Positions 1-40,581 of a stretch of DNA of 40,581 bases are shown here, piece after piece. The translations under genes and the position numbers were made by a program. Every line of letters begins with the position of its first letter. The first letter of the stretch is position 1. Below the pieces are notes generated by a model that made no database searches, was not told where the DNA came from, and was given only the letters and a program-made list of their open reading frames with translations. Origin of the DNA: an uncultured Coleofasciculus sp. (GTDB taxonomy: Bacteria > Cyanobacteriota > Cyanobacteriia > Cyanobacteriales > Coleofasciculaceae); assembly GCA_937127375.1 (NCBI GenBank), contig CAKZMA010000281.1, forward strand, positions 1-40,581, given 5' to 3'.

Positions 1-1
1 A

Positions 2-1360
2 GGGGTGAAATGCTTTTTCTGCCGAGCTTTTGAGCTGCTTGTCACCCCTTCAGGTTTGTATCCCTGTGCAAGCTGGTTACCTGTGCTTTGTCAGCATCCG
101 TCAGCCGAACCTTTGACTTGGATCGGATTACGGGAAATTACAGCAGCTAACTCTCCTCAATTGCCTAGCCTATCGCGTTTGGCAAGGGTGTTGTTAACCA
201 GTTTATTGGTGACAGGGGTGGTTATGGGAGTGCGATCGCTTGGTTGGTTGCAATTCTGGGAATGGAAAGCCTTTGATCACCTGATGCAATTGCGTCCCCC
301 GGAAGGGCGAGATTCGCGGTTATTGGTGGTTGAAGTCACTGAAGCCGATTTACAATTGCCAGAACAAGAGGATAGAAAAGGCTCATTAGCCGATGGCGCG
401 ATCGCGAAACTGTTGCAGAACCTTGAATCCTATCAGCCGCGCGGGATTGGCTTGCTTATCTTCCGCGATTTTCCGATTGAGGCGCAATTTAAACAATTAC
501 GCGATCGCTTCAAGTCAGATAACCGTTTTTTGGCGATTTGTCACGCTCAAGAATTAGGGAATCAGGATTCAGGCGAAAGTATTCCTCGTCCACCAGAATT
601 GCCAAAAAAACGACAAGGGTTTGATAATATTTTACCCGATCCGGATGGGATTGTGCGTCGTCATCTGTTATCGATGAATGTATCGGCTACATCTCGTTGT
701 AGTGCGGAGGTTTCCATCAGTCTGTTGCTGGCATTACGTTATTTAGAATTAGAAGAAAAAAATATTAGTCCACTCGATTTTAACTCAGAGGGCAATTTAC
801 AACTGGGGCAGGTTATATTTGAGCGTTTAAAGGCATCGATGGGGGCTTATCAACGGGTTGATACTGGGGGAACTCAAATCCTAATTAACTATCGCTCACC
901 GACAAAGATTGCCGAAACGGTTTCATTAGCTGATGTTTTGGCGGATAAATTAAACCCAGAAGTTGTCAAAGATAAAATTATTTTGATTGGCGCTCGTCAT
1001 GTGAACTCTAAGTATTTTACCACACCGAACGGGGAAAAAATTTCCGGGGTAATGCTTCAGGCGCAGATGATCAGTCAGATTCTGAGTGCGGTTTTAAATC
1101 AGCGATCTCTGATTAAGTTTTGGTCTGGGTGGAAAGAGGGATTATGGATTTGGAGTTGGTCGTTTGTCGGCGGTGTTCTGGTTGTGTGCTGGCGGTTCAG
1201 GTGGTATCAAGGATTAGTTGGGGTTGGTTTAGGTGGCGTTTTGTATGGCGTTTGTTATTATCTTTTGATTCAAGGATTTTGGGTGCCTTTGGTACCATCA
1301 GCGCTGGCAATTGTCGCCACCAGTGGTTTAGTCATTGTCGGTTTTCAGGAGAAAAGATGA
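2..1360 (+). CDS. CHASE2-domain sensor protein, C-terminal part (5' end off window; probable CHAT-CHASE2 fusion)
   Basis: The frame is open to the left edge, so the true start is probably outside; a GTG at 5 is the first possible start seen. Residues about 17-45 (counted from that GTG) include PCASWLPVLCQ, followed by PLTW. This resembles the end of CHAT domains that precede CHASE2 in cyanobacterial proteins. A hydrophobic segment (about 60-82) leads into WEWKAFDHLMQLRP and LLVVEV, typical of a CHASE2 extracytoplasmic sensor domain (about 83-355), and three hydrophobic segments follow (about 376-396, 402-423, 427-447). No kinase or cyclase output domain follows: the protein ends a few residues after the last membrane segment. 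CHASE2 is a periplasmic ligand-sensing domain in the inner membrane; the ligand is unknown. The first 16 residues match neither domain, so the extreme N-terminal reading is uncertain. Confidence 0.75.
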   Translation, partial: GVKCFFCRAFELLVTPSGLYPCASWLPVLCQHPSAEPLTWIGLREITAANSPQLPSLSRLARVLLTSLLVTGVVMGVRSLGWLQFWEWKAFDHLMQLRPPEGRDSRLLVVEVTEADLQLPEQEDRKGSLADGAIAKLLQNLESYQPRGIGLLIFRDFPIEAQFKQLRDRFKSDNRFLAICHAQELGNQDSGESIPRPPELPKKRQGFDNILPDPDGIVRRHLLSMNVSATSRCSAEVSISLLLALRYLELEEKNISPLDFNSEGNLQLGQVIFERLKASMGAYQRVDTGGTQILINYRSPTKIAETVSLADVLADKLNPEVVKDKIILIGARHVNSKYFTTPNGEKISGVMLQAQMISQILSAVLNQRSLIKFWSGWKEGLWIWSWSFVGGVLVVCWRFRWYQGLVGVGLGGVLYGVCYYLLIQGFWVPLVPSALAIVATSGLVIVGFQEKR

Positions 1361-1397
1361 GGGAAGAAACCCAAGCTATTCAGGTTCCCTCCCGGTT

Positions 1398-1420
1398 CCC
1401 TCCCCTTGATAAGGGGAGGG
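1398..1420. repeat. Hairpin repeat downstream of CHASE2 gene
   Basis: CCTCCCCTT and AAGGGGAGG form a 9-bp perfect stem around a GAT loop, extended by one C:G pair at each side, 38 bp after the CHASE2 stop. It is not followed at once by a T-run (the nearest is about 30 bp on), so it may be a dispersed repeat rather than a classical terminator. The palindromic CCCCTTGATAAGGGG type is a common intergenic element in cyanobacteria. Confidence 0.5.
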
Positions 1421-1530
1421 TTAGGGTGGGGTCAGATCAAGGTATCGCTTTTTTTGTGAGCTTAAGTTGACACCAATGATCGATGTGCGCCCCATTGACG
1501 TGCTTTAGGGGTTGCAAATAAAGCATTTTA

Positions 1531-1555
1531 AGGCACTAAAGTGCCTACTACAAAC
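1531..1555. repeat. Small palindromic dispersed repeat (GGCACTAAAGTGCC type)
   Basis: AGGCACTAAAGTGCCT (1531-1546) is a 7-bp stem with a 2-nt loop, followed by ACTACAAAC. A sister copy with AGCGCTAAAGCGCT plus TACTACGAAC lies on the minus strand in the tpsA1 leader (about 13316-13339), so this appears to be one family of small mobile or structural repeats. No coding potential is seen. Confidence 0.45.
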
Positions 1556-1558
1556 AGT

Positions 1559-2110
1559 TTAAAATTCGGGTGACCATAAATCAACAATGGCTACCTCAAA
1601 ACCGGGGAGTAAATCAGGAATCGTTAGTACATCACCATCGCCCAATATTTCTACCTCAGAGTCAGGACGATAAATTTCAACTCGACGCCGTTGCGGGTTC
1701 ATCAAAATGCCCACTTTTGTTCCTTGACTTAGGAAAAATTGAATCTTATCTCTCAGCGATTTTAGGGTATCTGTTGGTGACTTCACCTCAACCATTAAAT
1801 CAGGAGCCAATTCCGCAAATGAACGCGGACTTTTGGGTAACCGTTCGCGTCGAACAAAAGAAACATCAGGCGCTCTAACATTCGCACTCGGCAGATCAAA
1901 ACCTGCACTAGACGCTGTCACCCGACCAAGTTTTTTAGGTCTCACCCAATTTCCTAAAACCCTAACAAATTCGGCGGCGACTTCATCGGATTCATAACCG
2001 GATGGACTCATAACTATAATTTTTCCGTCAACTAACTCCATGCGATAGTCAGGATATTCCGCTTGTAATTTCTCTAAGTCTTTGCGAGTTAGAGCCGTCA
2101 GGGACGCCAT
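1559..2110 (-). CDS. Uma2 family (DUF820) putative endonuclease, tandem copy A
   Basis: This 183-residue protein matches Uma2/DUF820, a restriction-endonuclease-like PD-(D/E)xK fold that is strongly expanded in cyanobacteria and of unknown biological role. Visible motifs are ELVDGKIIVMSPSG near the N-terminus, then APDVSFV and APDLMVEVKSPTDT, where the PD and E-x-K residues would form the metal site. The start is fixed by a very strong Shine-Dalgarno (AAGGAGG, 2115-2121 on the complement) a few bases before the ATG. Length is normal for the family. It differs from copy B, which lies immediately to its right and upstream of it on this strand, by one residue (Tyr for His near residue 19). Whether it cuts DNA is inference from fold only. 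Confidence 0.85.
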   Translation of the reverse strand: MASLTALTRKDLEKLQAEYPDYRMELVDGKIIVMSPSGYESDEVAAEFVRVLGNWVRPKKLGRVTASSAGFDLPSANVRAPDVSFVRRERLPKSPRSFAELAPDLMVEVKSPTDTLKSLRDKIQFFLSQGTKVGILMNPQRRRVEIYRPDSEVEILGDGDVLTIPDLLPGFEVAIVDLWSPEF

Positions 2111-2730
2111 AGAACCTCCTTCCGTCTAGAGCTATAATTCTTGATCAATATAATATATCATTACGGTTAAAATTCGGGTGACCATAAATCAACAATGGCT
2201 ACTTCAAAACCCGGAAGTAAATCAGGAATCGTTAACACATCACCATCGCCCAATATTTCCACCTCAGAGTCAGGACGATAAATTTCAACTCGACGCCGTT
2301 GCGGGTTCATCAAAATGCCCACTTTTGTTCCTTGACTTAGGAAAAATTGAATCTTATCTCTCAGCGATTTTAGGGTATCTGTTGGTGACTTCACCTCAAC
2401 CATTAAATCAGGAGCCAATTCCGCAAATGAACGCGGACTTTTGGGTAACCGTTCGCGTCGAACAAAAGAAACATCAGGCGCTCTAACATTCGCACTCGGC
2501 AGATCAAAACCTGCACTAGACGCTGTCACCCGACCAAGTTTTTTAGGTCTCACCCAATTTCCTAAAACCCTAACAAATTCGGCGGCGACTTCATCGGATT
2601 CATAACCGGATGGACTCATAACTATAATTTTCCCGTCAACTAACTCCATGCGATAGTCAGGATGTTCCGCTTGTAGTTTCTCCAAGTCTTTGCGAGTCAG
2701 GGCTGTCAGAGAAGCCATAGAACCTCCTTC
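1561..2730. repeat. Tandem 562-bp duplication carrying two Uma2 genes (offset 608 bp)
   Basis: Positions 1561-2122 and 2169-2730 are near-identical direct repeats, each covering a whole Uma2 gene plus its ribosome binding site. By eye the 371 bp from 1653 to 2023 match 2261-2631 exactly, while several mostly synonymous differences lie in the outer parts of the unit. The 46-bp spacer and the upstream DNA of the two copies are unrelated. Confidence 0.9.
2167..2718 (-). CDS. Uma2 family (DUF820) putative endonuclease, tandem copy B
   Basis: This 183-residue near-duplicate of the neighbouring Uma2 gene has the same PD...EVKSPTDT catalytic-type signature and the same strong AAGGAGG ribosome binding site before the ATG. 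It is divergently placed against the DUF928 gene, with 93 bp between the two starts; a TATAAT at 2769-2774 in that gap could serve as a -10 element for the rightward gene. The strand and spacing allow copies A and B to be co-transcribed. The paired, nearly identical copies suggest recent duplication rather than two distinct functions. Confidence 0.85.
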   Translation of the reverse strand: MASLTALTRKDLEKLQAEHPDYRMELVDGKIIVMSPSGYESDEVAAEFVRVLGNWVRPKKLGRVTASSAGFDLPSANVRAPDVSFVRRERLPKSPRSFAELAPDLMVEVKSPTDTLKSLRDKIQFFLSQGTKVGILMNPQRRRVEIYRPDSEVEILGDGDVLTIPDLLPGFEVAIVDLWSPEF

Positions 2731-2768
2731 GGTGTATATCTAAAAATTTTTCTCAATCATGATGTTAG

Positions 2769-2774
2769 TATAAT
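2769..2774 (+). promoter_or_regulatory. Possible -10 element of DUF928 gene
   Basis: A consensus TATAAT sits 37 bp before the DUF928 start codon, inside the small palindrome AGTATAATACT. No good -35 hexamer is seen at the expected distance, so this is only a candidate. Confidence 0.3.
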
Positions 2775-2811
2775 ACTACATTGAATCCCAACTATTAAAT
2801 CTAAATTTAAC

Positions 2812-3651
2812 ATGAATGCAACCCATTTATTAATTAAACCTCTACAAATTGCCGTTGCTATCAGTTGGATAATGTTGGGGTTTACCCCAGTGCAAGCTCA
2901 ACCAACTGCACCACCCATTCCCAATCAACCCCCAAACCCTAACCCATTAGAAGAATTGATCTTCCTGAATCCGCCTCCCGATCAAGATGCTCCCGAGGGA
3001 ACCGAAGCGTCAGGCGATCGCAATCCTTGTCCAGAGGTACTAAAACCCCTGACAGCCTTAGTTCCCGTCAGAGTAACTCAGCAAGATGAGCAAAAATTAG
3101 TATCGCTGCAAGTCGAAACAACCCAAGCGCACCCTACCTTTTGGTTTTATATCCCTTATCAACCAGAAGCCATTGTTTCGAGTACGTTTCTAATTCAAGA
3201 TCGTCAAGGTAGAACCATCTATGAAACAGAGGATAATTTTGTGATTACAGATGCACCGGGGATTATTCGGATCACACTTCCTCCGACAGAACCCCCCTTA
3301 AATAAAGATGAGTGGTATGAGTGGGGCTTAGGGGTTAAAGTTAGCTGTGATGCAACGCTTCCTCCCCAACGGGATTCTACGGAAGGATGGGTAAAACGAG
3401 AGGACATTAATTCTCAATTGCAGACTCAGTTACAAAACGCCACACCCCGAAAACGCGCTATTCTTTATGCAAGGAATGGCTTTTTGTTTGATGCACTGAC
3501 AGCGCTAGCGGACATGGAAAACAAGGATTTGATGCAGGAAGACTGGAGTCAGCTACTGCGTTCTGTTGGTTCAGAAGAGTTAGACGCGATCGCGACTGAA
3601 CCTATTGTTGATTGCTGTAATGTAGAAGCAGAGGAAGAGGTTTCTCAATAA
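2812..3651 (+). CDS. Secreted DUF928-domain protein
   Basis: The 279-residue product begins with a clear Sec signal peptide (hydrophobic core about 11-25, likely cleavage after PVQA at residue 29) and a proline-rich linker (30-65). The rest matches DUF928: a call on FWFYIPYQP, the beta-rich block around residues 120-165, and WYEWGLGVKVSCD near 185-195. DUF928 proteins are predicted exported proteins of unknown function, found largely in cyanobacteria and often beside CHAT/TPR, CHASE2 and two-partner secretion genes, which is the context here. It converges on the CHAT gene. A role as an envelope partner of those proteins is inference. Confidence 0.8.
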   Translation: MNATHLLIKPLQIAVAISWIMLGFTPVQAQPTAPPIPNQPPNPNPLEELIFLNPPPDQDAPEGTEASGDRNPCPEVLKPLTALVPVRVTQQDEQKLVSLQVETTQAHPTFWFYIPYQPEAIVSSTFLIQDRQGRTIYETEDNFVITDAPGIIRITLPPTEPPLNKDEWYEWGLGVKVSCDATLPPQRDSTEGWVKREDINSQLQTQLQNATPRKRAILYARNGFLFDALTALADMENKDLMQEDWSQLLRSVGSEELDAIATEPIVDCCNVEAEEEVSQ

Positions 3652-3762
3652 ATAAATGACGAATGACAAGAAAACTCGTAAAATCTATATTCCACTATTT
3701 TAGCTGTGTTATATCATGTCCGATGTCCGATGAAACCCCTCCAACAAGGAGATATCCCGTAG

Positions 3763-3779
3763 GGTGGGCATTGCCCACC
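3763..3779. repeat. GGTGGGCA hairpin between convergent genes
   Basis: GGTGGGCA and TGCCCACC form an 8-bp perfect stem around one base. It lies between the convergent DUF928 and CHAT genes and could act as a two-way terminator. The same GTGGGCATTGCCCAC element is a widespread dispersed repeat in filamentous cyanobacteria. Confidence 0.5.
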
Positions 3780-3836
3780 AGCCTTAATTCAGTAAGCTGT
3801 TACGCATTTAAATTGAGAATCTTCTGCCTTCTTGTA

Positions 3837-6698
3837 CTAGCGCCAATTGCCAACCAGTACAAAGGGTGCCCAATAATAAGGCTTTTTGTTGGTTTCATTC
3901 TTACTCAAAACAGCAAGTTGAGCTAATTGTAGCGCTTTTGCCTTGTTTATACCGGGTTTCCCTAACTCTTGGTAAAACACATTCATGACAGAAGACGTGG
4001 AACTATCATTAACATTAAACAACGTTGCAACCGTACTACGCGCTCCCGCTTGCACAGATACACCAGCAATTCCTAAAGCCGCTCGTTTATCACCTTTTGC
4101 TGTTTGACAAGCACTCAGAACCAGTAATTCAATCGCACTGGGGAGATTGGCTTCTCGACTACGCAGTAACTGTTTGATTTGGTTAACATTGATATTCTGA
4201 TCGTATGCCACAATATAGGTTTGCTCAGGACTAGAACTGAATACGCCATGAGTGGCGAAGTGAACCACTGGAAATGGTTGGGCATTAATTACGTCTCGTA
4301 ATGCTTCCGTCTCAAATGCTTCATTCAAAAGCATCCGGTTGTTGGGAATTTCAGCGCTAATTTGTTCCAATTCCCGGACAACATAGGGGAGTGCAGCAGA
4401 ATGGGGTCTTTGCTCACTTAACCCACCCATTAATAGGGAAAATTCTGATTTGTTTAGGGGTTCTGATTCTGATAGATTGAATCCCATATTTACGGCAATG
4501 CTATAGTGTTCTACGAGATACTGATTGCCGTCATAGAGAGCTGCCATGGGAACATTTTTTAAGGCTCCGTCTAAAACAAAGACTAAGGTGTCAATATTGT
4601 TGTTTTTTAGGTAAACTTCGGCGGGACGAATTAGCCAATCATAGAGTTTGCGGAAGGTGGAATCCTCATCTAACCCGGTTTTTTTTGCTTCTAAGTCTTC
4701 CCGAAGTTCCTTGATTGTACGTTCTACCTGGTCTTGTGAGACGGGATTTGTGTAGAGAATGGAATGTGAGATCCTATCACTTTTGTCGGTTGGTTTGATG
4801 TGCGATACCCAACTGGCTTGTTTGGCTTGAACGTTATGGGCTGACTTGACCTGATCACTCAATTCTTCTGTTTCTGGTAACTTGAGGATAACCTCTAATC
4901 GATCTGCCAAAATAATGGGGTATACAATAGCGGCTTTAAGATGATTTTTGGCGACAAATTTGTCAAGGGGAATGCTGGCATCATTGACGAGTTTACAGCG
5001 CAGATAGTCTTCTAGTTCTGCGACTTGTAGTTGTTCTATATAGTGGCGAGCTTTTTCCAGGTTTGCTTGAGTTGGCTGTGCATCCTGGGTGAGTAAATCA
5101 ACCAATTCCCGATAAATGGGTTCGATGTTATCCCGAAATGAAAACATCACATCAGGGCGAAGACTTAATAAATCATAACGAACTTCATCCACGGTTTTTA
5201 CGGCTTCTTCATACGCCGCGATCGCGTCTTCAATTTTGTCTTCTTTTTTTAGTACCCGTCCGAGTTGCCATTCCCATTTATAGGCAATATCATTGGCTTG
5301 AATATCTTCGGTTAATCGAATCGCTTTCTCGGTTAATTTTTGCGCTTCAGCCAAGGATGCTGTTGTTTCATAGAATCCCGCTAAATGACCCAATGCATAG
5401 GCTTCAGCTCGTTTATCATTCAATTGTTCTGCCTGTTTTACGGAGTAATTTAATAGGTTGTGAATCCATTGAGCCTGTGGAAATGTGCCTCGATCTTTCT
5501 GCGGTGCATACAGTTTGATTAGATTTTGGGTCAAGTTAATTTGGGCATAAATTGCTGTCCGGCTGGCGGGTAATTTATCGATTTGTGACTCCAGTTTGGC
5601 TAATTGATCCTGCTGATTTTTCAGGGACTGTGATACGTTGACTTTATCGGATGAATCCCCAATATCCGATAGCCAGGTTTGGCAATCCAGCAATAGACTG
5701 AGTTGATTCAGTTGCGCCTGGATGCGGGTGATGGGGGAAGTGGTTATTTTGATCGCGTCTTGATAGTAATCGAGTGCGGCTTTGGCTTGTTTTTCAGCAT
5801 CTATTTTATCCTGGGAAATTTCCACACGCTCAAAGGCGTCTTTGGCGTGGTAATAGGCGGCGCGTGCGGTATTGCCTAAGCCTAATAAGGTTTCCGCGAT
5901 CGCCTGAGCGTCTCCTACTGTTTGAACTATCTGTAAACTTTGCTGTAATACTTTCTCGGATTGGTCTAAATCGCTTAAGTTTTCTGACTGATCGGTTGAC
6001 AAAAACAGAGGGAATAGGTTCTCTAACTCCTCTACATCCCCAACAACCCGAATCACATTACCCAAGGCGCGGAGGGCGGTGGCTTTAACCAGGGAATCGG
6101 GTTCAGCTTGCAGACGGTTAAGCGGGGGAATTAATGTCTTGAGTGCTTGTCGATAAAGTCCTAATTCAGAGAGGGCTAAACTTTGATGCACCTGAGTTCT
6201 AATTTCTCCGGTTTGATCACCGAGTTGAGTATAACTCTCTGTTGATTTCCGCCATGCGGTTAATGCTTCGTTGGATTGTCCTGTGGATAAAAGTAGTTTC
6301 CCGTTTACCTCCAAGGCTTGAGCCAGCAGTTTTAATCGGGGGGTAGAATCATCGGTGGAGTTCTGTAATAGGTTTAGGCTTTGGGTAATTGATTTCTCAG
6401 CATTCTGCCACTGTTCCAGGTGCTGATAAATTAAACAAAGATTACTCAATGTCATCGCTAGATTGAGTTGATCGCCAGCGGCTTCAAACTGGGCGGCGGC
6501 TTGTTGTAAGGGGATGAGGGATTGAGTGAATTTTCCGGTTTCGTATAAGTCCCGACTTTCTTGGACTAATTCTGTTGGACTCAAAGGTTCATTAATGGTT
6601 GTCTCTACTGGAGGAACTTGAGCCGCGATCGGTAATATTATGCCTGTACTTAAAAATAAGACGAACAGGATTAAACTTCTATTTTTTACCCTTCTCAA
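3837..6698 (-). CDS. TPR-repeat protein with C-terminal CHAT (caspase-like) protease domain
   Basis: The C-terminal third is a CHAT domain. The catalytic pair is visible as FATHG (His, codon near 4248) and LSACQT (Cys, codon 4107-4109), and the domain ends in the typical WAPFVLVGNW. The N-terminal half is a run of tetratricopeptide-like helices (for example LSNLCLIYQHLEQWQNAEKS, ALGHLAGFYETTASLAEAQK). A signal peptide ending ILPIAAQ suggests export to the periplasm. The frame extends to an ATG at 6932, but that stretch is repeat DNA, so a TTG at 6698, giving 953 residues and a normal signal peptide, is preferred. CHAT proteases are cysteine peptidases often tied to cell-death or defence signalling. 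Placement beside tpsB/tpsA suggests processing of, or response to, surface proteins; this is inference. It lies downstream of tpsB on the same strand. Confidence 0.85.
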   Translation of the reverse strand: MRRVKNRSLILFVLFLSTGIILPIAAQVPPVETTINEPLSPTELVQESRDLYETGKFTQSLIPLQQAAAQFEAAGDQLNLAMTLSNLCLIYQHLEQWQNAEKSITQSLNLLQNSTDDSTPRLKLLAQALEVNGKLLLSTGQSNEALTAWRKSTESYTQLGDQTGEIRTQVHQSLALSELGLYRQALKTLIPPLNRLQAEPDSLVKATALRALGNVIRVVGDVEELENLFPLFLSTDQSENLSDLDQSEKVLQQSLQIVQTVGDAQAIAETLLGLGNTARAAYYHAKDAFERVEISQDKIDAEKQAKAALDYYQDAIKITTSPITRIQAQLNQLSLLLDCQTWLSDIGDSSDKVNVSQSLKNQQDQLAKLESQIDKLPASRTAIYAQINLTQNLIKLYAPQKDRGTFPQAQWIHNLLNYSVKQAEQLNDKRAEAYALGHLAGFYETTASLAEAQKLTEKAIRLTEDIQANDIAYKWEWQLGRVLKKEDKIEDAIAAYEEAVKTVDEVRYDLLSLRPDVMFSFRDNIEPIYRELVDLLTQDAQPTQANLEKARHYIEQLQVAELEDYLRCKLVNDASIPLDKFVAKNHLKAAIVYPIILADRLEVILKLPETEELSDQVKSAHNVQAKQASWVSHIKPTDKSDRISHSILYTNPVSQDQVERTIKELREDLEAKKTGLDEDSTFRKLYDWLIRPAEVYLKNNNIDTLVFVLDGALKNVPMAALYDGNQYLVEHYSIAVNMGFNLSESEPLNKSEFSLLMGGLSEQRPHSAALPYVVRELEQISAEIPNNRMLLNEAFETEALRDVINAQPFPVVHFATHGVFSSSPEQTYIVAYDQNINVNQIKQLLRSREANLPSAIELLVLSACQTAKGDKRAALGIAGVSVQAGARSTVATLFNVNDSSTSSVMNVFYQELGKPGINKAKALQLAQLAVLSKNETNKKPYYWAPFVLVGNWR

Positions 6699-6890
6699 TA
6701 GGGCGGTTGAAACCGCAGCTACACAAACAAAACCCGCCTGCGCGGGTTGCCAAACCCTTAATTTTCTGTTATTCCGTGTTAGCAAAGCTTGCCGAAGATA
6801 AAAACGGGATACGCTTCCCCGAATCCCTCTGCGTACCTCTGCGCCAACCTCTGCGTACCTCTGCGTTAAAAAAAATAAACCCTTCAAAAT
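6669..6890. repeat. Mosaic of dispersed cyanobacterial repeats between CHAT and tpsB
   Basis: The block contains GCGGTTGAAACCGC, ACACAAAC, a 7-bp hairpin (AACCCGC/GCGGGTT, 6730-6747), TTAGCAAAGCTTGCCGAAG and a tandem CTCTGCG array (about 6826-6868). A second, inverted and more degenerate mosaic of the same parts lies at 8672-8817. It is read through by the upstream extension of the CHAT frame, which is therefore unlikely to be real protein. Confidence 0.7.
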
Positions 6891-8626
6891 AGATTCCACT
6901 CCACCGAAAAATAGATGCCGTTTTCTTGCCATGTTCGCTCCGTAGATTCTAAATTAACTAAAGGAATACCCCAATCCAAACGAGCGCTAAAGCCACGGGA
7001 TTGGAGTAATTGCAATCCCAAACCAATAGCCGCCAATGTATTTGTCTCGGGTTCCTCTGTATCCCCACTATTCCACCCCACCCCCAGATCAATAAATGGA
7101 ATCAATTGCACCACCGTTTCCCATTCCGGAATTCTGACGACAGGTAGGCGAATCTCCCCAGACGCCAGTATCCCGTTATCGGTTAATAGCGCATCTTGGC
7201 GATATCCCCGGATACTACCAAACCCTCCTAATCCCAATTGCTCCGTCGGAACCAAGGGTTGATCAGCTAATTGCATATCGCCACGCAGCACCACGGTGGG
7301 TACTGCCAGGGAATTACTTGTTCTTGTACCCAAAAGCCTTACCCATTGAGCTTGTCCCCGCCAAGCGAAAAAGCGGCTATCGGGAGCATCATCCTGAATC
7401 GTGGCATTAAAGGCGTCAATGCCTAAGCTAAACTGAGAGCGGATTGCGAAGACGTGGTTACGGTTGCGCTGTGTCCATTCCTGGGAAAACCGCAACGCCG
7501 ATATCGTGGTTTCTCCTTGTTCATCCGCGCCGGGAGAGAGGGGAAATGGTACATCTAAGAGCGTGGTTTCCGTGTCGGTGTGAGCCGCCGTTAGACTGAG
7601 GGCAAATTCTTGGGTTGGGGTTTGAATAATGGGTTGGCGTAGAGTGAGTTGGTAGTAACGGGAATCGGATTCGATATCGAGTTCATCAAAGGGGGATTCA
7701 ATGACTTGGCTGGAGGTTGTACTATAGTTGAGGCTGACTGTGCCGTTGCGGGGATTGATGGGTAAGGTATAACGGAGATCGAAATTATCGCTACCATCGG
7801 TATTGTTATAACTGACACTCAAACTGTCACCCAATCCCAGTAAATTGGCGTGAGTTAAATCTGCACCCCGACGGAAGCTTCCGACACTAGGAGAACGGGA
7901 ATTATTTAAGGAGACTTGGCTGCTGAAGGCGTCAGCTTCGATTACTTGTACGTCTAAATTATTGGTACCGGGGCGGGAACCTGCGGCGAGTTCAGCGGAG
8001 AGGGTTTGAATTAGGGGATCGAGTTCGAGGAGTTGTAGGGCGTCGATCAGGCGTTGTTCTTGCAGGGGTTTGGTGGTAGCTTGGCGTAAGCGCGATCGCA
8101 CGTAGCTGGGTTTGAGTCGTTGAGTTCCGGTGATGCGGATGTCTTCCACGGTTCCTTCTACGATGCGAATGGTGATTTCTGCACCGTCTCCTGAGAACCG
8201 TTGTTGATCGCCAGGGATGAATGCGCCACTGGTGATGTAGCCGGCTTGGGTGTAGAGTTCGGTGATTACAGAACGGGCTTGTAGCAGTTGGGGAAAGGAT
8301 AGGGGCGTGTTGGTGTAGGGTTGGAGTGTTTGGGCTAATTCTTCATCGCTGAATGCGGTGTTTCCGACAAAGTTAAACTGTTTGACGGTAATGGTATCTG
8401 AGTCGGGTGGGGGTAGAGATTCAGGGGGTGATTCGGGTGAGGGGCGAATCAGGGGAGTGTCGGAAGGAGTTGGTAGTGGGGTTTCTGGTGCGGTTGGGGT
8501 GGCTGGAAGGGGTGGGCGTAGATCCGCCGGGGATGGCGTGGGTGGGGTTCTGGGCTGAGTTTGGGCGAGGGTTGGAGATGAGATTAGGGTGATCCCGATG
8601 GCGGTTATCATGTAGAGACGTGCCAT
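6884..8626 (-). CDS. TpsB/FhaC-family two-partner secretion outer-membrane transporter
   Basis: After a signal peptide (MITAIGITLISSPTLAQ) and a proline-rich linker come POTRA-type repeats (FVGNTAFSDEELAQTL, then IRITGTQRLKPSYVRSRL) and a C-terminal beta-barrel. The barrel carries GGFGSIRGYRQD, the conserved (V)RGY loop motif of Omp85/TpsB proteins, and ends in an aromatic strand (YFSVEWNLF). TpsB exports TpsA exoproteins across the outer membrane, here presumably tpsA1 directly upstream and perhaps tpsA2. The start is ambiguous. The ATG at 8626 sits in the middle of a perfect palindrome and gives a normal signal peptide with 580 residues. An ATG at 8827 overlaps the tpsA1 stop (ATGA) but adds 67 residues encoded by repeat DNA. 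The frame also reaches an ATG at 8848. Confidence 0.88.
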   Translation of the reverse strand: MARLYMITAIGITLISSPTLAQTQPRTPPTPSPADLRPPLPATPTAPETPLPTPSDTPLIRPSPESPPESLPPPDSDTITVKQFNFVGNTAFSDEELAQTLQPYTNTPLSFPQLLQARSVITELYTQAGYITSGAFIPGDQQRFSGDGAEITIRIVEGTVEDIRITGTQRLKPSYVRSRLRQATTKPLQEQRLIDALQLLELDPLIQTLSAELAAGSRPGTNNLDVQVIEADAFSSQVSLNNSRSPSVGSFRRGADLTHANLLGLGDSLSVSYNNTDGSDNFDLRYTLPINPRNGTVSLNYSTTSSQVIESPFDELDIESDSRYYQLTLRQPIIQTPTQEFALSLTAAHTDTETTLLDVPFPLSPGADEQGETTISALRFSQEWTQRNRNHVFAIRSQFSLGIDAFNATIQDDAPDSRFFAWRGQAQWVRLLGTRTSNSLAVPTVVLRGDMQLADQPLVPTEQLGLGGFGSIRGYRQDALLTDNGILASGEIRLPVVRIPEWETVVQLIPFIDLGVGWNSGDTEEPETNTLAAIGLGLQLLQSRGFSARLDWGIPLVNLESTERTWQENGIYFSVEWNLF

Positions 8627-8636
8627 GGCACGTCTC
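8615..8636. repeat. Perfect 22-bp palindrome spanning the tpsB start codon
   Basis: The core ACGTGCCATGGCACGT is flanked by GAG and CTC, all perfectly self-complementary. The preferred tpsB ATG lies at its centre (CCATGG). A related 24-bp copy is at 35407-35430 and a half copy (GGCACGTCTGT) at about 14501-14511. Confidence 0.75.
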
Positions 8637-8671
8637 GATGCAACGGGACGTTTCCTGATACTATCGGATTT

Positions 8672-8817
8672 GTTGTTTTCAACGCAGAGGAACGCAGAGG
8701 GAAAGCGCAGAGGTTCGCAGAGGAGGTTTGTTCGAGTCCGCGTTAGCGAAGCTTGCCGAAGGGTAGGCAGACTTTGTTTGTGTGGTTCCGCGATTTTAAT
8801 CGCCCGGTCAAAAAGAG
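8672..8817. repeat. Second mosaic of dispersed repeats (CGCAGAG array and hairpins)
   Basis: CGCAGAG units repeat four times (about 8683-8721), then GCGTTAGCGAAGCTTGCCGAAGG, then GTTTGTGTGG and a degenerate GCGATTTTAATCGC hairpin. The elements match those at 6669-6890, mostly in inverted orientation. It separates the tpsA1 stop from the likely tpsB start. Confidence 0.65.
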
Positions 8818-8823
8818 AGTGGC

Positions 8824-11800
8824 TCATGGCTGGCTTCCAAATACACAATAGGATAAATTTGTCAAGTCAGAGGTTTGGGTCGTCAACATCACCTCACCAT
8901 TGGGCAATCTCACCCATCCTTGGGCTTCGGCGATTTCAGTTAGGGGTTCCTCATCGGCGGAATTTGCCTCCGGTGGGGTTTGAGTCTCAGCCTCCAGCGT
9001 TACCCAGGGGACTTGTGGGGTATTACTGGTAAGCGCATCGCTGGGATTGGGGGGTAAGCCGCCGCGTCCGGTATTGTAGAATTGACTACTGGCAACTTCA
9101 CCCGTCTCTGGGTTGCGGTTGGCTTGACAGCCTTCGCTAATGGGGGGAACACCCGGTTGTTCGGGGAGGGGTACAGGTTGTACATCCTGGGTGTTGATAG
9201 TGGTTGTTCCGTCTATTCCCAGGAGGGAACTGGCGATAAAGTCACTCTCTGGCGTGCGACGTTCCTCAAATTGGCGGAAGCCAAACACACCTGCGGCTGT
9301 GGCGTTGATGTTACCCCCGTTTCCGGCGTAGGCGTTGGCGACAATATCGCTATTTTCGGACAGGATAGCCAGGATAAAGTCACCAGCGGTGATATCAATA
9401 TTGCCTCCATTCCCATTGTTACTGGCTTCGGCTGAGATTTCGCTGTTGTGGCGCAGGATAACGGATTCATCGACATTGAGGCGAATGTTACCCCCTTCGG
9501 TTGCGGCTGTTGTGGTGATCAGATGTCCTTGGTTGGTGAGGGAAATAGAATCAGCCGTGATGTCTAAGTCTCCAGAAATTCCCGAATTACTCCCACTTAC
9601 GCTTATTTGTCCGCCGTTTTGAACGGTGAGTGCTCCGGTATTAATTCTAATCCCCCTAGCGTTCCCACTACTGCGAGAATCAAAATATAAACCACTGGCA
9701 AACTGACCATTATTTGACGTACCACTAACGTCCACAGAATCAGTGGCGTTGACATCAATAATTCCACCTTGTCCGGAACCGGAAGTGGCGGCGGATACTT
9801 GTCCACCATCTTGAATAAGTAATCGGTTCGTGTCAATGGTTAACTCTCCCGCATTCCCTGCACCGGAGGAATCAAATAATAAGCGGCTAGGATTTTGACC
9901 ATTGGTAGATGTACCAATTATCTGCACAGAATCAGCCGCATTGACTGTTAATTTTCCCGCTTCCCCTGTGCTGGAGGTAATCGCTGATACTTTTGCCCCA
10001 TCTTGAACAATTAATCTGTTGGTGTTAATCGTTAATAGTCCTGCATTTCCAGAACCGGAAGTATCAAATAGTAAGCTGCTTAAAATTTCACCATTAGCAG
10101 ACGTGCCAATTATTTGCACCGAATCCGAGGCGTTGACATCTAAGATTCCCGCCTCACCTGTGCTGGAAGTGGTGGCGGAAACGAGTCCTCCATCTTTGAC
10201 AATCAATCGGTTAGTATCAATGGTTAATTCTCCCGCGTTACCGCCCTCGCCTGAACCGGACGAATCGAACAATAAGCGACTGGGGGTTTGACCATCGTTT
10301 GATGTACCAATGACTTCTACAGAATCTGCATCGATTACATTTAATTTTCCAGCTTCACCTGTGCTGGATGTGGTGGCAGACACAAGCCCCCCGTCTTTAA
10401 TAATCAATCTATCCGCGTCAATTTCCAAGAGTCCAGCATTTCCAGAACCCACCGTATCAAACAGTAAACTACTAAATTTACCGTTAGCAGATGTGCCAAT
10501 TACCTCCACCAAATCTGCCTCAACTTCCAATGTCCCTGCCTGACCTGTGCCAGCCGTTGTAGCGGATACCAAACCTCCATCTTTAACCATTAGTCTACTC
10601 GTAGTAATTTTTAAATCTCCAGCGTCGCCGAAACCTGAAGAATCAAACGAAACGCTACTTTGAATACCATCCTCTGATATACCAATTACTTCTACTGAAT
10701 CAGTGGCATCTACTTGTAAATTTCCTGCTCGACCTGTACTAAAAGTGCTAGATGATAATAATCCTCCATCTTGTACAAGCAACCGTCCAGTATTAATTAC
10801 CAAATCCCCACCATTGCCAGAACCGCTTGTTATAGCCCGTACTAGACTACCACTACCATTAATTTGTGATGTACCGATTAATTCTACAGATTCAGAGGCT
10901 TTTATAATCAAATTTCCGGCTTGACCCACACTTTCAGTACCTGTTGATATTGAGCCACCATCCTGAACAATTAACCGTCCCGTTTCAATATTTAAGTCTC
11001 CACCATCTCCAGAGCCAAAAGTAAAAGTAAATAAGCCGCTTGGCAGTCCTGTATCGACTGATCTTCCGAGTACTTCCACAGACTCGGAAGCCAATATAGT
11101 TATTTGTCCGGCAAAACCACTATTATCACTTCTCAAATTACTAGTAGCCGCAACTTCTCCGCCGTCTTGAAGAATCAACCGTTTAGTTGTAATGGTGATG
11201 TCTCCACCATTTCCAGTATTTACACTCCCAGCAAATAAGCCGCTATACAGTTCCTCAGTTGGCGCACCACTTAATTCAACAGATTCAGAGGCATTCACGG
11301 TCAAATTACCACCCTGACCCGCTCCATTCGTAACAGTTGATATTGCTGCCCCATCTCGAATAATTAATCGTCCTGTTTCAATTGTTATGTTGCCACCAGA
11401 CCCAGTACCAGTAGGAATAGAAGCTAAAATGCTATCCTGACCACTGGCAGAAATACCTATTACTTCCACAAAATCTGTGGCACTTATGGTTATATTACCC
11501 CCCTGACCATCACCATTATTGAGAGCAAAAATCCTAGCCCCATCGGTTAGGGAAACAGACTTCGCATTAACATTAATATCACCACCTATACCAGAACCAT
11601 TAATTTGATTATGGACAGTAACATTGTTAGAAAGAGAAAGTTTATCCTCTGCTAAAAGGGTGATATTGCCGCCATTATCAGTAGCAGTGAAAGAAGAAGA
11701 ATCTACAGTGCCAGTGATTGTAATAGCGCTTCGAGAATCAAGAAAGACTGAGCCACCATTACCAACAGTACTACCCGTATCAATCCTTCCAACTTGAATG

Positions 11801-13197
11801 TCACCTGATAATCCATTAGGATTATACTGATTCGTTAAAAACACCAATCCATCCGGCTCAGTGATCCGAATATTCCCGTTAATTTCAATATCGGCATTTG
11901 TTGGATTTGCGCCAAAGGTAGGATTCGGGTTTAGTGTTGCAGGCAAAACCGTATTTCCTGGTATCCCTCCTGGCAATGATGTCCAATCAATCCCCGCCCG
12001 GATATCCAAGGTTGGTCTAGCACTACCATCGATAGAAACCGTCGTGCTATTATCGGAAAGCGTAATCGTTCTAAACGCTGGCTCATTATAGGGAGGCGGA
12101 GCATTAGGACTAATCGATGTCGCCCCATTATCCGCACTATCAATCTCGATATTTCCCGTAATTCTTACCCGACCCCCCGCTAAAATATGTAGAGAAGCCC
12201 CTGCATAATTCCCCAACTCAACATCATTGGCTGAAGCAATAATCGGGTCATCGGGACTTGACAAATCCCCCAAACTTCCATCTAACTTTTCAATCCGAAA
12301 ATTCCCCCCACTCCAATAATGAGCATCGCCGCCCACAGTATTAGCAGAACGCAAGACCATATCCCCACCGGAATAGAACCCACTATCGGGATGATTCAAG
12401 GCAAAAATATCAACCCCCTGATTCCCTTCAACCAACAACGTGCCACCCGCCGCCGCTATAAACGGACGTTCTACACTATCCCGCACCTGCATTGTATTCT
12501 GTGCTTGTAAATTCAAATCTCCCCCAGCTTGAAGTTGACCTGTGAGAGTCAAATTGTCAGCCGATAAGGTAAAGTTTTCGCCAACTATCAAATTCCCCTG
12601 ATTCACAATCTCCCCAGACTGAGACGTGCCATACTGCAAACCAATGGGAACTGTAACAGTTAGTAAAGGAGGTGCTTCTGGATTAATCGCGCTGTACTCA
12701 ATGCCATTTTCAAACAAAATACTATTCGCCGTCGCCGCCACAAAGGAACCCTTAATATCCAGCCGCGCATTCTCTCCAAAAATAATCCCATTGGGATTGA
12801 GCAAAAACAGATTTGCCGCACCATTAACCCCCAATGTCCCCAGAATATCCGAAGCGTCAGTTCCCGTAACTCGGCTGAGAATATTCTCAATGGCGGCGGG
12901 ATTAGCAAAATAAACCCGTTGTCCATCACGAACATTAAACTGTTCAAAACTATGAAACAAATTCGCGCCCCGACTTGCCCCACCTTCAATCAAATCCACA
13001 GGTACACCATCGATAGTACCCGGATTCACCACTGAACCTTCAGTCCCCAACGTCGCATCCGGAGTAATCTGGGCGAAAGCGGCGTTCCCCGAAAAAATAC
13101 TGACCCAGCATCCAGCTAGAAGGATTGCACCACTCCTAGCGAATGAAGTTCTCGCCAACTGCCAAAAATAAAACCCTCTGCTGATAATTCCTGACAT
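8824..13197 (-). CDS. TpsA-type filamentous haemagglutinin exoprotein 1
   Basis: This 1457-residue protein has an extended N-terminal signal region (cleavage likely after NAAFA) and a TPS secretion domain (about 45-200) including the NPNGI motif and a GSFVAATANSILFENG block. A long right-handed beta-helix region follows, with about ten degenerate repeats of roughly 55-60 residues built on RLIVQDGG..S..T and SVEVIGTS. The C-terminus carries a GCQANRN...FYNTGRGGLPP module and AQGWVRLPNGEVMLTT, typical of cyanobacterial members. It is predicted to be secreted through a TpsB pore and displayed or released as an adhesin. The gene lies just upstream of tpsB on the same strand. The start has a G-rich ribosome binding site (GGGGGTGT) close to the ATG. 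Confidence 0.9.
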   Translation of the reverse strand: MSGIISRGFYFWQLARTSFARSGAILLAGCWVSIFSGNAAFAQITPDATLGTEGSVVNPGTIDGVPVDLIEGGASRGANLFHSFEQFNVRDGQRVYFANPAAIENILSRVTGTDASDILGTLGVNGAANLFLLNPNGIIFGENARLDIKGSFVAATANSILFENGIEYSAINPEAPPLLTVTVPIGLQYGTSQSGEIVNQGNLIVGENFTLSADNLTLTGQLQAGGDLNLQAQNTMQVRDSVERPFIAAAGGTLLVEGNQGVDIFALNHPDSGFYSGGDMVLRSANTVGGDAHYWSGGNFRIEKLDGSLGDLSSPDDPIIASANDVELGNYAGASLHILAGGRVRITGNIEIDSADNGATSISPNAPPPYNEPAFRTITLSDNSTTVSIDGSARPTLDIRAGIDWTSLPGGIPGNTVLPATLNPNPTFGANPTNADIEINGNIRITEPDGLVFLTNQYNPNGLSGDIQVGRIDTGSTVGNGGSVFLDSRSAITITGTVDSSSFTATDNGGNITLLAEDKLSLSNNVTVHNQINGSGIGGDINVNAKSVSLTDGARIFALNNGDGQGGNITISATDFVEVIGISASGQDSILASIPTGTGSGGNITIETGRLIIRDGAAISTVTNGAGQGGNLTVNASESVELSGAPTEELYSGLFAGSVNTGNGGDITITTKRLILQDGGEVAATSNLRSDNSGFAGQITILASESVEVLGRSVDTGLPSGLFTFTFGSGDGGDLNIETGRLIVQDGGSISTGTESVGQAGNLIIKASESVELIGTSQINGSGSLVRAITSGSGNGGDLVINTGRLLVQDGGLLSSSTFSTGRAGNLQVDATDSVEVIGISEDGIQSSVSFDSSGFGDAGDLKITTSRLMVKDGGLVSATTAGTGQAGTLEVEADLVEVIGTSANGKFSSLLFDTVGSGNAGLLEIDADRLIIKDGGLVSATTSSTGEAGKLNVIDADSVEVIGTSNDGQTPSRLLFDSSGSGEGGNAGELTIDTNRLIVKDGGLVSATTSSTGEAGILDVNASDSVQIIGTSANGEILSSLLFDTSGSGNAGLLTINTNRLIVQDGAKVSAITSSTGEAGKLTVNAADSVQIIGTSTNGQNPSRLLFDSSGAGNAGELTIDTNRLLIQDGGQVSAATSGSGQGGIIDVNATDSVDVSGTSNNGQFASGLYFDSRSSGNARGIRINTGALTVQNGGQISVSGSNSGISGDLDITADSISLTNQGHLITTTAATEGGNIRLNVDESVILRHNSEISAEASNNGNGGNIDITAGDFILAILSENSDIVANAYAGNGGNINATAAGVFGFRQFEERRTPESDFIASSLLGIDGTTTINTQDVQPVPLPEQPGVPPISEGCQANRNPETGEVASSQFYNTGRGGLPPNPSDALTSNTPQVPWVTLEAETQTPPEANSADEEPLTEIAEAQGWVRLPNGEVMLTTQTSDLTNLSYCVFGSQP

Positions 13198-13563
13198 AAC
13201 ACCCCCTGCAAAAAGCAGTATTTCTACTGTAATTATGATTAACCCAGAACCAACCGTTCAATCGCTTCCGTAAAACTACTGAATTCAGCGATGAACAATA
13301 TTAAGATTCTTGTTCGTTCGTAGTAAGCGCTTTAGCGCTATCAACACCACAGCGCCGACCATAAACCCTTTCAACAATACGACACCTCCCAATTTTGACC
13401 CTACATAATTATCTTGGGGGAGCGTACACCAACTTATGCACTCTACTCAGAATATTTTTAGACCAGTTAGAGGAGAGAGTGACCCAACCCCCTTGAGTAA
13501 AGGGCGACCCAACCTCATTGAGTGGACAGTCATTGTTACTTGATGCAAGCGGGTCGCCCCTAC
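13198..13563 (-). promoter_or_regulatory. Upstream leader of tpsA1, duplicated at tpsA2
   Basis: No gene is seen here. About 265 bp directly before the tpsA1 start are nearly identical to the DNA before tpsA2 (19508-19772), and the match resumes after a small indel up to 13563/19851. The block includes the hairpin AGCGCTTTAGCGCT (13326-13339). The shared promoter or leader implies common control of both tpsA genes. No clear -10/-35 pair could be assigned. Confidence 0.6.
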
Positions 13564-13584
13564 AGTGCCTAATTTTAGAATCGT

Positions 13585-13608
13585 AGGGGCGCACGTCTGT
13601 GCGCCCCT
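13585..13608. repeat. GC-rich hairpin (10-bp stem)
   Basis: AGGGGCGCAC and GTGCGCCCCT are perfectly complementary around GTCT. It lies between the leader of tpsA1 and the 3' end of the third Uma2 gene, so it may end that gene's transcript, although no T-run follows. A REP-like dispersed element is the alternative. Confidence 0.55.
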
Positions 13609-13645
13609 AAACAAAACCCATTGAACAGGCACAAGCTATCAATTC

Positions 13646-14236
13646 CTACCAAATCTCGCTCATATCTAACTCAAAACCTGGAAGCACCATCTCACCCGAT
13701 AGCGTTTCCGGATTCTGCAAACACTCCTGAGAACCATCCTGACGATAAATATAAACTTGGCGTCCAGTACGGTCAATCAGCCAACCTAATTGCACACCCA
13801 ACCGCACCCACTCCTCCATCTTTTTTTGTAAAGACTTTAACGTATCACTGGGAGAGCGTAACTCGACCACAAAATCTGGACAAATCGGGGGAAATTTTTG
13901 CTGCTGTTCAGGAGTCAATGCATTCCAGCGTTCTAATCGTATCCAAGCCGCATCCGGCGACATCGGGTCTTTAGTGGCACCTGGAATCCGAAAACCTGTA
14001 CTAGAGTCAAAACCAATCCCAGTTTTATCCTGTTTCACCCATAAACCAAGCTGAACGATGAGAGAAAAATTGCGATTTCCCGTTTCTCCTCCCGCTGGCG
14101 TCATAATCCAAATTTCTCCCGTTTGCAAATTGCGTTCTAAGCGTAAATCATGGTTAATTTGGCACAGTTCAAAAAACTGATCATCGGTGAGTTGAATTGA
14201 GGGTGGGAGGCTCAAAACCAAAGGCGATGAAAGCAT
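13646..14236 (-). CDS. Uma2 family (DUF820) putative endonuclease, diverged third copy
   Basis: The protein has 196 residues from the ATG at 14236 (MLSSPLVLS); the frame also offers an ATG at 14260. The N-terminal block IQLTDDQFFELC, then IWIMTPAGG, SPDAAWIRLERW and CPDFVVELRSPSDTLKSL are standard Uma2 landmarks. The usual E-x-K is E-L-R here, a common variant that could weaken metal-dependent catalysis. It is only distantly related to the tandem pair at 1559-2718. It lies between the two tpsA genes on the same strand, with its own upstream non-coding region, and no functional link to secretion is evident. Confidence 0.82.
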   Translation of the reverse strand: MLSSPLVLSLPPSIQLTDDQFFELCQINHDLRLERNLQTGEIWIMTPAGGETGNRNFSLIVQLGLWVKQDKTGIGFDSSTGFRIPGATKDPMSPDAAWIRLERWNALTPEQQQKFPPICPDFVVELRSPSDTLKSLQKKMEEWVRLGVQLGWLIDRTGRQVYIYRQDGSQECLQNPETLSGEMVLPGFELDMSEIW

Positions 14237-14260
14237 ATTTATCCATTTTTTACTTAACAA

Positions 14261-14674
14261 TTAAACCGATAATATTATTTTTCATTGTATAACAGTAGTG
14301 TAATAGTAGGGTGTGTTAGCGAAGCGTAACGCACCAGAGTAAATTAATATCTAAATTAGTAGAATAGCCGAATTCCTGGGGAGTCGGCGAATCCGGCTTG
14401 AATCGATTTGAAGTTCTGCCAGCTTATCCCAGTGTGGACGAGTCGTTGGTCTTTGGGTTTGTCTACGGTGTAGGTCATGGTTCATGATTGATGATTAAAA
14501 AGGCACGTCTGTAGGGGCGGGTTTGGGGACTTTCATTTTGTTATTGATGATAACGTTTATTCAAAACCCGCCCTGACCAATGTGTAGGAGCGGGTTTATT
14601 CCCTTCTTAGACCTGGAAACGAGGTCAGGTGAGACTATGAGGCGAAGATGTACCATGCTACCTCTGGAAACACT
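14261..14674. other. Intergenic region with dispersed repeats
   Basis: No gene is seen. The region holds the GGTGTGTTAGCGAAGCGTAA hairpin element (stem GGTGTGTTA/TAACGCACC, 14310-14335), a half copy of the ACGTGCC palindrome near 14501, and an inverted pair GGGCGGGTTT/AAACCCGCCC at 14515-14524 and 14574-14583. All look like dispersed cyanobacterial repeats rather than specific control sites. Confidence 0.6.
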
Positions 14675-17600
14675 TCAAGGAACCTCAACCTGCACCGGGA
14701 AACAAGAAAAACTGGCAGATTCCCTCGATGATTCAGTCGTCAACATCACCTGACCATCAGGCAATCTCACCCATCCTTGCGCTTCCTCAATCACTTCCAA
14801 CGGTGCATCGGTTCCAGACGTCTCCAGTGTTACCCAAGGGACTTGTGGAGTATTACTATTAAGCGCATCACTGGGACTAGGCGGTAAGCCACCGCGTCCG
14901 GTGTTATAGAATTGGCTTTGGGTTAATTCACCCGTTCCGGGATTCCGGTTAGCTTGACACCCTCTGGCTAAGTCCGCATTCAAGATATCATCGGGCAACT
15001 CAATAACCGGATTATCCCTGGTATTAATTGCCACCGTCCCATCAATTCCCAACTGGGAACTCGCCGTAAAATCACTCTCTAGCGTGTCTACATCTCGAAA
15101 CAGCCGGAACCCAAACACCCCGGCGGCTGTAGCGTCAATACTGCCACCCCGACCTTCACGAGCCGTGGCAATAATATCACTATTTTCGGGTAGAAATGCC
15201 AGGACAAACTTCCCCGCCTCAATGGTAATATTGCCGCCATCCCCTGTCCCTTGAGCATTGGTGCGAATGTCCCCGTCGTCGCGCAAGAGGACTGAATCGG
15301 CAACCTGTAAACTAATATTACCGCCGCGCCCGGAAACTGTTGTCGCTGTCAGTCGCCCTTGATTATTCAGCACAATCGAATTAGCGGTAATCCCCAACGT
15401 CCCCGCATCTCCTGACCCTTGACCACTAACCGTGACATTCGCACCATTAGCAACCGTCAAGTCTCCAGTTTCAATGGCAATCCGCAAGCCACTGGCATCC
15501 CCTGACCCGCGCATATCAAAGGATACTCCACTGGACGCCCCACTAATGTCAATGGATTCGGCGGCGGTTAGTTCGAGAATTCCGCCATTCCCTACACCTG
15601 CGGTAATATTGGCGATTTCTCCTCCCTCCCCAATCACTAACCGTTGGGTATTCATCCGAAATTCCCCGGCTTGATTGGCGCTGGTCGTCTCAAAAAATAA
15701 ACCCCCGGTTTCCCCCTCTTCTGAGAAACCATTAATATCCACCTGATTGGCATCGACCAAAAAACTCCCAGCTTTCTCAATTCCTGCCGTAGTTGCAGTA
15801 ATTCTTGCCCCATTTTCCAGGCTCAATTGTGCTGTGGTTATTGTCAAATCTTTGGGATTGCTAAGGGCTGAGGAGTTGAATGATAAACTAGCTGAGTTTC
15901 GCAAGGCGATAGACTGTGCGGAGTTAATCGTCAGATTTCCAGCTTGTCCTGTACCATCGGTTTCCGCCGCGACGTTTCCTCTATTCTCAATCTCCACCTG
16001 CTGAGTCGTAATTGTGACATCCCCTCCTTCACCAGCGCCTGTGGTTTGGGAGAATACGTCACTGCGAGTCTGACCATTCTCAGAAACCTCCCGGACTTGC
16101 ACCGATTCGGCTGCATCAACGGTTAAATCTCCCGCCCTTCCTTGATTCTGAGTCGTCGTGGAAACGGTTCCGCCGCGTTGTACCTGTAACGTTCTAGCAT
16201 TAATGTCAATGTTTCCTCCCGCACCTGTGCCTTGACTCAGGCTACGGACTGTGCTAGAAGTACCATCGGCTGATGAACCCTCCACGTTGACTTCATCGGC
16301 ATTCAAGGTCAAATTTCCTCCCTGACCGTTATTGGTTGTGGTGGTTGATAGGGTAGCGCCTTCCCGAAGGTTCAACTGTTCCGTCTCCACGGTTAAGTTT
16401 CCAGCATTACCTGTACCATTACTGGCGACAGACAGTTCACCGCCATTCAATTCAATGGCTTCTGCGACGTCTAGGGTTAAGGTTCCGCCTTGTCCGCTAC
16501 CAGCAGTATTGGCAGATATTGTGCCTTCCTGCATGATAAACTTCCGGGCGCTGAGATTAATGTCACCTCCCCTACCGTTATCGGTTTGGCTGATAATAGT
16601 ACCGTTGAGAACCGAGAGTGTGTTATTGGCAGTAAAGTTAATCGTGCCGCCTCTACCAGCCGATGAGAAGGAGTTAATCGTACCGAGGACAGACACATCT
16701 CCCGTTTGACTGCGAATTTCCGTGGTTTTACCGCCAGAAGCCCCATCGGAGACAATATCACCCAGGATAATATTACCCGAAGTGTTGAGTGCGATCGCGC
16801 CACTCTCCCCATTCCCAGAAGACGACTCTACCTTACCCGCGCTGGTATCGATAGTCCCATTATTACTGGTGAGTTCCAGGGTTCCACCCCCTAATTCACC
16901 ATTCAAACTCATATCCCCAGTTGTAATATCGCCATCTTCAGTATTGAGGGAAATTCCCCCACCATTGCCATTCTCAGAGGAAGTATCTAATGTTCCTGCG
17001 GTAGTATCGATGGTGCCACTATTACTGATGAGATTGATTGTTCCACCGCTAGATACACCCGTTGAATTCAGATTACCTGTCGTAACATCGCCTTCAGCAT
17101 CCAGGGTAATTGTTCCCCCATTATCCAAGTCGGTTCCCGCATCTAGCGTACCGGCGCTGGTATCAATCGCGCCTTCTCTACTGGTTAAGCTAATCGTACT
17201 GGCTGTATTAGTCTCTGGCACATTTTCTGCTGAGAAAGGAGTAATATTAATAGTCCCGGTGGTGATATTCCCTGGGGCATTAATGGTAACAACACTACCT
17301 TCACCCATCTCCCCAACACTAGAGAATAGTGTCCCATCACTGGTATCAATATTGCCATTAAAGCTGATTAGCTCTATAGTGCCACTTTCTCGTTTATCTC
17401 TGGTATTAATATCTCCTGTAATTACATCATTTTCAGCTTCAAGTAATACAGAGAGAGCCAGTATATTCCTAACATCTATATTTTCAGCGATGAGACTAAT
17501 ATTACCATAATTACCAAAAGCAGCTTCAGCTCCAGACTTAGCGAGGAATGCATGAACAACCGATGCTTTAATATTACCTTCACGAGCCTCCAATCTGATT

Positions 17601-19507
17601 GTGCCAGCATTCCCTTCTCCTGAATTAGCTGCTAGACTGCCAGCGCTGGTATCAATATTTCCTGCTTGGCTAATAATTGTCAAGTCGCCGGAATCATAGG
17701 GATTGGTTACGTTGCCAGAGTCAGCAAAAACCTCTATAGTTCCAGTAGTGATATCACCGGGAGCTTCAAGAATTACAGAACCCCCAGGAGCTGGTAATCC
17801 ACTCCTTGTATTAATCTTTCCTGTGGTGATACTAGCACCAGAAATACTTACCGTTCTGCCTATTGGTTGATTAGCTGGGCTTGGGGCTACCAGAGTATTT
17901 TCTGAATTCATCAAAAAAGAGCCAACCCCATCCCCATCAGCATCGGCTCGAAACGTAATTGAGCCAGTTCCCGTTTGAAATCGCAGTTCATTATCCGTCA
18001 GAGAATCAATTCTAATATCATTCGTCGCTTCTAAAACGATATTTTGATTCCCCGGTTGAGCTTCAAGTGTCGCTTGGGTAATCGTCACCGAATTTCCGTT
18101 AAAATTGCCTGATAGAATATCCGGTAATTCCCCACCCACCCCTGGCATATCCTCCGTACTATTACTAATAATAATATTCGTCGGGTCTAACAATAACGTC
18201 CCCACAGTGCCATGAACAGCACTCAAATCCGCCGTGCCGTCATAGACTAGATTCTGCTTCCCCGACACCTCAACAAAACCACCATCACCGGAATTCAAAC
18301 CGCCACGAGCATTAATATGACCATAGAATCCAGTCGTCTCATCCGCCCAAACAATCACCCGACCCCCATGACCATTGTCTCCTCCATCGGCATTGATAAC
18401 AGAATCCCGACTCACAAAGGTACGATGAGCATTTAGCACTGAACCCACGCCCTGATACTCCCCACCAATCAATACCGTACCGCCACCGTTGACACCAGAA
18501 GCGTTAATAGTGGCATCAGCTAACCCAACGCTCTCTCCTAAAATCTGAATTGTGCCACCCGTATCACCCGATACATCCAGAATCCCCGACACAATAGCCG
18601 TTCCCGGTTCTGTGGGTATCGTTGTACCCGTTTCGGTTAATTCCACCTCCCCCGTTTCCGTCACCCTTAGTCCCGTTTCATCATCCACACCCATCAACAA
18701 CGCCGACAACGAGGGCGGCTGAGTCGTAGGCGATTGGGGATGGGCAATCGGCGAAAGACTCCCTAACTCTCCTCCAGAACTTAACTCGACGTTAGTTTGA
18801 CCCGGTATCGCAGCGACGGTAATATCTCCTTGCGGCGTAATTAACTGCCCCGTATTCGCCACCGTACCTGCCAACACTGCTAAATTCTGCCCAACTTGCA
18901 ACTCACCTGCATTCACAATTGCCCCAGGTTGAACCGTTCCGTATTGTAACCCAATGGGAACTGTCACGGTGAGTAGGGGAGGGGCTTCTGGATTACTGGC
19001 GCTGTACTCGATACCATTCTCAAATAAGATACTATTTGCCGTCGCCGCCACAAAGGAACCCTTAATATCCAGCCGCGCATTTGACCCAAAAATAATCCCA
19101 TTAGGATTGAGCAAAAACAGATTTGCCGCACCATTAACCCCCAGTGTCCCTAGAATATGGGAGGGGTCAGTTCCCGTGATGCGGCTGAGAATATTATCAA
19201 TGGCGGCGGGATTAGCAAAATAAACCCGTTGTCCATCACGAACATTAAATTCTTCAAAACTGTGAAACAGATTCGCGCCGCGACTTGCGCCTCCTTCAAT
19301 TAAGTCCACGGGTAAACCATCGATAGTACCCGGATTCACCACTGAACCTTCAGTTCCCAACGTCACATCCGGAGTAATTTGGGCGAAAGCGGCGTTCCCG
19401 GAAACAATAGTGACCCAGCATTCAGCGAGAAGTATTGCACCACTCATCGCTAATGAATGTCTTGCCAACTGCCAAAAATAAAACCCTCTGCTGGTAATTC
19501 CCGGCAT
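14675..19507 (-). CDS. TpsA-type filamentous haemagglutinin exoprotein 2
   Basis: The 1610-residue product shares with tpsA1 almost the same first 190 residues (signal region, TPS domain, NPNGI) and the same C-terminal modules (GCQANRNPGTGE, FYNTGRGGLPPSPSDAL, AQGWVRLPDGQVMLTT). The central passenger is largely different. Residues about 200-450 contain GELQVGQNLAVLAGTVANTG and a GGTVLIGGEYQG...INADGGDNGHGG block, ending near LLLDPTNIII, a layout common in large cyanobacterial haemagglutinins. After it come ITTG..SGGTI.L.S..G.IDTSAGTL repeats, predicted to form a beta-helix. It is presumably secreted by the TpsB encoded further downstream. The start has the same G-rich ribosome binding site as tpsA1. 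Confidence 0.9.
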   Translation of the reverse strand: MPGITSRGFYFWQLARHSLAMSGAILLAECWVTIVSGNAAFAQITPDVTLGTEGSVVNPGTIDGLPVDLIEGGASRGANLFHSFEEFNVRDGQRVYFANPAAIDNILSRITGTDPSHILGTLGVNGAANLFLLNPNGIIFGSNARLDIKGSFVAATANSILFENGIEYSASNPEAPPLLTVTVPIGLQYGTVQPGAIVNAGELQVGQNLAVLAGTVANTGQLITPQGDITVAAIPGQTNVELSSGGELGSLSPIAHPQSPTTQPPSLSALLMGVDDETGLRVTETGEVELTETGTTIPTEPGTAIVSGILDVSGDTGGTIQILGESVGLADATINASGVNGGGTVLIGGEYQGVGSVLNAHRTFVSRDSVINADGGDNGHGGRVIVWADETTGFYGHINARGGLNSGDGGFVEVSGKQNLVYDGTADLSAVHGTVGTLLLDPTNIIISNSTEDMPGVGGELPDILSGNFNGNSVTITQATLEAQPGNQNIVLEATNDIRIDSLTDNELRFQTGTGSITFRADADGDGVGSFLMNSENTLVAPSPANQPIGRTVSISGASITTGKINTRSGLPAPGGSVILEAPGDITTGTIEVFADSGNVTNPYDSGDLTIISQAGNIDTSAGSLAANSGEGNAGTIRLEAREGNIKASVVHAFLAKSGAEAAFGNYGNISLIAENIDVRNILALSVLLEAENDVITGDINTRDKRESGTIELISFNGNIDTSDGTLFSSVGEMGEGSVVTINAPGNITTGTINITPFSAENVPETNTASTISLTSREGAIDTSAGTLDAGTDLDNGGTITLDAEGDVTTGNLNSTGVSSGGTINLISNSGTIDTTAGTLDTSSENGNGGGISLNTEDGDITTGDMSLNGELGGGTLELTSNNGTIDTSAGKVESSSGNGESGAIALNTSGNIILGDIVSDGASGGKTTEIRSQTGDVSVLGTINSFSSAGRGGTINFTANNTLSVLNGTIISQTDNGRGGDINLSARKFIMQEGTISANTAGSGQGGTLTLDVAEAIELNGGELSVASNGTGNAGNLTVETEQLNLREGATLSTTTTNNGQGGNLTLNADEVNVEGSSADGTSSTVRSLSQGTGAGGNIDINARTLQVQRGGTVSTTTQNQGRAGDLTVDAAESVQVREVSENGQTRSDVFSQTTGAGEGGDVTITTQQVEIENRGNVAAETDGTGQAGNLTINSAQSIALRNSASLSFNSSALSNPKDLTITTAQLSLENGARITATTAGIEKAGSFLVDANQVDINGFSEEGETGGLFFETTSANQAGEFRMNTQRLVIGEGGEIANITAGVGNGGILELTAAESIDISGASSGVSFDMRGSGDASGLRIAIETGDLTVANGANVTVSGQGSGDAGTLGITANSIVLNNQGRLTATTVSGRGGNISLQVADSVLLRDDGDIRTNAQGTGDGGNITIEAGKFVLAFLPENSDIIATAREGRGGSIDATAAGVFGFRLFRDVDTLESDFTASSQLGIDGTVAINTRDNPVIELPDDILNADLARGCQANRNPGTGELTQSQFYNTGRGGLPPSPSDALNSNTPQVPWVTLETSGTDAPLEVIEEAQGWVRLPDGQVMLTTESSRESASFSCFPVQVEVP

Positions 19508-19851
19508 AACACCCCCTGCAAAAAGCCGTATTTTTACTGTAATTATGATTAACCCAGAACCAACCGTTCAATCGCTTCCGTAAAACTACTGAATTCAGCG
19601 ATGGACAATGTTAAGATTCTTGTTCGTTTGTAGTTGCGCTTTAGCGCTATCAACACCGCAGCGCCGACCATAAACCCTTTGAACAATACGACACCTCCCA
19701 ATTTTGACCTTACATTAATTCTCTTGGGGGAGCGTACACCAACTTATGCACTCTACCCTCAATATTTTTAGACAAGCCTGGAGGAAAGGGCGACCCGACC
19801 TCATTGAATGGACAGGTGTTGTTATTTGATGCAAGCGGGTCACCCCTACAC
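19508..19851 (-). promoter_or_regulatory. Upstream leader of tpsA2 (copy of the tpsA1 leader)
   Basis: This stretch aligns with 13198-13563 almost base for base over the first 265 bp, then again from the GGGCGACC segment to GCAAGCGGGT. No gene is seen. It presumably carries the promoter and 5' untranslated region of tpsA2. Confidence 0.6.
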
Positions 19852-19912
19852 GGCTTCCACAGATGTTTGCTAGGATTTGTCGTTCTCTGAAACGGTGTTA
19901 TGCTTCCCACTG

Positions 19913-20134
19913 TCACGCCACTACTGACTCAGCACAGTTCGCAATAGTGGAAGGACTTTTTGCTGCTTGGCGCTGCAACCACAGATTGATTGTGTTGCGG
20001 CTGATATTGAACAGTTCACTTGCTTTCCCTTTTTTGAGTCTATCTAACTCAATTGCTTGAATCGTTTTCTGACGAAAATCCAACCAACCTGCATATCCCC
20101 AAACCCTTGACCCAATTAAAGGAATAGAAGGCAC
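19913..20134 (-). pseudogene. IS630-type transposase N-terminal remnant
   Basis: The frame encodes LDFRQKTIQAIE, then ASELFNISRNTINLWLQRQAA. This is the helix-turn-helix start of IS630/Tc1-type transposases, where a (S/L)DLRQK..E block precedes the IxxSRxTIxxWL recognition helix. The frame stops soon afterwards and no DDE catalytic region follows, so it is a decayed fragment. Its upstream codons (MPSIPLIGSRV) do not look like a transposase start. The rest of 19852-20495 shows no convincing gene and no clear terminal inverted repeats. Confidence 0.6.
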
Positions 20135-20495
20135 TCATCTCACTCTGGGATAACCACGCTCGAATAAAATGCCACATCCACGAAAAATTGTCAAATCCCC
20201 GTGAACGATCAACAGAGGAAGGCAAAAAAACTGAATTTATCTGAATTGACTCCATTGAACCAAGTGCTGATAATTCTGAATTTTCCTCAACTATTCAGCT
20301 TAGATACCCAACATAATTGAAGAGAAATGACATAATTCAGCCATTACCCTTGCCTATATCGGCAACTCGGCTTACCCAATAATGCCAAAGCGCTGACTAT
20401 TCTCTACCACTAAGTTTGCAGAATAGGTTAATGCATTGCCGATTTCTTTTGTTTATTGTGTTAATTGAAAGCTATCTCGTTGGAGACGATAGACG
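20135..20495. other. Intergenic region upstream of hemF-like gene
   Basis: No gene is supported. The short leftward frame crossing this stretch looks like non-coding sequence. The promoter of the hemF-like gene should be here; a ribosome binding site GGAGA at 20481-20485 lies about 10 bases before its ATG. No confident -10/-35 pair was found. Confidence 0.5.
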
Positions 20496-21509
20496 ATGGT
20501 GCAAACCCTACAAAACTTCAAAAAATCCGTGCTGTCCCCCGCCGAAAAGCGCGGCAGGATTGAACAGGTTTTCAGACGCATGTTTGATCACACTTGTCAA
20601 AAACTTGAACAATTAGATGGCAAACCCTTTACTGAACAGCATTGGACTCGTGACCCAAACGGAAGCTGGATAGCTAGCGACAATAGTCAAACGCCCCAAT
20701 ATATTGACCGGACATTACTCAACGGTAACGTCTTTGAAAAAGTGGGAGTCAACTATGTCGCCATAGAAGGAGAATTGCCTGCGGGAATGACGTTCCAGAA
20801 ATCCGGTGCTTTAGCCACAACAGAAGCCGATAAAATGATTGGTGAAAAAGGCACTCCCTTCTTCGCCACAGGTACTAGCTTTGTGATTCACCCCCATAAT
20901 CCCATGGTGCCGACGGCTCATGTCAACTACCGCTATTTTCAAATTGGTGATGGTAAGCAGCCCGGTTCGTGGTGGTTTGGTGGTGGGGCAGATCTCACAC
21001 CCGCCTACCTTTTCTCTGAAGATGCTGTGCATTTCCATCAAGTTCATAAACAGGTTTGTGATCAGTACGATTCGTCCTATTATCCCCGCTTTAAAACTTG
21101 GTGTGATCAATACTTTTACATCCCCCATCGGGGTGAACGTCGTGGGATTGGCGGAATTTTCTTTGACCATCTCAATCAGGGCGATATTGAACAAATTATC
21201 GCATTTGTTACTGATTGTACTGAGGCATTTATTCCTGCCTATCTGCCGATTGTGCAAAGACGCAAGGATATGGTGTTTACCGAAAAAAACAAATATTGGC
21301 AGCGCCTGGTGCGAGGACGGTATGCCGAATTTATCCTCACCGCTGACCGAGGTATTCGGTTTGGTTTAGCCAGCAATATGGTGAACTGCCAAAGTGTGTT
21401 CAACTGTATGCCTCCAGCCGCCTCCTGGGAATACGATGATCACCCTATTCCAAACAGTGAAGAAGCCATGCTTAAAGCTGTGCTGAAACAGCCTCGCCAG
21501 TGGGTTTAA
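20496..21509 (+). CDS. hemF: Divergent oxygen-dependent coproporphyrinogen III oxidase (HemF paralogue)
   Basis: At 337 residues it is about normal length for HemF, which decarboxylates two propionates of coproporphyrinogen III to give protoporphyrinogen IX. Family blocks are present: GNVFEKVGVNYV (78-89), HPHNPMVPTAHVNYRYF (132-148), WWFGGGADLTP (159-169), WCDQYFYIPHR (202-212), RGIGGIFFD (216-224), RGRYAEF (273-279), DRG..FGL (284-291). The C-terminal block that in canonical HemF reads GGRTESILMSxPP is replaced by SNMVNCQSVFNCMPP, and the usual EFNLV is EFILT. These changes suggest a specialised paralogue rather than the housekeeping enzyme; function on a related substrate is inference. It is the first gene of the co-oriented run with the FAD oxidase, hemA and Rieske genes, but 580 bp separate it from the next large gene. 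Confidence 0.85.
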   Translation: MVQTLQNFKKSVLSPAEKRGRIEQVFRRMFDHTCQKLEQLDGKPFTEQHWTRDPNGSWIASDNSQTPQYIDRTLLNGNVFEKVGVNYVAIEGELPAGMTFQKSGALATTEADKMIGEKGTPFFATGTSFVIHPHNPMVPTAHVNYRYFQIGDGKQPGSWWFGGGADLTPAYLFSEDAVHFHQVHKQVCDQYDSSYYPRFKTWCDQYFYIPHRGERRGIGGIFFDHLNQGDIEQIIAFVTDCTEAFIPAYLPIVQRRKDMVFTEKNKYWQRLVRGRYAEFILTADRGIRFGLASNMVNCQSVFNCMPPAASWEYDDHPIPNSEEAMLKAVLKQPRQWV

Positions 21510-21746
21510 GTGTAGGTAGGGTGTAGGGTGTGGGGTTTAGGGTGAGGGGTGTAGGGAAGAATTAAACCCCTGGGTTAATTAAGATCGAAATTGCTGCTTA
21601 CAACGGTTGTCAAGGCATTTTTCGACATCCATTTACCCGGTTATTTTGCCCAACCGGATAGCTTCAAATTTTGTGTTGACAAAGTCTTGGCTTTGTTGTC
21701 ACCTCATGAGGGTTTACCTTTATCGAACTAGCCACAAAAAATTAAA
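21510..21746. other. Intergenic region with G-rich tract
   Basis: Directly after the hemF-like stop are six G-runs of three or four in 38 bases (21519-21556), spaced by 3-4 base loops, capable in principle of forming a G-quadruplex on the sense strand. Further on, TGACAAAG (21677-21684) and CTTTGTTGTCA (21691-21701) can pair imperfectly. No gene is seen before 21747. Confidence 0.5.
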
Positions 21747-21992
21747 ATGGATTACACAGGAATTGGTGCTATGTTGACCCAACAACTGAACTTTATACAA
21801 GCGAAACCTCAACCTAAATCCAGGAATCGCGCCAACAAGTACTCAACCGGGGTGCGACGCAACAAAGCATATTTGGCAAAAACCCAACAGAACTGTAGCG
21901 AACTAGAAATTGATATCGTCTTAGCCTGCTGTCAGATTTGTAAATACATGCTTTTTGCCGTTATCTTACTGTGCTTGTCTGCAAGCTGGTGA
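21747..21992 (+). CDS. Possible small membrane protein (hypothetical)
   Basis: This 81-residue frame has a basic middle (PKSRNRANKYSTGVRRNK) and a hydrophobic C-terminal segment (YMLFAVILLCLSASW) with several cysteines (ACCQICK). No family is recognised. The first ATG has no ribosome binding site. The second, at 21771, is preceded by AGGAATTGG, so a 73-residue product is equally possible. It sits between the hemF-like and FAD oxidase genes on the same strand, which is the main reason to keep it. It could also be a chance frame. Confidence 0.35.
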   Translation: MDYTGIGAMLTQQLNFIQAKPQPKSRNRANKYSTGVRRNKAYLAKTQQNCSELEIDIVLACCQICKYMLFAVILLCLSASW

Positions 21993-22090
21993 AGCTGGTG
22001 AAGCTTAAATAAGTTGGTGAAAATAAATCCACCTGATATTGTTTTACCAACAGTTCTCAACCATTAATAAATGACAATTATTATCGTGCC

Positions 22091-23683
22091 ATGAACAGTA
22101 TTATCTCAGACCTAAAAAGGATTATCGAAGGTGACGTTAGCCATAGCCAAAACGATTTAGCCGCTGTTTCCCAGGATTTTGGCGGTGTTATCCAAAAACA
22201 ACCGTTGGTTATTGTGCGTCCACAAAACTCAACTGACGTGGCTAAGGCGGTCAACTATGCGGCGACTAAAGAATTAACAATTTCTGCCAGAGGTGCAGGA
22301 AATTCACTCAATGGTCGCTGTTTGAACCAAGGGGGAATCCTCCTAGATATGAGGAGTCTCAATCAAATTTATGAGTTGAATTCCGATGGGTTATGGTTCA
22401 AAGCTGACGCCGGAGTAACCTGGAAGCAACTTGTTAATGTTTCACTTCCCCATGGCGTCATTCCTCCGGTGTTGACGAATAATTTAAATGTTACCTTAGG
22501 TGGCACCCATGCGGCTGGCGGTTTAGGTCAATACTCCTTTCGCCATGGTTCCCAAGCTGACAATTGTCTCGCCTTGGAAGTGGTAACTGGAACAGGAGAA
22601 CGAATTTGGTGTACCAGGGAAGAAAACAGTGAACTTTTTTATCACGTTCTTTGCGGTTATGGTCAGTTTGGAATCATTACTCAAATCAAACATCGACTCA
22701 GGAAATACCGCCCATTGACCCGGACTTATTTCCTTTGTTATGATGACTTAGAGCGTCTGTTGCAGGATAAAAAACACCTCGTCTTCGACAATCAAATTGA
22801 TGGGTTGCAAGCGCTATTTTCTCCCTCATTACTGGGATTTTCCCGTAGCGAAGAACAGGGAATAAAACCGCTAATTCAGTGGTTTTATACACTACAAATT
22901 ACCCAGGAAGTGGATTCGGTTAATGACATTAATCAAGACAAGCTTCTCTCTAGCTTGAACTTCTATCGTCATATCCACACCCAAGACATTCCCTTTGATC
23001 AATTTGTCTTACCCGTCATCGAGATCCCCCCGCCTGTCAATACCGTGAATCCCTGGATAGACATTCTCCTCCCCGAATCAACGGCGAAGGATTACATGGA
23101 GACGACGCTGAAGCGTATCCCGGCGTTTCTGGATTTCAAGAATACATTCATCGGTTCCTATTGTCTGATTTCAGATAACACCAATATGCCGATGTTCCCC
23201 TTACCGAAAGGAGAATTAATTTTCGGGTTTGGTATGTATCCGATTCTGCCTAAATCTAAACTTAAACCCGTTTTAGAACAGTTAAATAAACTTACCGATT
23301 TGGGGTTTCAAATGCAGGCTAAACGCTGCATGACCAGTTGGGTTGAATTTGACTTACCTCAATGGCGACTTCAGTTTGGAGATTACTGGAGTAAGGTTAA
23401 TGAGATGAAAGGGAAATATGACCCCAATGGAATACTCAATCCTGACTTTTTCCAATACGAACCGTCGGTAAAGGTACAGACGTATAAACCGCCGATTAAC
23501 CTCACGGAAACCGTGATCCCTAAATCAGCGGAACCGATTAAACGTCCTCAACCTGTTACCACCAAAGCGTCATCTCGTTTAACATCACTGCTTTCGGTTC
23601 AAGTTATCGCCTTAGCTGTGCTAACACTTCTGGTTTTCTTACTCTTGAACTTCCCCTTATCGAGTCTGACTCATCCCATTTAG
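22091..23683 (+). CDS. FAD-binding (PCMH-type) oxidase with C-terminal membrane anchor
   Basis: The 530-residue protein has a PCMH-type FAD domain (about 35-215): [33 protein letters not shown], then [21 protein letters not shown] and [10 protein letters not shown]. The pattern is closest to cytokinin dehydrogenase/BBE-like oxidases. At the position where such enzymes often carry the FAD-linking histidine (GHS) there is Asn71 (GNS), so flavin binding is probably non-covalent. The substrate domain ends with [14 protein letters not shown], the usual C-terminal FAD-contact motif. A Pro/Thr-rich linker then leads to a single hydrophobic helix (about 502-522), an unusual tail suggesting membrane attachment. 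The ATG has only a weak ribosome binding site. The substrate is unknown; context suggests a tetrapyrrole. Confidence 0.82.
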
Positions 23684-23768
23684 AACTCATACCAGGGGTA
23701 TCCATCAAATTTACCCCGACTTGAGATTACATCTAACTGAGAAAACGATTAACATCAATGGAGGATAC

Positions 23769-25085
23769 ATGAATCTTGCAGTCGTCGGTCTTAGTTACAA
23801 AACCACTCCCGTTGAAATTCGCGAAAAACTGAGCATTTCTGAAGCTAAACGTGAACAGGCGATCGCGCATCTTTGTACCTATCCCCATATTGAAGAGGTG
23901 GCGATTCTTAGCACCTGTAACCGTCTGGAAATTTATATGGTTGTCCTGGAGATGGATCAGGCAATTCGAGAGGTAACAGAGTTTCTGGCTCAACAGGGTC
24001 AATTGCCATTTCATCAACTCTATCAACACCTCTTTATTCTACGGCAACAGGATGTGCTAAGACATCTGATGCAGGTGGCTTCGGGTTTAGATAGTCTGGT
24101 ATTAGGAGAAGGACAAATTCTCGCTCAAGTCAAACATACCTACAAATTAGGTCAACAGTACAACGGGATCAAATGTATCCTCAATCAGTTATTTAAACAC
24201 GCCATTACAGCGGCAAAACGGGTGCGAACTGAGACAAAAATTGGTACGGGTGCGGTTTCAATTAGCTCAGCAGCGGTTGAGTTAGCCCAACTCAAAGTTA
24301 CTAATTTATCCACTTGCCAAGTCACCCTTGTTGGTGCCGGAAAAATGGCGCGACGGCTGGTACAACATCTATTGGCTAAAGGGGTGACGCAGATTTCCAT
24401 TGTGAATCGTTCTCTGGAAGGCGCTAAAGTATTTGCCAATCAGTTTAGTGAAGCCAATTTATCCTGTTATTCCCTGGCTGAAATGATGTCTGTTATTGCC
24501 AAATCGGATATCGTTTTTACCAGTACCGCCGCTACAGAACCCCTAGTTAATCGAGCCAAACTTGCCACCGTTTTAGCACCGAATCAGCCATTAATGCTGT
24601 TCGATATATCTGTTCCCCGCAACGTCGATGCTGATGTGAATCAACTGGATCACATTCAGGTCTTTAATGTAGATGATTTGCAGACGGTTGTGACTCAAAA
24701 TCAAGACTATCGTCAGCAAATGGCAATCGAGGCGCAACGGCTGATTGAAGCTGAAGTAGAAGCCTTTGGTGCTTGGTGGCGCTCACGAGAAACGGTGTCT
24801 ACAATTAGCTGTTTACGCAAAAAAGCCGAAACCATTCGGGAGCAAGAGTTAGAAAAAGCTTTGTCTCGCTTAGGGTCAGAATTTGGTAAAAAACATCAAG
24901 AAGTGATTGAGGCATTAACGCGAGGAATTGTTAACAAACTGCTTCACGAACCAATGGTACAACTACGGACACAGCCAGATTTAGAAGCCCAGCGCCTTGC
25001 TATCAGTACGTTGCAAGTTTTGTTTAATCTAGAGCCAGGAAACTCTAACTATACTTCGGTTACTAAAGTTCCCTACAGTCAGTGA
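23769..25085 (+). CDS. hemA: Glutamyl-tRNA reductase (HemA)
   Basis: HemA reduces glutamyl-tRNA(Glu) with NADPH to glutamate-1-semialdehyde, the committed step of 5-aminolevulinate synthesis in cyanobacteria. From the ATG at 23769 (438 residues) the protein starts [12 protein letters not shown]. The catalytic cysteine is Cys50 in STCNRLEIY, with [14 protein letters not shown] at 108-121 and the NADPH-binding GAGKM at 189-193. The C-terminal helix [16 protein letters not shown] is the dimerisation region. Length and all motifs are intact. The start is decided by AATGGAGGA about 8 bases upstream; the frame itself extends 16 codons further. Its position among redox genes rather than housekeeping genes suggests a second, pathway-dedicated copy, but the sequence itself looks fully canonical. 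Confidence 0.92.
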
Positions 25086-25225
25086 ATAAATTTTTATTCC
25101 GAATAACCGACAATAAACAATTGCTACGTTTTCGATTTTTAGCCAACCAAGTTTCACCCTTTGTTCAGGATTATCCTTGAATTCTGAAGCCAGGACTGCC
25201 TTTATCCATGTAGGAGGAACTCAGA

Positions 25226-26299
25226 ATGTTAAAGAACTTTTGGTACGTTTGTGAATTCAGTTCAGCCGTCACCCAGAAACCCAAACAAATCTTGATGTTA
25301 AATCAGCGATTTGTCCTCTACCGCAACCCTGACGGGCAAGTTGTCGCGTTGAAAGACCAATGTCCCCACCGAGGCGCGGCTCTTTCCCTGGGTTGGGTTG
25401 AGGATGGTTGTCTCCGTTGTCCGTATCATGGATGGAAGTTTCAAGCCGATGGTAAATGTATTGATATTCCCGCCAATGCACCCGAAATTCCTATTCCTAA
25501 AAAAGCCCGTGTAGATAGTTACTCAGTCCAAGAAAAATATGGTATAGTCTGGCTCTTTTATGGTAATTTGCCACCAGAAAAACGTCCGCCTATTCCCTAC
25601 TTGCCAGAGTTTACCGATCCGAAAATGCGCTCTATTGTTGCGGATATTAAGGTTAATACTCACTACACTCGCGTCATTGAAAATGCACTAGACTTAGCCC
25701 ATGTCTATATTGTTCATGGTAATTCAGTCGGCGCGGGACTCACGGAAAATCCCCGAATTGAAACCTATCAGGTTCACGAAGAAGAATGGGGCATTCGTGC
25801 TACAACTAAATTTGTCAACTTCACTAAACCCAAAGGCTTATTTCGACCGTTCTTTCGCGCTAAACGTACCGAGTTAACTACAACGACGAGCTTTTATTTA
25901 CCCAATATTACTAAAGTTGAAGTTGATTTTGGTCGCGGTAAACTGATTAATTATGCCGCTCATCTGCCCATTGATAATCAGACAACGCTGAGCAAGCGAA
26001 TTCAATTTCGTAACTTCTTTACCTACCCTTGGGCAGATGGTTTATGTCGGAATTATCTACACAGAGTTTCTCAGGAAGATAGTCGGGTTAGCGAGTCTCA
26101 ATATCCCCAAGCGATACCCGAAAATTTATCCGCAGATGTTCATATTCCTAGCGATGCGTTGTCCCTGGCTTATCGAAAACTTCGCCAACAGTATTTAGCC
26201 ATGGGTTGGGGATTAGATGCGAATCCGAGTCATGTCAAGAATGGGAATGGACATTCGGTGTTACCCGATTCGCCAGCATTTGTTAATTTCTCCAGCTAA
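25226..26299 (+). CDS. Rieske-type non-haem iron oxygenase 1
   Basis: This 357-residue protein has an N-terminal Rieske [2Fe-2S] domain with CPH (Cys46, His48) and CPYH (Cys65, His68). The mononuclear iron site of the catalytic domain is visible as ENALDLAHVYIVH (Asp156 bridging residue, His159, His164). The overall pattern fits the pheophorbide a oxygenase/chlorophyllide oxygenase/vanillate demethylase-like group, single-component oxygenases needing a separate reductase. The ribosome binding site TAGGAGG before the ATG is strong. The gene follows hemA after 140 bp and precedes a paralogue. A tetrapyrrole or other aromatic substrate is suggested by context and family only. Confidence 0.85.
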   Translation: MLKNFWYVCEFSSAVTQKPKQILMLNQRFVLYRNPDGQVVALKDQCPHRGAALSLGWVEDGCLRCPYHGWKFQADGKCIDIPANAPEIPIPKKARVDSYSVQEKYGIVWLFYGNLPPEKRPPIPYLPEFTDPKMRSIVADIKVNTHYTRVIENALDLAHVYIVHGNSVGAGLTENPRIETYQVHEEEWGIRATTKFVNFTKPKGLFRPFFRAKRTELTTTTSFYLPNITKVEVDFGRGKLINYAAHLPIDNQTTLSKRIQFRNFFTYPWADGLCRNYLHRVSQEDSRVSESQYPQAIPENLSADVHIPSDALSLAYRKLRQQYLAMGWGLDANPSHVKNGNGHSVLPDSPAFVNFSS

Positions 26300-26335
26300 C
26301 TCAGTTCCCTTTTTTGAAATAATTTGGAGTCAACG

Positions 26336-27451
26336 ATGTTAAAGAACTTTTGGTACGCTTGTGAATTTAGTTCAGCTATCACCCAGAAACCCAAACAAAT
26401 CTTGATGTTAAATCAGCGATTTGTCCTCTACCGCAATACTCACGGACAAGTCGTCGCGCTAAATGACCAATGTCCCCACCGAGGTGCGGCTCTTTCCCTG
26501 GGTTGGGTTGACAATAACTGTCTGCGTTGTCCCTATCATGGATGGAAATTTCAAGCCGATGGTAAATGCATTGATATTCCCGCCAATGCACCCGAAATGC
26601 CTATCCCCAAGAAAGCGCGTGTTGATAGTTACCCAGTGCAAGAAAAATATGGATTTGTTTGGCTCTTTTATGGGGATTTACCCCCAGAACAACGTCCACC
26701 TTTACCCACACTTCCCGACTCCATTTTCGCCAACTTGCATCCCGTCGAGTACGAGTGTACCGAAAATGCCAACTATGCTCGGATCATGGAAATTAATATG
26801 GACTTTGCCCATGTTATTGCCGTTCACAAGCAATCCTTTGGTCAACGCATTCCCTTGCATAAAACGATTGAGTATCAGGTTGAGGAAGATGCTTGGAGTG
26901 GAGTGGCGACTGTGAATTACGAATCCTTGGGTAACTCCAAGAGTGTGTTGAATTTTTTACTCGGAGGGCGTCCGCAACTCACCACGAGACTGAGCTTTTT
27001 CTTACCCAATGTTACCCTATCGGAAATTAGTATCGGTCGCGGCGGAGCGTTTGACATCAAGCTGATTGTTTTAATTGCTCACCTACCCATTGATGAAGAA
27101 ACCACGGTTGTTAAACGCATCTTTTATCGCAATTTTATCCGTTTCCCCTGGTTGGATGGCTTGTTCCGGAAACTGGATAGTAAACTAACTGAAGAAGATG
27201 CCGTAATTGTCACCAGTTTATCCCCTAAATCAATGCCAAAACTCTCCGAAGAACTTCACGTTGCGGCTGATGCATTGGGTTTGGCTTATCGGAAACTGCG
27301 GCAAAAATATCTGGCGATGGGTTGGGGTTTAGAGTCTACTGAGAAACCCTTCGACAAAGCCAATGAACCTCTAGCCACACCCTCTGATATATTGCGACTT
27401 TCTAGGCGTTCAAACCTGACGGTTACAGGTGTGAAAAATGAAACCGAATAG
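26336..27451 (+). CDS. Rieske-type non-haem iron oxygenase 2
   Basis: The 371-residue paralogue has a first 120 residues matching oxygenase 1 at roughly nine in ten positions (Cys46, His48, Cys65, His68 kept), while the catalytic domain is much more diverged. The iron motif reads EINMDFAHVIAVH: Asp156, His159 and His164 are conserved but the Asn153 of oxygenase 1 is Ile. The start is the ATG at 26336, matching the oxygenase 1 N-terminus, with TTGGAG upstream; a TTG at 26324 would add four residues. Only 36 bp separate it from the preceding gene, so the two are probably co-transcribed. The two enzymes probably act on related but different substrates or positions, which is inference. Confidence 0.85.
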   Translation: MLKNFWYACEFSSAITQKPKQILMLNQRFVLYRNTHGQVVALNDQCPHRGAALSLGWVDNNCLRCPYHGWKFQADGKCIDIPANAPEMPIPKKARVDSYPVQEKYGFVWLFYGDLPPEQRPPLPTLPDSIFANLHPVEYECTENANYARIMEINMDFAHVIAVHKQSFGQRIPLHKTIEYQVEEDAWSGVATVNYESLGNSKSVLNFLLGGRPQLTTRLSFFLPNVTLSEISIGRGGAFDIKLIVLIAHLPIDEETTVVKRIFYRNFIRFPWLDGLFRKLDSKLTEEDAVIVTSLSPKSMPKLSEELHVAADALGLAYRKLRQKYLAMGWGLESTEKPFDKANEPLATPSDILRLSRRSNLTVTGVKNETE

Positions 27452-27630
27452 TTATGTTTGCAACTGAATCAGGACTTGCAGTAACAGGAAACGCCAGAGA
27501 TTTTGGGTGATTTTACCGGATTTAGGCAGTATTTGGCAGCAATTCATTGATCCAAAACCCAAAACTATACCCTTTTTTGCACGATTCATTGATTGAAATA
27601 AACCCAACAATCAGGAGGTAAATATTTAAG

Positions 27631-29679
27631 ATGAAACAACCCAAAACCCAAGCCCCAACTCCCAACCCCACCCCAGGTGATGATGTTCTGGTTGGCACAT
27701 TAGGGAATGATGTCATTTTTGCCCAAGCGGGGGATGATAGCGTATTCGCGATTGATGGTGATGATTTAGTGTTTGGTGGTGACGGAAATGACGATCTCAC
27801 TGGCGGGATTGGCAATGATTTTATTGATGGTGGTGAAGGAGATGACCAACTTTTTGGAGATCTAGATATTAATCAAGACTCTGACACGGGTTTACCTGGG
27901 AATGACTTTCTCAATGGCGGCGCGGGTGATGATATTATTTTTGGCGGCTTTGGCGATGATATCCTCAAGGGTGGAAGTGGCATTGACAATCTCTTTGGTC
28001 AAGATGGCAATGATATCCTCAATGGCGATAACGGAAATGATAACCTCAATGGTGGTGAGGGTGACGATATTTTCTTTGGCGGTAATGGAAACGATCGCGT
28101 CTTTGCTGGTGCGGGGAATGACCTCCTGTTTGGGGATGGGGGGAACGACCGACTCAATGGGGATACCGGAGATGACACCATTAATGGGGGTCGGGGTGAT
28201 GATTTAGTTATCGGGAACCTGGGTAATGATATCCTTAATGGCGACAAAGGAGATGACGAACTGGTTGGAAATGCTGGTAATGACTCCCTGTCTGGGGGTG
28301 ATGGGAATGACCGATTAGTGGGTTCTAACCCCTTTACTGGCGTACCCAATATTGGCGGTGATTTGGATACCTTAACCGGGGGTCAAGGAAGTGACACCTT
28401 TGTCTTTGGTATCGGTACGGATGTCTTCTACACCGATGATGGTAATAACGACTTCGCCCTAATTACAGACTTTGATTTAACTCAAGATTTGATTGAACTT
28501 CCCGCCAATCTATCCGGTACATTCAGCTTAGGTGCAACCCCGGCTGATGTTCCCCAAGGAACCGCCTTATTTTTCGATAATGATCTGATTGGTGTGATTG
28601 CAGGTATTACTCCACAACAACTCAGTTTAGACAGCGATCGCTTTATTTTCGTTGCAGAACCCACGAACACCCAAGCCCCAACTCCCAACCCCACCCCAGG
28701 TGATGATGTTCTGGTTGGCACATTAGGGAATGATGTCATTTTTGCCCAAGCGGGGGATGATAGCGTATTCGCGATTGATGGTGATGATTTAGTGTTTGGT
28801 GGTGACGGAAATGACGATCTCACTGGCGGGATTGGCAATGATTTTATTGATGGTGGTGAAGGAGATGACCAACTTTTTGGAGATCTAGATATTAATCAAG
28901 ACTCTGACACGGGTTTACCTGGGAATGACTTTCTCAATGGCGGCGCGGGTGATGATATTATTTTTGGCGGCTTTGGCGATGATATCCTCAAGGGTGGAAG
29001 TGGCATTGACAATCTCTTTGGTCAAGATGGCAATGATATCCTCAATGGCGATAACGGAAATGATAACCTCAATGGTGGTGAGGGTGACGATATTTTCTTT
29101 GGCGGTAATGGAAACGATCGCGTCTTTGCTGGTGCGGGGAATGACCTCCTGTTTGGGGATGGGGGGAACGACCGACTCAATGGGGATACCGGAGATGACA
29201 CCATTAATGGGGGTCGGGGTGATGATTTAGTTATCGGGAACCTGGGTAATGATATCCTTAATGGCGACAAAGGAGATGACGAACTGGTTGGAAATGCTGG
29301 TAATGACTCCCTGTCTGGGGGTGATGGGAATGACCGATTAGTGGGTTCTAACCCCTTTACTGGCGTACCCAATATTGGCGGTGATTTGGATACCTTAACC
29401 GGGGGTCAAGGAAGTGACACCTTTGTCTTTGGTATCGGTACGGATGTCTTCTACACCGATGATGGTAATAACGACTTCGCCCTAATTACAGACTTTGATT
29501 TAACTCAAGATTTGATTGAACTTCCCGCCAATCTATCCGGTACATTCAGCTTAGGTGCAACCCCGGCTGATGTTCCCCAAGGAACCGCCTTATTTTTCGA
29601 TAATGATCTGATTGGTGTGATTGCAGGTATTACTCCACAACAACTCAGTTTAGACAGCGATCGCTTTGTCTTTGTCTAG
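27631..29679 (+). CDS. RTX (haemolysin-type calcium-binding repeat) protein with duplicated halves
   Basis: The 682-residue protein is made of two copies of a 333-residue unit. Each unit starts TQAPTPNPTPGDDVLVGTLGND, carries many GGxGxDxLxG-type nonapeptides that bind calcium in a beta-roll, and ends with a GGQGSDTFVFG...LITDFDLTQDLIELP domain typical of cyanobacterial RTX proteins. There is no N-terminal signal peptide. Secretion by a type I system through the C-terminus is the family norm, but no dedicated HlyB/HlyD pair with that specificity is seen, only devBCA downstream. The ribosome binding site CAGGAGG lies about 12 bases before the ATG. No enzymatic domain is visible, so the role may be structural or calcium-responsive. 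Confidence 0.88.
   Translation: MKQPKTQAPTPNPTPGDDVLVGTLGNDVIFAQAGDDSVFAIDGDDLVFGGDGNDDLTGGIGNDFIDGGEGDDQLFGDLDINQDSDTGLPGNDFLNGGAGDDIIFGGFGDDILKGGSGIDNLFGQDGNDILNGDNGNDNLNGGEGDDIFFGGNGNDRVFAGAGNDLLFGDGGNDRLNGDTGDDTINGGRGDDLVIGNLGNDILNGDKGDDELVGNAGNDSLSGGDGNDRLVGSNPFTGVPNIGGDLDTLTGGQGSDTFVFGIGTDVFYTDDGNNDFALITDFDLTQDLIELPANLSGTFSLGATPADVPQGTALFFDNDLIGVIAGITPQQLSLDSDRFIFVAEPTNTQAPTPNPTPGDDVLVGTLGNDVIFAQAGDDSVFAIDGDDLVFGGDGNDDLTGGIGNDFIDGGEGDDQLFGDLDINQDSDTGLPGNDFLNGGAGDDIIFGGFGDDILKGGSGIDNLFGQDGNDILNGDNGNDNLNGGEGDDIFFGGNGNDRVFAGAGNDLLFGDGGNDRLNGDTGDDTINGGRGDDLVIGNLGNDILNGDKGDDELVGNAGNDSLSGGDGNDRLVGSNPFTGVPNIGGDLDTLTGGQGSDTFVFGIGTDVFYTDDGNNDFALITDFDLTQDLIELPANLSGTFSLGATPADVPQGTALFFDNDLIGVIAGITPQQLSLDSDRFVFV
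27646..29667. repeat. Exact-looking 999-bp in-frame tandem duplication
   Basis: Positions 27646-28644 and 28669-29667 are direct repeats with an offset of 1023 bp (341 codons). No differences were found by eye, including at synonymous positions. The repeat stays in frame and doubles the RTX protein. Confidence 0.9.
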
Positions 29680-29694
29680 ATAATACTCCGTTCT

Positions 29695-29822
29695 CGAACA
29701 GGGAACAAAAGATGGGAGAGATCCCCTTCTACTCTTCTACTTCACTAAGTAGCTGAATATCAATTCTTTCCGCTGTACTAGGAAATGCAAAGAAGCCTCA
29801 AATCCCTACTGTTCCCTGTTCG
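29695..29822. repeat. 13-bp perfect inverted repeat between RTX gene and devB
   Basis: CGAACAGGGAACA (29695-29707) is the exact complement of TGTTCCCTGTTCG (29810-29822), with 102 bp between. It lies just after the RTX stop. It could be a small MITE-like insertion, a long-range hairpin or part of a terminator. No frame inside is long enough to judge. Confidence 0.55.
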
Positions 29823-29884
29823 GTGATCTCAACCGTTAACGTTAATGAAAGCCCGACTACTTACCGCTCTTCACACGAGTGACC

Positions 29885-31084
29885 ATGAACCTCCAATCCT
29901 TACCTAAGCCTTCAAATCGAGGAATGCTTGTCCTGATTATTACCGCCACCGCGATCGCAGGGACTACTGCATTTTATGGTATTTCCCAAGTTCAACCCAC
30001 CAGTCAACCCTCTGAAGTTCGGCAAACAGTACCCACAGTTCGCCAAGTCACCGCTTTGGGACGCATCGAACCCGCCGCCGAGGTGATTAATGTTTCTGTC
30101 CCGGCGACGTTAAGCAATGATCGGGTGGGTCAACTGTTAGTGCAACGGGGTGATTCCGTTGAGGCGGATCAGGTGATCGCGATTATGAATTCCCAAAATC
30201 GTCTGCAAACTGCCTTACTCGAAGCCCAAGCCCAGGTCAAAGTCGCCCAAGCTGAATTAGCCCAGGTGAAAGCCGGGGCAAAATCTGGAGAGATTGCGGC
30301 TCAAAAATCGGAAATTGTTCGCCTTCAGAAAAATCTAGAGGGGGAACTTGCCACCCAACAAGCCGCGATCGCCCGTTGGCAAGCTGAAGTCAAAACTGCC
30401 CAGGCTGAGTATGATCGCTATTTGTGGCTTTATCAAGAAGGTGCGATTTCGGCTTCAGAGTTAGACCAAAAGAAACTGGTTCTGGATACCACTCAAGCAC
30501 AATTGAACCAAGCCAGCGCTCAACAAGACCAAAGTGCGGACACAATTCGGGAGCAAATCCGACAAGCTCAAGCTAACTTAGATAAGATTGCAGAGATACG
30601 TCCCGTTGATGTGCAGATCGCCCAAGCGCAGGTGGATAGGGCGATAGCCGCCGTGAAAAAAGCGCAAGCGGATCTGGCTGAAGTCTACATTCGCGCCCCG
30701 ATCGCTGGTCGAATTCTGGATATTTATGCCCAATCTGGAGAAGTGGTGGACGCCACAGGTATCGCCCAGTTAGGACAAACCAGCCAGATGCAAGTCGTCG
30801 CAGAAGTCTATCAGACTGACATTGGTGAGGTTCGGGAAGGTCAAACTGCAATGATTACCAGCTCATCTTTTTCCGGTGAACTGCGGGGAACGGTTCAACA
30901 GATTGGATTACAGGTGCTGCAACAAGAAGTTACCAGTGGTGAACCGGGAGAAAATCTAGATCGCCGGGTTATCCAAGTGAGAATTGGACTCAATCCAGAC
31001 GATAGCCAACGGGTGGCTAATTTAACCAATTTGCAAGTCCAAGTGGCGATTCAACTGGATGCGCCATCCACGACGACTCAGTAA
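29885..31084 (+). CDS. devB: DevB-like membrane fusion protein of ABC exporter
   Basis: The 399-residue protein has an N-terminal membrane anchor (about 13-33), a biotinyl-lipoyl half-motif around VQRGDSVEADQVIAIMNS, a long alpha-helical hairpin rich in Gln/Ala (about 100-260, coiled coil), the second lipoyl half (VYIRAPIAGRILDIYAQSGEVV) and a beta-barrel region. This is the HlyD-type adaptor layout of cyanobacterial DevB, which links the DevAC inner-membrane transporter to a TolC-like outer-membrane pore. The start is the ATG at 29885; a GTG two codons earlier is possible. The following devC and devA complete the exporter. In heterocyst formers DevBCA exports glycolipids, but many paralogues with other cargo exist, so the substrate is open. 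Confidence 0.88.
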   Translation: MNLQSLPKPSNRGMLVLIITATAIAGTTAFYGISQVQPTSQPSEVRQTVPTVRQVTALGRIEPAAEVINVSVPATLSNDRVGQLLVQRGDSVEADQVIAIMNSQNRLQTALLEAQAQVKVAQAELAQVKAGAKSGEIAAQKSEIVRLQKNLEGELATQQAAIARWQAEVKTAQAEYDRYLWLYQEGAISASELDQKKLVLDTTQAQLNQASAQQDQSADTIREQIRQAQANLDKIAEIRPVDVQIAQAQVDRAIAAVKKAQADLAEVYIRAPIAGRILDIYAQSGEVVDATGIAQLGQTSQMQVVAEVYQTDIGEVREGQTAMITSSSFSGELRGTVQQIGLQVLQQEVTSGEPGENLDRRVIQVRIGLNPDDSQRVANLTNLQVQVAIQLDAPSTTTQ

Positions 31085-31185
31085 GTACCTAAATTTAAAT
31101 TTAGTCAGGTTGAGTTAAGAATTGTCAAACTCCTCAATCTCTTACTATTCCCTGTTAAGAGTTCCCTTTCCTCACCATCATTGCC

Positions 31186-32355
31186 ATGTTTCACCAATTC
31201 TTCCGCAAAACCCCACTTGCTTGGTTACAAATGAGTCGCCAAAAGGCACGGTTGCTGGCTGCGATCGCAGGCATTGCCTTTGCTGATTTTCTCATGTTTT
31301 TTCAACTGGGAGTCAGAGATGCTCTCTATGATTCCCAGGTTCGTCCTTATACGACACTCCAAGGGGATTTATTTTTAGTGAATAAATTGTCAGATAATCT
31401 GGCATCAATCAAAAGTTTCTCACGAGCGAATCTTTATCAAGCCGCAGGCATTAATGGTGTCGAGTCCGTTAGCTTACTATATATTGGTCAAGCCGCTTGG
31501 CGCAATCCGGATAACCAAGCCAGTCGTCAAATCTTTGTCTATGGAATCGAGCCGAATCAGCCAGCGTTTAATTTGCCGGATGTGAATCAACAACTCGATC
31601 AACTGAAGTTATTAAATCACGCCTTATTTGACCGAGCCGGAACCCTGGATCAAATTGGCGATGTTCCCGCGTTGCTGGAAGAAGAGAATCCGCTTTCGGT
31701 TCAGGCAAATGATTTGCAAATTCAAATTGTGGGATTATTTACACTGGGTAGCTCCTTTTCGGCGATTGGTAGTTTAATTACCAGTGATTCTACTTTTTTG
31801 CGCTTGTTTCCTGAACGACAAGTAGATGACATTGATTTAGGGATTATTCAAGTCAACTCTGATGCCAATATTGAGCAGGTACGGTCAGATTTACGAAAGA
31901 TTTTACCCGATGATTTACTGATCTTAACGATTGATGAATTTGCCGCTCGTGAACTTGCCTATTGGAATACGGGATCGGCGATCGGTCCAACGTTTAACCT
32001 GGGTGTGGCGATTGGCTTTTTGGTGGGAGCGGTGATTGTTTATCAAATTCTTTACACTGATGTTTCTGATCATTTACCTGAATACGCGACATTGAAGGCA
32101 ATGGGCTATAGTGATGCCTATCTGATTGGAGTTCTCACTCAAGAGGCTTTGCTGTTAGCCGCTTTGGGCTTTGTGCCAGGGTTTTTACTCTCTAGTGGAC
32201 TGTATAACCTGTTTCAGTCTGCCACACTTTTACCCATTGGCATGAAACTCTCTCGTGCGATAACGGTGTTGGCATTGACGATGATTATGTGTGTTGGTGC
32301 CGGCGCGATCGCGTTGCGAAAATTGCAGCAAGCTGATCCGGCGGATATTTTTTAA
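31186..32355 (+). CDS. devC: DevC-like ABC exporter permease
   Basis: The 389-residue FtsX/MacB-type permease starts TPLAWLQMSRQKARLLAAIAGIAFADFLMFFQLG, the characteristic DevC opening with the first membrane helix. A large periplasmic domain (about 45-265) follows, then three C-terminal membrane helices around VAIGFLVGAVIVYQIL, LLLAALGFVPGFLL and VLALTMIMCVGAGAIAL, ending in LRKLQQADPADIF. Between the helices is PEYATLKAMGY, the conserved cytoplasmic loop that contacts the ATPase. It lies 101 bp after devB and presumably in the same operon. Confidence 0.9.
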   Translation: MFHQFFRKTPLAWLQMSRQKARLLAAIAGIAFADFLMFFQLGVRDALYDSQVRPYTTLQGDLFLVNKLSDNLASIKSFSRANLYQAAGINGVESVSLLYIGQAAWRNPDNQASRQIFVYGIEPNQPAFNLPDVNQQLDQLKLLNHALFDRAGTLDQIGDVPALLEEENPLSVQANDLQIQIVGLFTLGSSFSAIGSLITSDSTFLRLFPERQVDDIDLGIIQVNSDANIEQVRSDLRKILPDDLLILTIDEFAARELAYWNTGSAIGPTFNLGVAIGFLVGAVIVYQILYTDVSDHLPEYATLKAMGYSDAYLIGVLTQEALLLAALGFVPGFLLSSGLYNLFQSATLLPIGMKLSRAITVLALTMIMCVGAGAIALRKLQQADPADIF

Positions 32356-32357
32356 TC

Positions 32358-32381
32358 GGGAATGGGGAATGGGGAATGGGG
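32358..32381 (+). repeat. GGGGAAT tandem repeat
   Basis: Four G-runs (3, 4, 4, 4) separated by AAT lie directly after the devC stop. The block is a short tandem repeat and a possible G-quadruplex in the transcript between devC and devA. Confidence 0.6.
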
Positions 32382-32501
32382 AATAGTAAGGATTTGATTA
32401 TTCTGAAACTTTATTATTAAAGCGGACAAAGTTTATGTTTAAATAATCATTAATTAAAGTTATTTTAAGCCTCCCAAAAATCACTAAAAATAGTAGAAAA
32501 G

Positions 32502-33260
32502 ATGCCCAATTATACTTCACCAATTAACCCTGTAATTTCAGTTCACCATCTCAATCATTACTTTGGTCGAGGTGAACTCCGTAAACAAGTATTATTTGAT
32601 ATCAATCTAGATATTTACCCCGGAGAGATTGTGATTATGACTGGACCATCGGGTTCAGGGAAAACCACTTTATTAGCACTCGTTGGTGGATTGAGATCGG
32701 CTCAAGAAGGCAGTCTCACGATTTTGGGACAAGAAATGTGTGGTGCGAGTAAGCGTCAACTGATGCAAGTGCGGCAAAAAATTGGCTATATTTTTCAAGC
32801 ACACAACTTACTTACATTCCTAACGGCGAAGCAGAATGTCCGCATGTCCTTGGAACTGCACGATCGCTACCTGAATCGAGATATCGATCGACTCGCAACC
32901 GAGACACTCAACGCCGTTGGTTTAGGCGATCGCCTCGATTACTATCCAGAGAATCTTTCTGGGGGACAAAAACAGCGAGTTGCGATCGCCCGTGCGTTAG
33001 CCAGTCATCCCCAAATTGTCCTGGCTGATGAACCGACGGCTTCCCTGGATAAAAAATCGGGTCGGGATGTTGTCGAAATTATGCAGCGTTTAGCTAAAGA
33101 GCAAGGGTGTACAATTTTGCTGGTTACCCATGATAATCGGATTCTGGACGTGGCTGATCGGATTATTCAGATGGAAGATGGTTTTTTGGTAGAAGCAGCA
33201 CAGGATAAGTTTTTGACGACTTCCATGCAAGCAGGGGGAGGAAATCGGAGTTTATCGTGA
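32502..33260 (+). CDS. devA: DevA-like ABC exporter ATP-binding protein
   Basis: The 252-residue ATPase carries Walker A GPSGSGKTTL (about 48-57), the ABC signature LSGGQKQRVAIARAL (about 152-166), Walker B IVLADEPTASLD (about 173-184) and the switch histidine in LLVTHD. The layout is that of the LolD/MacB group, which includes DevA. It energises the DevC permease. The gene begins 146 bp after devC. No good Shine-Dalgarno is seen before the ATG, so translation may be weaker than that of its neighbours. Confidence 0.92.
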   Translation: MPNYTSPINPVISVHHLNHYFGRGELRKQVLFDINLDIYPGEIVIMTGPSGSGKTTLLALVGGLRSAQEGSLTILGQEMCGASKRQLMQVRQKIGYIFQAHNLLTFLTAKQNVRMSLELHDRYLNRDIDRLATETLNAVGLGDRLDYYPENLSGGQKQRVAIARALASHPQIVLADEPTASLDKKSGRDVVEIMQRLAKEQGCTILLVTHDNRILDVADRIIQMEDGFLVEAAQDKFLTTSMQAGGGNRSLS

Positions 33261-33386
33261 TGTCAAAAGACAGGTTATTGTCTCCCCCATTTTCAACCTA
33301 AGTATACCCCGCATAACTAATATTTAATAGTCATTTTTTTAGTTATTGGATTTTACCGCAATCTATTTAGGATTGTTATATATAGG

Positions 33387-34583
33387 TTAAAATTTAACAA
33401 ATGAGTGGTTTTTGTTTTGTTGAGGTTTGTTCAATTGTGCTAATTGAGCGTGAATCTTTTTAAAGTCCCTGATGTGCTGGTCACTGAGGAAAGCCGTAAG
33501 GGGTTCCCAGGTATTTTCACTCGATTTAGCCCTCATAATTTCAGTATTAGAAGGTAAATGAATTAGGGATAATTGTCCAGCTTTTAGGGTGGCTTGGTAA
33601 TTCCTTCCTTTGAGACAGTTTGTCTTTTGGCTAGCCAGCAAATTCTTGAGAACTGTGGCAACAAACTGAGTGCGATGCCATTGAGTGGAAGAGACTTGAG
33701 TCGAGTTTGTAGAGCGGCTATCAGAGGGAGGTGTTTTTGAGTTACACAATTGCTGGATTTGCAGATAATCCCTGGAAGAATCATAGCTGACGTTTCGATA
33801 CTTTTGCAGTCCCCTTAGGGTATAAGCCTTTCCCAGTCGGGAACCTTTAAAAGCGAGTCCCTTAAAGCCATAGCTGATACCAGTAAGGTTTCCGGAGTCG
33901 TTGGCAGAAATGCGGACATTCACATCGGCTGTGGTTAGTTGTTTAATTAGGTTAGGTAACGTCAGAGGAATAGAGGTGAAGTGGTCAATTGTTTCCTGGA
34001 GATGCTGCTTGATAGGTTTCTCTGGGGGAGATAAACGCAAACCCCTTTCGTATTGGAATGTCTCCCGTCGGCGTCGCCGTTCCTGTCCAGTGGAAGGAGC
34101 CTGTTTTTCACTGTCCCAACTTGGTGTTACTGGGGTAAGATTATACTGTTTTTCTAGTTCTCTGAGGGTTCGTTCAGAACGCTTCCAGTCCATCCAGGAG
34201 GATACGGTTAATCCATCGGTGATTTGCACCCGATTGACTACAATATGGAAATGCGATCGCACTTTACCTTCTTCGGTGGTTGTGTCGTTATGAGAGTAGA
34301 GAACCCACTGGCATTCAGAACATCCGATTTTGTTCAGGTAGGTTTGAGCAAATTGCAAGACTTGGAGTGTAGAGAGTTTTTCGTCGGGGTGGGGACTTAA
34401 GGAGATGTGAGCAACGGGAAATTTGACTCGGTTGGAACGGCGGGAAACCAGGTGGAAGGCTTGAGAGAATTCTTCTCTGGTGGTGCCTAGCATATTGCCA
34501 CCCAGGTATTGGGCGTCGGGTTTGCTTTCAATATATCGTAGCAGACTGTTGAAGTCGGAGCCTTTGGTGATTTTGCCAATCAT
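33387..34583 (-). CDS. Mobilisation relaxase (MobA/VirD2-like)
   Basis: This 398-residue protein has the N-terminal relaxase fold: a candidate nicking tyrosine Tyr17 in LLRYIESKPDA, His98 in LYSHND, and the metal-binding HFHIVVNRV (His111, His113, Asn117). A basic region (RRRRRETFQYERG) follows and the C-terminal half is of unknown function. Relaxases nick at oriT and lead a single DNA strand into a recipient during conjugation. Its ATG overlaps the stop of the upstream accessory gene by 4 bp (ATGA), showing translational coupling. No coupling protein or type IV secretion genes are seen, so the element would be mobilisable rather than self-transmissible, or is a remnant. It converges on devA. 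Confidence 0.85.
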   Translation of the reverse strand: MIGKITKGSDFNSLLRYIESKPDAQYLGGNMLGTTREEFSQAFHLVSRRSNRVKFPVAHISLSPHPDEKLSTLQVLQFAQTYLNKIGCSECQWVLYSHNDTTTEEGKVRSHFHIVVNRVQITDGLTVSSWMDWKRSERTLRELEKQYNLTPVTPSWDSEKQAPSTGQERRRRRETFQYERGLRLSPPEKPIKQHLQETIDHFTSIPLTLPNLIKQLTTADVNVRISANDSGNLTGISYGFKGLAFKGSRLGKAYTLRGLQKYRNVSYDSSRDYLQIQQLCNSKTPPSDSRSTNSTQVSSTQWHRTQFVATVLKNLLASQKTNCLKGRNYQATLKAGQLSLIHLPSNTEIMRAKSSENTWEPLTAFLSDQHIRDFKKIHAQLAQLNKPQQNKNHSFVKF

Positions 34584-34930
34584 TTTTCGTCTAGGGATTC
34601 AGGTGGGTTGAGGAGTTGGGATTGTACAGTTTTGAGTAAGTCCAGGACTTGTGCAACGGCTTCTGTGGCTTCAGCGATATTGGAAATGTCTTGTCCGGAT
34701 GTTACAGCCGCGTTCATCGCTAAAACCTGTTGGTTGAGACTGTTGCTGATTTGACCCAGTTGGAGGACTAAGTGGTAGTTGACCTCTGGTGGTTGAGTGG
34801 GTATTTCTCGCCGGGAAGCGCAGCGTCTGAGATATTCAGAAAGACTTATCCCGGCTTTTTGAGCTTTAATCAGCCAGCTTTTTTTCTCAGTCGGTGTGAC
34901 TCGGATTTTAATTTCAGTTGTTTTGTTCAT
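34580..34930 (-). CDS. MobC-like ribbon-helix-helix mobilisation accessory protein
   Basis: The 116-residue protein starts TTEIKIRVTPTEKKSWLIKAQ and continues GISLSEYLRRCA, the ribbon-helix-helix pattern of MobC/relaxosome accessory proteins. The rest, including NYHLVLQLGQISNSLNQQV, fits the MobC helical tail. Such proteins bind oriT and help the relaxase. The gene overlaps the relaxase gene by 4 bp, and oriT is expected just upstream, to the right in this window. Confidence 0.85.
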   Translation of the reverse strand: MNKTTEIKIRVTPTEKKSWLIKAQKAGISLSEYLRRCASRREIPTQPPEVNYHLVLQLGQISNSLNQQVLAMNAAVTSGQDISNIAEATEAVAQVLDLLKTVQSQLLNPPESLDEK

Positions 34931-35357
34931 GGTTCATGGCTACCTGTTATAGCTGCGGGAGGAAAGTATTGATAGAGAGTGGACAGCTATGGGAACACAG
35001 GTCACAATTTTCAATTCGTCTTCAAAAAAAGTGATGTTTGTTGGAATGGAGGAAAGGTGTGGAGTTAGGTGCTGATTCCGGAAGGGGTGTTAACCGGGGT
35101 TTGGAGTCTAAATGGGGGAACAAACACTTGGCTTGCTCTGGTAGTGGGGAGCTGTATATCGATTAACCTAGCGCAAAACTGATTCATTGGCTCGAGTTTA
35201 TTTAAAAAACTATCCTAAGGAAGATTATTTGGGGCAAGTTTGGAATTTTTAGGAGGGATAATTGAGGGAAATAGCTGATAAGATTTACTCAAAACTGTAA
35301 GGTGTAAGGGCTTAGTTTAGCGTTAATTGGCTAATAATACGCTAATTGGGTGTAAGT

Positions 35358-35391
35358 TTTTCCTCACTTGTCCCTCATTTTTTGAGGAAAA
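35358..35391. repeat. 9-bp inverted repeat, candidate oriT hairpin
   Basis: TTTTCCTCA (35358-35366) pairs exactly with TGAGGAAAA (35383-35391) across 16 bases. It lies about 430 bp upstream of the mobC-like start, next to other direct and inverted repeats, as expected of an oriT; no nic site was identified with confidence. Confidence 0.4.
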
Positions 35392-35406
35392 TACTCAGTA
35401 AAAAGT

Positions 35407-35430
35407 ACAGATGTGCCATGGCACGTCTGT
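35407..35430. repeat. 24-bp near-perfect palindrome (ACGTGCCATGGCACGT family)
   Basis: The arms ACAGATGTGCC and GGCACGTCTGT surround AT, with one G/T-type mismatch. It is the same family as the palindrome covering the tpsB start (8615-8636), and therefore a dispersed element rather than part of the mobilisation region. Confidence 0.6.
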
Positions 35431-35837
35431 TTAAGGTCAAAACGGGAATTGTTTAGTTGCTGAGGTGACTGTTTTTTAGGAATTTTAGTAGATGATTCGG
35501 CGATTGAACCGATGTTCTAGGGATAGCGGGGAACGGAAAATAAATCTAATGCAGCGCGGCGTCAAATACCAACCCGTTAACAGGCTGACGAGAAAGCAGA
35601 TATCATAAACAAGTGCAACCTGGGAGCTTTTGTACGAGCGATCGCTATCCTAGTGCAAGAAGGCAGAAATAACTGAACAGCTAATATCTCCCCCCGCTTC
35701 CCCTGCTCCCTCTGCTCCCCCTGCTTCATCGTATCTACGAAGCTGCTCAAGTATTTTTATGCCCGCTGCACTAGCAACCCCATTCCGAATACAATAGTTG
35801 TGCTTATCGCTGTTCCCCGATACTCTTTCTCCCGAAG

Positions 35838-36206
35838 ATGCCAATCAACCGCCAGCGCTACGCCGATAATTGGTCAGACATCGCCCTATCTGTCAAAGAA
35901 TCTGCTCTTTGGCGCTGTCGCCACTGTGGGAAACAATGTCTGCGTCCCGGCGAAAAGCCATCCAATCTCACTCGTTCGGAGTGGACAATGGCGACGCTAT
36001 CGGTGCATCATGCTAATTTTATGCCAGAGGATAACCGACTGTCCAATCTAATTCCTTTGTGTACGCCTTGTCATATCGCTGTCCATGGGGGACGCAATGG
36101 TAATGTCTCTCCGGGTCAACTGTCCTTGTTTAGCTATATTTATGATGAGAATGGGGTATTGAAGATTATTCCAAATATCCATTTATTCTCTCTAACTTCA
36201 AGTTGA
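35838..36206 (+). CDS. HNH endonuclease-type small protein
   Basis: The 122-residue protein shows CRHCGKQC (Cys27, Cys30), then LSVHHANFMPEDNRLSNLIPLC and TPCHIAVHG. This is the His-Asn-His nuclease core with two zinc-binding cysteine pairs (Cys75, Cys78). The fold is used by many mobile-element and phage endonucleases and by stand-alone cyanobacterial HNH proteins. No specificity domain is present. It starts at an ATG inside a poorly structured region without a strong ribosome binding site, and stands alone between the mobilisation region and the leftward SWIM/GNAT genes. Confidence 0.8.
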   Translation: MPINRQRYADNWSDIALSVKESALWRCRHCGKQCLRPGEKPSNLTRSEWTMATLSVHHANFMPEDNRLSNLIPLCTPCHIAVHGGRNGNVSPGQLSLFSYIYDENGVLKIIPNIHLFSLTSS

Positions 36207-36337
36207 GAAATCAGCATCCTACGTGCACTATCAGTTGATTATCGCCTTGAAACAACTCAACGATGAACGAGCCATTTCTCATCGGATTGAGAGGTTACAG
36301 ATGCAGAACCTCACAACAGGAGTTGGAATATCATTAC

Positions 36338-36351
36338 ACGGCTTAAGCCGT
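36338..36351. terminator. Palindrome at the 3' end of the leftward hypothetical gene
   Basis: ACGGCTTAAGCCGT is a perfect 14-bp palindrome overlapping the stop codon of the leftward gene that ends at 36343. A terminator or 3' stem role is possible but there is no clear T-run. Confidence 0.3.
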
Positions 36352-36837
36352 CTTCGCCGTTTGCACCCTCTCGATTACCTGTTCGCGCACGGAGTTCCCA
36401 GCCGTTACCGCAATCAGTTCCCAGTCCTCTGGTGTCAAAATTCCCTGCAATAATTCTTGTAACCCAGCTCGAAGTGGCTTAGAACTGCTATCTCTCTCTG
36501 GGCTTGCTAAATCCTCCTCCAACACAGCTAATAACCGCTCCTGCACCTCTGGTGTAGGATGAAGCAACCGCTCCATCAGTAATCCTCGTCCACAAATTAG
36601 CGCGGCTTCGGCTCCTACTCCTAAATTCCAATCCACCAGCAGTTCCTTGAATTCTCGTATTACAATTGAGCGCAACCGAGCCAACTGGCTATATCTCTCT
36701 GGATGAGCCATCACCGCTCCTAGATTAGCACCCCAGTCAAACCCAGCGCTAATATCACAGTCCGCTTCATCCTCAATGCGAACCGCTTCCCTCAGCCATT
36801 CTGAGTCATAGGTGAATGTTTCCCAATCAAAATGCAT
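36343..36837 (-). CDS. Hypothetical acidic helical protein
   Basis: The family of this 164-residue product is not recognised. It is acidic at the N-terminus (FDWETFTYDSEWLREAVRIEDEADCD), contains a conserved-looking FDWGANLGAVMAHPERY, and appears mostly alpha-helical, with no signal peptide or membrane segment. It follows the GNAT-like gene by 23 bp and is probably the last gene of a three-gene leftward unit with it and the SWIM protein. The ribosome binding site is weak. A soluble partner of its neighbours is the only contextual hint. Confidence 0.65.
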   Translation of the reverse strand: MHFDWETFTYDSEWLREAVRIEDEADCDISAGFDWGANLGAVMAHPERYSQLARLRSIVIREFKELLVDWNLGVGAEAALICGRGLLMERLLHPTPEVQERLLAVLEEDLASPERDSSSKPLRAGLQELLQGILTPEDWELIAVTAGNSVREQVIERVQTAKTA

Positions 36838-36860
36838 CTGCTATTGCCCTTACTGATTAA

Positions 36861-37406
36861 CTACCGTCTGAGTCGTCCATACTCGAAGTAAATCAAATCC
36901 TCTTTATCAGAATCAGCTCCAAAGTTCATCATATTCCTTGAATCGTAGAATCTTTCTGCCCCAGGTAGTGCATGGAGAGCGACTCTACCTTCATATCCCA
37001 AGTCTAAACTCCTGAACCTTGCAAAGTTTAATAATAAGGTTCCCACACCCTTCAACTCAGGGGGTCGTTGAATCGCCCTTCGATTCCAAGGTGCCGAAGC
37101 TAGGGCTTCGATGTAGATAAGTCTGTGTCCGACTTCAACCTGGGAACGATGCTGCTGAGTTTCAATCCATAGTAATCCTTGGGTTTTTCCCTGGTACTCG
37201 ATGGCGTAACTCTCATAGTTGTCCCTAGAAATAGAAATGCGCTTCTTGAATAGCCAATCCCAATACTTATCCTCTTGACCATATAGCCTGAGCTGTTCTT
37301 TCCATAGATTTTCAAAGTCATCAATGTGGTTCTGTGCGAGAGTCAGTAGAACCGCCTCAACGACTTGATTATCAATACCTCGAATAAGCTGTACAGAGCG
37401 CTGCAA
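36861..37406 (-). CDS. GNAT-like N-acetyltransferase-fold protein
   Basis: The 181-residue protein resembles a GNAT fold: a central strand LLWIETQQHRSQ, then RLIYIEALASAPWNRR as the strand-turn that normally precedes the acetyl-CoA site, followed by LKGVGTLLLNFARFRSLDLGYEGRVALHALPGAERFYDSRNM. The GVGTLL stretch corresponds to the Q/RxxGxG/A pyrophosphate loop, and the ..ALPGAERFY.. segment to the final GNAT motif. The substrate is unknown. It lies 62 bp downstream of the SWIM gene and 23 bp upstream of the hypothetical gene, all leftward. Confidence 0.65.
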   Translation of the reverse strand: MQRSVQLIRGIDNQVVEAVLLTLAQNHIDDFENLWKEQLRLYGQEDKYWDWLFKKRISISRDNYESYAIEYQGKTQGLLWIETQQHRSQVEVGHRLIYIEALASAPWNRRAIQRPPELKGVGTLLLNFARFRSLDLGYEGRVALHALPGAERFYDSRNMMNFGADSDKEDLIYFEYGRLRR

Positions 37407-37468
37407 ACGTAAATCTCCTTATCCTCCTCATCCACAAACCAACCATTCAGTTACGATGGCGGAAGTTT

Positions 37469-39271
37469 TTAAATCGTCTTAAGTAACCCCATCAACTTAT
37501 ACTTGCGAGCGTGAGTCGTCATCAACTGAGTTCGGTAATCATTCCATTCACTCTGTTGCCCTAACTGGAAATAAGCAGCGCGAGCTTTTTGCAACCACTC
37601 CACCGCTGCATCGTAAGCCTTCGCTTTACCCTGATTTATGATATCTTCTGCATGGTGACGAGCTTGTTCAATCACCCATTCTGGGCGGTGGGAAATCGCC
37701 ACATCCATTACCCGATGGATTAAGGGGTCACGACAATAACGTCCTAATGCGGCAATGGCATCATCAATTAACTTTTCGTGCAAGAAGATATCCACCTGGG
37801 CTTCTTGGGTACTCCAATTATCACATTGCCGCAGATGTTCAAGCAAGTCGCCTTGCACGGTTAACCAGTTCTCCCCGGCTAAATGCTGCACGCTTTGATA
37901 ATCTTTGAAAGATGGCTGTGCTTTAAAGGCTTCTATTCGGGCAGAAAGTGCCGCTTTTTGTTCACCCAACCCCTCGGCTAAGTTACTCGTCCAGTCTGCC
38001 AGTTGATAGCGATGGATGCCCAAGGGTTTATACTGGCTTAGGGTTGCCCAATAGGAATGAGATGGCATGGATTCTGGAAGTGTTAGTCCATGTTGAGCAA
38101 TTAAGAGAGCTTCAGGTATGGCATCTTGTTCTCGCAGTGCTTTGGCGACTTCTAATGCTTGTTCAACACAGGTGAGTTGATTTTTTTGTGCCATCACCTC
38201 ATCTACACGCCCCAGACGAGTTAACATCGTCAAATATTCTGGTTCAATCGCTTCAGCACGGGCAAGATTGAGGTATTCTTCCTGCCGTTGTTGACGTTCT
38301 AAGATAGAGAGGCGTATCCGAGTAAGTTGGTCAGCATCATCGGGACGATTATCCTCCCACAAATCTGTTGATTCTCCCCGTAAGACAGCCTGTAATGCCA
38401 AATCATCCCACCCTTGACGCAAGGCGGCTGAAGCTAAGTTAAACGTTGCTCCCAACCGATCTTGCCAGTCTTCTAAATTGATTTGTAAATCGACTTCCTC
38501 ACCGGGTTGAAATTCAGCGCTTAAAATTGCCTCAGCCCAAACTGGATCAAGGAGTGACATTAAATAATCACTATCCCCACCATACTCAACTAGGTCATCC
38601 CAATCTTCGGTACAAGCTTGGGTAATGGCTTCTAGAATAACCAGCGCATTATTGCCATCGCCTTGTTCACTAAAGGCTTGAGCCTGTGCCAAAATATCGG
38701 GTAATTCCTCTTCAATCGGGTTATCCTCATATCCCTCTTCCCAATAACGCAAGGCATTTCTCATCAGAGACTTAACCTGAGAGCGATAGGGTTGGGGATT
38801 TACGGATGTTTGACGTTTGGCTCTGATTGGAGCTTGGGGAATGGGTTGGGTGATTTGGGTAACAATGTTATCAATATCGTCAATTAACTCTGGCTGCTTG
38901 GCGACCAATTTTTGGATCAGCCCTTGTGTTTGGACAAGATTGAGTTGATCTAGTAATTGCTCTAGGGAAGGGCGCTCTTGGATAGTTTCGGGTTGGTGCA
39001 GACAAAGCAGTGCTGTGGCGACAATATGCTTGCACCATCCTTCAAAAGTATAGGCACAGGTGCAATTTGCCTGTTTAATTCCAGCCCGGTCAAATTGGAG
39101 GTTGACACGGTAGGGTTCAACTTCGTTGCCTTCTACGGTAGCTTGGATGGTATTGCCTCTGGAGCAACAGCTCACCACTGCACCGGAGTGATAGTACTGT
39201 TCACCACGCTGGAATACTTTGGGTGTTGTGCGATCGCGGTAATGGGTTTCAAGTAGCTCAGGTATTGACAT
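37469..39271 (-). CDS. SWIM zinc-finger domain protein
   Basis: The 600-residue protein has an N-terminal SWIM zinc finger: Cys70, Cys72, Cys80 and His82 in ANCTCAYTFEGWCKHIVA (CxCx7CxH). After it come a Gln-rich linker and a long helical region with TPR-like character (LNLARAEAIEPEYLTMLTRLGR; ALIAQHGLTLPES), ending YKLMGLLKTI. SWIM domains bind DNA or protein; stand-alone members of this shape are common in cyanobacteria and often uncharacterised. It heads the leftward unit with the GNAT-like and hypothetical genes. A second truncated SWIM gene lies just upstream of it (39291-39470). Confidence 0.85.
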   Translation of the reverse strand: MSIPELLETHYRDRTTPKVFQRGEQYYHSGAVVSCCSRGNTIQATVEGNEVEPYRVNLQFDRAGIKQANCTCAYTFEGWCKHIVATALLCLHQPETIQERPSLEQLLDQLNLVQTQGLIQKLVAKQPELIDDIDNIVTQITQPIPQAPIRAKRQTSVNPQPYRSQVKSLMRNALRYWEEGYEDNPIEEELPDILAQAQAFSEQGDGNNALVILEAITQACTEDWDDLVEYGGDSDYLMSLLDPVWAEAILSAEFQPGEEVDLQINLEDWQDRLGATFNLASAALRQGWDDLALQAVLRGESTDLWEDNRPDDADQLTRIRLSILERQQRQEEYLNLARAEAIEPEYLTMLTRLGRVDEVMAQKNQLTCVEQALEVAKALREQDAIPEALLIAQHGLTLPESMPSHSYWATLSQYKPLGIHRYQLADWTSNLAEGLGEQKAALSARIEAFKAQPSFKDYQSVQHLAGENWLTVQGDLLEHLRQCDNWSTQEAQVDIFLHEKLIDDAIAALGRYCRDPLIHRVMDVAISHRPEWVIEQARHHAEDIINQGKAKAYDAAVEWLQKARAAYFQLGQQSEWNDYRTQLMTTHARKYKLMGLLKTI

Positions 39272-39290
39272 GTTTCCCTCGGAGACGGGC

Positions 39291-39470
39291 TTACCTCTTG
39301 AAGCTTACAATGCTTTCTATATTCGGCGGTTGAAGTAACCCTATCAACTTATACGTGTGAGCGAGATTTAGTTCTGTGGTGTTTAAGTCATATCCTAACT
39401 TATATACGACACCTGAGAACTCAAATACAAACTCATATTTGCTGTCCTCACAATGGAACCGTTGGCGTTT
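39291..39470 (-). pseudogene. 3' remnant of a second SWIM-protein gene
   Basis: On the minus strand the frame ending at 39291 reads TTELNLAHTYKLIGLL followed by QPPNIE. This matches the end of the neighbouring SWIM protein (TTHARKYKLMGLL). At the DNA level 39333-39363 match the 3' end of that gene (from about 37482) with few mismatches. The frame stays open rightwards for about 60 codons with no start codon and runs into the RT-Cas1 gene. It appears to be the tail of a tandem SWIM paralogue whose body has been lost, ending 20 bp before the intact SWIM start. Confidence 0.5.
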
Positions 39471-39487
39471 ACAGGGAGGGGTATGAG

Positions 39488-40581
39488 TTGTTGATGCGAT
39501 TAAGTTTAGCTCAGTTGAGGGCGGCTTGGGGACAGGTGCGTCGAGGGAGTCGGAGTGCGGGGATTGATGGGATTACGACGGATTGGTTTGCTTTGGTAGT
39601 GAATGAGCAACTGGCTGTGTTGCAGCATCAATTGCAACAGGAGTGTTATTATCCTTGTCCAGCTAAAGGGTTTTATTTGAATAAAGCTAAGGGGGGTAAA
39701 CGGTTAATTGGAATTCCGGTGGTGCGGGATAGAATTGTTCAGCGTTGGCTGTTGGATGAGATTTATTTACCTCTGGAATATGCCTTTCTTGATTGTAGTT
39801 ATGCCTATCGCCCAGGGCGGGGAATTCAGATGGCGGTGCAGCATCTATTTTCGTTTTACCAGTTTCAACCGGCTTGGGTGTTGAAGGCGGATATTACTCA
39901 GTTTTTTGATCATCTTTGCCATGCGCTGTTGCTGACGGATTTAGAAGATTTGGGGGTAGAACCAATTCTTCTGCAACTGATTGAGGCACAGTTAAATGCT
40001 GGAATTGTGATGGGTAAACAGCGCTTCTTTCCGAGTAAGGGAGTATTGCAGGGGGCGATATTGTCGGGGGCGTTGGCTTTCTTTGTATTTGACCGAGTTT
40101 GACCGCCATTGTTTGAGTCAGGGAATTAATTTGGTGCGCTATGGGGATGATTTTGTGGTGGTGGCTGGGGATTGGCTACAAGTTAATCGCGCGTTGGAGC
40201 AAATTACGGCGTGGTTGGCGGATATTTATCTGACATTACAACCAGAAAAGACGCAGATTTTTGCCCCGGATCAGGGGTTTACGTTTTTGGGGTATCGGTT
40301 TGAACAGGGAAGGGTAACTGCACCACCGCCTGTGGTAACGGTGAAGCCGGGGACAACGGCGGAGTCGGGAATGGTTTCGCGGCGGGAGGTGGGGAAGCCG
40401 ATTCAGTTGGCGTCTCGTCCCCCGAAGGCGTGCAGCATTGTTAAAAGGGTGACGTTTCCAGTTGCAAATTCTGATCATTTTTGGCAGGAACCAATGACGA
40501 CACTTTATGTTACGGATCAAGGGGCGTATTTGAAGGTACAGCATCAGCAGTTTTTGGTCTATTGTCAGCAGGAATTGCGGT
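39488..40581 (+). pseudogene. cas1: Reverse transcriptase-Cas1 fusion, frameshifted and cut by the window end
   Basis: Residues 1-198 are a group II intron-like reverse transcriptase: SRSAGIDGIT, GKRLIGIPVVRDRIVQR, LKADITQFFD (catalytic Asp135) and GVLQGAILSG. The frame then hits TGA at 40100. From 40083 the next frame continues without a stop (LYLTEFDRHCL, RYGDDFVVV catalytic box, LTLQPEKTQIF, FTFLGYRF). A Pro-rich linker follows, and from 40494 MTTLYVTDQGAYLKV, the first strand of Cas1. One extra T around 40082-40084 accounts for the break. RT-Cas1 proteins acquire CRISPR spacers, including from RNA, in type III systems. The start is a TTG at 39488, 7-8 bases after GGGAGGGG; an ATG at 39494 is the alternative. 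The frameshift could be mutation, sequencing error or programmed. Confidence 0.88.

What the first reader, a model, noticed from the sequence alone, without database searches (positions are those of the whole stretch)
39488..40581. Reverse transcriptase-Cas1 fusion interrupted by a one-base frameshift
Both halves are well preserved, including the catalytic Asp in LKADI and the YGDD box, and the second frame is stop-free to the window end. A single extra T in TTTCTTTG (40078-40085) explains the break exactly at the GALA(N)LYLTEFDR junction. A recent loss of RNA-spacer acquisition, a sequencing error or recoding are all possible. The slippery-looking T-rich site makes recoding worth testing.
Basis: seen in the sequence. 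Interest (0 to 1): 0.72.

Follow-up and report, generated by a model that had tools for sequence, protein, structure and literature searches.

The report
Broken CRISPR RT-Cas1, embedded Cas1 start
A cyanobacterial gene that fuses a reverse transcriptase to the CRISPR integrase Cas1 is broken inside its reverse-transcriptase half, and comparison with about 50 relatives suggests that these genes carry a conserved second start that would let the cell make Cas1 on its own.

Summary
Window 39488-40581 encodes the reverse-transcriptase (RT) half and the first 29 residues of Cas1 of an RT-Cas1 fusion, split into two frames at 40079-40082. The rest of Cas1 lies on contig C1057 of the same genome, which abuts the window end in frame, followed by an 8-repeat CRISPR array. 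The lesion is more than one extra T: an Asn codon (AAT/AAC in all 23 orthologues read there) has become TTCT, so the Asn is lost in every frame. No orthologue has a shift site. Recoding is unlikely; a recent RT-inactivating mutation is likeliest; assembly error cannot be excluded without reads.

New observation: the Cas1 domain begins at an ATG (40494) present in 46 of 46 cyanobacterial fusions surveyed, with a Shine-Dalgarno-like motif before it in 44 of 53 genes tested (17.2 expected from protein sequence and codon use; p=5.5e-5 after thinning to 18 diverse genes). Two alphaproteobacterial fusions and the solved Cas6-RT-Cas1 lack that Met. I infer an embedded start for free Cas1, so this frameshift probably removes RT but spares Cas1. 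Translation from it was not tested. The frameshift alone is ordinary; the embedded start is the interesting part.

The parts
39494..40102 (+). RT half (up to motif 4), frame 1, ending at TGA 40100-40102; LKADI at 39881-39895
   Evidence: 73.5% identical to the Allocoleopsis franciscana RT-Cas1
40079..40082 (+). lesion: TTCT in place of the AAT/AAC codon of an invariant Asn; net +1
   Evidence: comparison with orthologues
40083..40493 (+). rest of RT (YGDD at 40140-40151) and RT-Cas1 linker, frame 2
40486..40489 (+). SD-like AGGA, four bases before the Cas1-start ATG (CAGGAACCA ATG)
40494..40581 (+). start of the Cas1 domain (invariant Met, MTTLYVTDQGAY), continued on C1057 (L007:3-920)
37469..39271 (-). 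divergent SWIM zinc-finger protein gene beside the RT start; only a weak partial match in one other RT-Cas1 locus (L068)

Best explanation
This is a cyanobacterial RT-Cas1 adaptation gene (RT-CRISPR-3 / branch-5 type) whose RT half has recently been inactivated by a short local mutation that replaced the conserved Asn codon of RT motif 4 with four bases. Translation from 39494 would stop at 40102 and give an inactive RT fragment. The Cas1 half stays open through the adjoining contig. It begins at a conserved ATG with an SD-like motif, an embedded start that in intact relatives would give free Cas1 beside the RT-Cas1 fusion; here free Cas1 would be the only integrase product, able to add DNA-derived spacers to the neighbouring 8-repeat array with a Cas2 supplied in trans. 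Shown: the two frames, the lesion in the assembly, the abutting Cas1 and array, conservation of the ATG, and conservation of the motif beyond protein need. Inferred: the contig join, that the lesion is biological, that the embedded start is used, that Cas1 still works.
For: Frames and domains. Cas1 continuation and 8 identical 35-nt repeats on C1057, the only such array in the genome. The Asn is invariant in all 23 orthologues read at the site; TTCT is found only here. dN/dS well below 1 in RT-N, RT-C/linker and Cas1 in comparisons that include the window, so any loss is recent. Embedded start: ATG in 46 of 46 fusions in a survey that did not require it and in five further plasmid copies; the only invariant Met column in 33 thinned genes; SD-like motif before it in 28 of 33 against 11 of 311 other internal ATGs; Gln at -3 is CAG in 20 of 22, top of 35 Gln columns; with protein and codon use held fixed, 44 of 53 observed against 17.2 expected, 13 of 18 against 5.5 in the most thinned set, p=5.5e-5. 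An RT-less paralogue in G024 (L067:4774) starts at the homologous Met. Two alphaproteobacterial fusions and 7KFT lack a Met there. Other loci have RT broken with Cas1 full length: L064, L069, L133, L134, L138, L142. M. mediterranea Cas1 with its RT deleted still takes up DNA spacers (PMC11014452).
Against: No reads: the lesion lies about 500 bases from a contig end of a 1596-contig genome. The SD-like motif is only four bases from the ATG, and its predicted pairing in the window gene is not exceptional (38% of windows are as strong). A general 5-codon synonymous scan ranks windows around the start 11th to 28th of 660, not first. Nine of 53 genes lack the motif, among them Gloeothece, Pseudanabaena and G360. 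RT-only against Cas1-only lesions are 7 to 2, not significant. Orthologues are related, so p-values are approximate.
Confidence: 0.55

Rival explanations
1. Assembly or sequencing artefact: the organism has an intact RT-Cas1, and TTCT is a consensus error near a contig end.
For: Fragmented genome with the contig edge about 500 bases away; the flanking codons look selected; no read data were available.
Against: The change is a two-base replacement plus one base, not a homopolymer slip in the ancestral sequence. I noticed no other split gene in about 54 kb of ORFs of at least 100 aa on four contigs of this genome, by inspection only. Broken RT-Cas1 genes also occur in a finished record (Nostoc TCL26-01 plasmid).
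Confidence: 0.27
2. Programmed +1 recoding joins the frames and makes an active RT-Cas1.
For: The frames overlap; GTT TGA C at the stop resembles the RF2 site CTT TGA C (own knowledge); both halves remain under purifying selection.
Against: Orthologues read straight through with no shift site. GTT is a poor slip codon (own knowledge). A shift at 40102 would give FFVFDRV in place of NLYLTEF; a shift at the lesion gives Phe or Ser at the invariant Asn.
Confidence: 0.04
3. Plain pseudogene: the whole RT-Cas1 locus is decaying and neither half is made or used.
For: The nSTAND partner gene is only a 3' remnant on C1057; no cas2 is adjacent.
Against: Cas1 is open over its whole length with dN/dS about 0.08-0.13 against its three nearest relatives; all 8 repeats are identical; many intact orthologues also lack an adjacent cas2.
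Confidence: 0.25
4. The ATG and SD-like motif in RT-Cas1 fusions are relics of the fusion, held by protein needs rather than used as a start.
For: Trp at -4 and acidic residues at -2 are conserved as amino acids, so part of the motif is protein-driven; the general synonymous scan does not single the region out.
Against: Codon choice at -3 exceeds protein and codon-usage expectation across diverged genes, with Lys, Gln and Arg codons nearly all AAG, CAG and AGG.
Confidence: 0.35

Closest known systems
RT-CRISPR-3 clade of cyanobacterial RT-Cas1 (Toro 2017, PMC5541045); branch 5 (Silas 2017, PMC5513706)
   Same: RT fused to Cas1 in cyanobacteria, array beside it, often a separate second cas1
   Different: RT half broken; no adjacent cas2; the companion cas1-cas2 was not found linked, in a fragmented genome
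Marinomonas mediterranea Cas6-RT-Cas1/Cas2
   Same: RT and Cas1 domains; removal of RT leaves DNA spacer uptake (PMC11014452)
   Different: Carries a Cas6 domain; the related solved Thiomicrospira Cas6-RT-Cas1 (7KFT) has no Met at the Cas1 start
Internally translated Cas11 (for example archaeal type I-B, PMC11899642)
   Same: A second protein from an in-frame start inside a cas gene
   Different: There it is the small subunit of an interference complex; here it would be the Cas1 integrase inside RT-cas1

Membership tests
RT-Cas1 fusion (RT-CRISPR-3) | Group II-intron-like RT with its motifs, including (F/Y)xDD | tested here: met
   RVT_1 in two complementary pieces; LKADI and YGDD present
RT-Cas1 fusion (RT-CRISPR-3) | Cas1 fused C-terminally in one open frame | tested here: not met
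   RT and Cas1 are out of frame at 40079-40082 in this copy; in frame in most orthologues
RT-Cas1 fusion (RT-CRISPR-3) | CRISPR array close to the gene | tested here: met
   8 repeats of 35 nt starting 198 nt after cas1 on C1057; the contig join is inferred
RT-Cas1 fusion (RT-CRISPR-3) | Clade placement in an RT tree | not tested
   Inferred from cyanobacterial orthologues; no tree against the published clades was built
Working RT-Cas1 RNA-spacer system | Intact RT domain including the motif 4 Asn | tested here: not met
   Frame broken and Asn codon replaced
Working RT-Cas1 RNA-spacer system | Cas2 partner | tested here: inconclusive
   None adjacent; two cas2 elsewhere, each beside another cas1
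Working RT-Cas1 RNA-spacer system | Type III effector in the genome | tested here: met
   Cas10/Cmr2 matches over the cut-off on C206, C1048 and C644; linkage unknown
Programmed +1 frameshift gene | Conserved slippery site and overlapping frames in orthologues | tested here: not met
Gene with embedded internal start | Conserved in-frame start with a ribosome-binding signal beyond protein need | tested here: met
   the general synonymous scan is less clear
Gene with embedded internal start | Shorter product made in cells | not testable with these tools
   needs proteomics or ribosome profiling

The most novel reading that the evidence does not exclude
Cyanobacterial RT-cas1 genes are genes within genes: a conserved internal start makes free Cas1 alongside the RT-Cas1 fusion, giving mixed integrase complexes, so that RT can be lost (as here) without losing Cas1.
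Probability: 0.5. Interest if true: 0.68.

Novelty: new variant of a known kind. Interest (0 to 1): 0.48.

Why it matters
In the solved Cas6-RT-Cas1/Cas2 complex the RT lobes hang on Cas1, and in M. mediterranea RT hinders integration of RNA when it is not coupled to cDNA synthesis (PMC11014452). A built-in source of RT-free Cas1 would let cells mix both forms, and would explain why broken RT halves can persist next to an intact Cas1. It can be tested directly in cultured strains such as Allocoleopsis franciscana PCC 7113 or Anabaena cylindrica PCC 7122.

Tried and rejected
Recoding: considered and rejected, because orthologues have no shift site and the Asn is lost in all frames. An unlinked C1057: unlikely, because it holds the only Cas1 of this genome whose start is cut off by a contig edge, and it continues the frame exactly. 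Missing cas2 as a sign of decay: rejected, because many intact orthologues lack an adjacent cas2, though Gloeothece and Pseudanabaena keep it. Spacer targets: nothing convincing in phage records. A general 5-codon synonymous scan did not single the start region out; the motif-specific tests did. The gene set was picked with a pattern that requires Met, so it does not count as evidence for the Met itself (searches do); it also holds one duplicate without the motif (L139 = L077). Paper searches found nothing on RT-Cas1 with Shine-Dalgarno, and nothing on internal starts in RT-Cas1, but only open-licence papers were covered.

Full report
The finding. The window is contig C281 of a fragmented cyanobacterial genome (9.5 Mb in 1596 contigs, about 90% complete). 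Its right end carries two overlapping plus-strand frames, 39488-40102 and 40083 to the end, which match complementary parts of the RT profile RVT_1. The second frame ends with the first 29 residues of Cas1. C1057 of the same genome begins with the rest of Cas1 (L007:3-920). Laid on the orthologues, the two contigs meet with no gap and no overlap, and the joining codon TGT is the Cys that relatives encode as TGC. After cas1 come eight identical 35-nt CRISPR repeats, found nowhere else in this genome. The contig join is an inference, but a strong one.

The lesion. Twenty-three orthologues, from the same family to other families of the order, read Gly-Ala-Leu-Ala-Asn-Leu-Tyr at the break (Trp for Tyr after it in one), with AAT or AAC for Asn. 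The window has GCT, then TTCT, then TTG TAT. So the net change is +1, but the Asn codon has been replaced as well. In the frames available the residue would be Phe or Ser, whichever way a ribosome shifted. No orthologue shows overlapping frames or a shift site here. G082 (L069) is also frame-shifted, some 14 codons upstream, by what looks like a deletion between short direct repeats (my reading); that is a separate event.

Age and reality. In pairwise comparisons with the nearest relatives, where dS could be computed, dN/dS is 0.13-0.16 for the N-terminal RT part, 0.12-0.28 for the RT-C/linker part and 0.08-0.13 for Cas1. This is purifying selection, as among intact relatives, with a slight excess of unusual replacements in the RT part (5 against 2-3). 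Any loss is recent. Over about 54 kb of ORFs of at least 100 aa on the four contigs I hold, I saw no other split gene, by inspection only. Without reads I put about 27% on an artefact.

An embedded start. The Cas1 domain begins at ATG 40494, preceded by CAGGAACCA. In a survey that did not require Met, all 46 cyanobacterial RT-Cas1 fusions have ATG at this place, and so do five further plasmid copies placed by alignment (some may be the same strains as genomes already counted). In 33 thinned genes it is the only invariant Met column. An AGGA/GGAG/GAGG motif lies in the 14 bases upstream in 28 of 33, against 11 of 311 other internal ATGs. The Gln at -3 uses CAG in 20 of 22 genes, the highest of 35 Gln columns, whose mean is 38%. 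When each protein sequence is kept and codons are redrawn from the gene's own usage, 17.2 of 53 genes should carry the motif; 44 do. After thinning to 18 genes less than 74% identical the figures are 13 against 5.5, p=5.5e-5. The genes are still related, so this p-value is approximate. Two alphaproteobacterial fusions (Azospirillum, Tistrella) and the Cas6-RT-Cas1 of 7KFT have no Met there. A close RT-less Cas1 in G024 (L067:4774) starts at the homologous Met, with a stop codon just upstream. Weak points: the spacing to the ATG is short, predicted pairing in the window gene is ordinary, a general synonymous scan ranks the region only 11th to 28th of 660 windows, and some genes, such as those of Gloeothece and Pseudanabaena, lack the motif.

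What follows for this gene. The frameshift removes a working RT but leaves the embedded start and the whole Cas1 frame. Six other loci have RT broken and Cas1 full length (L064, L069, L133, L134, L138, L142); two have Cas1 broken with RT intact (L014, L102); two have both damaged (L135, L136). With the window that is 7 to 2, suggestive only. In M. mediterranea, Cas1 without its RT takes up DNA spacers, and RT hinders integration of RNA when not coupled to cDNA synthesis (PMC11014452). Cas2 would have to come from elsewhere; two cas2 genes exist on other contigs. Type III effector genes are present.

Place among known systems. By sequence and taxonomy this is most likely the cyanobacterial RT-Cas1 type of Toro 2017 (RT-CRISPR-3) and Silas 2017 (branch 5), which often has a second, separate cas1; I did not build a tree against their clades. 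As a fusion the present copy fails the single-frame test. Internal starts inside cas genes are known for Cas11 (PMC11899642). I found no report of one in RT-Cas1, in a library limited to open-licence papers.

Noticed in passing
L012:5557-9141; also L013, L014, L062-L067, L071; remnant L007:3053-4030: A protein of about 1200 aa with an N-terminal helix-turn-helix-like part (my reading), an nSTAND/NACHT-like NTPase and HEAT-like repeats sits beside cyanobacterial RT-Cas1 or its RT-less relative, mostly divergently. In 386 genomes of the phylum all 8 genomes with strong hits have it near Cas1 or RT-Cas1. NACHT and HTH are listed among adaptation-linked domains in PMC10910872, so it may be known.
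   Followed up: partly
L075, L076, L078, L079 (divergent from RT-Cas1): Nostocaceae-like genomes carry a 230-250 aa protein sharing only the N-terminal part of that NTPase, 140-235 bases upstream of RT-Cas1; a candidate regulator.
   Followed up: no
window 33387-34930: Relaxase (MobA/VirD2-like) and NikA-like mobilisation genes about 4.5 kb from RT-Cas1; RT-Cas1 orthologues are common on cyanobacterial plasmids.
   Followed up: no
L064:9554 and L142:2752: Two separate loci have RT homology starting at the same residue (aa 105 of the query), with unrelated sequence upstream.
   Followed up: no
L125 / L133 (Nostoc sp. TCL26-01 plasmid): RT half of an RT-Cas1 gene interrupted by an IS4-family transposase gene while linker and Cas1 stay open; no cas gene listed there in the record's gene table.
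   Followed up: partly
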